Positions 1 through 46,161 of a stretch of 46,161 nucleotides of DNA are shown one piece after another. The notes beneath the pieces are model-generated. The model did not search any database and had not been told where the DNA came from. It saw only the letters and a list, made by a program, of their open reading frames with translations. Made by a program: the position numbers and the translations under genes. This DNA comes from Flavobacteriales bacterium (GTDB lineage: Bacteria; Bacteroidota; Bacteroidia; Flavobacteriales_D; Sanyastnellaceae), in NCBI GenBank assembly GCA_947448135.1, contig CANFLZ010000016.1:1-46161 (forward strand). The letters are read 5' to 3'. Within the stretch, counting starts at the first letter, position 1. Every line of letters starts with the position of its first letter.

Positions 1-6
1 ATAATT

Positions 7-540
7 ATGGAAATAGAAGATTTATATTTTCTTGGAAAAATTACCAAACTGCACGGCTACAAGGGTGAGTTGACAGCTTGGTTGGATACCGAATCTCCTT
101 TGGATTACACCCATTTGGAACATCTTTTTTTGTTTCACAAGGGAAAGGTTACGCCTTTTATCATTGAATCCATTGGTGCAAAAACCAACACCACTTTGAA
201 ATTAAAGTTGGAGGGAATCAATTCAGAGGCAGAAGCATTGCCATGGGTGAAGGCAGAAATTTATATTCATCCTGACCAAATCAGCGAGACCGATCAAGAG
301 CGTGATGAAATCAAAGAGTGGATTGGCTTTCATGTGCATACCGCCGAACATCATCCTTTGGGCGTATTGACAGATGTGCAAGAGTCTGGTTTGAATCCCA
401 TGTTTGAAATTGAGCGCAATGGAAAAATGATTTATGTTCCCATGCAGCCTCAGTTCATTGAATTGATTGACGTGGAAAAAAATGAAATTCATTTGATCCT
501 GCCTCCAGGATTGTTGGAGTTATATATTAATGAAGATTGA
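7..540 (+). CDS. rimM: Ribosome maturation factor RimM
   Basis: RimM binds ribosomal protein S19 and helps assemble the head of the 30S subunit in the cytoplasm. The 177-residue protein has the usual family length and layout: an N-terminal beta-barrel beginning with the typical FLGKITKLHGYKGELTAW stretch (residues 8-25), and a C-terminal PRC-barrel domain from about residue 100, with WIGFHV, a GVLTDV strand and the conserved MIYVPMQPQFIE segment (about 139-150). In Flavobacteriales it normally follows rpsP, which would lie just before the window; the gene starts only 6 nt into the window, so the upstream context cannot be seen. The next gene starts 32 nt downstream and has its own -7 box right behind the rimM stop. 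Nothing unusual is seen. Confidence 0.93.
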   Translation: MEIEDLYFLGKITKLHGYKGELTAWLDTESPLDYTHLEHLFLFHKGKVTPFIIESIGAKTNTTLKLKLEGINSEAEALPWVKAEIYIHPDQISETDQERDEIKEWIGFHVHTAEHHPLGVLTDVQESGLNPMFEIERNGKMIYVPMQPQFIELIDVEKNEIHLILPPGLLELYINED

Positions 541-543
541 CGC

Positions 544-551
544 TATCTTTG
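544..551 (+). promoter_or_regulatory. Bacteroidota -7 box (TATCTTTG) for the ABC-F gene
   Basis: TATCTTTG matches the Bacteroidota -7 consensus TAnnTTTG. It lies 4 nt after the rimM stop and 21 nt before the GTG start at 573. No convincing -33 TTTG is seen at the usual spacing. Confidence 0.55.
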
Positions 552-560
552 CGCCGCTAA

Positions 561-2189
<1,629 letters not shown>

Positions 2190-2235
2190 TCGTTCTATCC
2201 ATTAATTGATGTACCTTCGAGAAAACTAAGTACCC

Positions 2236-3180
2236 ATGGGAAAAATGATTGTTTGGGCAAGTGCCTGTGTCTTGGTCTTGCAAAGTTGTATTGCACCTCG
2301 AAGTGTATTAAATTCAGGGAAAGTAACGCCCAAAGACAATTTCGCTGCAGGGTGGCAATATGCGGGTAATATCTCTACGGCGCCCATTCAACGGGCAAAG
2401 GAGTTGATTGGTCTGAACATCGACAACATAGCCAGTTATCAAAACATGGTCGACACACTAAGTACAGCTGATGCTCAATTGTTGAATCAAAACATTGAAT
2501 CAATTGGTAGAGCAGCGATAGCATACGCAGTTGATCCGATTGGAGCTGGGTCTCAGTTTTATTTGCGTTATGGGGTTATTAATCGAATGGATATTGGATA
2601 CAAGTATGCGTCAGGAGCGCATGTATTCGACGCACAATATCAATTCTTAGGACCGGTTGGAAATGTTGAGGATATCACCGAGGAACGCTGGTATGGCAGT
2701 ATTGGGGTTCAATATTCTGGTCAAAAAATTTCCATTCCTTCTTGGGTTACTCCACTTCAAAATGCCATCAATTTTGATTTCAGTAGAAGGGACGTAATGG
2801 TGCCTCTTACTTTCAGTTATTCCTTTGGGAATGAAGAGGAGTATGGATCGATTGCTATGGGAATTGTGGGCAATTATTCTAAGTTCAATTACAGTACTTT
2901 CAATACAGATTTTACTTCCTACCTCAATCCAGATGGATCGGTGAATACCCTGGCCATCAAGGCAGTCAATCAAAAGAGTGACATCTTTGCTTATGGTGGG
3001 TTTATCAATTTGAAGCTGGGTTACAAGTATGTTTATGTTCTTCCTGCCCTTTCTTTTTACTACCAAGATTACGGTCAGTTTCAGAATATCATTGGAAATG
3101 ATTTTCACTTAAAAGGTTGGACGTTTGTTCCATCTATTGGATTGCGCGCTCGAATTGGCAAGAGCTCGAGCAATAAATAA
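2236..3180 (+). CDS. Predicted outer-membrane lipoprotein of unknown function
   Basis: I do not recognise a named family. The 314-residue protein begins with a lipoprotein signal: a hydrophobic stretch and a lipobox LQSC, giving Cys18 as the lipidated residue. The rest is rich in alternating polar/hydrophobic strands with aromatic ends (for example QFYLRYGVINRMDIGYKY, SIAMGIVGNYSKFNYS, GGFINLKLGYKYVYVLPAL), the pattern of an outer-membrane beta-barrel, and the chain ends in a polar tail. This suggests a small barrel or surface lipoprotein. A weak -7-like TACCTTCG lies at 2213-2220. It is the first of four genes read in the same direction, the next starting 24 nt downstream. ATG at 2236 is used; the ATG three codons later would also keep the signal. 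Confidence 0.7.
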   Translation: MGKMIVWASACVLVLQSCIAPRSVLNSGKVTPKDNFAAGWQYAGNISTAPIQRAKELIGLNIDNIASYQNMVDTLSTADAQLLNQNIESIGRAAIAYAVDPIGAGSQFYLRYGVINRMDIGYKYASGAHVFDAQYQFLGPVGNVEDITEERWYGSIGVQYSGQKISIPSWVTPLQNAINFDFSRRDVMVPLTFSYSFGNEEEYGSIAMGIVGNYSKFNYSTFNTDFTSYLNPDGSVNTLAIKAVNQKSDIFAYGGFINLKLGYKYVYVLPALSFYYQDYGQFQNIIGNDFHLKGWTFVPSIGLRARIGKSSSNK

Positions 3181-3203
3181 CATTTGCACTTCGTTAGGGG
3201 GAC

Positions 3204-3776
3204 ATGTGTAGGTTCATTTTTATTTTGGTTGTGTGGGTTGGTTGTAACCTCCCTTCATTCGCGCAATATGAGCCCAGTCCGTCCCAAGGTATGCGCTGGC
3301 ATAGCACATCATTGGGAGTCAATTCAGCGGATTTTTGTTCGGGGAATTTTAGTTATTCTTACAATCAACGGGGTGAAAATGCATTGACCTCCATTCAGTG
3401 GGATTTTAGCAAAGAGATGATTTCGATTCCCAATGATTCCATAGCCGTATTTGACAATAAAACTTCCACAGTAGCCGTAATGGTAGGAGATGCATGGCGA
3501 GGCAAGCGCATTCCATGGTATGCAGCTTCCGGAATAGGAATGTCTCTAAACATGCGACACTACGCAGACTTCAAACCACAGAGCAGTGTGGAATGGGAGA
3601 AGTTGACCAAATTCACCATGGGTATTCCGGTCTTTGCTGATTTTGGAATGTACTTGGGTAAGTCTTGGGGGATTGGTCTGCACGCGTATGGAAATTGGAA
3701 TTTTAGATTGGCCTATGCCGGTGTCAATATCGCTTTGGTCTATCGGTTAAAGGATTTAAAAGTAGCCAGCGAATGA
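3204..3776 (+). CDS. Secreted/outer-membrane protein of unknown function
   Basis: A 190-residue protein with a clear signal peptide (hydrophobic residues 4-17, cleavage likely after SFA or SFAQ near residue 20). No known family is recognised. The mature part has aromatic, strand-like segments (SFSYNQ-type strands, AYGNWNFRLAYAGVNIALVY near the C-terminus) that fit a small beta-barrel or beta-rich periplasmic protein. Its stop codon overlaps the next start (ATGA at 3773-3776), so it is almost certainly co-translated with the truncated haemoglobin that follows. A weak -7-like sequence (AACATTTG, about 3179-3186) lies at the end of the preceding gene. The functional link to the haemoglobin is inference from gene order only. 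Confidence 0.7.
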   Translation: MCRFIFILVVWVGCNLPSFAQYEPSPSQGMRWHSTSLGVNSADFCSGNFSYSYNQRGENALTSIQWDFSKEMISIPNDSIAVFDNKTSTVAVMVGDAWRGKRIPWYAASGIGMSLNMRHYADFKPQSSVEWEKLTKFTMGIPVFADFGMYLGKSWGIGLHAYGNWNFRLAYAGVNIALVYRLKDLKVASE

Positions 3777-4141
3777 GTCAGGATATATTGATGGAATCAG
3801 ACATTGAGGATTTGGTGGATGCTTTTTATAGCAAGGTATTTCTCCATGAAGGATTATCGCCTTTTTTCAAGCATTTGGATTATCCTACCCATCGTCCAAA
3901 GATGATCGCATTTTGGAGTTTTGTATTGTTAGACAAACCCGGATATACAACGCAAGTTTGGGATGCTCATGCCCACATGCGCATCAGACCAGCGCTTTTT
4001 CAAGAATGGGTGAATTTATTTTGCGCTATAGTAGATGAAAGATATTCCGGAGAAATTGCGGAACGCGCTAAACTAAGAGCCAAGACTTTGGGCTGGACGT
4101 TTGCAGAAAAAATGAAAACCAAGTTTGAAGATGAAGTGTAA
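3773..4141 (+). CDS. Group III truncated haemoglobin
   Basis: A small haem protein of 122 residues, a typical length for group III 2-on-2 globins, which bind O2, NO or peroxide-type ligands in the cytoplasm. Visible hallmarks are the N-terminal DLVDAFYSKVFLHEGLSPFF helix pair (about 12-31), a WSFVLL helix, the histidine-rich AHAHMRI segment (about 64-70) that carries the proximal haem ligand, and the FQEWVNLF and LGWTF motifs near the end. The start overlaps the previous stop by 4 nt and the following gene starts inside this one, so the three genes look translationally coupled. Physiological role is unknown; protection against NO or a role in low-oxygen respiration are common suggestions for the family, not shown here. 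Confidence 0.88.
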   Translation: MSQDILMESDIEDLVDAFYSKVFLHEGLSPFFKHLDYPTHRPKMIAFWSFVLLDKPGYTTQVWDAHAHMRIRPALFQEWVNLFCAIVDERYSGEIAERAKLRAKTLGWTFAEKMKTKFEDEV

Positions 4142-5036
4142 TTGGAGAGTCATATGGATTTGTGCGATCAGTCTGAAAAGCTTGATTGTTATTGGGCAAA
4201 CCACGTTAAGTGCTGCTGTTATCGATGCCAATGGATTGGCTATGCAAGTGGATGCTTACCATGATTCTTTGGCAACTTCCAAAGTGGATGAATTCAAGTT
4301 GCATTGTGCGCAATTAATGGAGGAGAAGTTGATTGAAATGGCTGCCATTTCATCCGATAAATCTGTGTACTTGAATGAATATTCTTATTGGCGTTTTGGC
4401 AAGATTGTGTCGCCAGACGAGCGCTTCCGAATCATCAATTGGAACGTGCCTTTGGAAAATGGAGAGCATGTTTATTTTGCCGTCATATGGATTTGGAGTG
4501 ATGTCGAAAATCGTTTTTTTGCGATTCCATTAAAGGATTCACAGCGAGATGGAGACAAATGGGATACCCGCTATTTTGATGCAGAGCAATGGCCAGGGGC
4601 ATTGTATTATGAGATCATCCCATGCAAGACCCGCAGAAAGAAATCCGTTGATACATATACACTTCTGGGTTGGGATGGTCGTGATAACTTGACCAATGCC
4701 AAGGTGATGGATGTGATCAAGATAATGTCCAATGAAAAGGTGCGCTTTGGCGAGGGGATTTTTGAAACGGAAGTCGGAATCAAGAAGCGTATGATGTTTC
4801 AATATGCGGATGAAGTGAGCGCTTCATTGAAATATTACCCCAAAAAGAAAGCGATTGTGATGGATCATCTTTCTCCTAAAAACGCTATGATGGAAGGGAT
4901 TTTCGCGGACTACGGGCCAGATGGAACGTATGATTTGTTTCAATGGGAAAAAGGAAAATGGATATTGTATAGCAATATCGATATCAGCGTTTTTAGTTCC
5001 AGTGATACAAAAATGTACAGGCCACCCAAAAGGTAG
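4125..5036 (+). CDS. Secreted protein of unknown function
   Basis: A 303-residue protein starting inside the haemoglobin gene (17 nt overlap; ATG at 4125 or 4131). A signal peptide is visible (basic MKMKCNWR, hydrophobic IWICAISLKSLIVIG, cleavage near GQT). The mature domain has a pattern I have seen in hypothetical Bacteroidota proteins but cannot name: a SYWRFGKIVSPDERFRIINW segment (about 86-105), a YTLLGWDGRDN motif (about 178-188) and a FADYGPDGTYDLFQW segment (about 262-276). These aromatic/charged blocks suggest a beta-rich periplasmic or outer-membrane-associated fold. The gene converges on the DPP IV gene, 29 nt away. No catalytic motif is evident, so no function is proposed. Confidence 0.7.
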   Translation: MKMKCNWRVIWICAISLKSLIVIGQTTLSAAVIDANGLAMQVDAYHDSLATSKVDEFKLHCAQLMEEKLIEMAAISSDKSVYLNEYSYWRFGKIVSPDERFRIINWNVPLENGEHVYFAVIWIWSDVENRFFAIPLKDSQRDGDKWDTRYFDAEQWPGALYYEIIPCKTRRKKSVDTYTLLGWDGRDNLTNAKVMDVIKIMSNEKVRFGEGIFETEVGIKKRMMFQYADEVSASLKYYPKKKAIVMDHLSPKNAMMEGIFADYGPDGTYDLFQWEKGKWILYSNIDISVFSSSDTKMYRPPKR

Positions 5037-5065
5037 CCTGCAACGAAAAAGTTGTGAAATAAAGT

Positions 5066-7270
5066 CTATTTATTTTCAATCAAAAAGTCGGTCATCTTTT
5101 GGAACAAGTGAAGTCTTGTTTTTCCACCAGAGATTCCGTGGTTTTTGTTGGGGTAACTGAAGAAATCAAACTTCTTATTCTGTTGGATCAATGCTTCTGC
5201 AAAATCCATCGAATTCTGATAGTGCACATTATCGTCTGCAGATCCATGAATCAAAAGGAATGAGCCTTTTAAATCTTTGGCAAAGTTGACTGGAGAATTT
5301 TCTTCGTATCCCGCTTTGTTTTCTTGTGGTGTTCTCAAAAAGCGTTCAGTATAAATGCTATCATAATATTTCCAATTGGTAACAGGCGCAACCGCAATTC
5401 CAGCATGAAAAACATCCGCGCCTTTGGTCATGCACAAACTGGTCATGTATCCGCCAAAGCTCCAACCTTGAATGCTGATTTTGTCTTTTTCTACAAAAGG
5501 AAATCCCTGAAGGAATTTGGCTGTTTCGATGAAATCTTCGGTTTCTAATTTTCCCAATTGCATGTATGTGGCATGCTTAAATTCTCTTCCTCTGAATTGT
5601 GTGCCTCGAGGATCAACGCTTACAACGATGTAACCTTGTTGCACCAGCAATTGGTGCCACAAATAGGTACGACCTTCAAATTGATCAACCACTGTATTTC
5701 TTCCAGGTCCGCCATAGATGGTCAATAGAACGGGGTGTTTTTTGCCATCTGTTTTTGCTCCATCCGGCGCCATCATCCAGCCATTTAATTTTGTGCCCGT
5801 GGTCATTTGGAATTGGAAAAATTCCTTTTTAACGCAATTGTATTCGGTCAAACGTTGTTGCAAGGTTTGATTTTTTACCAACATTCTGACCAATTCTGAC
5901 TTGTTGTTGTGCAAAGAAATCGTAGTAGGTGTATTGGCTGTTGAATGGGTTAAAATGAAGAATTGCATTCCTTTGCTGAAAGAGGCGTCGTAATACCCAC
6001 CGGCGTATTTGCCGCTCATCCATGGTTCAAACTTAGTGCCTTTCAAATTCACTCGATAGATCCCTTGCCCAATTGTATTTTCTGTTGCTGAGAAATAGAT
6101 GTTGTTGTCCGAATCGATTCCGTATATGGTGTTTACTTCCCACTCTCCTTTGGAGATTTGATTCAATAATTTGCCATCATAGTCGATGTGGTAGATATGC
6201 TGATAACCGTTTTGTTCTGATGTTAAAATAATCCCTTTGTTTTTATTCAAAAAGAGAAAGTTGTCTGTTATATCAATGTAGGTTTTACTCGTTTCATGAA
6301 ACAAAGTTGAAACTTGAAAATTCTTCAAGTTGTCAAAATTGTACTTGAGGATGTTCAATTCGTTTTGCAGACGCGGCATGGTAAATACCATTAGATTGGA
6401 GCTCTCGGGTTGCCATTTGATGCGCGGGATGTAATAGGCTTGATTGGGAGTGGCTGAAAGCGCAACACTAACATTTTCTTTGGCATTGACATCATACACA
6501 CAAACGTCAACTACGCTATTGTTTTCACCCGCTTTTGGATATTTGAAAGTTACTCTATCAGGATATAAACTTCCATAGAGATCCATCCCATATTCGGGAA
6601 CGGCTGATTCGTCAAATTTTAAGTAGGCGATTTTGGTTCCGTCCGGACTCCAGGCAAACGCCTCGGTCATTGCGAACTCTTCTTCATAAACCCAGTCAGC
6701 AGCTCCATTGATGATATGGTTCCATTTTCCGTCTTGTGTTACAGCAGTTCTGGATTGCTGATCGATATTGAAAATATACAGGTTGTTATTTAATACATAA
6801 GCCACTTGGTTGCCAGCGGGACTGAAAGTGGCATTGCGCGCTTGTTCTTGATCATTTTCCAAAAGCAATTGTGTCTTTTGTGTCTTCAAATCATGGATGA
6901 AATAGGTGCTGTAATAGCTGTGACGGTACAAGGGTTTGTTATTGGTTTCAATCATCAATTTGCTTTCATCAGCACTGAAAGAATATCCATCAAATCCCTT
7001 GGAAGCATCATGAAAAATACTCATTGATGAGGCAATAACTCCTACAGAATCTCCATTGGCGTAAGCATATTTGACAATATAATCACCAAGGGTTTTATTC
7101 GTTTTTTGCAACGTATAGTGCAATCCATCGTTCATCGAAGGACCTTGCTCAAATCTTTCAGATGAAAATGTGCCCGTTGCCCAAATCAATTCATTGGTTA
7201 ATTCTTTTTGGCTCCATCCTTTCATGGAGAAAATTGCCAAAGTGGCAATAATTAAATGTTTTGTGTTCAT
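5066..7270 (-). CDS. Dipeptidyl-peptidase IV (S9B serine peptidase)
   Basis: An exported serine peptidase that releases X-Pro (and X-Ala) dipeptides from peptide N-termini. The 734-residue length fits S9B enzymes. A signal peptide ends near GWSQ (residue about 21). An N-terminal beta-propeller (about 75-440) contains DWVYEEEFAM, whose Glu pair holds the substrate amino terminus in DPP IV. The C-terminal alpha/beta-hydrolase domain has LLTIYGGPG, the nucleophile Ser604 in GWSFGGY, Asp679 in GSADDN and His711 in KNHGI. No T9SS sorting domain is present, so it is probably periplasmic or outer-membrane associated. A -7 box (TATATTTG) lies 11 nt upstream of the ATG, back to back with the promoter of the next, divergent gene. 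It suggests peptide utilisation. Confidence 0.93.
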   Translation of the reverse strand: MNTKHLIIATLAIFSMKGWSQKELTNELIWATGTFSSERFEQGPSMNDGLHYTLQKTNKTLGDYIVKYAYANGDSVGVIASSMSIFHDASKGFDGYSFSADESKLMIETNNKPLYRHSYYSTYFIHDLKTQKTQLLLENDQEQARNATFSPAGNQVAYVLNNNLYIFNIDQQSRTAVTQDGKWNHIINGAADWVYEEEFAMTEAFAWSPDGTKIAYLKFDESAVPEYGMDLYGSLYPDRVTFKYPKAGENNSVVDVCVYDVNAKENVSVALSATPNQAYYIPRIKWQPESSNLMVFTMPRLQNELNILKYNFDNLKNFQVSTLFHETSKTYIDITDNFLFLNKNKGIILTSEQNGYQHIYHIDYDGKLLNQISKGEWEVNTIYGIDSDNNIYFSATENTIGQGIYRVNLKGTKFEPWMSGKYAGGYYDASFSKGMQFFILTHSTANTPTTISLHNNKSELVRMLVKNQTLQQRLTEYNCVKKEFFQFQMTTGTKLNGWMMAPDGAKTDGKKHPVLLTIYGGPGRNTVVDQFEGRTYLWHQLLVQQGYIVVSVDPRGTQFRGREFKHATYMQLGKLETEDFIETAKFLQGFPFVEKDKISIQGWSFGGYMTSLCMTKGADVFHAGIAVAPVTNWKYYDSIYTERFLRTPQENKAGYEENSPVNFAKDLKGSFLLIHGSADDNVHYQNSMDFAEALIQQNKKFDFFSYPNKNHGISGGKTRLHLFQKMTDFLIENK

Positions 7271-7281
7271 AGCTTCTCAAG

Positions 7282-7289
7282 CAAATATA
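7282..7289 (-). promoter_or_regulatory. -7 box (TATATTTG) of the DPP IV gene
   Basis: On the minus strand TATATTTG fits TAnnTTTG and ends 11 nt before the ATG of the peptidase gene. It shares a 51 nt divergent intergenic region with the plus-strand box at 7311-7318, so the two promoters must overlap. Confidence 0.55.
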
Positions 7290-7310
7290 AGAATACACCG
7301 GGGCGCCCTT

Positions 7311-7318
7311 TACATTTG
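7311..7318 (+). promoter_or_regulatory. -7 box (TACATTTG) 3 nt before the oxidase ATG
   Basis: TACATTTG fits TAnnTTTG and leaves only 3 nt before the ATG at 7322. With the usual Bacteroidota spacing the transcript would start at or next to the A of the start codon. This placement also excludes the longer reading from 7256, whose ATG lies upstream of the box. Confidence 0.6.
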
Positions 7319-7321
7319 AAT

Positions 7322-8728
7322 ATGCATTCCCATTTTAAAAATATTGACCATACCGACGTCGCTTATTTTCATAAGCTTTTGACGGATAACAGGGTGTTTG
7401 TGGATGAGGAGACTTTGACCCTTTATGGTTCAGACGAAACAGAAGATTTGTGTTTTCCGCCATCTTTAGTGGTCAAGCCTGAAACGACGCAAGAAGTGTC
7501 CGCCATTCTTCATTATTGTCACGCTCAAAATATCTGTGTTACACCAATAGGAGCGAGAACAGGTTTGAGTGGTGGCGCATTGTCCATTCATGGAGGAGTA
7601 GGGTTGAGTATGGAACGGATGAATAAAATAATTCGTATAGATGAAAAGAATGGTCAAGTAGAAACGGAACCTGGCGTGATAACACAAGTATTGCAAGATG
7701 TTTGCGCTGAAAGGGGTTGGTACTATGCACCCGATCCCTCGAGCAAGGGTTCTTGTTTTATTGGCGGTAATATTGCCGAAAATGCAGGAGGTGCGCATGC
7801 TGTGAAGTATGGCGTGACCAAAGACTTTGTTCTGAACTTGGAAGTTGTTTTGCCTTCTGGTGAAGTGATTTGGACCGGAGCGAATACTTTGAAAAATTCA
7901 ACCGGTTATAATTTAACACAACTGATGGTGGGAAGTGAAGGAACCTTGGGTGTTGTGACCAAGGCTGTATTGAAATTGATTCCTTTGCCGCGTCATCAAA
8001 TGTTGATGTTGGTTCCATTTTACAAAGCGGAACAAGCTTGCCAAGCAGTGAGTGCTATTTTTCAAGCTGGTCTGATGCCGAGCGCTTTGGAGTTTATGGA
8101 ACGCGATGCCATCGATTATGTACTACAGTTTTTAGATGATGTTGCTGTCCCTGTGGAGGCGGATGTTCAGGCACATTTGCTGATTGAGGTAGATGGAAAT
8201 TATCCAGATGCTTTGATGCAAGATTGTGAAAGGATGATGGAGGTTTTGGCCAATTTTGAATGTGGGGAGCCTTTGTTTGCTGAAGATGAGGCACAGAAAA
8301 ACCAGCTTTGGAAAATGAGAAGGAAAGTAGCCGAGGCGGTCAAATCTCATTCTGTGTACAAAGAAGAAGATACAGTTGTTCCTCGCTACCAACTTCCCGC
8401 ATTATTGAAAGCCGTAAAAGAAGTTGGTGCCAAGTATGGTTTCCGTTCCATTTGTTACGGTCATGCAGGTGATGGGAATCTTCATGTCAATATTGTCAAG
8501 GATCAACTCAGTGATGAACAATGGAATCAAATGTTGCCGTTGGCCATTACCGAGATTTTTAAACATACCATCGCACTCGGAGGGACTTTGAGTGGGGAGC
8601 ATGGAATTGGATATGTTCAACGCCCCTACATGCAGCTGGCTTTTAGTGAAACCGAATTGGCCTTGATGAAGGCGATAAAATCAGTATTTGACCCCAAAGG
8701 AATTTTAAATCCATCCAAAGTATTATGA
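7322..8728 (+). CDS. FAD-linked oxidase, glycolate oxidase GlcD / D-lactate dehydrogenase type
   Basis: A 468-residue flavoenzyme that oxidises a 2-hydroxy acid (glycolate or D-lactate) to the 2-keto acid. The N-terminal FAD-binding_4 domain shows PIGARTGLSGGAL (about 76-88), the DPSSKGSCFIGGNIAENAGG stretch (about 139-158) and VGSEGTLGVVT. The C-terminal FAD-oxidase domain has CYGHAGDGNLHVNI (about 378-391) and LSGEHGIGYVQ (about 421-431). There is no added iron-sulfur domain, unlike the very large Bacteroidota FAD/FeS fusions. The start is set at 7322 because the -7 box ends 3 nt before it and the protein then begins MHSHFKNI, like homologues; the frame is open further upstream to 7256. Its stop overlaps the next start (ATGA). 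The exact substrate cannot be told from sequence. Confidence 0.88.
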   Translation: MHSHFKNIDHTDVAYFHKLLTDNRVFVDEETLTLYGSDETEDLCFPPSLVVKPETTQEVSAILHYCHAQNICVTPIGARTGLSGGALSIHGGVGLSMERMNKIIRIDEKNGQVETEPGVITQVLQDVCAERGWYYAPDPSSKGSCFIGGNIAENAGGAHAVKYGVTKDFVLNLEVVLPSGEVIWTGANTLKNSTGYNLTQLMVGSEGTLGVVTKAVLKLIPLPRHQMLMLVPFYKAEQACQAVSAIFQAGLMPSALEFMERDAIDYVLQFLDDVAVPVEADVQAHLLIEVDGNYPDALMQDCERMMEVLANFECGEPLFAEDEAQKNQLWKMRRKVAEAVKSHSVYKEEDTVVPRYQLPALLKAVKEVGAKYGFRSICYGHAGDGNLHVNIVKDQLSDEQWNQMLPLAITEIFKHTIALGGTLSGEHGIGYVQRPYMQLAFSETELALMKAIKSVFDPKGILNPSKVL

Positions 8729-9927
8729 GTAAAGTAGCGATTATTGGAGCAGGTGCGGCGGGATACTTTACGGCGATTCAATTGATGCAAATGGGGTTTT
8801 CAGGAACCCTGAAAATGTTTGAAAAGTCCAAGCCTCTGGCCAAAGTGAAGGTGAGTGGGGGAGGACGATGCAATGTCACCCACGCGTGTTTCGACCCCAA
8901 TGAGTTGGTGGGGTTTTATCCCAGAGGGAATAAAGAGTTGTTGGGTCCTTTTCACCATTTTCAACCAGGTGATATGATTGGCTGGTTGTCGGAAAATGGT
9001 GTCGAATTAAAAGTCGAAGATGATGGAAGAATGTTTCCCATCACAGATTCTTCTCAAACGATTATCGATTGTTTTGAAAGACAACTGAATCCCCATATTT
9101 TGGTTCATGCTGGCGTAAAGAAAATTGTACCTGCAGAACAAGGTTGGGAGATTGTTTTAGACAATGGCGAAGTTTCTTTTTTTGACCGAGTAGTGGTTAC
9201 AGTGGGCAGTAGTCCACAGTTTGCAGAGTTATTGAAGCAAATGGGACTGCACATGATTGAGGCAGTGCCTTCATTGTTTACTTTTCATCTGACGGATGAA
9301 AAGGTGCATCAACTTTCAGGTTTGGCAATCGAAGCAGAAGTGAGCATTGAAGGTGCGGATTGGGCGATAGAAGGTCCTGTTTTATTGACCCATTGGGGAG
9401 TGAGTGGACCGGCGGTGTTGAAGTTGAGCGCATGGGCTGCGCGTTGGTTGGCGACAAAAGATTATCACGCCACATTATTGGTCAACTCGATGCCTCGATT
9501 GAGTGGAGAGGGACTTTTGGAATTGCTTCAAGGTATTCGTATCAACGCAGCACGCAAACAAGTTCGAAATGTTGGACCGACTTCCATTCCCAATCGCTGG
9601 TGGCAATATATCGTTGGCAATGAAGATAGCTTGGATAAGTTGTGGGCTGATGTTCGCAATGTCGAATTGGAAGAGTGGGTGAAACGTTTGCATCATCTTC
9701 GATTAGAGATTCAAGGAAAGTCAACTTTCAAAGAGGAGTTTGTTACCGCAGGAGGAGTTGACTTAAAGTACATCAATTTTAAAACGATGGAGAGCAAAAC
9801 CCATCCGCGGTTGCACTTCGCGGGTGAGGTGCTGAATATTGATGCCGTGACGGGAGGCTTTAATTTTCAAGCCGCTTGGACAACTGCTTTTCTGACGGCC
9901 AAGGGAATAATGGAAAACGAACAATAA
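8725..9927 (+). CDS. HI0933/YhiN-family flavoprotein (NAD(P)/FAD-dependent oxidoreductase)
   Basis: A 400-residue flavoprotein of the HI0933 family, cytoplasmic, with no well-established physiological substrate. The dinucleotide-binding motif IGAGAAGYFTA sits at residues 7-17, followed by the family signature KVKVSGGGRCNVTH (about 40-53). A second family block, FVTAGGVDLKYIN (about 337-349), and the FAD-closing HFAGEVLNIDAVTGGFNFQ (about 365-383) near the C-terminus complete it. Overlap of 4 nt with the preceding oxidase suggests one transcript. Transcription is closed by the hairpin at 9926-9954. Some relatives are involved in bile-acid or quinone chemistry, but nothing in the context supports a specific assignment. 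Confidence 0.88.
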   Translation: MSKVAIIGAGAAGYFTAIQLMQMGFSGTLKMFEKSKPLAKVKVSGGGRCNVTHACFDPNELVGFYPRGNKELLGPFHHFQPGDMIGWLSENGVELKVEDDGRMFPITDSSQTIIDCFERQLNPHILVHAGVKKIVPAEQGWEIVLDNGEVSFFDRVVVTVGSSPQFAELLKQMGLHMIEAVPSLFTFHLTDEKVHQLSGLAIEAEVSIEGADWAIEGPVLLTHWGVSGPAVLKLSAWAARWLATKDYHATLLVNSMPRLSGEGLLELLQGIRINAARKQVRNVGPTSIPNRWWQYIVGNEDSLDKLWADVRNVELEEWVKRLHHLRLEIQGKSTFKEEFVTAGGVDLKYINFKTMESKTHPRLHFAGEVLNIDAVTGGFNFQAAWTTAFLTAKGIMENEQ

Positions 9928-9954
9928 AAAAAGCACTGATTTCAGTGCTTTTTT
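9926..9954. terminator. Bidirectional intrinsic terminator
   Basis: A perfect 7 bp stem GCACTGA/TCAGTGC (9933-9939 and 9942-9948) with a 2 nt central TT is flanked by seven A on the left and six T on the right. It sits between two convergent genes and can terminate both strands. Confidence 0.9.
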
Positions 9955-9975
9955 ATTGGATATTTTCGTTTGCGA

Positions 9976-10731
9976 TTATTGCGCTTTGAATTTGTTGATG
10001 GCGTTTTTGGTAAATTCAGACAAGACCAATCTTCCTGAAATTTTTGCTCTTTCAAACAACAAAGTGTCCCAGTGATCGGTTCCTTGCCAAAAGATTTTTT
10101 TCAAATCGAACATCGCTTCGGGATTGCTCTGCGCCAATTTGTTGACCAATGTTTCGATGGCAGCATCCATGTCTTCTGTTGTTTCAAAGATCTCTGCATA
10201 CAACCCTTTTTCTTTGGCCCATTGAGCAGTTTGCCATTGCGTAGCATCGATGGCCATTTGGGACATGGCGCTCAATCCTACTTTTCGCTCAACTGCTGGT
10301 CCGACAACAAAGGGGCCGATACCAACTGCCAATTCGCTAAGTTTTACGGATGCTTTGGTTGTGGCAAAGCAAAAATCAACCGATGATGCCAATCCGACAC
10401 CGCCGCCAACAGCTTTGTTGTGCACACGACCGATGATCAACTTGGGACAAGTGCGCATGGCGTTAATGACCAAAGCGAATCCACTAAAGAATTGATCTCC
10501 CTTTTCAGGACTGTCGATAGCAACCAACTCATCAAAACTAGCTCCGGCACAAAAGGCTTTTTCTCCTTCACTGCGCAAGATGATGACATTGACTTCTTCT
10601 TTTTGACCTACTTCAGTAATGGTCTTGGCCAATTCACGCAACAGTGCACCGGGCAAGCTATTGCTTTGGGGATGAAAAAAAGACACCGTAGCGACGGTGT
10701 CTTTCATTTCAACGGAAACTTTTCCTTCCAT
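9976..10731 (-). CDS. Enoyl-CoA hydratase/isomerase family protein
   Basis: A 251-residue crotonase-fold protein acting on acyl-CoA thioesters. Visible elements are the oxyanion-hole segment FCAGASFDEL (about 60-69), the second oxyanion strand HNKAVGGGVGLASSVDFCFA (about 104-123) and SELAVGIGPFVVGP (about 132-145), in which Glu corresponds to a catalytic glutamate. The usual first catalytic Glu is replaced by Gly in GGGVGLASS, which argues against a plain beta-oxidation hydratase and for a methylglutaconyl-CoA hydratase-like or isomerase role; this is inference. It lies 16 nt downstream of citrate synthase on the same strand with no -7 box between, so co-transcription is likely. Terminated by the hairpin at 9926-9954. 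Confidence 0.83.
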   Translation of the reverse strand: MEGKVSVEMKDTVATVSFFHPQSNSLPGALLRELAKTITEVGQKEEVNVIILRSEGEKAFCAGASFDELVAIDSPEKGDQFFSGFALVINAMRTCPKLIIGRVHNKAVGGGVGLASSVDFCFATTKASVKLSELAVGIGPFVVGPAVERKVGLSAMSQMAIDATQWQTAQWAKEKGLYAEIFETTEDMDAAIETLVNKLAQSNPEAMFDLKKIFWQGTDHWDTLLFERAKISGRLVLSEFTKNAINKFKAQ

Positions 10732-10747
10732 TGTATCTTATAAAAAA

Positions 10748-12037
10748 TTAGTGTCTTTTTGCAATTGGAACGTACTCACGTTGAGTAGGACCCGTATAGA
10801 TTTGACGTGGACGACCGATTGGTTCGCCTTGTTCAACCATTTCTTTCCATTGTGCAATCCAACCTGGTAGACGACCCAAAGCGAACATTACCGTGAACAT
10901 TTCGGTTGGAATACCAATTGCGCGGTAGATGATTCCAGAGTAGAAGTCTACGTTTGGATACAACTTGCGCTCTACGAAGTATTCGTCTTTTAAAGCCACT
11001 TCTTCCAATTGTTTTGCGATATCCAAAACTGGATCGTGGATTCCCAAACGGTTCAATACATCGTCGCATGCTTTCTTGATGATGCGCGCACGAGGATCGA
11101 AGTTTTTGTATACACGGTGACCGAATCCCATCAAACGGAAAGAGTCATTTTTATCTTTTGCTTTGGCAACGAATTTTCCAACATCACCACCGCTTTGGTT
11201 GATTTTGTCTAACATTTCGATTACCGCTTGGTTGGCACCACCGTGAAGTGGTCCCCACAATGCAGCGATACCTGCAGAAATAGAAGAGTACAAATTCGAT
11301 TGAGATGAACCTACCATTCTGACAGTAGAAGTAGAACAGTTCTGTTCGTGGTCGGCATGTAAAATCAACAATTTGTTCAATGCATCATCAATCACTGGAT
11401 CTGGCTCGAATTCATGCGTAGGCAATCCAAACATCATGTGCATGAAGTTTTGGGTGTATGAATACGCATTACGAGGATACATGATCGGATGTCCCATGCT
11501 CACTTTGTAGGCTTGAGCCGCCAAAGTTGGCATTTTCGCCATCAAACGATGGATGGTCAATTCGATATCCTTGAATTGTTGATTCGGATTTTGTGACTCC
11601 GGATAGAATGTTGACATGGAAGCAATCATGGATGACAAAACACCCATTGGATGTGCGCCAGTTGGAAATGCTTCATTGAAGCGCTTCATGTCCTCATGCA
11701 CCAACGTGTGGTGTCCGATGCTCTTTGTGAAATAAGACAACTGCTCGTCAGTTGGCAATTCGCCGTAAATCAACAAATAAGAAATCTCTAAGAAATTTCC
11801 GTATTCTGCCAATTGCTCAATTGGATATCCGCGGTAATGCAAGATTCCTTGCTCACCGTCCAAGAAAGTGATTGCACTTTTGGTAGCGCCAGAATTTTTA
11901 TATCCACTGTCCAAAGTGATATAACCAGTTAGGTCACGTAATTTGGTAATGTCAATGGCTTTTTCATTTTCACTACCTACTACAACAGGCAACTCGTATT
12001 CTTGTCCGTCGAGAATGATTTTAGCAGTTTCGCTCAT
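10748..12037 (-). CDS. gltA: Citrate synthase
   Basis: Condenses acetyl-CoA and oxaloacetate into citrate, the entry step of the TCA cycle. The 429-residue length and N-terminal small domain (AKIILDGQEYELPVVVGSE) mark a hexameric, NADH-regulated type II-like enzyme. Active-site segments are HADHEQNCSTSTVRMVGS (about 224-241), FGHRVYKNFDPRA (about 303-315) and the C-terminal RPRQIYTGP block. I place the start at the ATG giving MSETAKII; an ATG six codons earlier (12055) is also possible. A -7-like TATCTTGC lies at 12066-12073. An enoyl-CoA hydratase gene follows 16 nt behind. Confidence in the function is very high; the start is less certain. Confidence 0.96.
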   Translation of the reverse strand: MSETAKIILDGQEYELPVVVGSENEKAIDITKLRDLTGYITLDSGYKNSGATKSAITFLDGEQGILHYRGYPIEQLAEYGNFLEISYLLIYGELPTDEQLSYFTKSIGHHTLVHEDMKRFNEAFPTGAHPMGVLSSMIASMSTFYPESQNPNQQFKDIELTIHRLMAKMPTLAAQAYKVSMGHPIMYPRNAYSYTQNFMHMMFGLPTHEFEPDPVIDDALNKLLILHADHEQNCSTSTVRMVGSSQSNLYSSISAGIAALWGPLHGGANQAVIEMLDKINQSGGDVGKFVAKAKDKNDSFRLMGFGHRVYKNFDPRARIIKKACDDVLNRLGIHDPVLDIAKQLEEVALKDEYFVERKLYPNVDFYSGIIYRAIGIPTEMFTVMFALGRLPGWIAQWKEMVEQGEPIGRPRQIYTGPTQREYVPIAKRH

Positions 12038-12065
12038 GAGATCTGAATGATTCAATTTTCAGTGC

Positions 12066-12073
12066 GCAAGATA
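12066..12073 (-). promoter_or_regulatory. -7-like box (TATCTTGC) of citrate synthase
   Basis: Minus-strand TATCTTGC deviates from TAnnTTTG at the last two positions. It is 28 nt upstream of the ATG at 12037 and 10 nt upstream of the alternative ATG at 12055, so it does not decide the start. Confidence 0.35.
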
Positions 12074-12120
12074 CAATTGAATCGACTATGAATGATTAAT
12101 CAGCGATAAAAAAAAATGAT

Positions 12121-12957
12121 TTATGCCAACCTTTGATTTAAGAGCTGAATTAATTTTCCCGCAACGGCATTCTGGTATGGCTTTGAGCGATACGAAGCGA
12201 CCCATTCAACTCCTCGGATGGCGTTGGTTAAAAAGACTTCATCTGCGGTTAAAAGGTTCTGTGGATTGATGGTGCACTCGTACACTTTGAATTTATTTTC
12301 CAAAGCGATATTGATGATATTCATCCGCATGGTACCACCAATGGGACCATCGGTGAGCGAAGGAGTGTAAAGCACCCCATTGGAAACCAAGAAAAGGTTG
12401 CTGGCCGTGGCTTCTATAATGGCTTGCTTGGTGTTTTGAATGAGTGCGTCATCCCAATTTTTTTCTTCGGCAAACAAAGAAGCCATGACGTAAAGTTGGG
12501 CATTCAATGTTTTAAATCCTGCAAATCGGTTGGGGTCTTTTTTTACGTCCGTATAAAGATCGATGATTTTCCCAGTTTCGTTCAGTTCAAATTGATTTTG
12601 AGGAATGGCTTCTACCTCGATCATGTAGTCCAAATCATTTTCTTTGGGCAAATAAAACCCTTTGGATTTGCGGTAAAAGGTGATGCGCATGCGACCGCCT
12701 TCAAAAATGGAATTCCGCTGTAAGAGGCCATTGATCTCATTTTCTAATCGCTCCAATGAAAAATCAAGTGGCTTTATTTTAAGCGCCTTAATGGTTTCTT
12801 GTATGCGAATGAAATGTCCATTCAAGAATTGAGGTTTTCCATTGGCGATGCGAATGCTCTCAAAAAAACCATCTCCAAATCGGTGAGCGCGATCGTCAAC
12901 GTGAATCGTTGCTTGGTTTCTTAGAATGAATTCTCCGCGATGAAAAACGTATTCCAT
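12121..12957 (-). CDS. Class IV aminotransferase (PabC / branched-chain type)
   Basis: A 278-residue PLP enzyme of fold type IV, either an aminodeoxychorismate lyase (folate synthesis) or a small branched-chain or D-amino acid aminotransferase. Motifs: AHRFGDGFFESIRI (about 24-37), the PLP-binding Lys149 in FKTLNAQLYV, the IIEATASNLFLV block (about 180-191) and LTDGPIGGTMR (about 206-216). TADEVFLTNAIRGVEWV near the C-terminus is also typical. No pabA or pabB neighbour is present, so the choice between lyase and aminotransferase stays open. A perfect -7 box (TAAATTTG) lies 4 nt upstream of the ATG and overlaps the stop of the preceding phosphatase gene, so this gene can be transcribed independently as a leaderless mRNA. 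Confidence 0.82.
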   Translation of the reverse strand: MEYVFHRGEFILRNQATIHVDDRAHRFGDGFFESIRIANGKPQFLNGHFIRIQETIKALKIKPLDFSLERLENEINGLLQRNSIFEGGRMRITFYRKSKGFYLPKENDLDYMIEVEAIPQNQFELNETGKIIDLYTDVKKDPNRFAGFKTLNAQLYVMASLFAEEKNWDDALIQNTKQAIIEATASNLFLVSNGVLYTPSLTDGPIGGTMRMNIINIALENKFKVYECTINPQNLLTADEVFLTNAIRGVEWVASYRSKPYQNAVAGKLIQLLNQRLA

Positions 12958-12961
12958 GATT

Positions 12962-12969
12962 CAAATTTA
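12962..12969 (-). promoter_or_regulatory. -7 box (TAAATTTG) 4 nt before the class IV aminotransferase ATG
   Basis: TAAATTTG on the minus strand fits TAnnTTTG exactly. It overlaps the end of the upstream phosphatase gene (stop at 12967-12969) and leaves 4 nt to the ATG at 12957. Confidence 0.5.
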
Positions 12970-13449
12970 AAGAATGGATTGAACATAATCCAACAAAGGT
13001 CCATTGACTTCCATTTTGATACCACGCACTCCAGCTCCTTCGGCACATTGCACATCTCGATCTCGATCGCCAATCATGAAGGAGGCTTTTGGATCGATGT
13101 TATAACGCTGTAAGGCGCGTTGCACCATCAATGAATGTGGTTTTCTGCTGATCGAATTTCCAATTTCAGGATGATCGATGCTGTAATAGATGGCTGTAAT
13201 TTCGATGTTGTGCTGGGCACATTCTTGACGGAAAAAAGTATGTATTTCTTCCACCGATTCATGGGTGTACAATCCTTTGGCAATACCACCTTGGTTGGTG
13301 ATGAGGATGATTTTATATCCTTTGCTTTGCGCCAATTGCAAGGCGTGCATGACGGTTGGAAGAATGGTAAATTCTTTCAAACTATACGTGTAATCACCAG
13401 GGTCATGGTTGATGACACCGTCGCGGTCTAAGAAAAGCGCCTTGTTCAT
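12967..13449 (-). CDS. HAD-IIIA phosphatase, GmhB/HisB-N-like, without the zinc loop
   Basis: A 160-residue HAD phosphatase resembling D-glycero-D-manno-heptose-1,7-bisphosphate 7-phosphatase and the N-terminal histidinol-phosphatase half of HisB. Motif I is FLDRDGVIN (residues 6-14), motif II ITNQGGIAKG (about 50-59), motif III the Lys in SRKPHSLM, and motif IV MIGDRDRDVQCA. GmhB enzymes carry four zinc ligands (Cys/His) in the loop before RKP; here that loop is YYSIDHPEIGNSISRKP, with no cysteine at all and shortened, so zinc binding is not expected. The substrate is therefore uncertain. ATG overlaps the stop of the upstream MFS gene by 4 nt. No heptose or histidine pathway genes are adjacent. 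Confidence 0.82.
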   Translation of the reverse strand: MNKALFLDRDGVINHDPGDYTYSLKEFTILPTVMHALQLAQSKGYKIILITNQGGIAKGLYTHESVEEIHTFFRQECAQHNIEITAIYYSIDHPEIGNSISRKPHSLMVQRALQRYNIDPKASFMIGDRDRDVQCAEGAGVRGIKMEVNGPLLDYVQSIL

Positions 13450-14657
13450 GCGTGTTTTTTGAAAGATTTAAAAGCGATAATGATGCTAACGCCACAAAGA
13501 ATAGCACCAGCTAAAAAGGCAGCACCGGGTAGTTCAAAAGGCGCTTTGGGTCCTGCAAAGTAGCTAAATATTCCGGTCATGGTGACGGGTCCGATGATGG
13601 CTGTTATACTGTTTACAGAGGTCAAGGCTCCTTGCATATCACCTTGTTCAGAACTGGGAACATAATTACCAATTTCACTTTGCATGGCCGGAATCGTGAT
13701 ACCGCCCAAGCAATAGGGAATTAAAATCGCATACATCTGCCACCCTTCGTTGGCAAAAGAAAACAATACAAGACCGATCATGTAAAGCAGTGTACCAATT
13801 AAAATACTCTTTTTATTTCCCAGCCATGGATTGACTTTTCTGATCAAAAATCCCTGAACAACTACTGCCATCAAACCAACCGCAGCCAGCGACATGCCGA
13901 TGGCTTTTTCGTCCCAATTGAAAACATACTTGGTATAATATCCCCAAGTTCCTTGAATCGCAAATGAAGCCCAGTACAAAAAGAACAATGCGGTTACGAT
14001 TCCAGCAACTTGCGGATGTTTGCGGATTGTTTTGAAAGACCCAAAAGGATTGGCTCTTTTCCAATCAAAAGGTCGTCGTTTACTTTCATCAAGCGATTCT
14101 GGAAGTGCAAAGTATCCATATGCAAAATTGACCAATGATAATGTAGCTGCTGCATAAAACGGAACTCTTGATCCCATACCACCCAATAAACCGCCAATCA
14201 CGGGACCGATGATAAATCCCAAACCAAATGCGGCACCGACCATTCCAAAGTTTTGTGCTCTTTTTTCAGGAGTCGAAATGTCTGCGATGTAGGCTGAGGC
14301 AGTTGTAAAGCTTGCTCCCATGATTCCGCTGATAATGCGACCGACGAACAACCACGAAAGACTCGGGGCTAAGGCCATGAACAAATAGTCAATCCCCAAT
14401 CCGAAAAGAGAAAACAATATGATGGGTCTTCTTCCATAACGATCACTCAAATTTCCCAAAATAGGGGAGAAGAAAAACATCATTGTGGCATAAGCAAACA
14501 TCAACCAACCACCTTCTGCTGAGGCTTCAGCAACGGACTCTCCAGTCAACTCTGTCATCAATTTCGGCAAAATAGGGATGATAATTCCCAAGCCAATTAC
14601 ATCAATGAGCAGGGTAATAAAAATGAAAATAATGGTGGAATTTGACGCTTTGTTCAT
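13446..14657 (-). CDS. MFS exporter, TCR/Tet-like family
   Basis: A 403-residue inner-membrane transporter with about 12 hydrophobic helices. It begins with the DIVGLGII-type first helix (LLIDVIGLGIIIPILPKLM, about 13-31), has motif A GNLSDRYGRRPIILF between helices 2 and 3, and the helix-5 segment FGLGFIIGPVIGGLLG, all as in drug-proton antiporters related to TetA. The start is set at 14657, giving MNKASNST; reading on upstream to 14891 would add 78 non-membrane residues and pass through the divergent promoter region. A near-consensus -7 box (TTAATTTG) ends 4 nt before this ATG. The substrate is unknown; tetracycline export is only one possibility. Its stop is coupled to the phosphatase gene. 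Confidence 0.87.
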   Translation of the reverse strand: MNKASNSTIIFIFITLLIDVIGLGIIIPILPKLMTELTGESVAEASAEGGWLMFAYATMMFFFSPILGNLSDRYGRRPIILFSLFGLGIDYLFMALAPSLSWLFVGRIISGIMGASFTTASAYIADISTPEKRAQNFGMVGAAFGLGFIIGPVIGGLLGGMGSRVPFYAAATLSLVNFAYGYFALPESLDESKRRPFDWKRANPFGSFKTIRKHPQVAGIVTALFFLYWASFAIQGTWGYYTKYVFNWDEKAIGMSLAAVGLMAVVVQGFLIRKVNPWLGNKKSILIGTLLYMIGLVLFSFANEGWQMYAILIPYCLGGITIPAMQSEIGNYVPSSEQGDMQGALTSVNSITAIIGPVTMTGIFSYFAGPKAPFELPGAAFLAGAILCGVSIIIAFKSFKKHA

Positions 14658-14661
14658 GTTG

Positions 14662-14669
14662 CAAATTAA
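14662..14669 (-). promoter_or_regulatory. -7-like box (TTAATTTG) 4 nt before the MFS ATG
   Basis: Minus-strand TTAATTTG differs from TAnnTTTG at one position and leaves 4 nt to the ATG. On the opposite strand, CATATTTG (14695-14702) is a one-mismatch candidate for the divergent mutase gene, 17 nt before its ATG. Confidence 0.4.
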
Positions 14670-14719
14670 CGAAGGAAGATCGTTGGGATTGATGCATATT
14701 TGCGGAAAGTCTTGAACAG

Positions 14720-17623
14720 ATGAATAAGGAAATAAATTTTGACAATTGGTCCAAGGAAGTTTGGTTGAAGGGATTGCAAAAAGAACTCGGTGAAGCCACG
14801 GCTGAATCATTGAATTGGACTTTTGCAGAGGGGATGAAAACCACTCCGTATGCGCCATCGCACAAGTCACTGCATCTGAAATCTTTTCCAACGGTTTTTA
14901 AAGTGGGCGCTTGGATTCAAACAGGTTCTGCAGAGGAGATCATGGATGCGCTGATGGGTGGAGCTGAGAGTCTTTTCTTTTCATCGGGTAAATTGGATAC
15001 TGTTGCATTGAATGGTGTTTTGGGAAATATCATTCAATTCCAAACAGCCAATGAAGCCGATTTAAAAGCCATCAAATCTTGGTATGACCAAGCAGGATTT
15101 TCGGCTGATGAATGGTATGGTGCAATTTTCACGCAGCAAGACTCAACGGTGGTCATCGAAGGTTCAACTACTGAGGCGGTCGTTCAATCTATTCAAAAGC
15201 AATACGCCAATCTGAACGGTGATTGTTGCCAGGTGGTTTATCATACAACGGGATCTTACTTTTTTGATATCGCGGTTTTGCGGGTCATCCGATTTATTTT
15301 GGAGCAAACACAACCACAACCGCAAATTCAAGTGATAGCAAAAGGGATTGGAGATGCAGATGCTTACAACGATTTGTTGCGTCTTTCTACCCAAGCTCTG
15401 TCCGCGGTCTTGGGTGGAGCGAATAGCATTGTTTTACAACCCATAGCGCATGAGCAAGCCCATCAGGCGCAGCGTTGGGCCAGAAATATTTTACACTTGA
15501 TTCGAGAAGAGTCTCGATTTGAAAATCGTGCGGACTTTGGAAATGGCGCTTATTTCATCGAGCAAATCGTCGATCAGATCTTGCAATCTTGCGGTGCACC
15601 GAATGGCCTATCTGATAAGCCATCTCATGCCTTGGAAAAATTTGGTCCGGGAATCGCGCCATTCAAAGGTGGTCCATATGCCAGCATGTACACCATTCGC
15701 CCTTGGACGATTCGACAATATGCAGGATTTAGCACTGCCAAGGAATCGAATGCCTTTTATAGAAGAAATTTGGCCGCAGGTCAAAAAGGATTAAGTGTCG
15801 CTTTTGACTTGGCTACACATCGCGGCTATGATAGCGATCATGCGCGTGTGACAGGAGATGTTGGAAAAGCAGGTGTGGCGATTGATTCAGTCGAGGACAT
15901 GAAGCAACTGTTTGATCAGATTCCTTTGGATCAAATGTCTGTCTCGATGACCATGAATGGCGCAGTGTTACCGATCATGGCATTTTATATTGTAGCAGCT
16001 GAAGAGCAGGGAGTGACGCCAGATCAATTGAGCGGGACCATTCAAAATGATATCCTCAAGGAATTCATGGTGCGCAATACCTATATCTATCCACCAACCC
16101 CCAGCATGCGGATCATTAGTGACATATTTTCATTCACGAGCACCAACATGCCCAAGTTTAATCCCATCTCCATTTCCGGTTACCACATGCAAGAAGCGGG
16201 TGCTACTTTGGAAATTGAATTGGCATACACCTTGGCGGATGGGTTAGAATATGTGCGAGCGGGAATCGCGGCAGGAATGAACATTGATGATTTTGCGCCG
16301 AGACTTTCTTTCTTCTGGGCCATTGGAATGGATCACATGAACGAAATTGCCAAGATGCGCGCTGGTCGAATCATCTGGGCACAATTGATTCAACAATTCA
16401 ATCCCAAGAACCCCAAGTCGATGGCGTTGCGCACGCATTGCCAAACCAGTGGTTGGAGTTTGACACGACAGGATCCTTTCAACAACGTTGCTAGAACATG
16501 CATTGAGGCAATGGCAGCTGCATTGGGCGGAACGCAAAGTTTGCATACCAATGCATTGGATGAAGCCATTGCATTGCCTACTGATTTTAGCGCACGAATC
16601 GCTCGGAATACGCAAATTTATATTCAAAAGGAAACGGACATTTGCAAGGCCATCGACCCTTGGGCAGGCTCGGAATGGATGGAAAACCGCACCCAAGAAA
16701 TTATGGATGCTGCTTGGAAATTGATCGAAGAAGTAGAGGAGTTGGGAGGGATGACAGCAGCCATTGAGGCAGGAATCCCAAAATTGCGCATTGAAGAAGC
16801 TGCGGCGAGAAGACAAGCGAAAATCGACAGTGGAAAAGAGAAGATCATCGGAGTGAATCTTTTCACTGTGGAAGATGAAACCAAGATTGATATTTTAGAA
16901 GTGAACAACCAAGCCGTGCGCGCAGAGCAAGTTCAAAGACTTCAAGAATTAAGAGCCAACCGCGATGAGGAAAAAGTTAAAGCTGCTTTGCAATCTATTA
17001 CAACTGCAGCAGAAACGGGTTCAGGAAATTTATTGGCATTAGCCGTTGAGGCAGCTCGATTAAGAGCCAGTCTTGGCGAAATTTCCATGGCCTTGGAAAA
17101 TGTATATGGTCGACATCAAGCAACGGTAAAATCTATATCAGGCGTGTATTCTTCAGAATCTTCACAAGACCCCGATTTTCAAAGGGCGTCTCAATTGGCC
17201 AATGATTTCGCGCTGAAATCAGGTCGACGTCCAAGAATCATGGTCGCCAAGATGGGCCAAGATGGTCACGATCGAGGCGCTAAAGTAATCGCCACTTCAT
17301 TTGCCGATATGGGATTTGATGTGGACATGGGACCATTGTTTCAAACACCAGAAGAGGTGGCCAATCAGGCGATTGAGAACGATGTGCACATTGTGGGCGC
17401 CTCATCTTTGGCGGCAGGGCACAAGACCTTGGTTCCGGAATTAATTGAGATATTAAAGCAGAAAGGTCGTCCGGATATTATGGTTGTTGCCGGTGGAGTG
17501 ATTCCCGAACAGGACTATGATTATTTGTATCAAGCCGGATGTGCAGGCATTTTTGGGCCCGGAACCAAGATACCAACAGCGGCCATCGAAATATTGGAGA
17601 TATTGATTGATGCCATCTCCTGA
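14720..17623 (+). CDS. Methylmalonyl-CoA mutase, MutA-like and MutB parts fused in one chain
   Basis: Adenosylcobalamin-dependent interconversion of methylmalonyl-CoA and succinyl-CoA, linking propionyl-CoA to the TCA cycle. The 967 residues have three parts. Residues 1 to about 300 resemble a shortened MutA (small subunit): an [13 protein letters not shown] start, [14 protein letters not shown] (about 180-193), [11 protein letters not shown], and [14 protein letters not shown]. Residues about 305-825 are the MutB barrel, with [20 protein letters not shown] carrying the methylmalonyl-selective Tyr and [12 protein letters not shown] carrying the Arg that contacts the substrate carboxylate. Residues about 833-967 are the B12-binding domain with the cobalt-ligand motif DGHDRG. 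Most Bacteroidota encode MutA and MutB as two genes. The MeaB chaperone is encoded at 40.5 kb. It is not IcmF, whose domains are ordered differently. Confidence 0.92.
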
Positions 17624-17631
17624 AGAACGTG

Positions 17632-17639
17632 TAATTTTG
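17632..17639 (+). promoter_or_regulatory. -7 box (TAATTTTG) of the aminotransferase gene
   Basis: TAATTTTG fits TAnnTTTG and ends 17 nt before the ATG at 17657. The leader between them is A-rich (AAAAAAGAAAAATAGA), the usual Bacteroidota substitute for a Shine-Dalgarno site. Confidence 0.6.
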
Positions 17640-17656
17640 TAAAAAAGAAAAATAGA

Positions 17657-18847
17657 ATGCCACATTTAAGTAGCAAAGCAGAGGCGATGCCAGCCTCACC
17701 CATCAGAAAGTTGGTTCCATTTTCAGAGGCCGCTAAGAAAAGAGGAGTGAAAGTGTATCATTTGAATATCGGTCAACCCGATATCGAAACGCCTCAAGTA
17801 GTGCGTGATGCAATGAAAGTGCAGGATGCTCGTGTGATCGAATACTCGAATTCTGAAGGGATGTTGCCATACCGTGAAGGGTTGAAAGGATATTATGCAT
17901 CCAAGGGTATTCAATTGGATGTTGCCAACATCATGGTGACAACAGGAGGATCTGAAGCATTGGTATTTGCTTTTATGTCTACCCTGAATCCAGGAGATGA
18001 GGTCATTATTCCAGAACCTTTTTATGCCAATTACAATGGCTTTGCTGTGATGGCGGGTGCTACGGTTGTTCCCGTAACAGCAGTAATCGACAATGGATTT
18101 GCGCTTCCAGCCATTTCAGAATTTGAGAAGAAAATCACCGACAAGACCAAAGGGATTTTGATTTGTAATCCCGGCAATCCAACCGGGTATTTGTATTCCA
18201 AAGAAGAATTGGAGCAATTGCGTGATTTGGTATTGAAGTACAACTTGTTTTTGTATGCTGATGAGGTGTACAGAGAATTCATGTACGAAGGAGCTGTTCC
18301 ATTTAGCGTCATGAATTTGGAAGGATTGGAGAATCATGCCATCATGATTGATAGTGTGAGTAAACGCTACTCCATGTGTGGAGCCCGCATTGGAGCCATG
18401 ATCAGTCGCAACAAAGAATTGATGGCGGCAGCATTGAAGTTTGGTCAAGCACGATTATCGCCACCCACTTTTGGACAATGGGCTTCTATGGCGGCATTGG
18501 ATACTCCCCAATCCTATTTCGATGGAGTGGTAGAGGAGTATGTCAAACGCAGGGATATTTTGGTCGATGGGTTGAATGCCATTCCGGGTGTTCGTTGTCC
18601 TAAACCACAAGGAGCTTTTTATTGCATAGCTGAACTTCCCATTGATGATTCAGATAAGTTTTGTCAGTGGATGTTGGAGAGCTTTAGTCACAACAATCAA
18701 ACAGTGATGATGGCCCCAGCCACAGGATTCTATGCTACCCCAGGCAGCGGAAAGAACCAAGTTCGTTTGGCCTATGTGTTGAATGAAAATGATTTAAGAG
18801 CTTCCGTAGAGTGTTTGAAGATAGCTTTGGAGCAGTACAAATTCTGA
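17657..18847 (+). CDS. Class I/II pyridoxal-phosphate aminotransferase (aspartate/aromatic type)
   Basis: A 396-residue fold type I PLP enzyme transferring an amino group between an amino acid and a 2-keto acid. Motifs: YHLNIGQPDIETP (about 35-47), TTGGSEALVFAF (about 95-106), ICNPGNPTGYLYSKEEL (about 171-187), YADEVYREF (about 202-210), and Lys236 in SVSKRYSMCGARIG, which forms the Schiff base. The final region contains the substrate-carboxylate Arg in the GKNQVRLAYVL block. The overall pattern matches Bacteroidota proteins annotated as aspartate aminotransferase family; the true substrate cannot be set. It has its own promoter and is followed by the repeat array rather than a gene. Confidence 0.88.
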   Translation: MPHLSSKAEAMPASPIRKLVPFSEAAKKRGVKVYHLNIGQPDIETPQVVRDAMKVQDARVIEYSNSEGMLPYREGLKGYYASKGIQLDVANIMVTTGGSEALVFAFMSTLNPGDEVIIPEPFYANYNGFAVMAGATVVPVTAVIDNGFALPAISEFEKKITDKTKGILICNPGNPTGYLYSKEELEQLRDLVLKYNLFLYADEVYREFMYEGAVPFSVMNLEGLENHAIMIDSVSKRYSMCGARIGAMISRNKELMAAALKFGQARLSPPTFGQWASMAALDTPQSYFDGVVEEYVKRRDILVDGLNAIPGVRCPKPQGAFYCIAELPIDDSDKFCQWMLESFSHNNQTVMMAPATGFYATPGSGKNQVRLAYVLNENDLRASVECLKIALEQYKF

Positions 18848-18860
18848 TGAATTAGATCAA

Positions 18861-19495
18861 CTTTTTGCGCCCTTTGCGTCCCTTGCGAAAACCTTTGCGA
18901 CCCTTACGTTATATTGTAATTTAATTCAATCGCAAAGTGCGCCAAAATTGCGCAAAGAGGACACTTGCGATAAGTCATTGCGTCCTTTGCGAGAACCTTT
19001 GCGCTCCTTGCGTTAAAATTCAAAATATCTCAAACGCAAAGCGCGCCAAGAATGCGCTGAGATCGCAAAGAGAACACTTGAGATAAGCCATTGCGTCCCT
19101 TGCGAAACCATTGCGTCCCTTGCGTTAAAATTCAAAATACATCAAACGCAAAGCGCGCCAAGAATGCGCTGAGATCGCAAAGAGAACACTTGAGATAAGC
19201 CATTGCGTCCCTTGCGAGACCTTTGCATCCCTTGCGTTAAAATTCAAAATACATCAAACGCAAAGCACGCCAAGAATGCGCAGAGCGCGCAAAGAGAATA
19301 CTTGAGAAATCCATTGCGTCTCTTGCGAAACCTTTGCGTCCCTTGCGTTAAAATTCAAAATACATCAAACACAAAGCACGCCAAGAATGCGCAGAGCGCG
19401 CAAAGAGAATACTTGAGAAATCCATTGCGTCTCTTGCGAGACCTTTGCGCCCCTTGCGTTAAATTGTAATATAATTCAATCGCAAAGCTCGCCAA
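18861..19495. repeat. Intergenic tandem array of a ~112 bp dyad-rich repeat (about 5.5-6 copies)
   Basis: The 695 nt between the aminotransferase and nfu genes hold no real gene. Instead a unit beginning CATTGCGTC recurs at 18976, 19089, 19201, 19312 and 19423, spacings of 111-113 bp, with a degenerate copy before the first. Each unit has CTTTGCG/CCTTGCG blocks on its left and CGCAAAG blocks on its right, so it can fold as an imperfect hairpin. Inner copies share AAAATTCAAAATACATCAAAC in the middle; the first and last copies instead share an ATTGTAAT-TAATTCAATCGC middle and resemble each other. Related TTGCGTCCTTTGCG-type repeats occur between genes in other Bacteroidota (from memory). I see no transposase, spacer variation or protein-coding constraint. 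Confidence 0.9.
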
Positions 19496-19542
19496 GATGG
19501 GGGAGAGGATGGTCTTTAAAGGTGATGGTGAGTAACGTTTAA

Positions 19543-19785
19543 TTACATCACTGCTTGAACACTTCTGATCTCTGGAAAGGCTGTGCGTATGGTACTTTCG
19601 ACACCTGCTTTCATGGTCATGGAGCTCATGGAACAGCTGGTGCAGGCGCCATGCAGTTCCACCAATACATCCATTTCTTCTGTAATGTCCACAATGGAAA
19701 TTCCGCCGCCATCTGCTTCTAAATAAGGTCGAACTTGATTCAACGACTCATCAATTCTCGCCATCAACTCTTCTTTATTCTGCAT
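19543..19785 (-). CDS. Nfu-type iron-sulfur carrier (NifU C-terminal domain)
   Basis: An 80-residue protein consisting only of the NifU C-terminal domain, which carries and hands on [4Fe-4S] clusters. It has the PYLEADGGGISIVDI segment (about 20-34) and the cluster-binding CTSC (Cys48 and Cys51 by my count) followed by SSMTMKAGVE. The start lies 11 nt inside the end of the upstream mrp gene, so the two are co-translated. Downstream is the repeat array; no clear terminator hairpin is seen after the stop. The pairing with an Mrp ATPase supports a role in Fe-S assembly or transfer. Confidence 0.9.
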   Translation of the reverse strand: MQNKEELMARIDESLNQVRPYLEADGGGISIVDITEEMDVLVELHGACTSCSMSSMTMKAGVESTIRTAFPEIRSVQAVM

Positions 19786-20869
19786 GGGTTTCTTTCTTTT
19801 TTCGAAATGGTAACATTCTCAATTCGCGCTCGAAGTTACCAATCATTTCATCAAAATAAACATGGGCACTGTTTTCTTCATTGATTACTGCGGGTCTACC
19901 TATATCTCCTGCTTCTCGCACACTTTGGATCAATGGAATTTGTGCAATCAAAGGAAGCTCCATGTCTTCAGCCATATTTTTAGCACCTTCTTGTCCAAAT
20001 AGATATTGGCGATCTTCTTCTTGCCCTGTTGGACTGAACCATGCCATGTTTTCAACGACGCCTAAAATGGGAACATTGATGGCTGGCAAATTGAACATCG
20101 CCACAGCCTTGGCGGCATCAATCAAAGCGACGGGTTGCGGTGTAGAAACGATTACAGCTGCTGTTAAAGGGATGTTTTGCACAATGGATAAATGTACATC
20201 TCCAGTTCCGGGAGGGAGATCCAAAATCAAATAATCCAAGGGCCCCCAATGTGCGTCGGTCACCATCTGGTTCAATGCTTTGGTGGCCATCGGGCCTCGC
20301 CAAACAATGGCTTGGTTGAGATCTGCAAAAAAGCCGATCGACAAAACTTTCACACCATATTGAAGGATGGGTTCCAACTTCGAAGTGCCATCCACCTGAA
20401 TCAAATTGGGTTTCTCATGTTCAAGATCAAACATCAGTGGAGCAGAGGGTCCATAAATATCTGCGTCCAAGTATCCAACGCTGTATCCTTTCTTGGCCAA
20501 GCCACAAGCGAGATTGGCGCTGATGGTTGATTTTCCAACACCTCCTTTACCGGAAGTGACTGCAATGATATTTTTAACTCCTGGTAAAACCTTTCTCAAA
20601 TCGCCTTCGCGTTCATCACCAGAGATGGGCACAACTTCCACATGGGTCTTGAATTCAAATCCAAGTGTGCGCTGTATAGCAAATACCACGGCTTCTTTCA
20701 TGCGCATTCTTGAATGCATGGCGGGATTCGAAACTTTGACTTCTAGATGAATATCCAATCCTTCCGCGGATATAATTTTCACCAAATTCAAGGTGACAAT
20801 ATCCTTCTTCAACTCTGGTTCCATGACAGAGGACAAGGCCTCTAAGATGGCTTGCTTACTTACACTCAT
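19775..20869 (-). CDS. Mrp/ApbC/NBP35-type iron-sulfur carrier ATPase
   Basis: A 364-residue P-loop ATPase that carries Fe-S clusters to target proteins. Residues about 5-90 form the MIP18/DUF59 domain (VMEPELKKDIVTLNLV). The ATPase has the deviant Walker A GKGGVGKST at 107-115, DADIYGPSAP, and LILDLPPGTGD. In many Mrp proteins the VENM motif is followed by a CxxC that binds the bridging cluster; here it is followed by AWFSPTGQEEDRQYLF with no cysteine, so the canonical cluster ligands are missing, as I recall for other Bacteroidota members. The overlapping nfu gene supplies a CxxC protein. The ATG is 4 nt downstream of a perfect -7 box (20874-20881), so the transcript is probably leaderless. 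Confidence 0.92.
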   Translation of the reverse strand: MSVSKQAILEALSSVMEPELKKDIVTLNLVKIISAEGLDIHLEVKVSNPAMHSRMRMKEAVVFAIQRTLGFEFKTHVEVVPISGDEREGDLRKVLPGVKNIIAVTSGKGGVGKSTISANLACGLAKKGYSVGYLDADIYGPSAPLMFDLEHEKPNLIQVDGTSKLEPILQYGVKVLSIGFFADLNQAIVWRGPMATKALNQMVTDAHWGPLDYLILDLPPGTGDVHLSIVQNIPLTAAVIVSTPQPVALIDAAKAVAMFNLPAINVPILGVVENMAWFSPTGQEEDRQYLFGQEGAKNMAEDMELPLIAQIPLIQSVREAGDIGRPAVINEENSAHVYFDEMIGNFERELRMLPFRKKKETHAE

Positions 20870-20873
20870 GCTA

Positions 20874-20881
20874 CAAAATTA
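20874..20881 (-). promoter_or_regulatory. -7 box (TAATTTTG) 4 nt before the mrp ATG
   Basis: Minus-strand TAATTTTG fits TAnnTTTG exactly; only 4 nt separate it from the ATG at 20869. It lies in the 36 nt between the MBOAT stop and mrp and suggests mrp-nfu is a separate transcription unit. Confidence 0.6.
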
Positions 20882-20905
20882 AGTCGATTCGGGGTTGACA
20901 GAATT

Positions 20906-22342
20906 TTAAAATTGAAAATAAATAAAGGTCTGTTCTTTTCCCGCAAACAAAAGAATGGAAATGATCAAGATGTAATAGAAAGTCCAACGAATTGCACGCT
21001 TTTGTTTCAGCAAAAAATGCTGGATGGCAAAAGGATCTCTTCTTCCTTGCCATTCGATCAGGAAGAAAATCAAGCAAGTGGCGATCATGTAAGTCGGCCT
21101 AACGGCAGGGAGACTCAATAAGCTGGGGGAGAAAATTCCTTTGATCATGGCAAAGGCTTGTGTCATGGATTCTGCTCTGAAAAAAATCCAGGCGATGCAG
21201 GTAATGAAGAAAGTGAGGGCCATTTGCCCCAATTCTTTGATAGATGGAAAAGTTCGGTCTTCTGCTACGATGCCGATATTGTTTCGATTCGATCCCAAGA
21301 GCATCAATGGCATAAAATACAATGCATTGATGAATCCCCATGCGATGAAGGTCCAACTAGCGCCATGCCAGAAACCGCTGACCACAAAAATGATAAAGGT
21401 GTTGCGGATTTGCATCCAAAATCCACCCTTGCTTCCTCCCAAAGGGATGTACAAATAATCCTTGAACCAAGAACTCAAGCTAATGTGCCAACGTCGCCAA
21501 AACTCAGCAATATCTCTTGAAAAATAGGGGTAAGCGAAGTTTCTCAAAAGATCAATTCCAAAAAGACGAGCGGTTCCTAATGCGATATCACTGTATCCCG
21601 AAAAATCGCCATAAATCTGAATGGCAAAGAACACAGCTCCAATGAGAAGGGTAGAACCCGTGTGGTCGGCATAGTGATTAAAAACTTCATTGGCATAAGT
21701 GGCGCAATTGTCAGCGATGATTACCTTTTTGAATAAACCCCAAAGGATCTGTCGAAGTCCGTCTACCGTTTTGGCGTAATCGAAATGTCTCTTCTTCTCA
21801 ATTTGCGGTAAAAGATGGGTCGCTCTTTCTATGGGTCCTGCCACCAACAACGGGAAGAAACTGACGAAAACAGAGTAGTTCACGATATTCCGGTTGGGTT
21901 GAATGCGGTTGTAGTAAATATCAATGACATAAGACAACCCATGGAAAGTGTAAAATGAAATTCCGACGGGTAGGATGACTTGCAAGGTCCAGAAATCAAC
22001 TTTCCAACCAATAGCAGACAAAGAAGCTTCGAGATTTTCAGCAAAGAAATTGTAGTACTTGAAAACGGCCAGAAAACCGAGATTAACGATGATGCTGGTC
22101 CAAAACCAAAATTTCTTGATTCGATTATTGCCAGCATCCGCCATCTTAATTCCCGTGAAGTAATCCAAAAACGTGGAAAACATCAGCAAGAACATGAAGC
22201 GGTAATCCCAACAGGCGTAAAAATAATAGCTTGCAACAAGCAGCAAGAGGTTTTGCCATTTCAAGTCGCGTTGTTGTAATAGCCAATACAACGCATAAAC
22301 GATGGGCAAGAAAATGAGAAAGTCCAGCGAATTAAAAAACAT
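20906..22342 (-). CDS. MBOAT-family O-acyltransferase (AlgI-like)
   Basis: A 478-residue polytopic inner-membrane protein that passes acyl groups (often acetyl) across the membrane to extracellular glycans. It starts MFFNSLDFLIFLPIVYALYW, as AlgI-like proteins do, and has the family blocks YFSRDIAEFWRRWHISLSSW (about 266-285), DYLYIPLGGS (about 288-297) and SGFWHGASWTFIAWG (about 316-330), whose His is the catalytic residue. AlgI relatives normally work with an SGNH/AlgX-like partner; none is next to it. Instead its ATG shares one base with the stop (TAATG) of a T9SS-exported esterase gene, so the two are coupled. The glycan target is unknown. Confidence 0.9.
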   Translation of the reverse strand: MFFNSLDFLIFLPIVYALYWLLQQRDLKWQNLLLLVASYYFYACWDYRFMFLLMFSTFLDYFTGIKMADAGNNRIKKFWFWTSIIVNLGFLAVFKYYNFFAENLEASLSAIGWKVDFWTLQVILPVGISFYTFHGLSYVIDIYYNRIQPNRNIVNYSVFVSFFPLLVAGPIERATHLLPQIEKKRHFDYAKTVDGLRQILWGLFKKVIIADNCATYANEVFNHYADHTGSTLLIGAVFFAIQIYGDFSGYSDIALGTARLFGIDLLRNFAYPYFSRDIAEFWRRWHISLSSWFKDYLYIPLGGSKGGFWMQIRNTFIIFVVSGFWHGASWTFIAWGFINALYFMPLMLLGSNRNNIGIVAEDRTFPSIKELGQMALTFFITCIAWIFFRAESMTQAFAMIKGIFSPSLLSLPAVRPTYMIATCLIFFLIEWQGRRDPFAIQHFLLKQKRAIRWTFYYILIISILLFAGKEQTFIYFQF

Positions 22343-23571
22343 TATTCAATGATCAGAGGAGTGGTTTGGTATGGACTATTTTCCAAACGAACAAAGTACA
22401 AGCCTGGTGAAAGCTCTGCCACATTGATCGATTGCGCTGGTTGAATTCTCTCACGCTTTACCAATTGTCCTTGGGCATTGTGAATGGTCAACCACTCGAG
22501 TTGAGAAATTCCAGAAATCGATATAAACTGTTGTGCGGGGTTGGGATAAACGGACATCGGAATTTTAGCCAATTCAGGCGTTTCTGTTACAATGGGTTGG
22601 TATTGGCAATCAAAATTGTATTGGCAAATTTGCTGTGCTAAAAATTGTGACATCATGGAAAGAGTCGTGTCAAAATAGGCGGCATTACTCAAACTAGGAA
22701 CGTGGTCTTGGCCTTCATAAATCTCGAAGCAGTGGTTAACACCCACCTCGTTCATGCGTTGATTGATGCTAAAACTTCCGTCTACTTGAGTTACATTGAA
22801 TCCAAACAGGCTTAGCATTGCCGAACCATAAGGAACCGTATTGTCATTGGTTCCATGCAACAACATAGCCGGCTCATCACCGCTATGAATCCATGCTGTA
22901 TCGCCGAGAGCACCGCAAATATTGACAATGGCATTTACCTCTGACGAGTATCCCGGATTGCCGCTCAATCCATCCATGGAGTTATCAATGCCAGTGGCAT
23001 TCATGTCCAAGAAGGAGGGAAGTTCGCTGGGTTGATCCAAGTACGCCAGATGCAAGGCAGCGAAACCGCCTGCGCTAACGCCAGCAGCGTAGATTAAATC
23101 GGGATTGATGTTGTAGGGGTTGTTATTTTCAACAACAGATTTTCTAAAGTAGCGGATAGCTGCCTTTAAATCTTGAGTGCCTCTCATCACCGCGGCAGTT
23201 GCTTCTGCTTCTAGGTTGGCAACCCCAAAGCCTAGTCGATAATTAATAGAGGCAACCACGTAGCCCATCTTGGCGAGATCTTGACAAAAGCCGACTACAT
23301 CAGGTCCCGTTTTGGATCCGGAAATAAATGAGCCGCCATGAGCCATGACAACTAATGCTCTGGGTGCTGTTCCATCATTGATGGGTTCATACACATCCAA
23401 AGTCAATTCTTGCGCCGTCCCTTGGTAAGTCACGTTGCTTCCGTATGGAATATCACTGGTCAATTGATAATCTGGGAAAATGTATTGGTAATATCTACCA
23501 TCTGTACATTGTCCGAAAAAATGAAGGGTGGAAAATAATATTCCACCCAAGCACAAAATTTTAATTTTCAT
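22342..23571 (-). CDS. T9SS-exported alpha/beta-hydrolase (carboxylesterase-like)
   Basis: A 409-residue secreted serine hydrolase. A signal peptide ends near FFGQ (about 21). The hydrolase core has VVMAHGGSFISGSK (oxyanion-hole HGG, about 72-85), the nucleophile in AAGVSAGGFAAL (about 160-171), Asp in LLHGTNDNTVPYGS and His in GQDHVPSL. From about residue 335 a T9SS type A sorting domain follows: MSVYPNPAQQFISISG, then LSPGLYFVRLEN. The start is put at 23571, giving MKIKILCLGG; the ATG at 23592 lies inside a -7-like sequence (TAACTTGG, 23589-23596). Translational coupling to an MBOAT acyltransferase suggests an esterase working on the same acylated polymer; this is inference. Confidence 0.85.
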   Translation of the reverse strand: MKIKILCLGGILFSTLHFFGQCTDGRYYQYIFPDYQLTSDIPYGSNVTYQGTAQELTLDVYEPINDGTAPRALVVMAHGGSFISGSKTGPDVVGFCQDLAKMGYVVASINYRLGFGVANLEAEATAAVMRGTQDLKAAIRYFRKSVVENNNPYNINPDLIYAAGVSAGGFAALHLAYLDQPSELPSFLDMNATGIDNSMDGLSGNPGYSSEVNAIVNICGALGDTAWIHSGDEPAMLLHGTNDNTVPYGSAMLSLFGFNVTQVDGSFSINQRMNEVGVNHCFEIYEGQDHVPSLSNAAYFDTTLSMMSQFLAQQICQYNFDCQYQPIVTETPELAKIPMSVYPNPAQQFISISGISQLEWLTIHNAQGQLVKRERIQPAQSINVAELSPGLYFVRLENSPYQTTPLIIE

Positions 23572-23605
23572 AAGCTTGGTCAGAGCGACCAAGTTAAGGA
23601 AAAAT

Positions 23606-25477
23606 CTATGATTTTTTAAAACGTTTTGGTTTTCCCTTTTGAGGATTTGTAAACGATTTACTTTTTGTTTTCACTTCAAAACGAGGTTTCTTTTTTTCGT
23701 GATCACGCTTGTCCGCTTTATCGATTTCCTTTTCGAAACGATTTCTAGACGGACCTCTTTCAGCCTGCTCTCCGTAGGTTCTTCTCGGTTTATCATCACC
23801 ATCTCTACGAGGAGGGCGGTCGCTGTATTCTCTTCTTGGTGGACGATCATCGCCATCTCTGCGAGGTGGGCGATCTCCGTAAGTTTTTCTTGGCGGACGA
23901 TCATCACCATCTCTGCGAGGTGGGCGATCTCCGTAAGTTTTTCTTGGCGGACGATCATCACCATCTCTGCGAGGTGGGCGATCTCCGTATGTTTTTCTTG
24001 GTGGACGATCATCGCCATCTCTGCGAGGTGGGCGATCTCCGTAAGTTTTTCTTGGTGGACGATCATCACCATCTCTGCGCGGTGGGCGGTCGTTGTATTC
24101 TCTTCTTGGTGGACGATCATCGCCATCTCTGCGAGGAGGGCGATCTCCGTAAGTTTTTCTTGGTGGACGATCATCGCCATCTCTGCGAGGAGGGCGATCT
24201 CCGTAAGTTTTTCTTGGTGGACGATCATCGCCATCTCTGCGCGGTGGGCGGTCGTTGTATTCTCTTCTTGGTGGACGATCATCGCCATCTCTGCGCGGTG
24301 GGCGATCTCCATAAGTTTTTCTTGGTGGACGATCATCACCATCTCTACGAGGAGGGCGGTCGCTGTATTCTCTTTTTGGTGGACGATCATCACCATCTCT
24401 ACGAGGAGGGCGGTCGCTGTATTCTCTTCTTGGCGGACGATCATCACCATCTCTGCGAGGTGGACGATTATCGCCATCTCTACGAGGTGGGCGTTCATCG
24501 CTATTCTCCATTCGTCTTTTTGATCCACCTTCACGGTTGCGTTCGCTGGATACCTGGGTTAGGCGTTTTCTCTTACCGTCCCTTTCATTGTCATTGTCTC
24601 GCATAGGCTTGACGTTCCCGTCAGTTCTTTTTAATTCTTCTGATCCTCCCAATCGAATTCCTCGATCAGTCAAGGTGATTTTTTGCTCTTTGTATAGAAG
24701 ACCTGCGGCTTTCTTAAATGTCTTTTTGGACATGGTTAAATATCGCTTGATCTCCTCGGGGTCACTGTCATCTGTCAATCGCAAATATCCTTTGTTGCTT
24801 TCTAATACAGATAAAATTCTTTCGGCAGCTTCATCAATCAGTTCTTGTCCTTCTTTTTGTGTGCTGACAGTAATTTCATTCCCCTCTACTTTTCGAATGT
24901 AGCCTTTTACTTTATCTCCTTCACCATATGTTCTCAACATTTCTTGCTTGAACAACAAGCCCATGTATTTTCCTTCAATGATAACACGGCGACCCAATTC
25001 CATTCTCTCGCCAATGATCATATCCACTTCATCTCCGCGATCAAAAGGAACATAATTGTTTTTGATATGGGTATTTAATTTGGTCGAAGCGTAGATGCGT
25101 TGACTCATTTCATCGAAAAGAAGTATGATCAAAGCCCAACGATTTTCTTCCAATTCATCGCGCATCTCAGGAAAAGGAATCAAAATATCGCGATCAGTGC
25201 CTATATCAATAAAGGCGCCTAGATTGTTCATGTTTTTAACACGAAAACTTCCAATTTGACCTACTTCAATAGTGGGAAGTTTGGTAGTGGCAATGAGTTG
25301 CTTGTTGTTATCGAAATATGTAAATACAGTTACTTCTTTTCCTTCTTCCGCAAGTCCGGGAAACTCACGTCTTAATAAAGGAACTTGTTCGTCTGCGTTG
25401 CCTAGATGTACAAATTTTCCTTCTATGGAATGTACGGTCAACGTTTGGATTTTACCCGGGGTTATCAAAGAATTCAT
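23606..25477 (-). CDS. CvfB-like S1 RNA-binding protein with a long RPPRRDGDD repeat tail
   Basis: A 623-residue cytoplasmic protein. Residues 1 to about 280 match the CvfB/YitL layout: three consecutive S1-like OB domains (one visible as IGSFRVKNMNNLGAFIDIG, about 83-101) and a C-terminal winged helix (DDSDPEEIKRYLTMSKKTF, LTDRGIRL). CvfB proteins usually stop there. Here a basic linker leads to 26 nine-residue repeats alternating RPPRRDGDD with RPPRKTYGD or RPPRREYSD/ND, then a Lys/Arg-rich end (KKKPRFEVK, KPKRFKKS). Such Arg/Asp/Tyr-rich disordered tails often bind RNA or promote condensates; that role is inference. The start at 25477 (MNSLITPGK) is set by a perfect -7 box 5 nt upstream; the ATG at 25561 lies beyond that promoter. 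Confidence 0.85.
   Translation of the reverse strand: MNSLITPGKIQTLTVHSIEGKFVHLGNADEQVPLLRREFPGLAEEGKEVTVFTYFDNNKQLIATTKLPTIEVGQIGSFRVKNMNNLGAFIDIGTDRDILIPFPEMRDELEENRWALIILLFDEMSQRIYASTKLNTHIKNNYVPFDRGDEVDMIIGERMELGRRVIIEGKYMGLLFKQEMLRTYGEGDKVKGYIRKVEGNEITVSTQKEGQELIDEAAERILSVLESNKGYLRLTDDSDPEEIKRYLTMSKKTFKKAAGLLYKEQKITLTDRGIRLGGSEELKRTDGNVKPMRDNDNERDGKRKRLTQVSSERNREGGSKRRMENSDERPPRRDGDNRPPRRDGDDRPPRREYSDRPPRRDGDDRPPKREYSDRPPRRDGDDRPPRKTYGDRPPRRDGDDRPPRREYNDRPPRRDGDDRPPRKTYGDRPPRRDGDDRPPRKTYGDRPPRRDGDDRPPRREYNDRPPRRDGDDRPPRKTYGDRPPRRDGDDRPPRKTYGDRPPRRDGDDRPPRKTYGDRPPRRDGDDRPPRKTYGDRPPRRDGDDRPPRREYSDRPPRRDGDDKPRRTYGEQAERGPSRNRFEKEIDKADKRDHEKKKPRFEVKTKSKSFTNPQKGKPKRFKKS
23792..24493 (-). repeat. 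26 tandem 27 bp units encoding RPPRxxxxD
   Basis: Exactly 702 bp made of 26 in-frame 27 bp units, arranged as a 54 bp higher-order repeat (RPPRRDGDD alternating with RPPRKTYGD or RPPRREYSD/ND); a 27th degenerate unit (KPRRTYGEQ) occupies 23765-23791. Because the period is a multiple of three, all three frames of both strands stay largely open here, creating long spurious open frames. Confidence 0.95.
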
Positions 25478-25482
25478 CAATG

Positions 25483-25490
25483 CAAAGGTA
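25483..25490 (-). promoter_or_regulatory. -7 box (TACCTTTG) of the CvfB-like gene
   Basis: TACCTTTG on the minus strand fits TAnnTTTG exactly and ends 5 nt before the ATG at 25477. It is 16 nt from the plus-strand box at 25507-25514, so the divergent promoters overlap. Confidence 0.6.
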
Positions 25491-25506
25491 GAGCCTTGTC
25501 TTACAC

Positions 25507-25514
25507 TATTTTTG
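25507..25514 (+). promoter_or_regulatory. -7 box (TATTTTTG) of the SprB-repeat protein gene
   Basis: TATTTTTG fits TAnnTTTG and ends 15 nt before the ATG at 25530, with an A-rich leader (TAAAAAAGAAATGTA). Divergent to the box at 25483-25490. Confidence 0.55.
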
Positions 25515-25529
25515 TAAAAAAGAAATGTA

Positions 25530-27383
25530 ATGAAAAGGTTATTGTTCATGGGAGTCTTCATGGCAGGATTCCAAATTGCTCAAGCGCAGTGTCCAGCCAA
25601 TCAAGTTGAAGTCAATATCCAGTTGTTTACTGACTTTATGCCTGAGGAAAATTATTGGCAGCTTACACCTGCTGGTGCAGGTTGTGGGAACAGTGTAATC
25701 GTAGAAGGTGCCAATTTAGATGTTGGCTGCACAGGAACGCCAAGTGCTGCCAATGGCGAGGAATATTTACCCAATGATACCGTTTGGGTTGGGCCACTTT
25801 GCTTGGACAGTGGATCTTATGATATCGTTTTTGTTGATTCTTGGGGCGACGGAATGATGACTTTTAATGTTTTTGAGGGTACTACCTTGATGAATGTATT
25901 CTTGGGAACGGGTTCAGGCAACACTTCTACTTTCACTATTGGGAGCTCAAATTTGCCTCCAAATGATGAGCCTTGCAATGCCATTCTGCTGTATCCGGAT
26001 AGTTTGCCATTTTTGATGAGCAATTTAGCGGCAACGGTCTCTGCAAATGAGCCCGCGCCTATGGCGCTGGGTTGTAATGTCCCTGGCTCTTGGTGTGAAA
26101 ATGGTTTGATGCATACCGTTTGGGCAACCTTCAATCCGCAGCCCAACACGGCTTATTTGATTTCTACTTGTGATTCACTTTCTGTTTTGGATTCTCAAAT
26201 CGCTTTGTATCGTGCCAGCGACTGCAACGATTTTTCAACTTTTGTTTTGGTTCATTCCAATGATGATCAAGCAAATGGTTGCAATGCAGGTTCATTTTAT
26301 GCTTCTACCTTGACAACTTCTTGTTTAGATACTGCCTATTCTTATTTGATTCAAATTGATGGATATGGAACGGATATGGGTGATTTCGCAATTCGCATAG
26401 AAACGACGAGTGTTATCGATGATACTTTAGATGCATATGTAAGCGGCATTGTATGTCCAGTAAATCCTGGAGACAGTGTGACAGGAGCAATCCAACCTTT
26501 TATTCAAGATCTAGGTGTTGACCTTCATTGCAGCTGGACTTCTGACAATGGCTTTACTTCAGGTAGCAATTATATCGAGGGATTGCTGCCAGGCACGTAC
26601 TATTTAACGGCAATTGATGGTTGCAACCAAACTTATTCAGCACAATATTCGATTGTCGAACCAGCACCTTGGAATGTAACAGTGGAATCTGTAGGGCCCG
26701 GATGTCCGAATTCGAATGATGGCTACATCAACTTAACGCCTGAAGGGGCCACTGCTCCGTATTACATTTTCTGGTCAGGACCGAATGGCTTTTGGGGATC
26801 TGACCTCAATATTGATAGCCTTGATTTGGGTGCTTACACGGGATACTTGAATGATAATTTCGGATGTTTTTATCCGGTGAATGTCACTTTGGAATCTTCA
26901 TTGGTTATCGAAACTGGGTTGCCAGATACAACGCAAATTTGCTTTGGAGATGAATTGTTATTGACATGCGGAACCCTTCCTGATAGCGCTACTGTGGTGT
27001 GGTCTGACGGAACGATCGGAACACAATTGTATTATCCCGCCATGTCTTTCCCTGTGACCAGCCAAGTTGATTTTGCAGTAACGATCTCAACTCCCGATGG
27101 ATGTGAACAAACCAATTCGGTGATCGTACAGGTCGATCAAACTTGTACCAATGTCAGCGATGTCAATTCTACATCAATAGTCGTTTACCCCAATCCAAGC
27201 AGTGATCATTTTACTTTCAAAACCAATCAAACAGGGCTTTATCAAATTTATGATGCTCAAGGAAAATGGTTGGAGTCTCATTATATGAAAGCCAATGAAG
27301 TCAAGATTCTTGGAGCCAATTGGTCGAGTGGATTGTATTTATTAAATGGAGCCAATCAAAATATACGTTTGTTGAAGAAATAG
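25530..27383 (+). CDS. T9SS-secreted protein with SprB-type repeat
   Basis: A 617-residue surface or secreted protein. Signal peptide 1-19 (ends AQAQ). Residues about 60-140 have a strand pattern with DSWGDGMMTFNVF, a motif common in Bacteroidota adhesin-like proteins; a Cys-rich central domain follows (about 145-295). Residues about 380-455 (VTVESVGPGCPNSNDGYINL, then DNFGCFYPVNVTL) fit an SprB repeat of the kind found in gliding adhesins. The end has a T9SS type A sorting domain (VVYPNPSSDHFTF, WSSGLYLLN, LLKK). No enzyme motif is seen. It heads a run of three exported proteins on the plus strand, with the next start 19 nt after its stop. Adhesion is a plausible but unproven role. Confidence 0.82.
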   Translation: MKRLLFMGVFMAGFQIAQAQCPANQVEVNIQLFTDFMPEENYWQLTPAGAGCGNSVIVEGANLDVGCTGTPSAANGEEYLPNDTVWVGPLCLDSGSYDIVFVDSWGDGMMTFNVFEGTTLMNVFLGTGSGNTSTFTIGSSNLPPNDEPCNAILLYPDSLPFLMSNLAATVSANEPAPMALGCNVPGSWCENGLMHTVWATFNPQPNTAYLISTCDSLSVLDSQIALYRASDCNDFSTFVLVHSNDDQANGCNAGSFYASTLTTSCLDTAYSYLIQIDGYGTDMGDFAIRIETTSVIDDTLDAYVSGIVCPVNPGDSVTGAIQPFIQDLGVDLHCSWTSDNGFTSGSNYIEGLLPGTYYLTAIDGCNQTYSAQYSIVEPAPWNVTVESVGPGCPNSNDGYINLTPEGATAPYYIFWSGPNGFWGSDLNIDSLDLGAYTGYLNDNFGCFYPVNVTLESSLVIETGLPDTTQICFGDELLLTCGTLPDSATVVWSDGTIGTQLYYPAMSFPVTSQVDFAVTISTPDGCEQTNSVIVQVDQTCTNVSDVNSTSIVVYPNPSSDHFTFKTNQTGLYQIYDAQGKWLESHYMKANEVKILGANWSSGLYLLNGANQNIRLLKK

Positions 27384-27402
27384 GTGGCATATAATTGTAT
27401 TG

Positions 27403-28275
27403 ATGAGAAAAATTGTTCTTTTAGCAGCATTCACATTAGCAGCCAATATTTTGTTTGCTCAGTGGATCAATAACAATGGATTTGAAAGTTGGTCCAATCC
27501 CAATGGATACAATACACCAGATAACTGGAACTCCTTTAATGATTTTACTGCTGCCTCTGGCGTATATACTTGCATGAAAGGAACACCCGCTCCTGTGGGA
27601 AATTCATATCTCAAATTGATCACGAAAAGTGTGCCTGGAGTGGGCATTGTTCCAGGAATGGTGACCAACGGCGAATTAAATACATCCACCATGAAGGCCA
27701 TGGGTGGTCAGCCTTTTTCTCAAACGCCTTCTCACCTGACAGGCAAGTGGTTGTTCATGGCTGCGACTACAGCTGATATTGGATTTATTTCGGTTTACTT
27801 AACGCATACTGATGCCGCAACTGGCGTAAAGGATACTGTTGCTTTGGCGCAAGTTCTCCTTCCTGATATGGAGATGAGTTGGGTTGATTTTAGTATTCCT
27901 TTTGTCTACTATAACAGCAATACGCCGGACACTTGTTTGATCATAGCCAGCGCCAGCGGCCACTCTCCATTGGTGAATAGTTATTTGTACTTGGACAATT
28001 TGGACTTTACCATTCCCACCAATATAGAGGTCAATTCTTCTTCGATGTTGAAGGTTTATCCGAATCCTTTCCATGATCAATTGCAGATTGATGCAGGTGA
28101 TGAGATCATTGAATCTTTGTTGATTTTTGATGCAACGGGTAGAATCTGTTATTCCAAAAATGAAATGGAGCAAGCTCAAAAATTGTTGATTCCAACTTCG
28201 GAATGGACTGCTGGTCAATACTGGGCCAAGGTGGTGACCAATCAATCTGCTAAAGTGATTTCAATCGTAAAATAA
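27403..28275 (+). CDS. T9SS-secreted beta-sandwich-like protein of unknown function
   Basis: A 290-residue secreted protein. Signal peptide 1-19 (MRKIVLLAAF, cleavage near LFAQ). The mature part begins NNGFESWSNPNGYNTPDNW (about 24-42), a start typical of Bacteroidota proteins with a carbohydrate-binding-like jelly-roll fold (the PCMD-like group), and ends the domain with SYLYLDNLDF (about 194-203). No catalytic residues are recognisable. A T9SS type A sorting domain follows (LKVYPNPFHDQLQIDAG, WTAGQYWAKVV). I start at ATG 27403; a TTG one codon earlier also begins the open frame. The multicopper oxidase gene starts 5 nt behind it, so co-transcription is very likely. Confidence 0.75.
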   Translation: MRKIVLLAAFTLAANILFAQWINNNGFESWSNPNGYNTPDNWNSFNDFTAASGVYTCMKGTPAPVGNSYLKLITKSVPGVGIVPGMVTNGELNTSTMKAMGGQPFSQTPSHLTGKWLFMAATTADIGFISVYLTHTDAATGVKDTVALAQVLLPDMEMSWVDFSIPFVYYNSNTPDTCLIIASASGHSPLVNSYLYLDNLDFTIPTNIEVNSSSMLKVYPNPFHDQLQIDAGDEIIESLLIFDATGRICYSKNEMEQAQKLLIPTSEWTAGQYWAKVVTNQSAKVISIVK

Positions 28276-28280
28276 TCCAA

Positions 28281-29984
28281 ATGATTCGAATTTTAGTTGT
28301 TCTTCTTTCCGCTATTATGCTGAGTCTGCACGGTAATAGTCAGATTCAAAATGAGATCAATATTCCATCTTTAATCAACGGAAATGTGATTCCATTGAAT
28401 TTGCATTTGGGAACAAAGTTTTTTTTTGATGGGCCACTGGCCAATACCTATGGCATCAATGAATACGATTACTTGGGTCCAACCATCGAACTGACGAAGG
28501 GCCAAATGGTACAAATGCAAGTCACCAATAATTTGGATGATACCACCAATCTGCATTGGCACGGCCTTCAAGTGCCAGCCATGAGTGATGGGCCTATGAC
28601 CATGATGATGATGGGCGATGTTTGGTCTCCAGAATTTGAAGTCATCAATCAAGCAGGAACCTATTGGTACCATCCGCATGTGCACAAGAATACTGCTATG
28701 CAAGCACTCAAGGGTGCCGTTGGTTTTATCATTGTTCGCGATACCATTGAAGCCAATTGGGACCTTCCCAGAGAATATGGGGTGGATGATTTTCCGATTG
28801 TTCTTCAATCAATTCAATACGACTCATTGAATCAAGTTTTGCCTCGAGGGATGAACGACAGTACCATTTTTGTCAATGGTGTTCGTGGTAACTATGGCTA
28901 TGAAGCCACCTTGCATGTTCCTGCGCAATGGGTTCGATTGCGCATTTTAAACGGGTCAGGCGAACGCACCTTTAATGTGGGCTTGAATAACAACCAGAAC
29001 TTTTCTGTCATTGCCAGCGACAATGGATTGCTTTCGCAAGCGGTAATGACCAACCGCATTCGTGTCTCTCCGGGTGAGCGGTATGAAATTTTGGTTGATT
29101 TAACCAATTTGAATGGTACAGAGTTGTCACTTTGGAATTGGGGTACAGAATTGCCCATGGGAGTGCAGGGCGGACCAACAATGCCCATGCCTGCTGGATC
29201 TCCGGACATGTCCAGCCCTTTGAATGGAACTGATTTTTCTTTGCTCAAAATGATTGTGGGCAATCCAACTGCCAATGCATTGAATGCCGTGACAACTGTT
29301 TTTGAATCGGTTCAAGTGTTGGATCCGAATACAGTTGATGAACAACGAGTGATTGTGATGTCTGCTCAGAATCAAATGAACATGGACGGTCCTTTCTTCT
29401 TCAACAACTTGAGTTTTGACATGGATCGAATTGATTATACGATTCCTTTGAATTCAACGGAGACTTGGATTTTACAAAACCAAACCATGGTAGCTCATCC
29501 ATTTCATATGCATGGTGTGGCATTTCAAGTAGTGTCGAGAGATGGCAATTTACCGGTAGCTCAGGACAGGGGCTGGAAAGATGTGGTGTTAATTCACCCA
29601 CAAGAAACCGTTGTGATCATTGCCAAATTTGATGTTTATTCAGATTCGATGACGCCGTACGTTTATCATTGCCACATCCTCATGCATGAAGATGATGGTA
29701 TGATGGGGCAATTTGTAGTGACGGATCCTGGCATGTCTGTGCATGAGATGTCGTGTATTGATGCTTTTTCCATTTATCCCAATCCTGCATCAGATTTCAT
29801 ACAGTGGAAGGGAAGTGCGGGCATTGAGCATATCCAAATTTGGAGCACCTCGGGAGAGAAAGTGATCTCCCAAGCCATCAACGCTAAAACGAGCTTGGAT
29901 GTGAAAGGATTGTCTGCGGGTAATTACATTGTTATTGCTCGATCACATGAAAAGACATTCGCGAGAAAGCTCATGATACATTGA
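28281..29984 (+). CDS. T9SS-secreted multicopper oxidase
   Basis: A 567-residue copper oxidase, probably oxidising Cu(I), other metals or phenolics outside the cell. Signal peptide 1-21. All four copper-binding blocks are present: LHWHGLQVP (about 92-100), YWYHPHVHKN (about 128-137), HPFHMHGVAF (about 406-415) and YHCHILMHEDDGMMG (about 457-471), with Cys and axial Met for the type 1 site. Near the first block is a Met-rich MSDGPMTMMMMGD stretch, and about residues 290-310 add GGPTMPMPAGSPDMS, resembling the Met-rich regions of CueO-like cuprous oxidases. The C-terminus is a T9SS type A domain (FSIYPNPASDFIQWKG, LSAGNYIVIAR). A strong terminator follows at 30001-30030. Confidence 0.92.
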   Translation: MIRILVVLLSAIMLSLHGNSQIQNEINIPSLINGNVIPLNLHLGTKFFFDGPLANTYGINEYDYLGPTIELTKGQMVQMQVTNNLDDTTNLHWHGLQVPAMSDGPMTMMMMGDVWSPEFEVINQAGTYWYHPHVHKNTAMQALKGAVGFIIVRDTIEANWDLPREYGVDDFPIVLQSIQYDSLNQVLPRGMNDSTIFVNGVRGNYGYEATLHVPAQWVRLRILNGSGERTFNVGLNNNQNFSVIASDNGLLSQAVMTNRIRVSPGERYEILVDLTNLNGTELSLWNWGTELPMGVQGGPTMPMPAGSPDMSSPLNGTDFSLLKMIVGNPTANALNAVTTVFESVQVLDPNTVDEQRVIVMSAQNQMNMDGPFFFNNLSFDMDRIDYTIPLNSTETWILQNQTMVAHPFHMHGVAFQVVSRDGNLPVAQDRGWKDVVLIHPQETVVIIAKFDVYSDSMTPYVYHCHILMHEDDGMMGQFVVTDPGMSVHEMSCIDAFSIYPNPASDFIQWKGSAGIEHIQIWSTSGEKVISQAINAKTSLDVKGLSAGNYIVIARSHEKTFARKLMIH

Positions 29985-30000
29985 TTGTTCAAGGAGCAAA

Positions 30001-30030
30001 AAAAAGGCGTGCATTGCACGCCTTTTTTTT
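30001..30030. terminator. Intrinsic terminator between convergent genes
   Basis: Stem GGCGTGC/GCACGCC (30006-30012 and 30016-30022) with a 3 nt loop, preceded by eight A (29998-30005) and followed by eight T. It serves the multicopper oxidase on the plus strand and the M16 peptidase on the minus strand. Confidence 0.92.
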
Positions 30031-30046
30031 GGAATGCTTTTCCCAA

Positions 30047-31294
30047 TTATTGCGGAACGTATGTCAAACTCGCAAAAGCTTTGGGGTGTAAGTACTTATT
30101 GGCTACTGTCTGAATTTCTTTTGGCGTAATGCTATCAATCACATCAAAAACTTCTTGCATGGTATTGATGCGGTTGTAAACCCACATACTTTTTCCATTA
30201 TTAAACATCAATGAGTTTCCACTGTCTTGCGCCAAGGCCAATTGACCCTTCAATTGCGTTTTATATCCATCGAGCGTTTTATCAGTAAAAGGCTTGTCGC
30301 GAAGCAATCCCAATTCTTTATCAATCAACTTCAATGCTTTTTCCAATTGGTGCATTTCAGTTCCGAGATAAATAGAAAAGACTCCTGTGTCGGTAAAAGG
30401 ACTGTAGTTGGAATCTACCTGATAAGCAATACCATGCTTTTCTCGAATCTTTAAGTTCAAGATGTTGTTCATGGCGGGACCTCCCAATATGTTGTTCAAT
30501 AAAATAAAGCTATGACGATCCTTTTGGTGCAAATGAGGCGCTCTGCACGCTATGCCATGATGGGCTTGGTGAATCTCCTTGCTTTGTCGCAAGTGTACTT
30601 TTTTATAGGCCGTATAATCAGGTCGATTAAATGAAGCGCTACCAATGGCAACAGAAGCAAAATATTTTTCCAAGAGGCTGTTCAGTTTTTCTTTACCCAT
30701 AGGACCCGCATAACTGAAAACCATATTTTGTGCTACAAAACAACGTCGGTAAAACTTCAAGACATCTTTTTGCTTGAACGATTTCACCGATTCCTCTGTT
30801 CCTAAAATACTTCGGCCAATGGGATGATGAGGGAAAACCATCTCATCCATGTCCTCAAACAGCATATCGGTAGGAGAGTCTTTGTATCCATTGATTTCAT
30901 CAATGATGACATCCTTTTCCTTTTCCATTTCAGCGCTGTCAAAGGTCGAATTCAAAGCAATATCTGCTATCAATTCGATGGCTCTATCCGTGTGCGCATG
31001 TAAGAAAGAAGCATGAATCCAAGTTTCTTCTTTAGCAGTAAAAGCATTGATTTCACCACCTACAGAATCGAGGCGAGAAAGAACTTGGGTGTTGCTTCTT
31101 TTTTTGGTTCCTTTGAAAAGGCCGTGCTCAATGAAGTGCGCCAAACCATGTTCTTCCGGAAATTCATCGCGGCTCCCACAGCCGATCATCAAGCCACAAT
31201 GCCCAATGGCACGTTTCATCGGTTGGTGTACAACACGAATCCCATTGCTCAATTCATAAACAAAGGGGAAATCTAAATTCTCCAAATGACTCAA
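30047..31294 (-). CDS. M16 family zinc metallopeptidase
   Basis: A 415-residue peptidase of the insulinase/PqqL family. The inverted zinc motif HFIEH lies at about residues 52-56 in GLAHFIEHGLFKGTKKRS, with the third ligand Glu in KEKDVIIDEINGY (about 124-136). A single M16 pair (N-terminal catalytic and C-terminal inactive half, ending about 415) is present, as in bacterial processing-protease homologues. There is no signal peptide at the chosen start, so it is probably cytoplasmic. It starts 3 nt after the stop of the DUF4920-like gene and shares its promoter. Its substrates are unknown. Confidence 0.9.
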   Translation of the reverse strand: MSHLENLDFPFVYELSNGIRVVHQPMKRAIGHCGLMIGCGSRDEFPEEHGLAHFIEHGLFKGTKKRSNTQVLSRLDSVGGEINAFTAKEETWIHASFLHAHTDRAIELIADIALNSTFDSAEMEKEKDVIIDEINGYKDSPTDMLFEDMDEMVFPHHPIGRSILGTEESVKSFKQKDVLKFYRRCFVAQNMVFSYAGPMGKEKLNSLLEKYFASVAIGSASFNRPDYTAYKKVHLRQSKEIHQAHHGIACRAPHLHQKDRHSFILLNNILGGPAMNNILNLKIREKHGIAYQVDSNYSPFTDTGVFSIYLGTEMHQLEKALKLIDKELGLLRDKPFTDKTLDGYKTQLKGQLALAQDSGNSLMFNNGKSMWVYNRINTMQEVFDVIDSITPKEIQTVANKYLHPKAFASLTYVPQ

Positions 31295-31297
31295 TAA

Positions 31298-31753
31298 TTA
31301 TTTTTCGATCCAAACGCCTGTTGCATCAATAGCAATGGTGTTTTCTGGCTCGGTGATTTTTTCAATTTCCGCTTTGGATTTGCCAGCGTCTTCTGCCAAA
31401 TGTCTGAGATATTCTACAGACAATTTATAACGAAAGGCTCTTCCAGACAAGACACATCTTTTGCCTTCGCATCCTTCTAAAGGAACGCCAAATGCATGGT
31501 CTTTCATGAATACTTTGGTTTTCATGCTGCCATCTGCATTTTGAATTTCCATCCAGCATCCTGCTTTCTTACAAGTTTGAACAATCTGTCCTGAGATAAC
31601 CATATCAACGCTATCAGCCATGTCCATGGCTTTGTATAATTCAGCGATTGAATGACTATTTTCAAGTACAAATTTTTCACCATAAAAATTACCTTGAGCG
31701 AAAGCAATCTGTTGCACGGCAATAAAGGCCAACAATAAAATAGTTTTTTTCAT
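31298..31753 (-). CDS. DUF4920-like exported protein
   Basis: A 151-residue protein with a signal peptide (MKKTILLLAFIAVQQIAFAQ). The mature part matches my memory of the Bacteroidota DUF4920 family: GEKFVLENSHSI, a VVISGQIVQTCKKAGCWMEI-like block (Cys at about 61 and 66) with a following Met, FMKDHAFGVPLEGCEGKRCVLSG with two more Cys, and a terminal IAIDATGVW. Paired cysteines with Met and His suggest metal or disulfide chemistry, but no function is established. A perfect -7 box lies 4 nt before the ATG, so the transcript is probably leaderless. It is followed 3 nt later by the M16 peptidase. Confidence 0.75.
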   Translation of the reverse strand: MKKTILLLAFIAVQQIAFAQGNFYGEKFVLENSHSIAELYKAMDMADSVDMVISGQIVQTCKKAGCWMEIQNADGSMKTKVFMKDHAFGVPLEGCEGKRCVLSGRAFRYKLSVEYLRHLAEDAGKSKAEIEKITEPENTIAIDATGVWIEK

Positions 31754-31757
31754 TTTG

Positions 31758-31765
31758 CAAAAATA
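31758..31765 (-). promoter_or_regulatory. -7 box (TATTTTTG) 4 nt before the DUF4920-like gene
   Basis: Minus-strand TATTTTTG fits TAnnTTTG exactly; a CTTTG further upstream (31790-31794 on the complement) is a possible -33 element, though its spacing is slightly long. The box is 10 nt after the porE-like stop. Confidence 0.6.
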
Positions 31766-31775
31766 GGGGGTATTG

Positions 31776-33812
31776 TCACATCGACTTCACAAAGAATTCT
31801 GTTCTTCTGTTTTTGGCACGTCCTTCTTCGGTGTCGTTGGGTGCGATAGGCTGCGTTTCTCCATAACCACGCGCAGTGATGCGGGTGCCATCGACTCCTG
31901 ATTTGACCAAAAAGTTCATTACCTCAAATGCTCGTTCCATCGACAATGCCAAGTTGTCCTCATCTCGACCCGAAGCATCCGTGTGTCCGCGAATTTCTAT
32001 GATCATATTGGGATGCTCATTCATGAATGCAGCAAACTCTTTTAATATGAGCAGCGAACTTTCTTTCAATTCGGCTTTGTTGGTTCCGTAAACAATATCG
32101 GGAATTGGGAAGGGCTGGTCACTCGCCAAGGTCTCTGTCTTCATGTCCAATTTCACCACGACTGGTGGCACTGTGTCTTCTTTGTGTGAAATGACGCGTG
32201 TATTGAAAGCTACATCATCGCCCTTGACACTCAATGTCACATCCTGTCCCGTACCAACTTTCATGATGGTGGCGTAACTGCCATCATCATCGTTGACCTT
32301 CACTTTTTCCGTTTCACCGCTTTCTGAATATTTGATTTCAACAGAAGCATTGGCCGCGGGTTCACCATCTTTGTTCTGAACATTACCTTTCACGACCATC
32401 ACCTTTTCTGGCTTGGCGGGTGGGGGCATTTGAAAAGAATACACATCCCAAGTTCTCTCGCCTCTGAATTTTTTTGCGCCGAAATATCCCAATTCACCGT
32501 CACTACTCACCACAACTCCGATTTGATCATTCTCGTCGTTGATGGGATAGCCTATATTTTTAATTTCAGTAAACGTTAGGTCGTCATTCATTTTGGTGTA
32601 ATAAATGTCCAAACCGCCAACTCCTAATTGTCCATCACTGGAGAAGTAAAGTGTCTTGCTATCACTGTGAAAATAGGGCCCTTTTTCTTGCCCTTTGGTA
32701 TTCACGTTTCCTTTGAGTGGTTGGGCTACTCCCCAGGTTCCATCTGGCTGTCTGAGGCTGTAGAACAAGTCGTGTGACGGATTGCCACTTCCATCTTTAA
32801 TGGTTCCTTCTCTAATTGTGGCAAATACCAACATTTGGCCATCTCCACTCAATGTAGGTTGGCCTTCCCATCCGTTGTCGGTATTGATGTTTGGGCCCAA
32901 ATCAATGAGCTCTTCCCAAACATATATTTTGTTGCCCTTATCATCTATTTTTTTGGTGTATCGGGTGCTATACAAATCGAAATTTCCAGGGTTTTTGGGT
33001 TTCGGATTTTTCTTGGCGACAATCATTTCTTTGTTGTCCAATGAAATGGTGATCCCGCCATAATTGGAACCGACATTAAATGGCTTTGGAAGGGGCTCTC
33101 CATTATCAAAGTATTGATTGATGTTGGGGCGTTTGGACCAAGTCAATTCCTCAATCATTTTAGGCTCGACATCTCCTTTGGCTTGGCGCATAAACTGTCG
33201 GGTGTAAAACATAATCTCACCATCAGGGGAGAGCAGGGGCAAATATTCTTCTTTGTCTGAACAAACACCTTCTACTTTCATAGGCTCAAAAGGAGTTTTG
33301 TTTTGATAAATTTCGCGATACGCTTTGACATGCGGCAAGGCTTCTTCAACCTCCTTGTATTTTTTTTCGTACTGCTTGCCCACTTTGGTCGGATCATCGG
33401 AGGGGAACCGCAAGAATTTTTCGAAGTAGAGCAGTGCATCATCAAACTCACGATCGGCATAGGCCATGGCGCCGAGATAGTAGAATGGCTCCGGATCATA
33501 AGTCTCGCATTTCGCGACCAAATTTTTAAGTGTTTCTTTGGCGTTATTGAAATCTAAATCGCTGTTCTTGGCTCTTAAAAATTCCATTTCTCCCAGCGCA
33601 TGCAAGCAGGGCAAACATTCTGGATCCATCTCGATTGATTTCTCAACCGCTTCTCTTTTTTCTGCAGAACTTCGATCTTTATCCTTGGCTTTTTCAAGCA
33701 TTTTCAATACTTTGGGTGAAGGGATGTGGTCACATCCTTCTTCTTGTGCATTGGCTTGAAAAACAAACAATGGCCATGCAATGAGCAAAGCCCCGATCAA
33801 CTTCTCGCGCAT
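31776..33812 (-). CDS. PorE-like OmpA-family envelope protein (TPR, PD40, CNA-like, OmpA)
   Basis: A 678-residue exported protein with the domain order of PorE, the T9SS component that anchors the machinery to peptidoglycan: signal peptide (MREKLIGALLIAWPL, ending NAQ), TPR-like helices (about 35-150), a PD40/WD40-like propeller (about 190-450, with DLYSTR, HDLFYS and YFSSDG-type blades), a carboxypeptidase-regulatory beta-sandwich (VVKGNVQNKDGEPAANASV, about 475-493) and a C-terminal OmpA domain (MIIEIRGHTDASGRDEDNLALS-type motif, NRRTEFFV end). The start is at 33812 because that ATG begins the signal peptide; the longer reading runs into the upstream gene. It follows the stop of the 1612-residue gene by 1 nt, so they form one operon. 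It may be PorE itself or a paralogue. Confidence 0.83.
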   Translation of the reverse strand: MREKLIGALLIAWPLFVFQANAQEEGCDHIPSPKVLKMLEKAKDKDRSSAEKREAVEKSIEMDPECLPCLHALGEMEFLRAKNSDLDFNNAKETLKNLVAKCETYDPEPFYYLGAMAYADREFDDALLYFEKFLRFPSDDPTKVGKQYEKKYKEVEEALPHVKAYREIYQNKTPFEPMKVEGVCSDKEEYLPLLSPDGEIMFYTRQFMRQAKGDVEPKMIEELTWSKRPNINQYFDNGEPLPKPFNVGSNYGGITISLDNKEMIVAKKNPKPKNPGNFDLYSTRYTKKIDDKGNKIYVWEELIDLGPNINTDNGWEGQPTLSGDGQMLVFATIREGTIKDGSGNPSHDLFYSLRQPDGTWGVAQPLKGNVNTKGQEKGPYFHSDSKTLYFSSDGQLGVGGLDIYYTKMNDDLTFTEIKNIGYPINDENDQIGVVVSSDGELGYFGAKKFRGERTWDVYSFQMPPPAKPEKVMVVKGNVQNKDGEPAANASVEIKYSESGETEKVKVNDDDGSYATIMKVGTGQDVTLSVKGDDVAFNTRVISHKEDTVPPVVVKLDMKTETLASDQPFPIPDIVYGTNKAELKESSLLILKEFAAFMNEHPNMIIEIRGHTDASGRDEDNLALSMERAFEVMNFLVKSGVDGTRITARGYGETQPIAPNDTEEGRAKNRRTEFFVKSM

Positions 33813-33813
33813 T

Positions 33814-36800
33814 TTATTTTTCCAATGGTTTGCAATATTGTCCCAAATGAACTTTTCCATTCTGGAAATAGAAAGGATAATTGTCACCCAAAATATCTTC
33901 CATTCCTTGGATCGGATTAGGACTATCTTTCACAAATTTCCACTTGAAGTTCTTTGTTTTGTTGTTGCCATCAATGGCAACTCCGCTTCCATTCGAAATC
34001 AAGGTTAATCGTTTGATGATGTCTCGGTTGTCTGGACTGTTGCAAATTCCTTGAGCTTCATCACAGCAGCTGTAAGTACCATACAAATCACTCAAATCAA
34101 ACTCGTAAATTTTTCCAGGTTCCTCAGTGATGGGTTCTTTCGGTGTTGCTTTGGCTGGAGTCTCCTTGGGTTCCATATTCAACTCAGGCTTTCTGATTTT
34201 GGTTGAGGCAGTATCCTTCGGATTCATGTTCAATTCAGGTTTGCGAATCTCTTTCCCATTCTCATTCTCATTCGGTTTCTCACTCTGTTTCTCACTCTGT
34301 TTCTCTCTCTCTCTTACATTCTCATTCCCATTCTGTTTCTCAATCTGTTTCTGTTTCTCGCCCTCTTTCAAAGGGGTAAATGTCTTGCTCTCTGCCTCTG
34401 ACAATCCAATTTTCTTTCCTTTGAAATAGGCGGTGACAAATGCATCTTCATATCCTTGGGCTTTGACTTTTGCCAATTGAGCCTGCGCTTCCGAACGCTT
34501 CATATATTGTCCTGTAGAGTAGCGATATAGATTCTTGCTTTGGACATATTCTACATTCAAGTTGGGCAGATTGATTTCTCCTTCTAATGCAGGTCGACCA
34601 AATACGCCGACTTGAATGGTGAAGTATCCATTTTCATCCTCTTCGATTTTGTTGGCCTTCAATGGTTGATCGCTGGTGGCTTTTGGCTCTTCTTTCTTGG
34701 CAATTGGAGCTTTGGGTTCTTCCTGCTTGGCCTTTTCCGCGGCATCAACACTGATACGTTTTCCATCTTTGTAAACGACAACAAATGCATCTGGGTAGCC
34801 CATTTTGCGAATCTCATTTCGGGCATTCATGGCATCTTTTTTATCGGGGAACAAACCTGCCATGTAACGGGTGAAGCCGTTGTTCAATTTTTGTCCCATC
34901 ACTGGAGCAAAGTCATTGAAGGTGTTTTGCGGAATTGGCTTTTTGAATGCACCGACTTGAACAGAGTATACGATTCCTTCTGGCATCGGCTCATCAACTG
35001 GAATTGGATTCTGAGCGCCATAAGCAGATTTGTTGATGCGAACAAAGAATGGCTTGTCAACTCGCTCTGGCTTGGTGCGCATCAAATCCATTGCATCTTC
35101 TTTGGAATAGGAAGCGTTTTGAAGAACAATTCCATTCTTCTTCATTTTTTCCTCGTCGAATTTCATTCCGCTCAACTGAGCAGCCAAGTCGGCATCGATT
35201 TTTTCTGTCTCTATACGTTGAGTATCTGTCTCTTCAGGTTGTTTCTCTATCCGCGCGTTTTCGGCTGTTGCTGATCCAGCTTCCACCTTGTGGGTGCTGA
35301 ATTTGGCTCGGATGGCATTGGCATCGCTGGCCAGCAAAAATGCTTCGTCTTGGGTATTGTACAATTCAAAGATGGGCAATGCATCGATGGCTTTATTCAT
35401 ATGACGATACATGCTGGCTACCATCATATCCTTGGCAAACGCGGAGCGAATCAACTGATCTTTTTGAAGAGGATCAGTGATGGTCTCTGCTTTTTTGCGT
35501 TCATTCACTGCTAGGTTGCTAATGGAATCAGCGTCATGTCTAATTTGCTGAATGAATTGATTGAGTATCGTCTCCGATTTAATTTTGGATTCGTTGTCGT
35601 AATATTTCTTCAGAGCAACGGTTTTCTCAGCTTCAACCTCTTTCATAGCAATGGAGCGATACACCTCTTTATTGTCTACTTCCAGTGCAGCTCTGCGATT
35701 GGTGAGCGATGTATATTTTTGTTGAAGGATCTTCTCGTCATTTGGGTTGGAAGCTTTATCAATTGAATTTTGAATTTCAAAAATCGCTTTGTTCAAACTA
35801 TCCATTTTAGCGCGCTCTTTGAAAGATCCGCTGATATCTGGATATTTTTTCATCAAATCATACACCTTATGCTCTTCCATAGCATAGTTGGCGTCAAATT
35901 CTTTGAAGCTGGCGCTGTCAATGACTTCTTTGATCACCTTCGCAGATTTCAATGCCAAGGAGACATCTTCGTTGTCGCTAGGTTGTGGTGCAAAGGGTCC
36001 TTTTTTGTCTGCGCTTGGATTGGTTTTATTTCCTGAAGTTGTCGCCTCTGGGATAGATTTATTTTCGCCTTTGGGTGCAACATCTGGCTGTTTTTCAGTG
36101 GTAGGAGTTGCGCTTTTTTGTTGACCACCATTTTCAGTCGTAGCATTGTTTTGAGCGACATCGGTATTGGTTGGTGCAACTGCAGGACCTTTGATGTCAG
36201 GCGCATTGCCTGGCTGAGGAACCTCTTCTAAATTGTAATTTCGGGTCCACGAAACCTTGGCTTGGTCAAACAAAAGAGTATGCTTGTATGGCTCGTTGGA
36301 CTTGGCTTCTAGGGTTTTCATTTGACCTTGTAACTGCGCAATTTCATCTTTGGAAAGGGGAGTCTTTTCTGCTTCACTCAATCCCAAATCTTCTTGATTG
36401 GTCATCTGATTGTATACCTTGTTGGCCATTTGAGCTCCAACTGCCTCATCGTAGGTCTTCTTCACTTTGGGGTCGGCCAAAATGACTTCTGATCTTTTGT
36501 TCTTGGCAGCAGCTTGGGTTTGTGCTAAAGATGGTGCGTTGTTTTTCTTGTCTTCAATGACTTTAGCTTCTAAGACATTGAGCTCATGTACCAAGTCATT
36601 GTAAGATTTTTGATTGGCTTCATGTGATTTGGCAGCGGCCTTGGCTTTTTGAGGCATGGCATTCGCTGGCTTTTTGGGACGGGCTTGCTCTGCCAACAAT
36701 CGTTTTCTTTCCTCTGTTAACACCTCTACGGCTCCATCAACGTTGTTGTCTTTTAAGTAGCTCTGCAATTTCGTTGCTCGGCTAAGCAATTCTTTGGAGG

Positions 36801-38652
36801 TGGGTTCCAATGAACTTTGATACTCCGCAAGCTGATTGCCTAAATTCAAAGCACCTTGGGCTTTTAAACGATGCGCTTCTGCGGCTTCTCTCAATTCAGT
36901 GGATTGATTCAATATCTCGCGATCTTGATCCGTAAAGATGTACGGACTTCCTTTAGCCTTTGCTGATTCTACTTTGGCAGAAATTATTTTGGCCAATGAA
37001 TCCGACAGAATCATCTTGGCATTAGCTTGATTCATTTGTTGCTTGGCCAATTGAAATGCGGCTTGCTTTTGTTGTTGAACAACGGGTATCGCAGCGCTTG
37101 CCGCTTTTGCTTCGGCTTTCATTTCAGCCAATATATCATCGGCGGTTTTTCCTCTAGCAAAACCAGCTAGTGCAGGGGCGTTGGTCATACTGCGTTCCAA
37201 TGAAGCCATCTCTGCGGCTTCTTTGCTAACGCTCAAATTGGATTTTGAACGAAGCAATGCGGCCAACGAATTTTCCATGCCTGAATCCAAATTGGTATCC
37301 GCTCCATTGCGAACCACCAATTGTCCTGAGCCATCTTCCTTCTTCACGGCGTTCACCGTTTGAGGGAAATAAACAGCTCCTGATCTACCGGGTTGAACGT
37401 CAAATTCTGAAACCAATTTTTCTTCACTATCGGGCAATGAAACCGTATAGCTATATCTTCCTGGTTTAGGGAAATAAACATCAAACGCTCCTGACTTAAC
37501 TTCTGCAGTAACCTCACTAACAATCTCTCCTGTTTCCAAATCCTTAACAACAATCTGAGCAACGTTGTTCTCCGGATGTTCCATGTTGGTGAAGTGACCT
37601 TTGGCGTAAATGATTTCCAAAGGCGATCCCTGAAAGGATGTCTGATAAAGCGTGTAATGACTGATGTCGCTCGTTCTGGCAGTTGCAAATATGGCGGTTT
37701 GATTCGCAGCATCTGCAATGAACATCAAGTCATCATCGGGGGTGTTGAAACTAAATCCCAAATTAACGGGCTTCTTCCAACGTTTGCTCAGCGAGTCCAA
37801 ATCAGAGCGGAAAATATCATAGCCTCCCATGCTGTTGTGACCCTTAGAAGCAAAATACAAATGTTTTCCATCAGGATGGATAAATGGATAATCCTCGTCA
37901 TACGGGGTGTTGATTTTTCCAGCGACAAGAACGGGCTTGCCGTAACTGCCATCAGGTTTCAACTCGGCTTGAAAGATGTCCAATCCTGAAGTGTCAGAAA
38001 GCAAACTGAAATAAACCAATTTGGGTGTACCGTTGAGGTGTATCAAATGCGGCTCTGTAGATTTTCTGTCCTTGCTTCCCAAAAATTCTGTGGGAGTGGT
38101 GATGATTTTTCCTCCTACTGCTTCTAGTGGCAAGTAGCGAAAAAAGTTGATTCGTTCCGCTTCAATTTTCTTCTTGACGACCATCTCCTTGGGATTGGCC
38201 AAAAGCTTGGAGCCATAAATACACATTTGAATTTGACGCAGGGCATTGTATTTCCCCAATAGATCCGGTTCTGCGGTGTCTAAAAAAGTTTCGTACGCAT
38301 TGCAGGCTTCTGAAAACTGATAACTCAAATGCAATGCACGTCCTAGGTAATAATAAACTTCTGGTGATGAGTACCCCCCCTTGATACTTTGTTTCAAATA
38401 TTTGACCGAATTCGCTTTGTCCGCATCGCAATACATGGCGCATACCCCAAAGTGAAATGTATAATCTACATTCGATGGTGACAGCGAAATGAGCTGCGAA
38501 TACAATGGATAGGCATCCGACAATTGCTGAGCATTGTAAAAACTCAATGCTTCTTTGGCCAGCTTGGTTTCATCTTTTTTTGTCTGTGCGCTGAGGGGAA
38601 TCAGTGCGCCTAACAAAAAGAAGCCAAGCAATATTGTTTTTATTGTTTTCAC
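33814..38652 (-). CDS. Very large exported TPR/PD40/SPOR protein of unknown function
   Basis: A 1612-residue exported protein. Signal peptide 1-22 (ends PLSAQ), then TPR-like helices (about 25-150), PD40-like blades (about 215-345; DIFQAELKPDGSYG, YDIFRSDLDSLSKRW), a beta-sandwich segment (about 355-430), and roughly 800 residues of Ala/Lys/Gln-rich helical, coiled-coil-like sequence broken by a disordered Thr/Pro/Asn-rich stretch (about 810-905). Two SPOR-type domains follow (YSVQVGAFKKPIPQNTF, about 1225-1305; YFTIQVGVFGRP, about 1340-1417), a low-complexity Glu/Asn/Lys linker (about 1425-1505) and a Cys-containing C-terminal domain (LYGTYSCCDEAQGICNS). The start is GTG. The porE-like gene is 1 nt downstream. 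Peptidoglycan-binding SPOR plus PorE suggests an envelope scaffold; inference. Confidence 0.8.
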   Translation of the reverse strand: MKTIKTILLGFFLLGALIPLSAQTKKDETKLAKEALSFYNAQQLSDAYPLYSQLISLSPSNVDYTFHFGVCAMYCDADKANSVKYLKQSIKGGYSSPEVYYYLGRALHLSYQFSEACNAYETFLDTAEPDLLGKYNALRQIQMCIYGSKLLANPKEMVVKKKIEAERINFFRYLPLEAVGGKIITTPTEFLGSKDRKSTEPHLIHLNGTPKLVYFSLLSDTSGLDIFQAELKPDGSYGKPVLVAGKINTPYDEDYPFIHPDGKHLYFASKGHNSMGGYDIFRSDLDSLSKRWKKPVNLGFSFNTPDDDLMFIADAANQTAIFATARTSDISHYTLYQTSFQGSPLEIIYAKGHFTNMEHPENNVAQIVVKDLETGEIVSEVTAEVKSGAFDVYFPKPGRYSYTVSLPDSEEKLVSEFDVQPGRSGAVYFPQTVNAVKKEDGSGQLVVRNGADTNLDSGMENSLAALLRSKSNLSVSKEAAEMASLERSMTNAPALAGFARGKTADDILAEMKAEAKAASAAIPVVQQQKQAAFQLAKQQMNQANAKMILSDSLAKIISAKVESAKAKGSPYIFTDQDREILNQSTELREAAEAHRLKAQGALNLGNQLAEYQSSLEPTSKELLSRATKLQSYLKDNNVDGAVEVLTEERKRLLAEQARPKKPANAMPQKAKAAAKSHEANQKSYNDLVHELNVLEAKVIEDKKNNAPSLAQTQAAAKNKRSEVILADPKVKKTYDEAVGAQMANKVYNQMTNQEDLGLSEAEKTPLSKDEIAQLQGQMKTLEAKSNEPYKHTLLFDQAKVSWTRNYNLEEVPQPGNAPDIKGPAVAPTNTDVAQNNATTENGGQQKSATPTTEKQPDVAPKGENKSIPEATTSGNKTNPSADKKGPFAPQPSDNEDVSLALKSAKVIKEVIDSASFKEFDANYAMEEHKVYDLMKKYPDISGSFKERAKMDSLNKAIFEIQNSIDKASNPNDEKILQQKYTSLTNRRAALEVDNKEVYRSIAMKEVEAEKTVALKKYYDNESKIKSETILNQFIQQIRHDADSISNLAVNERKKAETITDPLQKDQLIRSAFAKDMMVASMYRHMNKAIDALPIFELYNTQDEAFLLASDANAIRAKFSTHKVEAGSATAENARIEKQPEETDTQRIETEKIDADLAAQLSGMKFDEEKMKKNGIVLQNASYSKEDAMDLMRTKPERVDKPFFVRINKSAYGAQNPIPVDEPMPEGIVYSVQVGAFKKPIPQNTFNDFAPVMGQKLNNGFTRYMAGLFPDKKDAMNARNEIRKMGYPDAFVVVYKDGKRISVDAAEKAKQEEPKAPIAKKEEPKATSDQPLKANKIEEDENGYFTIQVGVFGRPALEGEINLPNLNVEYVQSKNLYRYSTGQYMKRSEAQAQLAKVKAQGYEDAFVTAYFKGKKIGLSEAESKTFTPLKEGEKQKQIEKQNGNENVREREKQSEKQSEKPNENENGKEIRKPELNMNPKDTASTKIRKPELNMEPKETPAKATPKEPITEEPGKIYEFDLSDLYGTYSCCDEAQGICNSPDNRDIIKRLTLISNGSGVAIDGNNKTKNFKWKFVKDSPNPIQGMEDILGDNYPFYFQNGKVHLGQYCKPLEK
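34160..34375 (-). repeat. Low-complexity purine tract and 17-codon duplication inside the giant gene
   Basis: On the coding strand about 34258-34370 is almost all A/G, built from GAGAAACAGA-like and GAATGAGAATG-like units that encode Glu/Asn/Lys/Gln runs. Just downstream IRKPELNM occurs twice, 51 bp (17 codons) apart. Both look like products of strand slippage. Confidence 0.8.
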
Positions 38653-38672
38653 GGTTCGGTTTATTGAATTTC

Positions 38673-38680
38673 GAAATATA
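38673..38680 (-). promoter_or_regulatory. -7-like box (TATATTTC) of the giant gene
   Basis: TATATTTC differs from TAnnTTTG at the last base and lies 20 nt upstream of the GTG start at 38652. It shares a 74 nt divergent region with the box at 38715-38722. Confidence 0.4.
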
Positions 38681-38714
38681 AAACAATCCCTTCAATTCAC
38701 CAATTTTATTCCGC

Positions 38715-38722
38715 TACATTTG
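38715..38722 (+). promoter_or_regulatory. -7 box (TACATTTG) 4 nt before the DUF423-endonuclease ATG
   Basis: TACATTTG fits TAnnTTTG exactly and leaves 4 nt (CGGC) to the ATG at 38727, predicting a leaderless or nearly leaderless transcript for the DUF423 part of the gene. Confidence 0.6.
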
Positions 38723-38726
38723 CGGC

Positions 38727-40484
38727 ATGGTGAAAAGAGTTATTCCATTTGTTTTTATGGCCTCAGCCATTGCATTGGGAGCAATGGGAGCGCATTATTT
38801 GAAGTCTGTTTTGTCGGAGAAAATGATGACAGCGTTTCAAACAGGTGTTTTGTATCAAATGGTACACGGTCTTGGACTGCTCGCTCTGTGGGGTTTAAAG
38901 GATAAATGGACCAACGAAAAGTCTTTTAAAACTACTGTTCTTTTGTTGTCTTGGGGAACAATTTTATTTTCAGGTTCAATTTATATGTTGGCTTTGAATG
39001 AATGGGGAAATTGGGGAATGGAGAAAATATTTGGCCCCATAACGCCGATTGGAGGAGTTTGTATGATTGCAGGTTGGGTTTATGCTGGCAATCATTGGAC
39101 GAAAAAGTCTAAAATGAGTTTGGTGGCCTTATTGATTTTGTCTTCAAATTTTTCTTGGGGACAATTGACGGTTTCAAATATAACCACATACAAAGCGCAT
39201 CTTTCTTGGCCTGCTGCGCCTGGAGCAAATGGCTATTTGATTCTTCGATCTCAGGACACCATAACTTCAATCCCACAAGAAGCCATGTCTTATCAAGTGG
39301 GAGATTACATCGGCAATGCACAAGTGGCTTATGTGGGTAATTTGTTGGCATTTGATCAACTGACCTTGCGCGCATCTTCGCATTATTTTTTCCAATTGTA
39401 CAGTTGGATCGGGGGCATTTTAGGAAATACCTATTTCCCAGATGGCCCACAATTGGATTTCACAACGCCTTTCAATATGATGGGAACCTATTACGATGGG
39501 ATTGATTCAACGGCACTCACTTTCGTGGATGACCTCAAGGCCCGTATTCGCAGTCCATACAATAAGATCAGTTACAATAGTTATGACGAAACAATGATCA
39601 ATGATTATGCACATGTTGACACAACAGGCGGACAGCAAATTGTCAATTGTGTTTACTCTCAATTTCATTATTTGTTCACGCCTCCATTTGGTTGGCTGCC
39701 TATCAGTCGCGAGCATACTTATTGCCACAGTTGGATGCCAAGCTATTCATCAACAAGCACGGATGAATATGCAGACCAACATCATTTATTTCCTGTTCAA
39801 CAAAACAATGCCAATGGCGTAAGAAGCAATCATCCTTTGGGTGAAGTTGTGACGCCAGTATCGACTTTTGGATTGGCCAATATGGGAAATAATGATCAAG
39901 GATATTTGGTGTATGAACCTCGTGAAGTGCACAAAGGTGACGCTGCCAGAGCGTTGTTGTATATGTCTCTGCGATATGATGATGTCAATGGATTGGATTG
40001 GTCTTTTGATTACTTGAACAATGTTACTTTACCAGGATTGAGCGAGGGAAGTCAATCATTGGAAACCCTTTTGACTTGGCACTTCCAGGATTTGCCGGAT
40101 GCTTATGAGCGTGGAAGAAACGACTACATTCAGAGCAATCAACTCAATAGAAATCCTTTTGTTGATCATCCTTTTTGGGTCAATCGAATCAATTTCGCGG
40201 ATATGTCTTACATCGCTATTCCCAATGATATTCATGAAAATGAAACATCATTCAATTTGCATGTTTTAGACAATGGAGGAATTCCAGTTGTTGTTAAGAA
40301 CAACAATGCATTAACTGATTTTCGTGTGTTGGATCAAGCGGGCAGAGTGGTGGTTCAGTTGAAAATTTCCGCTGGAGTTTTGCGATTCCAAGACTTGAAT
40401 TTGTCCGATGGCTTGTACTTTGTACAATGCTCTGATTCCAAAGGAAGCAAGGCTATTTCAGTGGTTCAACATCACCAAAATTGA
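38727..40484 (+). CDS. DUF423 membrane protein fused in frame to T9SS-secreted endonuclease I
   Basis: A 585-residue open frame of two normally separate proteins. Residues 1 to about 125 are a complete DUF423 (YgdD-like) inner-membrane protein with four hydrophobic helices (MASAIALGAMGAHYLK, YQMVHGLGLLALWG, GTILFSGSIYMLAL, TPIGGVCMIAGW). At Met130 (ATG at 39114) a typical signal peptide begins: KKSK-MSLVALLILSSNFSWGQ. A fibronectin III-like domain follows (about 147-235), then an endonuclease I (PF04231-type) domain (about 250-475) with SREHTYCHSW, DQHHLFPV, RSNHPLGEV and YEPREVHKGDAARALLYM, and a T9SS-type C-terminal domain (about 505-585). No stop separates the halves. It may be a true fusion, or the nuclease may also start internally. 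It overlaps meaB by 32 nt at the 3' end. Confidence 0.88.
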   Translation: MVKRVIPFVFMASAIALGAMGAHYLKSVLSEKMMTAFQTGVLYQMVHGLGLLALWGLKDKWTNEKSFKTTVLLLSWGTILFSGSIYMLALNEWGNWGMEKIFGPITPIGGVCMIAGWVYAGNHWTKKSKMSLVALLILSSNFSWGQLTVSNITTYKAHLSWPAAPGANGYLILRSQDTITSIPQEAMSYQVGDYIGNAQVAYVGNLLAFDQLTLRASSHYFFQLYSWIGGILGNTYFPDGPQLDFTTPFNMMGTYYDGIDSTALTFVDDLKARIRSPYNKISYNSYDETMINDYAHVDTTGGQQIVNCVYSQFHYLFTPPFGWLPISREHTYCHSWMPSYSSTSTDEYADQHHLFPVQQNNANGVRSNHPLGEVVTPVSTFGLANMGNNDQGYLVYEPREVHKGDAARALLYMSLRYDDVNGLDWSFDYLNNVTLPGLSEGSQSLETLLTWHFQDLPDAYERGRNDYIQSNQLNRNPFVDHPFWVNRINFADMSYIAIPNDIHENETSFNLHVLDNGGIPVVVKNNNALTDFRVLDQAGRVVVQLKISAGVLRFQDLNLSDGLYFVQCSDSKGSKAISVVQHHQN

Positions 40485-41517
40485 GATAAGAAATCATTTC
40501 GTGCACCGCTGCTGAAATGCTCATTTCTTGGGAAGCTACTTTTGATTCAATATTGTTCAAAGCGTTCTGTAACGCAATGTTTTTTGACATTTTATACCTG
40601 AGTTGACGAAGCCACTCTTGTTCAAATTGCCAATGCAATTGCTGACTTCGGCGTTGTTTCCAAAGCCTATGTTTACTCCATTCTTCGAAACGAGTAAGCT
40701 CCTGACTCAATTCTGAAATGCCTTTTTTCTTGAGTGCACTGATGTTTAAAACAGATGGCAACCACTGGTCTGGCCGCTCTGGAAATAAATGAAGTGCATT
40801 TTGATATTCAGCTTTGGCCAATTGGGCAGGCTTAAGATTGGTTCCATCTGATTTGGTAATGGCCATCATATCGCACATCTCCATGATACCTCGCTTGATG
40901 CCTTGCAATTGATCACCTGCTCCGGCCAACATCAACAAAAGAAAACAATCGGTCATGTGATACACTGCGGTTTCGCTTTGTCCCACTCCTACAGTCTCAA
41001 TGATGATTCGATCAAACCCTGCTGCTTCACACAGCAAAATGGCTTCATGTGTGCGGGACGCCACCCCTCCCAATTCATTGGAGGAAGCTGTTGGGCGAAT
41101 AAATGCTTGTGGATGCATGGACAGTTGTTCCATTCTGGTCTTGTCCCCTAAAATAGATCCTTGACTGATGGGGCTGGAGGGATCAATGGCCAATACCGCA
41201 ACCTTATGTCCCTCTTCTATCCAATGCAATCCCAATGCTTCAATCAGGGTTGATTTACCTACTCCTGGAACTCCTGTAATTCCCAAACGAAAAGAATTTC
41301 CGGTGTTGGGAAGTATTTTGGCGAGCAAATGTTCTGTAAGTTCTCGGTGATGTGCCAAGGTACTTTCTGACCAAGTAATGCCTTGAGACAAAGCGCTACG
41401 ATGACCTTGCAAAAGTTCTTGCGCGACAATATCGATGTCTTGAAATTGTTGACGCTTTCTTATTGCGTCAATCAGATGCCTACGCGAGTGTTCTTTGGAG
41501 GCATCTGAAGCCGACAT
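40453..41517 (-). CDS. meaB: Methylmalonyl-CoA mutase-associated GTPase MeaB
   Basis: A 354-residue G3E-family GTPase (MeaB/ArgK) that protects and reactivates methylmalonyl-CoA mutase and gates cofactor loading. Motifs: Walker A GITGVPGVGKSTLIEALG (about 79-96), AIDPSSPISQGSILGDKTRM (about 111-130), the switch region IIETVGVGQSE and a base-recognition TKSD where NKxD is usual. A C-terminal helical dimerisation arm is present. The partner mutase is fused MutA-MutB at 14.7-17.6 kb, not adjacent. It lies 9 nt behind pdhB with no box between, so the two are probably co-transcribed. Its 3' end overlaps the endonuclease gene tail by 32 nt on the opposite strand. Confidence 0.93.
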   Translation of the reverse strand: MSASDASKEHSRRHLIDAIRKRQQFQDIDIVAQELLQGHRSALSQGITWSESTLAHHRELTEHLLAKILPNTGNSFRLGITGVPGVGKSTLIEALGLHWIEEGHKVAVLAIDPSSPISQGSILGDKTRMEQLSMHPQAFIRPTASSNELGGVASRTHEAILLCEAAGFDRIIIETVGVGQSETAVYHMTDCFLLLMLAGAGDQLQGIKRGIMEMCDMMAITKSDGTNLKPAQLAKAEYQNALHLFPERPDQWLPSVLNISALKKKGISELSQELTRFEEWSKHRLWKQRRSQQLHWQFEQEWLRQLRYKMSKNIALQNALNNIESKVASQEMSISAAVHEMISYLNFGDVEPLK

Positions 41518-41526
41518 GGTGTTGTT

Positions 41527-42504
41527 TTATTTGTAACAAACTTCTTTTGCAGCTTGAACGACATCTTTGATTTGAGGCAATGCTGCTTCAATCAAGGTAG
41601 TTGCAAATGCAAAAGGAGTGTCGGTTTGTGTCAAACGTCGAATTGGCGCATCCAAATAATCAAAAGCATTGCGTTGAACGCGGTATGCGATTTCAGTTGA
41701 AATACTGGCAACAGGCCAACTTTCTTCGAGGATGATCAATCGGTTTGTTTTCTTCACAGATGTGATGATGGTATCGATATCCAAAGGACGAATGGTACGC
41801 AAATCAATCACTTCAACGCTGATGCCTTCTTTCTCACATTCTTCTGCAGCCGCCAACGCGGTTTTCATGATTTTTCCGAAAGAAACCAAAGTAACATCTG
41901 TTCCCTCGCGCTTGATATCAGCGACACCGATGGGTAAGATGTACTCACCATCTGGAACCATACCCTTGTCACCATACATCTTTTCCGATTCCATGAACAA
42001 CACAGGATCGTTGTCGCGAATAGCCGCTTTCAATAAGCCTTTCGCATCATAGGGGTTAGAAGGTGTAATGACTTTCAAACCGGGTACGTGCGCATAGAAG
42101 GCCTCGAAACTTTGGCTGTGGGTTGCGGCCAATTGACCGGCTGTACCATTAGGAGCGCGGAAAACGATGGGAACATTGTATTGTCCACCAGACATCTGCA
42201 ACATTTTTGCTGCAGAATTGATGATTTGGTCAGCGGCCAAAATAGCAAAGTTCCAAGTCATGAATTCTACCACTGGACGCAATCCATTCATGGCTGCACC
42301 AACGGCAATACCGGCAAATCCCAATTCAGCGATTGGCGTATCAATGACACGCTTCGGACCAAATTCGTCCAACATTCCTTTGGAAGCTTTATAAGCTCCA
42401 TTGTATTCTGCCACTTCCTCTCCCAATAAAAATACGGAAGAATCTCTTCTCATTTCTTCTGTCATGGCCTCACAGATGGCCTCTCTAAACTGAATTTCGC
42501 GCAT
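41527..42504 (-). CDS. pdhB: Pyruvate dehydrogenase E1 component, beta subunit
   Basis: The beta subunit of the heterotetrameric E1, which decarboxylates pyruvate with thiamine diphosphate. The 325-residue chain begins MREIQFREAICEAM and has LLGEEVAEYNGAYKASKGML (about 26-45), DTPIAELGFAGIAVGAAM (about 54-71), FRAPNGTAGQLAATHSQSFE (about 113-132) and LEESWPVASISTEIA near the C-terminal transketolase domain, a clear pyruvate rather than branched-chain pattern. The start at 42504 is supported by the -7 box at 42524-42531, which lies downstream of the alternative ATG at 42543. The alpha subunit, E2 and E3 are not in the window. MeaB follows 9 nt behind. Confidence 0.95.
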   Translation of the reverse strand: MREIQFREAICEAMTEEMRRDSSVFLLGEEVAEYNGAYKASKGMLDEFGPKRVIDTPIAELGFAGIAVGAAMNGLRPVVEFMTWNFAILAADQIINSAAKMLQMSGGQYNVPIVFRAPNGTAGQLAATHSQSFEAFYAHVPGLKVITPSNPYDAKGLLKAAIRDNDPVLFMESEKMYGDKGMVPDGEYILPIGVADIKREGTDVTLVSFGKIMKTALAAAEECEKEGISVEVIDLRTIRPLDIDTIITSVKKTNRLIILEESWPVASISTEIAYRVQRNAFDYLDAPIRRLTQTDTPFAFATTLIEAALPQIKDVVQAAKEVCYK

Positions 42505-42523
42505 GGTATATTTTCTAGCTCGA

Positions 42524-42531
42524 CAAAAATA
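42524..42531 (-). promoter_or_regulatory. -7 box (TATTTTTG) of pdhB
   Basis: TATTTTTG on the minus strand fits TAnnTTTG and lies 19 nt before the ATG at 42504. It settles the start, because the earlier ATG at 42543 would lie upstream of the transcript. Confidence 0.55.
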
Positions 42532-42581
42532 AGAGATTGACAAGAAAACAAATAGATTATTTACAGAAGTTTTAAAATAAT

Positions 42582-42589
42582 TACTTTTG
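42582..42589 (+). promoter_or_regulatory. -7 box (TACTTTTG) 4 nt before the small membrane-protein gene
   Basis: TACTTTTG fits TAnnTTTG exactly and leaves 4 nt (ACCC) before the ATG at 42594. No Shine-Dalgarno-like or A-rich leader can fit in between. Confidence 0.6.
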
Positions 42590-42593
42590 ACCC

Positions 42594-43046
42594 ATGAGTA
42601 ATTGGACCGAAGATCAAAACAAAGAGCAAATGAATGATTTGCCGGAAGTGAAAAATGAAGGTGTAGAGATGCCTTCTAAAAGACATGGATGTGTGACAGC
42701 TTGGTTATTGTTTGGGTTAATTGTTTCGGCTATCGGTGCTTTAATGGGATTGGGATTCTCTGATTTGATTACGCAATTGGATGGAGTGGATTACATACAG
42801 CCGTCGTATTACATTTTCACGGGTTTCATCGCGATAGTGGAGTTTGTTGGATTGCTGATGATTTGGAAAAAAAGAAAGTGGGGATTTCACGTTGTCGTGA
42901 TTGCTGCGATGTTCAACGGTACCTTGGGTTATTTGGTCAACCACGAGTGGCTTTCTTTTACAACACCTTTTTTGAATGTGTTTTTGCTGTACATGGTTTT
43001 GCAAATTGCCAAAGGCCCACATACTGCTTGGAGCCAATTAAAATAA
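42594..43046 (+). CDS. Small integral membrane protein of unknown function
   Basis: A 150-residue protein with a polar, acidic N-terminal tail (about 1-32) and four hydrophobic segments: WLLFGLIVSAIGALMGLGF (about 38-56), YYIFTGFIAIVEFVGLLMIW (about 68-87), FHVVVIAAMFNGTLGYLV (about 94-111) and FTTPFLNVFLLYMVLQIA (about 118-135). A basic KKRKWG loop follows helix 2. I recognise no named family and see no enzymatic motif. It has its own promoter box and stands alone between divergent pdhB and the convergent kinase gene, 6 nt from the latter's stop. Confidence 0.75.
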   Translation: MSNWTEDQNKEQMNDLPEVKNEGVEMPSKRHGCVTAWLLFGLIVSAIGALMGLGFSDLITQLDGVDYIQPSYYIFTGFIAIVEFVGLLMIWKKRKWGFHVVVIAAMFNGTLGYLVNHEWLSFTTPFLNVFLLYMVLQIAKGPHTAWSQLK

Positions 43047-43052
43047 TCCAAC

Positions 43053-43862
43053 TCAAATCGGAAAAGTGATGTGAATCTCACTTCCTTTTTCGACATGATA
43101 TTGGAAGAGCGTTTTTCCGTTGAGACTGTTGACTCTGGTCTGAATCCCTTTCAAACCATGACCTTTGGTTTGGTGTAAGATGTGATCAAATTCTGGGTCG
43201 GTCAATCCTTTTCCATCGTGAAGAATTTCCACAAACAAGAGGTTCTGAGTCATGTCAATGATCAAGCTGACATTGGCTTTTGTTGCCTCTGCATGTTTGA
43301 GAATATTGTTGAGCAATTCTTGCAAAATGCGGTAGAGATTGATCTCAGCAAAGGAGCTCAATCTTTGCAGATCAAAATTGTGCGTCAATTGAATTTTTAT
43401 CTGCTTGGATTCGTTGATTGAAGCTATCAATTCTTCCAAAGGAGGAATGATGCCGAAATGTTGAATGGTGGACGGTGAAATTCGCTGTGAGACTTGTCTG
43501 ATTTTTTGAATGGTTTGATCAATGAGCATTTGCGTTTGATCATGAATATCTTGTGGATTTTTAAATTCCATTGGATGAGAATGGGCATATTGAACGTTCA
43601 TTTTCAATAAAGTGAGTGAGGCACCAATATCATCATGAATGTCCATCGCAAAGCGACTTCTGTTGATCTCCTCTGATTCCAGAGATGCTTCTAAAAGTTT
43701 TCGCTCAAATTCTTGTTCGATTTTTTGCTTTTGATCTACTTCAGCATTGATTCGTTTTTTGTACACGGCAAACAAGCGCACAAATCCAATAACAAATGCC
43801 ACAGCCAATGCCAGTGAAATCGTTAAGAAGGGTAGGATAGGGATTTCGAAGGTAGCTTCCAC
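43053..43862 (-). CDS. NarL-type sensor histidine kinase (HisKA_3)
   Basis: A 269-residue membrane kinase with one N-terminal helix (LPFLTISLALAVAFVIGFVRL) and no input domain. A coiled coil leads to the dimerisation helix with the phospho-accepting His in RFAMDIHDDIGASL (about 70-83). The ATPase has the N box ELLNNILKHAEA (about 187-198), HDGKGL and GHGLKGI. No response regulator is encoded next to it. The reading frame begins with GTG and overlaps the end of the preceding seven-helix membrane-protein gene by 40 nt, so they are coupled, and that protein could act as its sensor (inference). Kinases of this class usually pair with LuxR/NarL-type regulators, which may lie elsewhere. Confidence 0.87.
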   Translation of the reverse strand: MEATFEIPILPFLTISLALAVAFVIGFVRLFAVYKKRINAEVDQKQKIEQEFERKLLEASLESEEINRSRFAMDIHDDIGASLTLLKMNVQYAHSHPMEFKNPQDIHDQTQMLIDQTIQKIRQVSQRISPSTIQHFGIIPPLEELIASINESKQIKIQLTHNFDLQRLSSFAEINLYRILQELLNNILKHAEATKANVSLIIDMTQNLLFVEILHDGKGLTDPEFDHILHQTKGHGLKGIQTRVNSLNGKTLFQYHVEKGSEIHITFPI

Positions 43863-44452
43863 AATGCGTAAGTGATGATGAATTTAAAAACGATAGAGGC
43901 AACGTGCTGCAATGACATGAGCCAATCGAGTGGCTCAGGCAATTGATCACAGACAAATTGCAACAAAGATCCGGTTGTAAAATAAAACAGTATCGCGTAA
44001 TTGACCATGTCAAAAGTATAGTCATCCACACGATCAGGTGAACCCATGACTTTACAGATGATATGTCGCATGGCGTAACAGGAAACGATTACATAGGAAA
44101 TTGTCAATGCTGTTAGAAAAGGTGCGTTTCCTAGAGCTTGCCACAACATAGCAGTGAAAAAAATGAAGGTGGAGGGTACGATGTATTTGAATTTCAGCTT
44201 CGAGTGATGGAAATACATGTAATTTATCAGTAAGAAACTGTAGGTCATAATTACCCAATTCCAAGGGAAATGGATGTCTTGGTCATCGAAAATAAAATGA
44301 CCCAACCATCGGAAAAGGGCAGTGGTGAAAACGAAAATGAAAATAATCCGACAAATTCGGGTTTGACGACTGCGACTCAGCCATAAAAAGGACAAAACGG
44401 GTATCCAATCAATGGCGAGTGCTGCTTGTTGTATGGTGGAGTGAAGCGGCAC
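43823..44452 (-). CDS. Seven-helix membrane protein, possible sensor partner
   Basis: A 209-residue integral membrane protein with about seven hydrophobic segments (for example IFIFVFTTALFRWLGHFIF, FIFFTAMLWQALG, YVIVSCYAMRHIICKVMG and MVNYAILFYFTTGSLLQFVC). I do not recognise a family with confidence; the size and topology resemble small 7TM sensory modules found fused to kinases in Bacteroidota. It starts with GTG 12 nt after the upstream PAS kinase stop and its 3' end overlaps the NarL-type kinase by 40 nt, giving a three-gene signalling operon. The start codon is uncertain, since no ATG occurs near the N-terminus. Confidence 0.7.
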   Translation of the reverse strand: MPLHSTIQQAALAIDWIPVLSFLWLSRSRQTRICRIIFIFVFTTALFRWLGHFIFDDQDIHFPWNWVIMTYSFLLINYMYFHHSKLKFKYIVPSTFIFFTAMLWQALGNAPFLTALTISYVIVSCYAMRHIICKVMGSPDRVDDYTFDMVNYAILFYFTTGSLLQFVCDQLPEPLDWLMSLQHVASIVFKFIITYALWKLPSKSLSYPS

Positions 44453-44464
44453 AAATAAATAATT

Positions 44465-45520
44465 CTATTGTGGTAAATCTACTTCAAAAGTAGTTCCCTT
44501 GTTCTCTTGGGTGGTAAATACAATCGAGCCATTGTGCATTTTCACAAATTCTTCTGTGATAATCAAACCCAATCCGCAACTGGGCTCGCCGTTGGTTCCT
44601 TTGCGACTTACGTTTTCGCCATGCTTGAAAAGTTTAGGACGCATTTCATCTGGAATTCCGATGCCACTGTCTTGAATTTCGAAATGAATCACGTCACTTT
44701 CTTTCCGTGCATTGATGGAGACATGACCATTGGTGGGTGTAAATTTAATGGCATTGGAAACCAAATTTCGAATGATGCTGGAAATCATCTGCTCATCAGC
44801 GGTCATGCACAATCCGGGTTCAACGGTAATCTGAATATCGATTTTCTTGGATTGCGCGGCGGCAATAAGTGGATTCGTCGCCTTTGTGAAAACTTGTTTC
44901 ACATCGAAATCGGTCTTTTCGATGTGCATAATCCCTCGTTGTATTTTAGACCAATTGAGTAAGTTTTCCAAAAGTTCATGCAAATTCTTGGAAGACTCAT
45001 GCAGCATTCCTGAGTATTGAATCAGTTCCTCTTTGGAGAAGTTGTACTCATGATCACTCATCATGCCGGTCATTTGAATAAGGCCAGCCAGTTGACTTTT
45101 TAAGTCGTGTGAAATGACTGAAAATAATTTGTCTTTGGCATCGATCGCTTTTTTAAGATTTTCTGCGAGTCTGACTTCCTCGGTCATGTCTCGACCAATC
45201 GCATACATCTTGTGAAAATTTGGTGAAAATGAGGCACGCCATTCGATATACAACAAGCTACCATCGCTATGAAAATGCTTGCAAGTTGATCCATTGCTAG
45301 GACCTCCGTGTATTCTTTTTTGATATTTTTCAAAGACGGAATTCGCATCCTCAGGGGTCATGAATTCGGTAAATTTTTTACCCTCGAAAAATGTTGTTGG
45401 GTGACCAAACTTCTCTTCCCAAACCGCATTTACTTGTTGAATGGTGCCGTCATCAGATAGTAGACAGCACAAATCTGGACACATTGAAAAAAAGAAGTTG
45501 ATTTCTGATTCTGACCCCAT
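44465..45520 (-). CDS. PAS-domain sensor histidine kinase
   Basis: A 351-residue soluble kinase. An N-terminal PAS domain (about 5-115; FFSMCPDLCCLLSDDGTI, IEWRASFSPNFHKMYAIGRDMT) is followed by the HisKA helix with His in FSVISHDLKSQLAGLIQM (about 134-151) and a HATPase_c domain (RNLVSNAIKFTP, DSGIGIPDEM, SCGLGLIITEEFV). There is no membrane segment and no receiver domain. The start is placed at 45520 because the -7 box (45539-45546) overlaps the earlier ATG at 45541, which therefore cannot be on the transcript. It is the first gene of a three-gene minus-strand unit. Its cognate regulator is not in the window. Confidence 0.88.
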   Translation of the reverse strand: MGSESEINFFFSMCPDLCCLLSDDGTIQQVNAVWEEKFGHPTTFFEGKKFTEFMTPEDANSVFEKYQKRIHGGPSNGSTCKHFHSDGSLLYIEWRASFSPNFHKMYAIGRDMTEEVRLAENLKKAIDAKDKLFSVISHDLKSQLAGLIQMTGMMSDHEYNFSKEELIQYSGMLHESSKNLHELLENLLNWSKIQRGIMHIEKTDFDVKQVFTKATNPLIAAAQSKKIDIQITVEPGLCMTADEQMISSIIRNLVSNAIKFTPTNGHVSINARKESDVIHFEIQDSGIGIPDEMRPKLFKHGENVSRKGTNGEPSCGLGLIITEEFVKMHNGSIVFTTQENKGTTFEVDLPQ

Positions 45521-45538
45521 GGTGTTTTTATTATAAGA

Positions 45539-45546
45539 CAAAATTA
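45539..45546 (-). promoter_or_regulatory. -7 box (TAATTTTG) of the PAS kinase operon
   Basis: Minus-strand TAATTTTG fits TAnnTTTG exactly; 18 nt before the ATG at 45520. The interval 45547-45631 to the PhoH remnant holds no gene. Confidence 0.55.
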
Positions 45547-45631
45547 CAGAAACATTTTAGAAGTATTGAATTGAGAATTAAAAATGGGAAAATTATTCTG
45601 ACCAAATGATCTTTAATGCATATTCTTTCTT

Positions 45632-46161
45632 TTAGAGTTTCTCATTAGCTAGGTTGGCTAAATCACTTCGTTCCCCTTTAGCCAGAGTAATATGGCAATA
45701 TAAAGGACTTCCTTTTAATCGTTCTATTACATAGCTCAGGCCATTGGAATTTTCATCCAAGTATGGGGTGTCGATCTGCCGAATATCACCCGTCAAAATC
45801 ACCTTGGTGTTTTCTCCTGCTCGGGTAATGATGGTTTTCACTTCATGAGGGGTAAGGTTTTGCGCCTCATCGATGATAAAAATGCTATTGGTTAAACTTC
45901 TCCCGCATTTGGATTTTCAATCTGCCACGTTTCCCATTTTTTATCGGAATCCAATCATTTAAGGTGTACTTCTCTGATAGTTTGTCAATAAATCGGATAC
46001 ATTCTCTTGCTTCAAAGTTTTTAATGTCATTCCCAACTTTGAATTTATCCAATTCCTCCAGAACGGTGATCGGAATAACCACATCATTTTCCTCAAATTT
46101 TACCAAACTGTGATGATCATGCAACAAGACGGATGTGTCGATTACATAAATTTTCTTTTTG
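45632..46161 (-). pseudogene. PhoH-family (PIN + PhoH ATPase) gene with a large internal deletion, cut by the window end
   Basis: Two pieces of one PhoH/YlaK-type protein lie head to tail in different frames. The first runs from the window edge (KKKIYVIDTSVLLHDHHSL, the PIN start; the initiation codon lies beyond 46161) through VIPITVLEELDKFKVGND to KIQMREKF and stops at 45885-45887. Immediately after, in another frame, [17 protein letters not shown] continues into the normal PhoH end ([35 protein letters not shown], stop TAA 45632-45634). The rest of the PIN domain and the whole Walker A region of the ATPase, several hundred codons in intact homologues, are missing. The gene cannot make a working PhoH ATPase as shown. 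A sequencing or assembly collapse near a contig end is the main alternative to real decay. Confidence 0.82.

Follow-up and report, generated by a model that had tools for sequence, protein, structure and literature searches.

An in-frame fusion of a DUF423 membrane protein gene and a secreted-type endonuclease I gene in two species of a flavobacterial genus

The window, i.e., the whole 46,161-nucleotide stretch of Flavobacteriales DNA that was analyzed, contains an ORF of 585 codons that has no internal stop and in which a DUF423 domain is followed, in order, by a linker, a signal-peptide-like segment, an FN3-like domain, an Endonuclease I domain and a sorting domain. The features of the locus are as follows.

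38715 to 38722, forward strand: TACATTTG, a match to the Bacteroidetes -7 element TAnnTTTG, 4 nt before the DUF423 ATG
38727 to 40484, forward strand: fused ORF with an ATG start, 585 aa, 65.7 kDa
38775 to 39056, forward strand: DUF423 domain (Pfam match, residues 17-110)
39081 to 39113, forward strand: linker YAGNHWTKKSK (residues 119-129), with three K/R and no D/E
39114 to 39161, forward strand: signal-peptide-like segment (residues 130-145), a hydropathy peak
Within the seam, forward strand: candidate signal peptidase I site G145-Q146, a small-residue/Q boundary as in the separate orthologues
39159 to 39473, forward strand: FN3 fold (residues about 145-249), supported by the structural model and, through VIA-align, by solved FN3 domains
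39702 to 40172, forward strand: Endonuclease_1 Pfam match (residues 326-482), with REH (328-330) and QQNNAN
40290 to 40454, forward strand: borderline T9SS type A sorting domain (residues 522-576)

Both main domains were found well above their Pfam cut-offs of 25 bits, with scores of 84.9 bits for DUF423 (PF04241) and 86.7 bits for Endonuclease_1 (PF04231; match from position 75 to 234 of the 235-position profile). Within the genus, another genome (G003) encodes a fused protein that is 63% identical to that of the window's own genome (G000) over residues 1-569 and that also carries both domains above cut-off. The in-frame fusion claimed in a preliminary description of this DNA is thus borne out. 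An AlphaFold model of the fused protein, based on a 40-row alignment (mean pLDDT 82, pTM 0.64), was found to consist of four DUF423 helices (residues 2-25, 31-56, 64-94 and 105-123; block pLDDT 72-84 over residues 11-120), a stretch of low confidence at residues 128-141, and separately folded FN3 and nuclease modules. Hydropathy peaks agreed with four transmembrane helices in DUF423, and the same number of helices had been read from the sequence in the preliminary description. The FN3-like domain named there was likewise recovered, as residues of about 145-249 of the model matched solved FN3 domains (best Z 11.3, rmsd 2.2, 88 residues).

Comparison of the model with solved structures matched residues 278-483 to Vvn (1oup_B; Z 15.6, rmsd 2.9, 173 residues aligned), and the top of the list was occupied by six Vibrio endonuclease I entries (Z 14.9-15.6, rmsd 2.8-3.1, 168-174 residues). 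Judged by the model, the nuclease part has the Vvn-type Endonuclease I fold, and its activity is presumed. Residues R328, E329, H330 and N363, each of which is at least 90% conserved in the 40 rows of the alignment (A1), are candidate counterparts of the catalytic His/Glu and metal-binding Asn of Vvn, and the REH/QQNNAN motif was present in all six sequences of the genus. A sequence search of solved structures gave no match for the nuclease part and chance-level matches only for DUF423; the whole-model fold comparison gave no DUF423 match among the matches listed, although one domain can fill such a list. The sorting domain named in the preliminary description was recovered by one family model and missed by another, scoring 24.3 bits with TIGR04183 (cut-off 23) and 14.1 bits with Pfam Por_Secre_tail (cut-off 27). 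TIGR04183 reached 21.8 bits in G003, which is under the cut-off, and 26.3-29.6 bits in four separate nuclease orthologues from the same genus. Por_Secre_tail was also under its cut-off in those four, and no G003 row occurred among the matches listed.

Seven genomes of the genus, including that of the window, were sampled, and six of them showed the locus. In all six, the order of genes relative to the window was PD40/SPOR protein (reverse strand), DUF423 (forward), nuclease (forward) and MeaB (reverse). In the window, the 1612-aa PD40+SPOR protein adjoins a 703-aa PD40+OmpA protein (31776-38652, reverse strand); both are of envelope type and their frames overlap. At the other end of the locus, the last 32 bases of the nuclease ORF (40453-40484) are shared with the convergent MeaB gene. 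DUF423 and the nuclease are fused in G000 and G003 and are encoded by two genes in the remaining four species, in which the distance from the DUF423 stop to the next ATG is 15 (G001), 16 (G002), 21 (G004) or 11 nt (G005). The two genes lie in one frame with a single TAA between them in G001 and G004, and in different frames in G005 and G002. Each of the separate nuclease orthologues has its own start codon and an N-terminal, signal-peptide-like stretch and is 470-472 aa long. The fused halves can therefore be regarded as formerly separate genes, as had been proposed. The seventh genome (G006) gave no match to either the DUF423 or the nuclease domain. Since contigs C86 and C165 of G006 each start within one of the genes flanking the fusion locus, an assembly gap is the probable reason why the locus is missing, and the finding is no demonstration of a natural loss.

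Outside the genus, G025 was found to have a DUF423 gene divergent to a PD40/SPOR-like gene and then a peroxiredoxin-like gene (named by eye), which suggests that the nuclease may have arrived beside DUF423 later. G035 and G012 likewise carry DUF423 and the nuclease on separate contigs.

The sequence across the junction is GNHWTKKSK-MSLVALLILSSNFSWG-Q, and Met130 is encoded at position 39114, as previously described. The signal-like segment, which is a hydropathy peak, corresponds in position to the signal peptides of the four separate orthologues, in keeping with the signal-peptide-like character attributed to the seam at the outset. Counted from the conserved GW in DUF423 up to the mature Q, the seam is 90 nt long in G000 and 87 nt in G003, compared with 123 (G001), 123 (G004), 113 (G005) and 118 nt (G002) in the unfused genomes. 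Being 23-36 nt shorter than in those four, the fused seam indicates that a deletion took part in the join, and the initial suggestion of a lost DUF423 stop is an oversimplification.

A rooted tree of the flanking genes, built from MeaB and residues 1-480 of the PD40/SPOR protein and including seven genomes from other genera, grouped G000 with G003 (99.9/100) and the four unfused genomes with one another (100/100), and placed G006 outside both groups (96.5/97). The nuclease tree contained the same clade of separate genes and left the G000/G003 fork open. Since the flanking-gene tree groups G000 with G003, a single fusion event in their ancestor would most simply account for the two fused loci. 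Synonymous sites of this pair are near or at saturation (pS 0.68-0.81 in long segments), and dN was 0.30 in DUF423 and 0.11 in Endonuclease_1, the latter part being 86% identical. Both halves are under purifying selection in the fused pair.

These comparisons bear on the possibility that the fusion is an assembly or sequencing error. Both fused genomes are in fact draft assemblies (103 and about 300 contigs), and that of G003 is 64% complete. However, the fusion is common to two species whose synonymous divergence approaches saturation and whose seams differ by a net length that keeps the frame, and the seam is 23-36 nt shorter than in the unfused four, not changed at a single base. Stop codons between the halves, regarded in the preliminary description as a sign of such an error, do occur in relatives, but in the four-species clade with separate genes; together with the fusion in a second species, this argues for a derived fusion. 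Sequencing error or stop-loss alone was rejected on the strength of the second fused species and the shorter seam, and we regard an artifact of any kind as very improbable.

In order to evaluate translation starts, a start-context model was trained on 158 long ORFs and 1864 internal ATGs, all taken from twenty stretches of the genome to which the window belongs, and it separated starts from internal ATGs with a five-fold AUC of 0.86. The DUF423 ATG scored 3.57. Met130, with a score of 2.80, exceeded 53% of the 158 training starts, and 1.4% of the 1864 internal ATGs did as well. Its context is therefore start-like, and Met130 may be an internal start in the window species, but the score is suggestive only because the lysine codons of the linker contribute to it. 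It would follow from one alternative reading that the nuclease of the window species is made mainly from Met130, with read-through from DUF423 as a minor product and the fused frame of little consequence for the enzyme. The nuclease starts of the separate orthologues scored 1.3 to 3.5, an interval that includes the value for Met130, and there is an A at -3, as in the contexts lacking a Shine-Dalgarno sequence at which Flavobacterium johnsoniae initiates according to PMC6847099. On the other hand, the lysine codons yield A-rich DNA by themselves, ribosomes that start at DUF423 must read on when there is no stop, and G003 has no ATG at the place of Met130. Nearby in-frame ATG, TTG, ATT and ATC codons in G003 (n = 8) scored -1.8 to -5.4, below 92-99% of the 158 training starts, yet its Endonuclease_1 part is as well conserved as stated above. 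Taken as a whole, the evidence leaves a nuclease made mainly from Met130 unlikely, at something like one chance in five.

With no start-like codon at the seam and a nuclease under purifying selection, the nuclease of G003 would most simply be made as part of one polypeptide, in which the fifth hydrophobic segment would serve as an internal signal peptide and be cut. The preliminary description had offered a cut precursor and a start at Met130 as alternatives; both fit the window species, and the start-less junction of G003 favors the precursor at least in that species.

The promoter-like sequence at the locus is the same with and without the fusion. A TACNTTTG box was observed directly 5′ of the DUF423 ATG in all six genomes that show the locus, and TAnnTTTG was absent between the DUF423 and nuclease halves in the same six. 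TAnnTTTG is the Bacteroidetes -7 promoter consensus in PMC6847099, where most predicted transcripts of F. johnsoniae are leadered. The preliminary description had held that fusion ties nuclease output to DUF423. Such a tie is not new to the fusion, for the unfused genes already adjoin behind one promoter-like box. Throughout the window, TANNTTTG-N4-ATG occurred six times (0.89 expected), and five of the six sites are listed ORF starts, i.e., 12957 (reverse), 20869 (reverse), 31753 (reverse), 38727 (forward) and 42594 (forward). Because of this excess and its location, near-leaderless promoters look common in the window's genome.

Between the two fused proteins the seam (residues 119-145) has diverged to 28% identity, with a net length difference that keeps the frame. 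In the junction, whose conservation had been proposed earlier as a check, a hydrophobic core is kept. The core is more hydrophobic in G003 than in G000; depending on window length, 0.15-0.7% of random peptides reach the value of G003 and 3-10% that of G000. A random 25-codon stretch of this composition has a probability of 0.22 of containing no stop, and an open seam is by itself weak evidence for the single precursor. The linker YAGNHWTKKSK is probably in the cytoplasm. The segments predicted to be inside (N-terminus, loop 2 and linker) carry slightly more K/R than those predicted to be outside, with 2, 3 and 3 against 2 and 1 in G000, and 1, 2 and 2 against 2 and 1 in G003; the positive-inside difference is weak, particularly in G003. 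If the four helices leave both termini on the inner side, the old signal peptide would be correctly oriented to bring the nuclease across the membrane.

The same segment could instead act as a permanent anchor, in which case the protein would remain uncut and DUF423 would tether the nuclease to the periplasmic side of the inner membrane, e.g., against incoming DNA. The retention of a hydrophobic segment in a seam of such low identity, and its greater strength in G003, are compatible with an anchor. A point on the same side is that E. coli YgdD (DUF423/UPF0382) was modeled with four transmembrane helices as a homotrimer with a topology like that of MAPEG proteins in PMC4602095. However, a small residue followed by Q is kept in the fused pair (SWG-Q and SQG-Q), just as is seen where the separate orthologues are probably cleaved, and a sorting domain at the C-terminus, borderline as it is, would be useless to a tethered enzyme. 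We thus consider an uncut, tethered nuclease improbable, and more so than a nuclease made mainly from Met130. Cleavage at about G145-Q146 is predicted because the small-residue/Q boundary is common to the separate orthologues.

The explanation that we prefer, and to which we assign a modest majority of the probability, is a deletion-made, in-frame fusion that yields one polypeptide with an internal signal peptide that is cut. The scheme, for which we infer operon transcript, topology, cleavage, export and enzyme activity alike, would begin with an ancestral two-gene operon of DUF423 and a secreted Endonuclease I. In an ancestor shared by two of the species, both genes would have been joined in frame by a deletion, and translation from the DUF423 start at 38727 would give one polypeptide. 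The four DUF423 helices would insert into the inner membrane so that both of their ends face the cytoplasm, where the lysine-bearing linker would remain, and the old signal peptide would cross the membrane as a fifth segment. Signal peptidase I would probably cut at about G145-Q146, whereupon DUF423 with a short extra tail would stay in the membrane and the freed part, consisting of FN3, Endonuclease I and sorting domains, would pass to the type IX system. Such export is possible, since SprA (TIGR04189) was over its cut-off in each of the seven genomes sampled. Met130 may, in the window species, give rise to some nuclease as well.

In order to determine how widespread the arrangement is, DUF423 was searched for in 399 genomes of the order and in 395 of the phylum, and matches were obtained in 341 and 201 of them, respectively. 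Among the DUF423 matches listed for both, only G000, G003 and G531 had frames longer than 250 aa, and DUF423 was paired with Endonuclease I nowhere else among the matches listed. The frames of G531 (356 aa) and G595 (242 aa) were rejected as candidates; the additional residues precede DUF423, are encoded by GC-rich DNA and include no nuclease. Among the DUF423-type matches listed for 80 relatives, no frame other than those of G000 and G003 exceeded 205 aa, with the exception of G001 and G004, in which reading through the single TAA gives 609 aa. A nuclease match in G012 that seemed to reach into DUF423 (query from residue 110) belongs to a longer protein, and the DUF423 gene of G012 is on another contig. 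No paper on a DUF423-nuclease fusion was found in a literature search, and text matches for DUF423 plus nuclease proved to be to DUF4238 and DUF4231.

If the preferred explanation is true, operon neighbors can become one gene even though one product stays in the membrane and the other exits the cell, and such a merger needs the seam to go on working as a signal peptide. A bolder reading, to which we give slightly less than even chances, is that of a polyprotein in the making, with separate, stop-split, fused with Met and fused without Met states in one genus and with export in G003 dependent on the internal signal peptide behind the four-helix membrane protein. These are states and not a line of descent, as the tree sets the four unfused genomes on a branch of their own. 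The genus also supplies a few naturally occurring states in which the cleavage of internal signal peptides could be tested for this phylum. The fusion by itself gives no explanation of DUF423 function; the fused partner and the neighboring genes hint at envelope work.

Like YgdD, the DUF423 part of the window protein has four predicted helices, but unlike the other DUF423 proteins among the matches listed it runs on into a secreted-type enzyme. The nuclease part resembles the separate orthologues in its Endonuclease_1 domain, its borderline C-terminal sorting domain and the N-terminal part that precedes them. It has the same predicted fold as Vvn but is only 21% identical to it, and the nuclease match takes up almost the whole of the matched Vvn chain (210 residues), which leaves no room there for FN3, membrane or sorting parts. 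Fusion of operon neighbors is a known kind of event, and it is the domain pairing that is new by the searches above. Neither FbcH nor bacterial polyproteins processed by signal peptidase yielded anything usable in literature searches, which included passages of PMC6256036. As a predicted polytopic membrane protein that continues in the same chain into a putatively exported part behind a candidate internal signal sequence, the fused ORF product has its closest precedent in FbcH of Bradyrhizobium, a fused precursor of cytochrome b and cytochrome c1 in which the periplasm-side protein follows its own internal signal sequence and is cut off by signal peptidase. The halves of FbcH are subunits of one complex and their cleavage has reportedly been demonstrated, whereas the halves joined here are unrelated and their cleavage is predicted.
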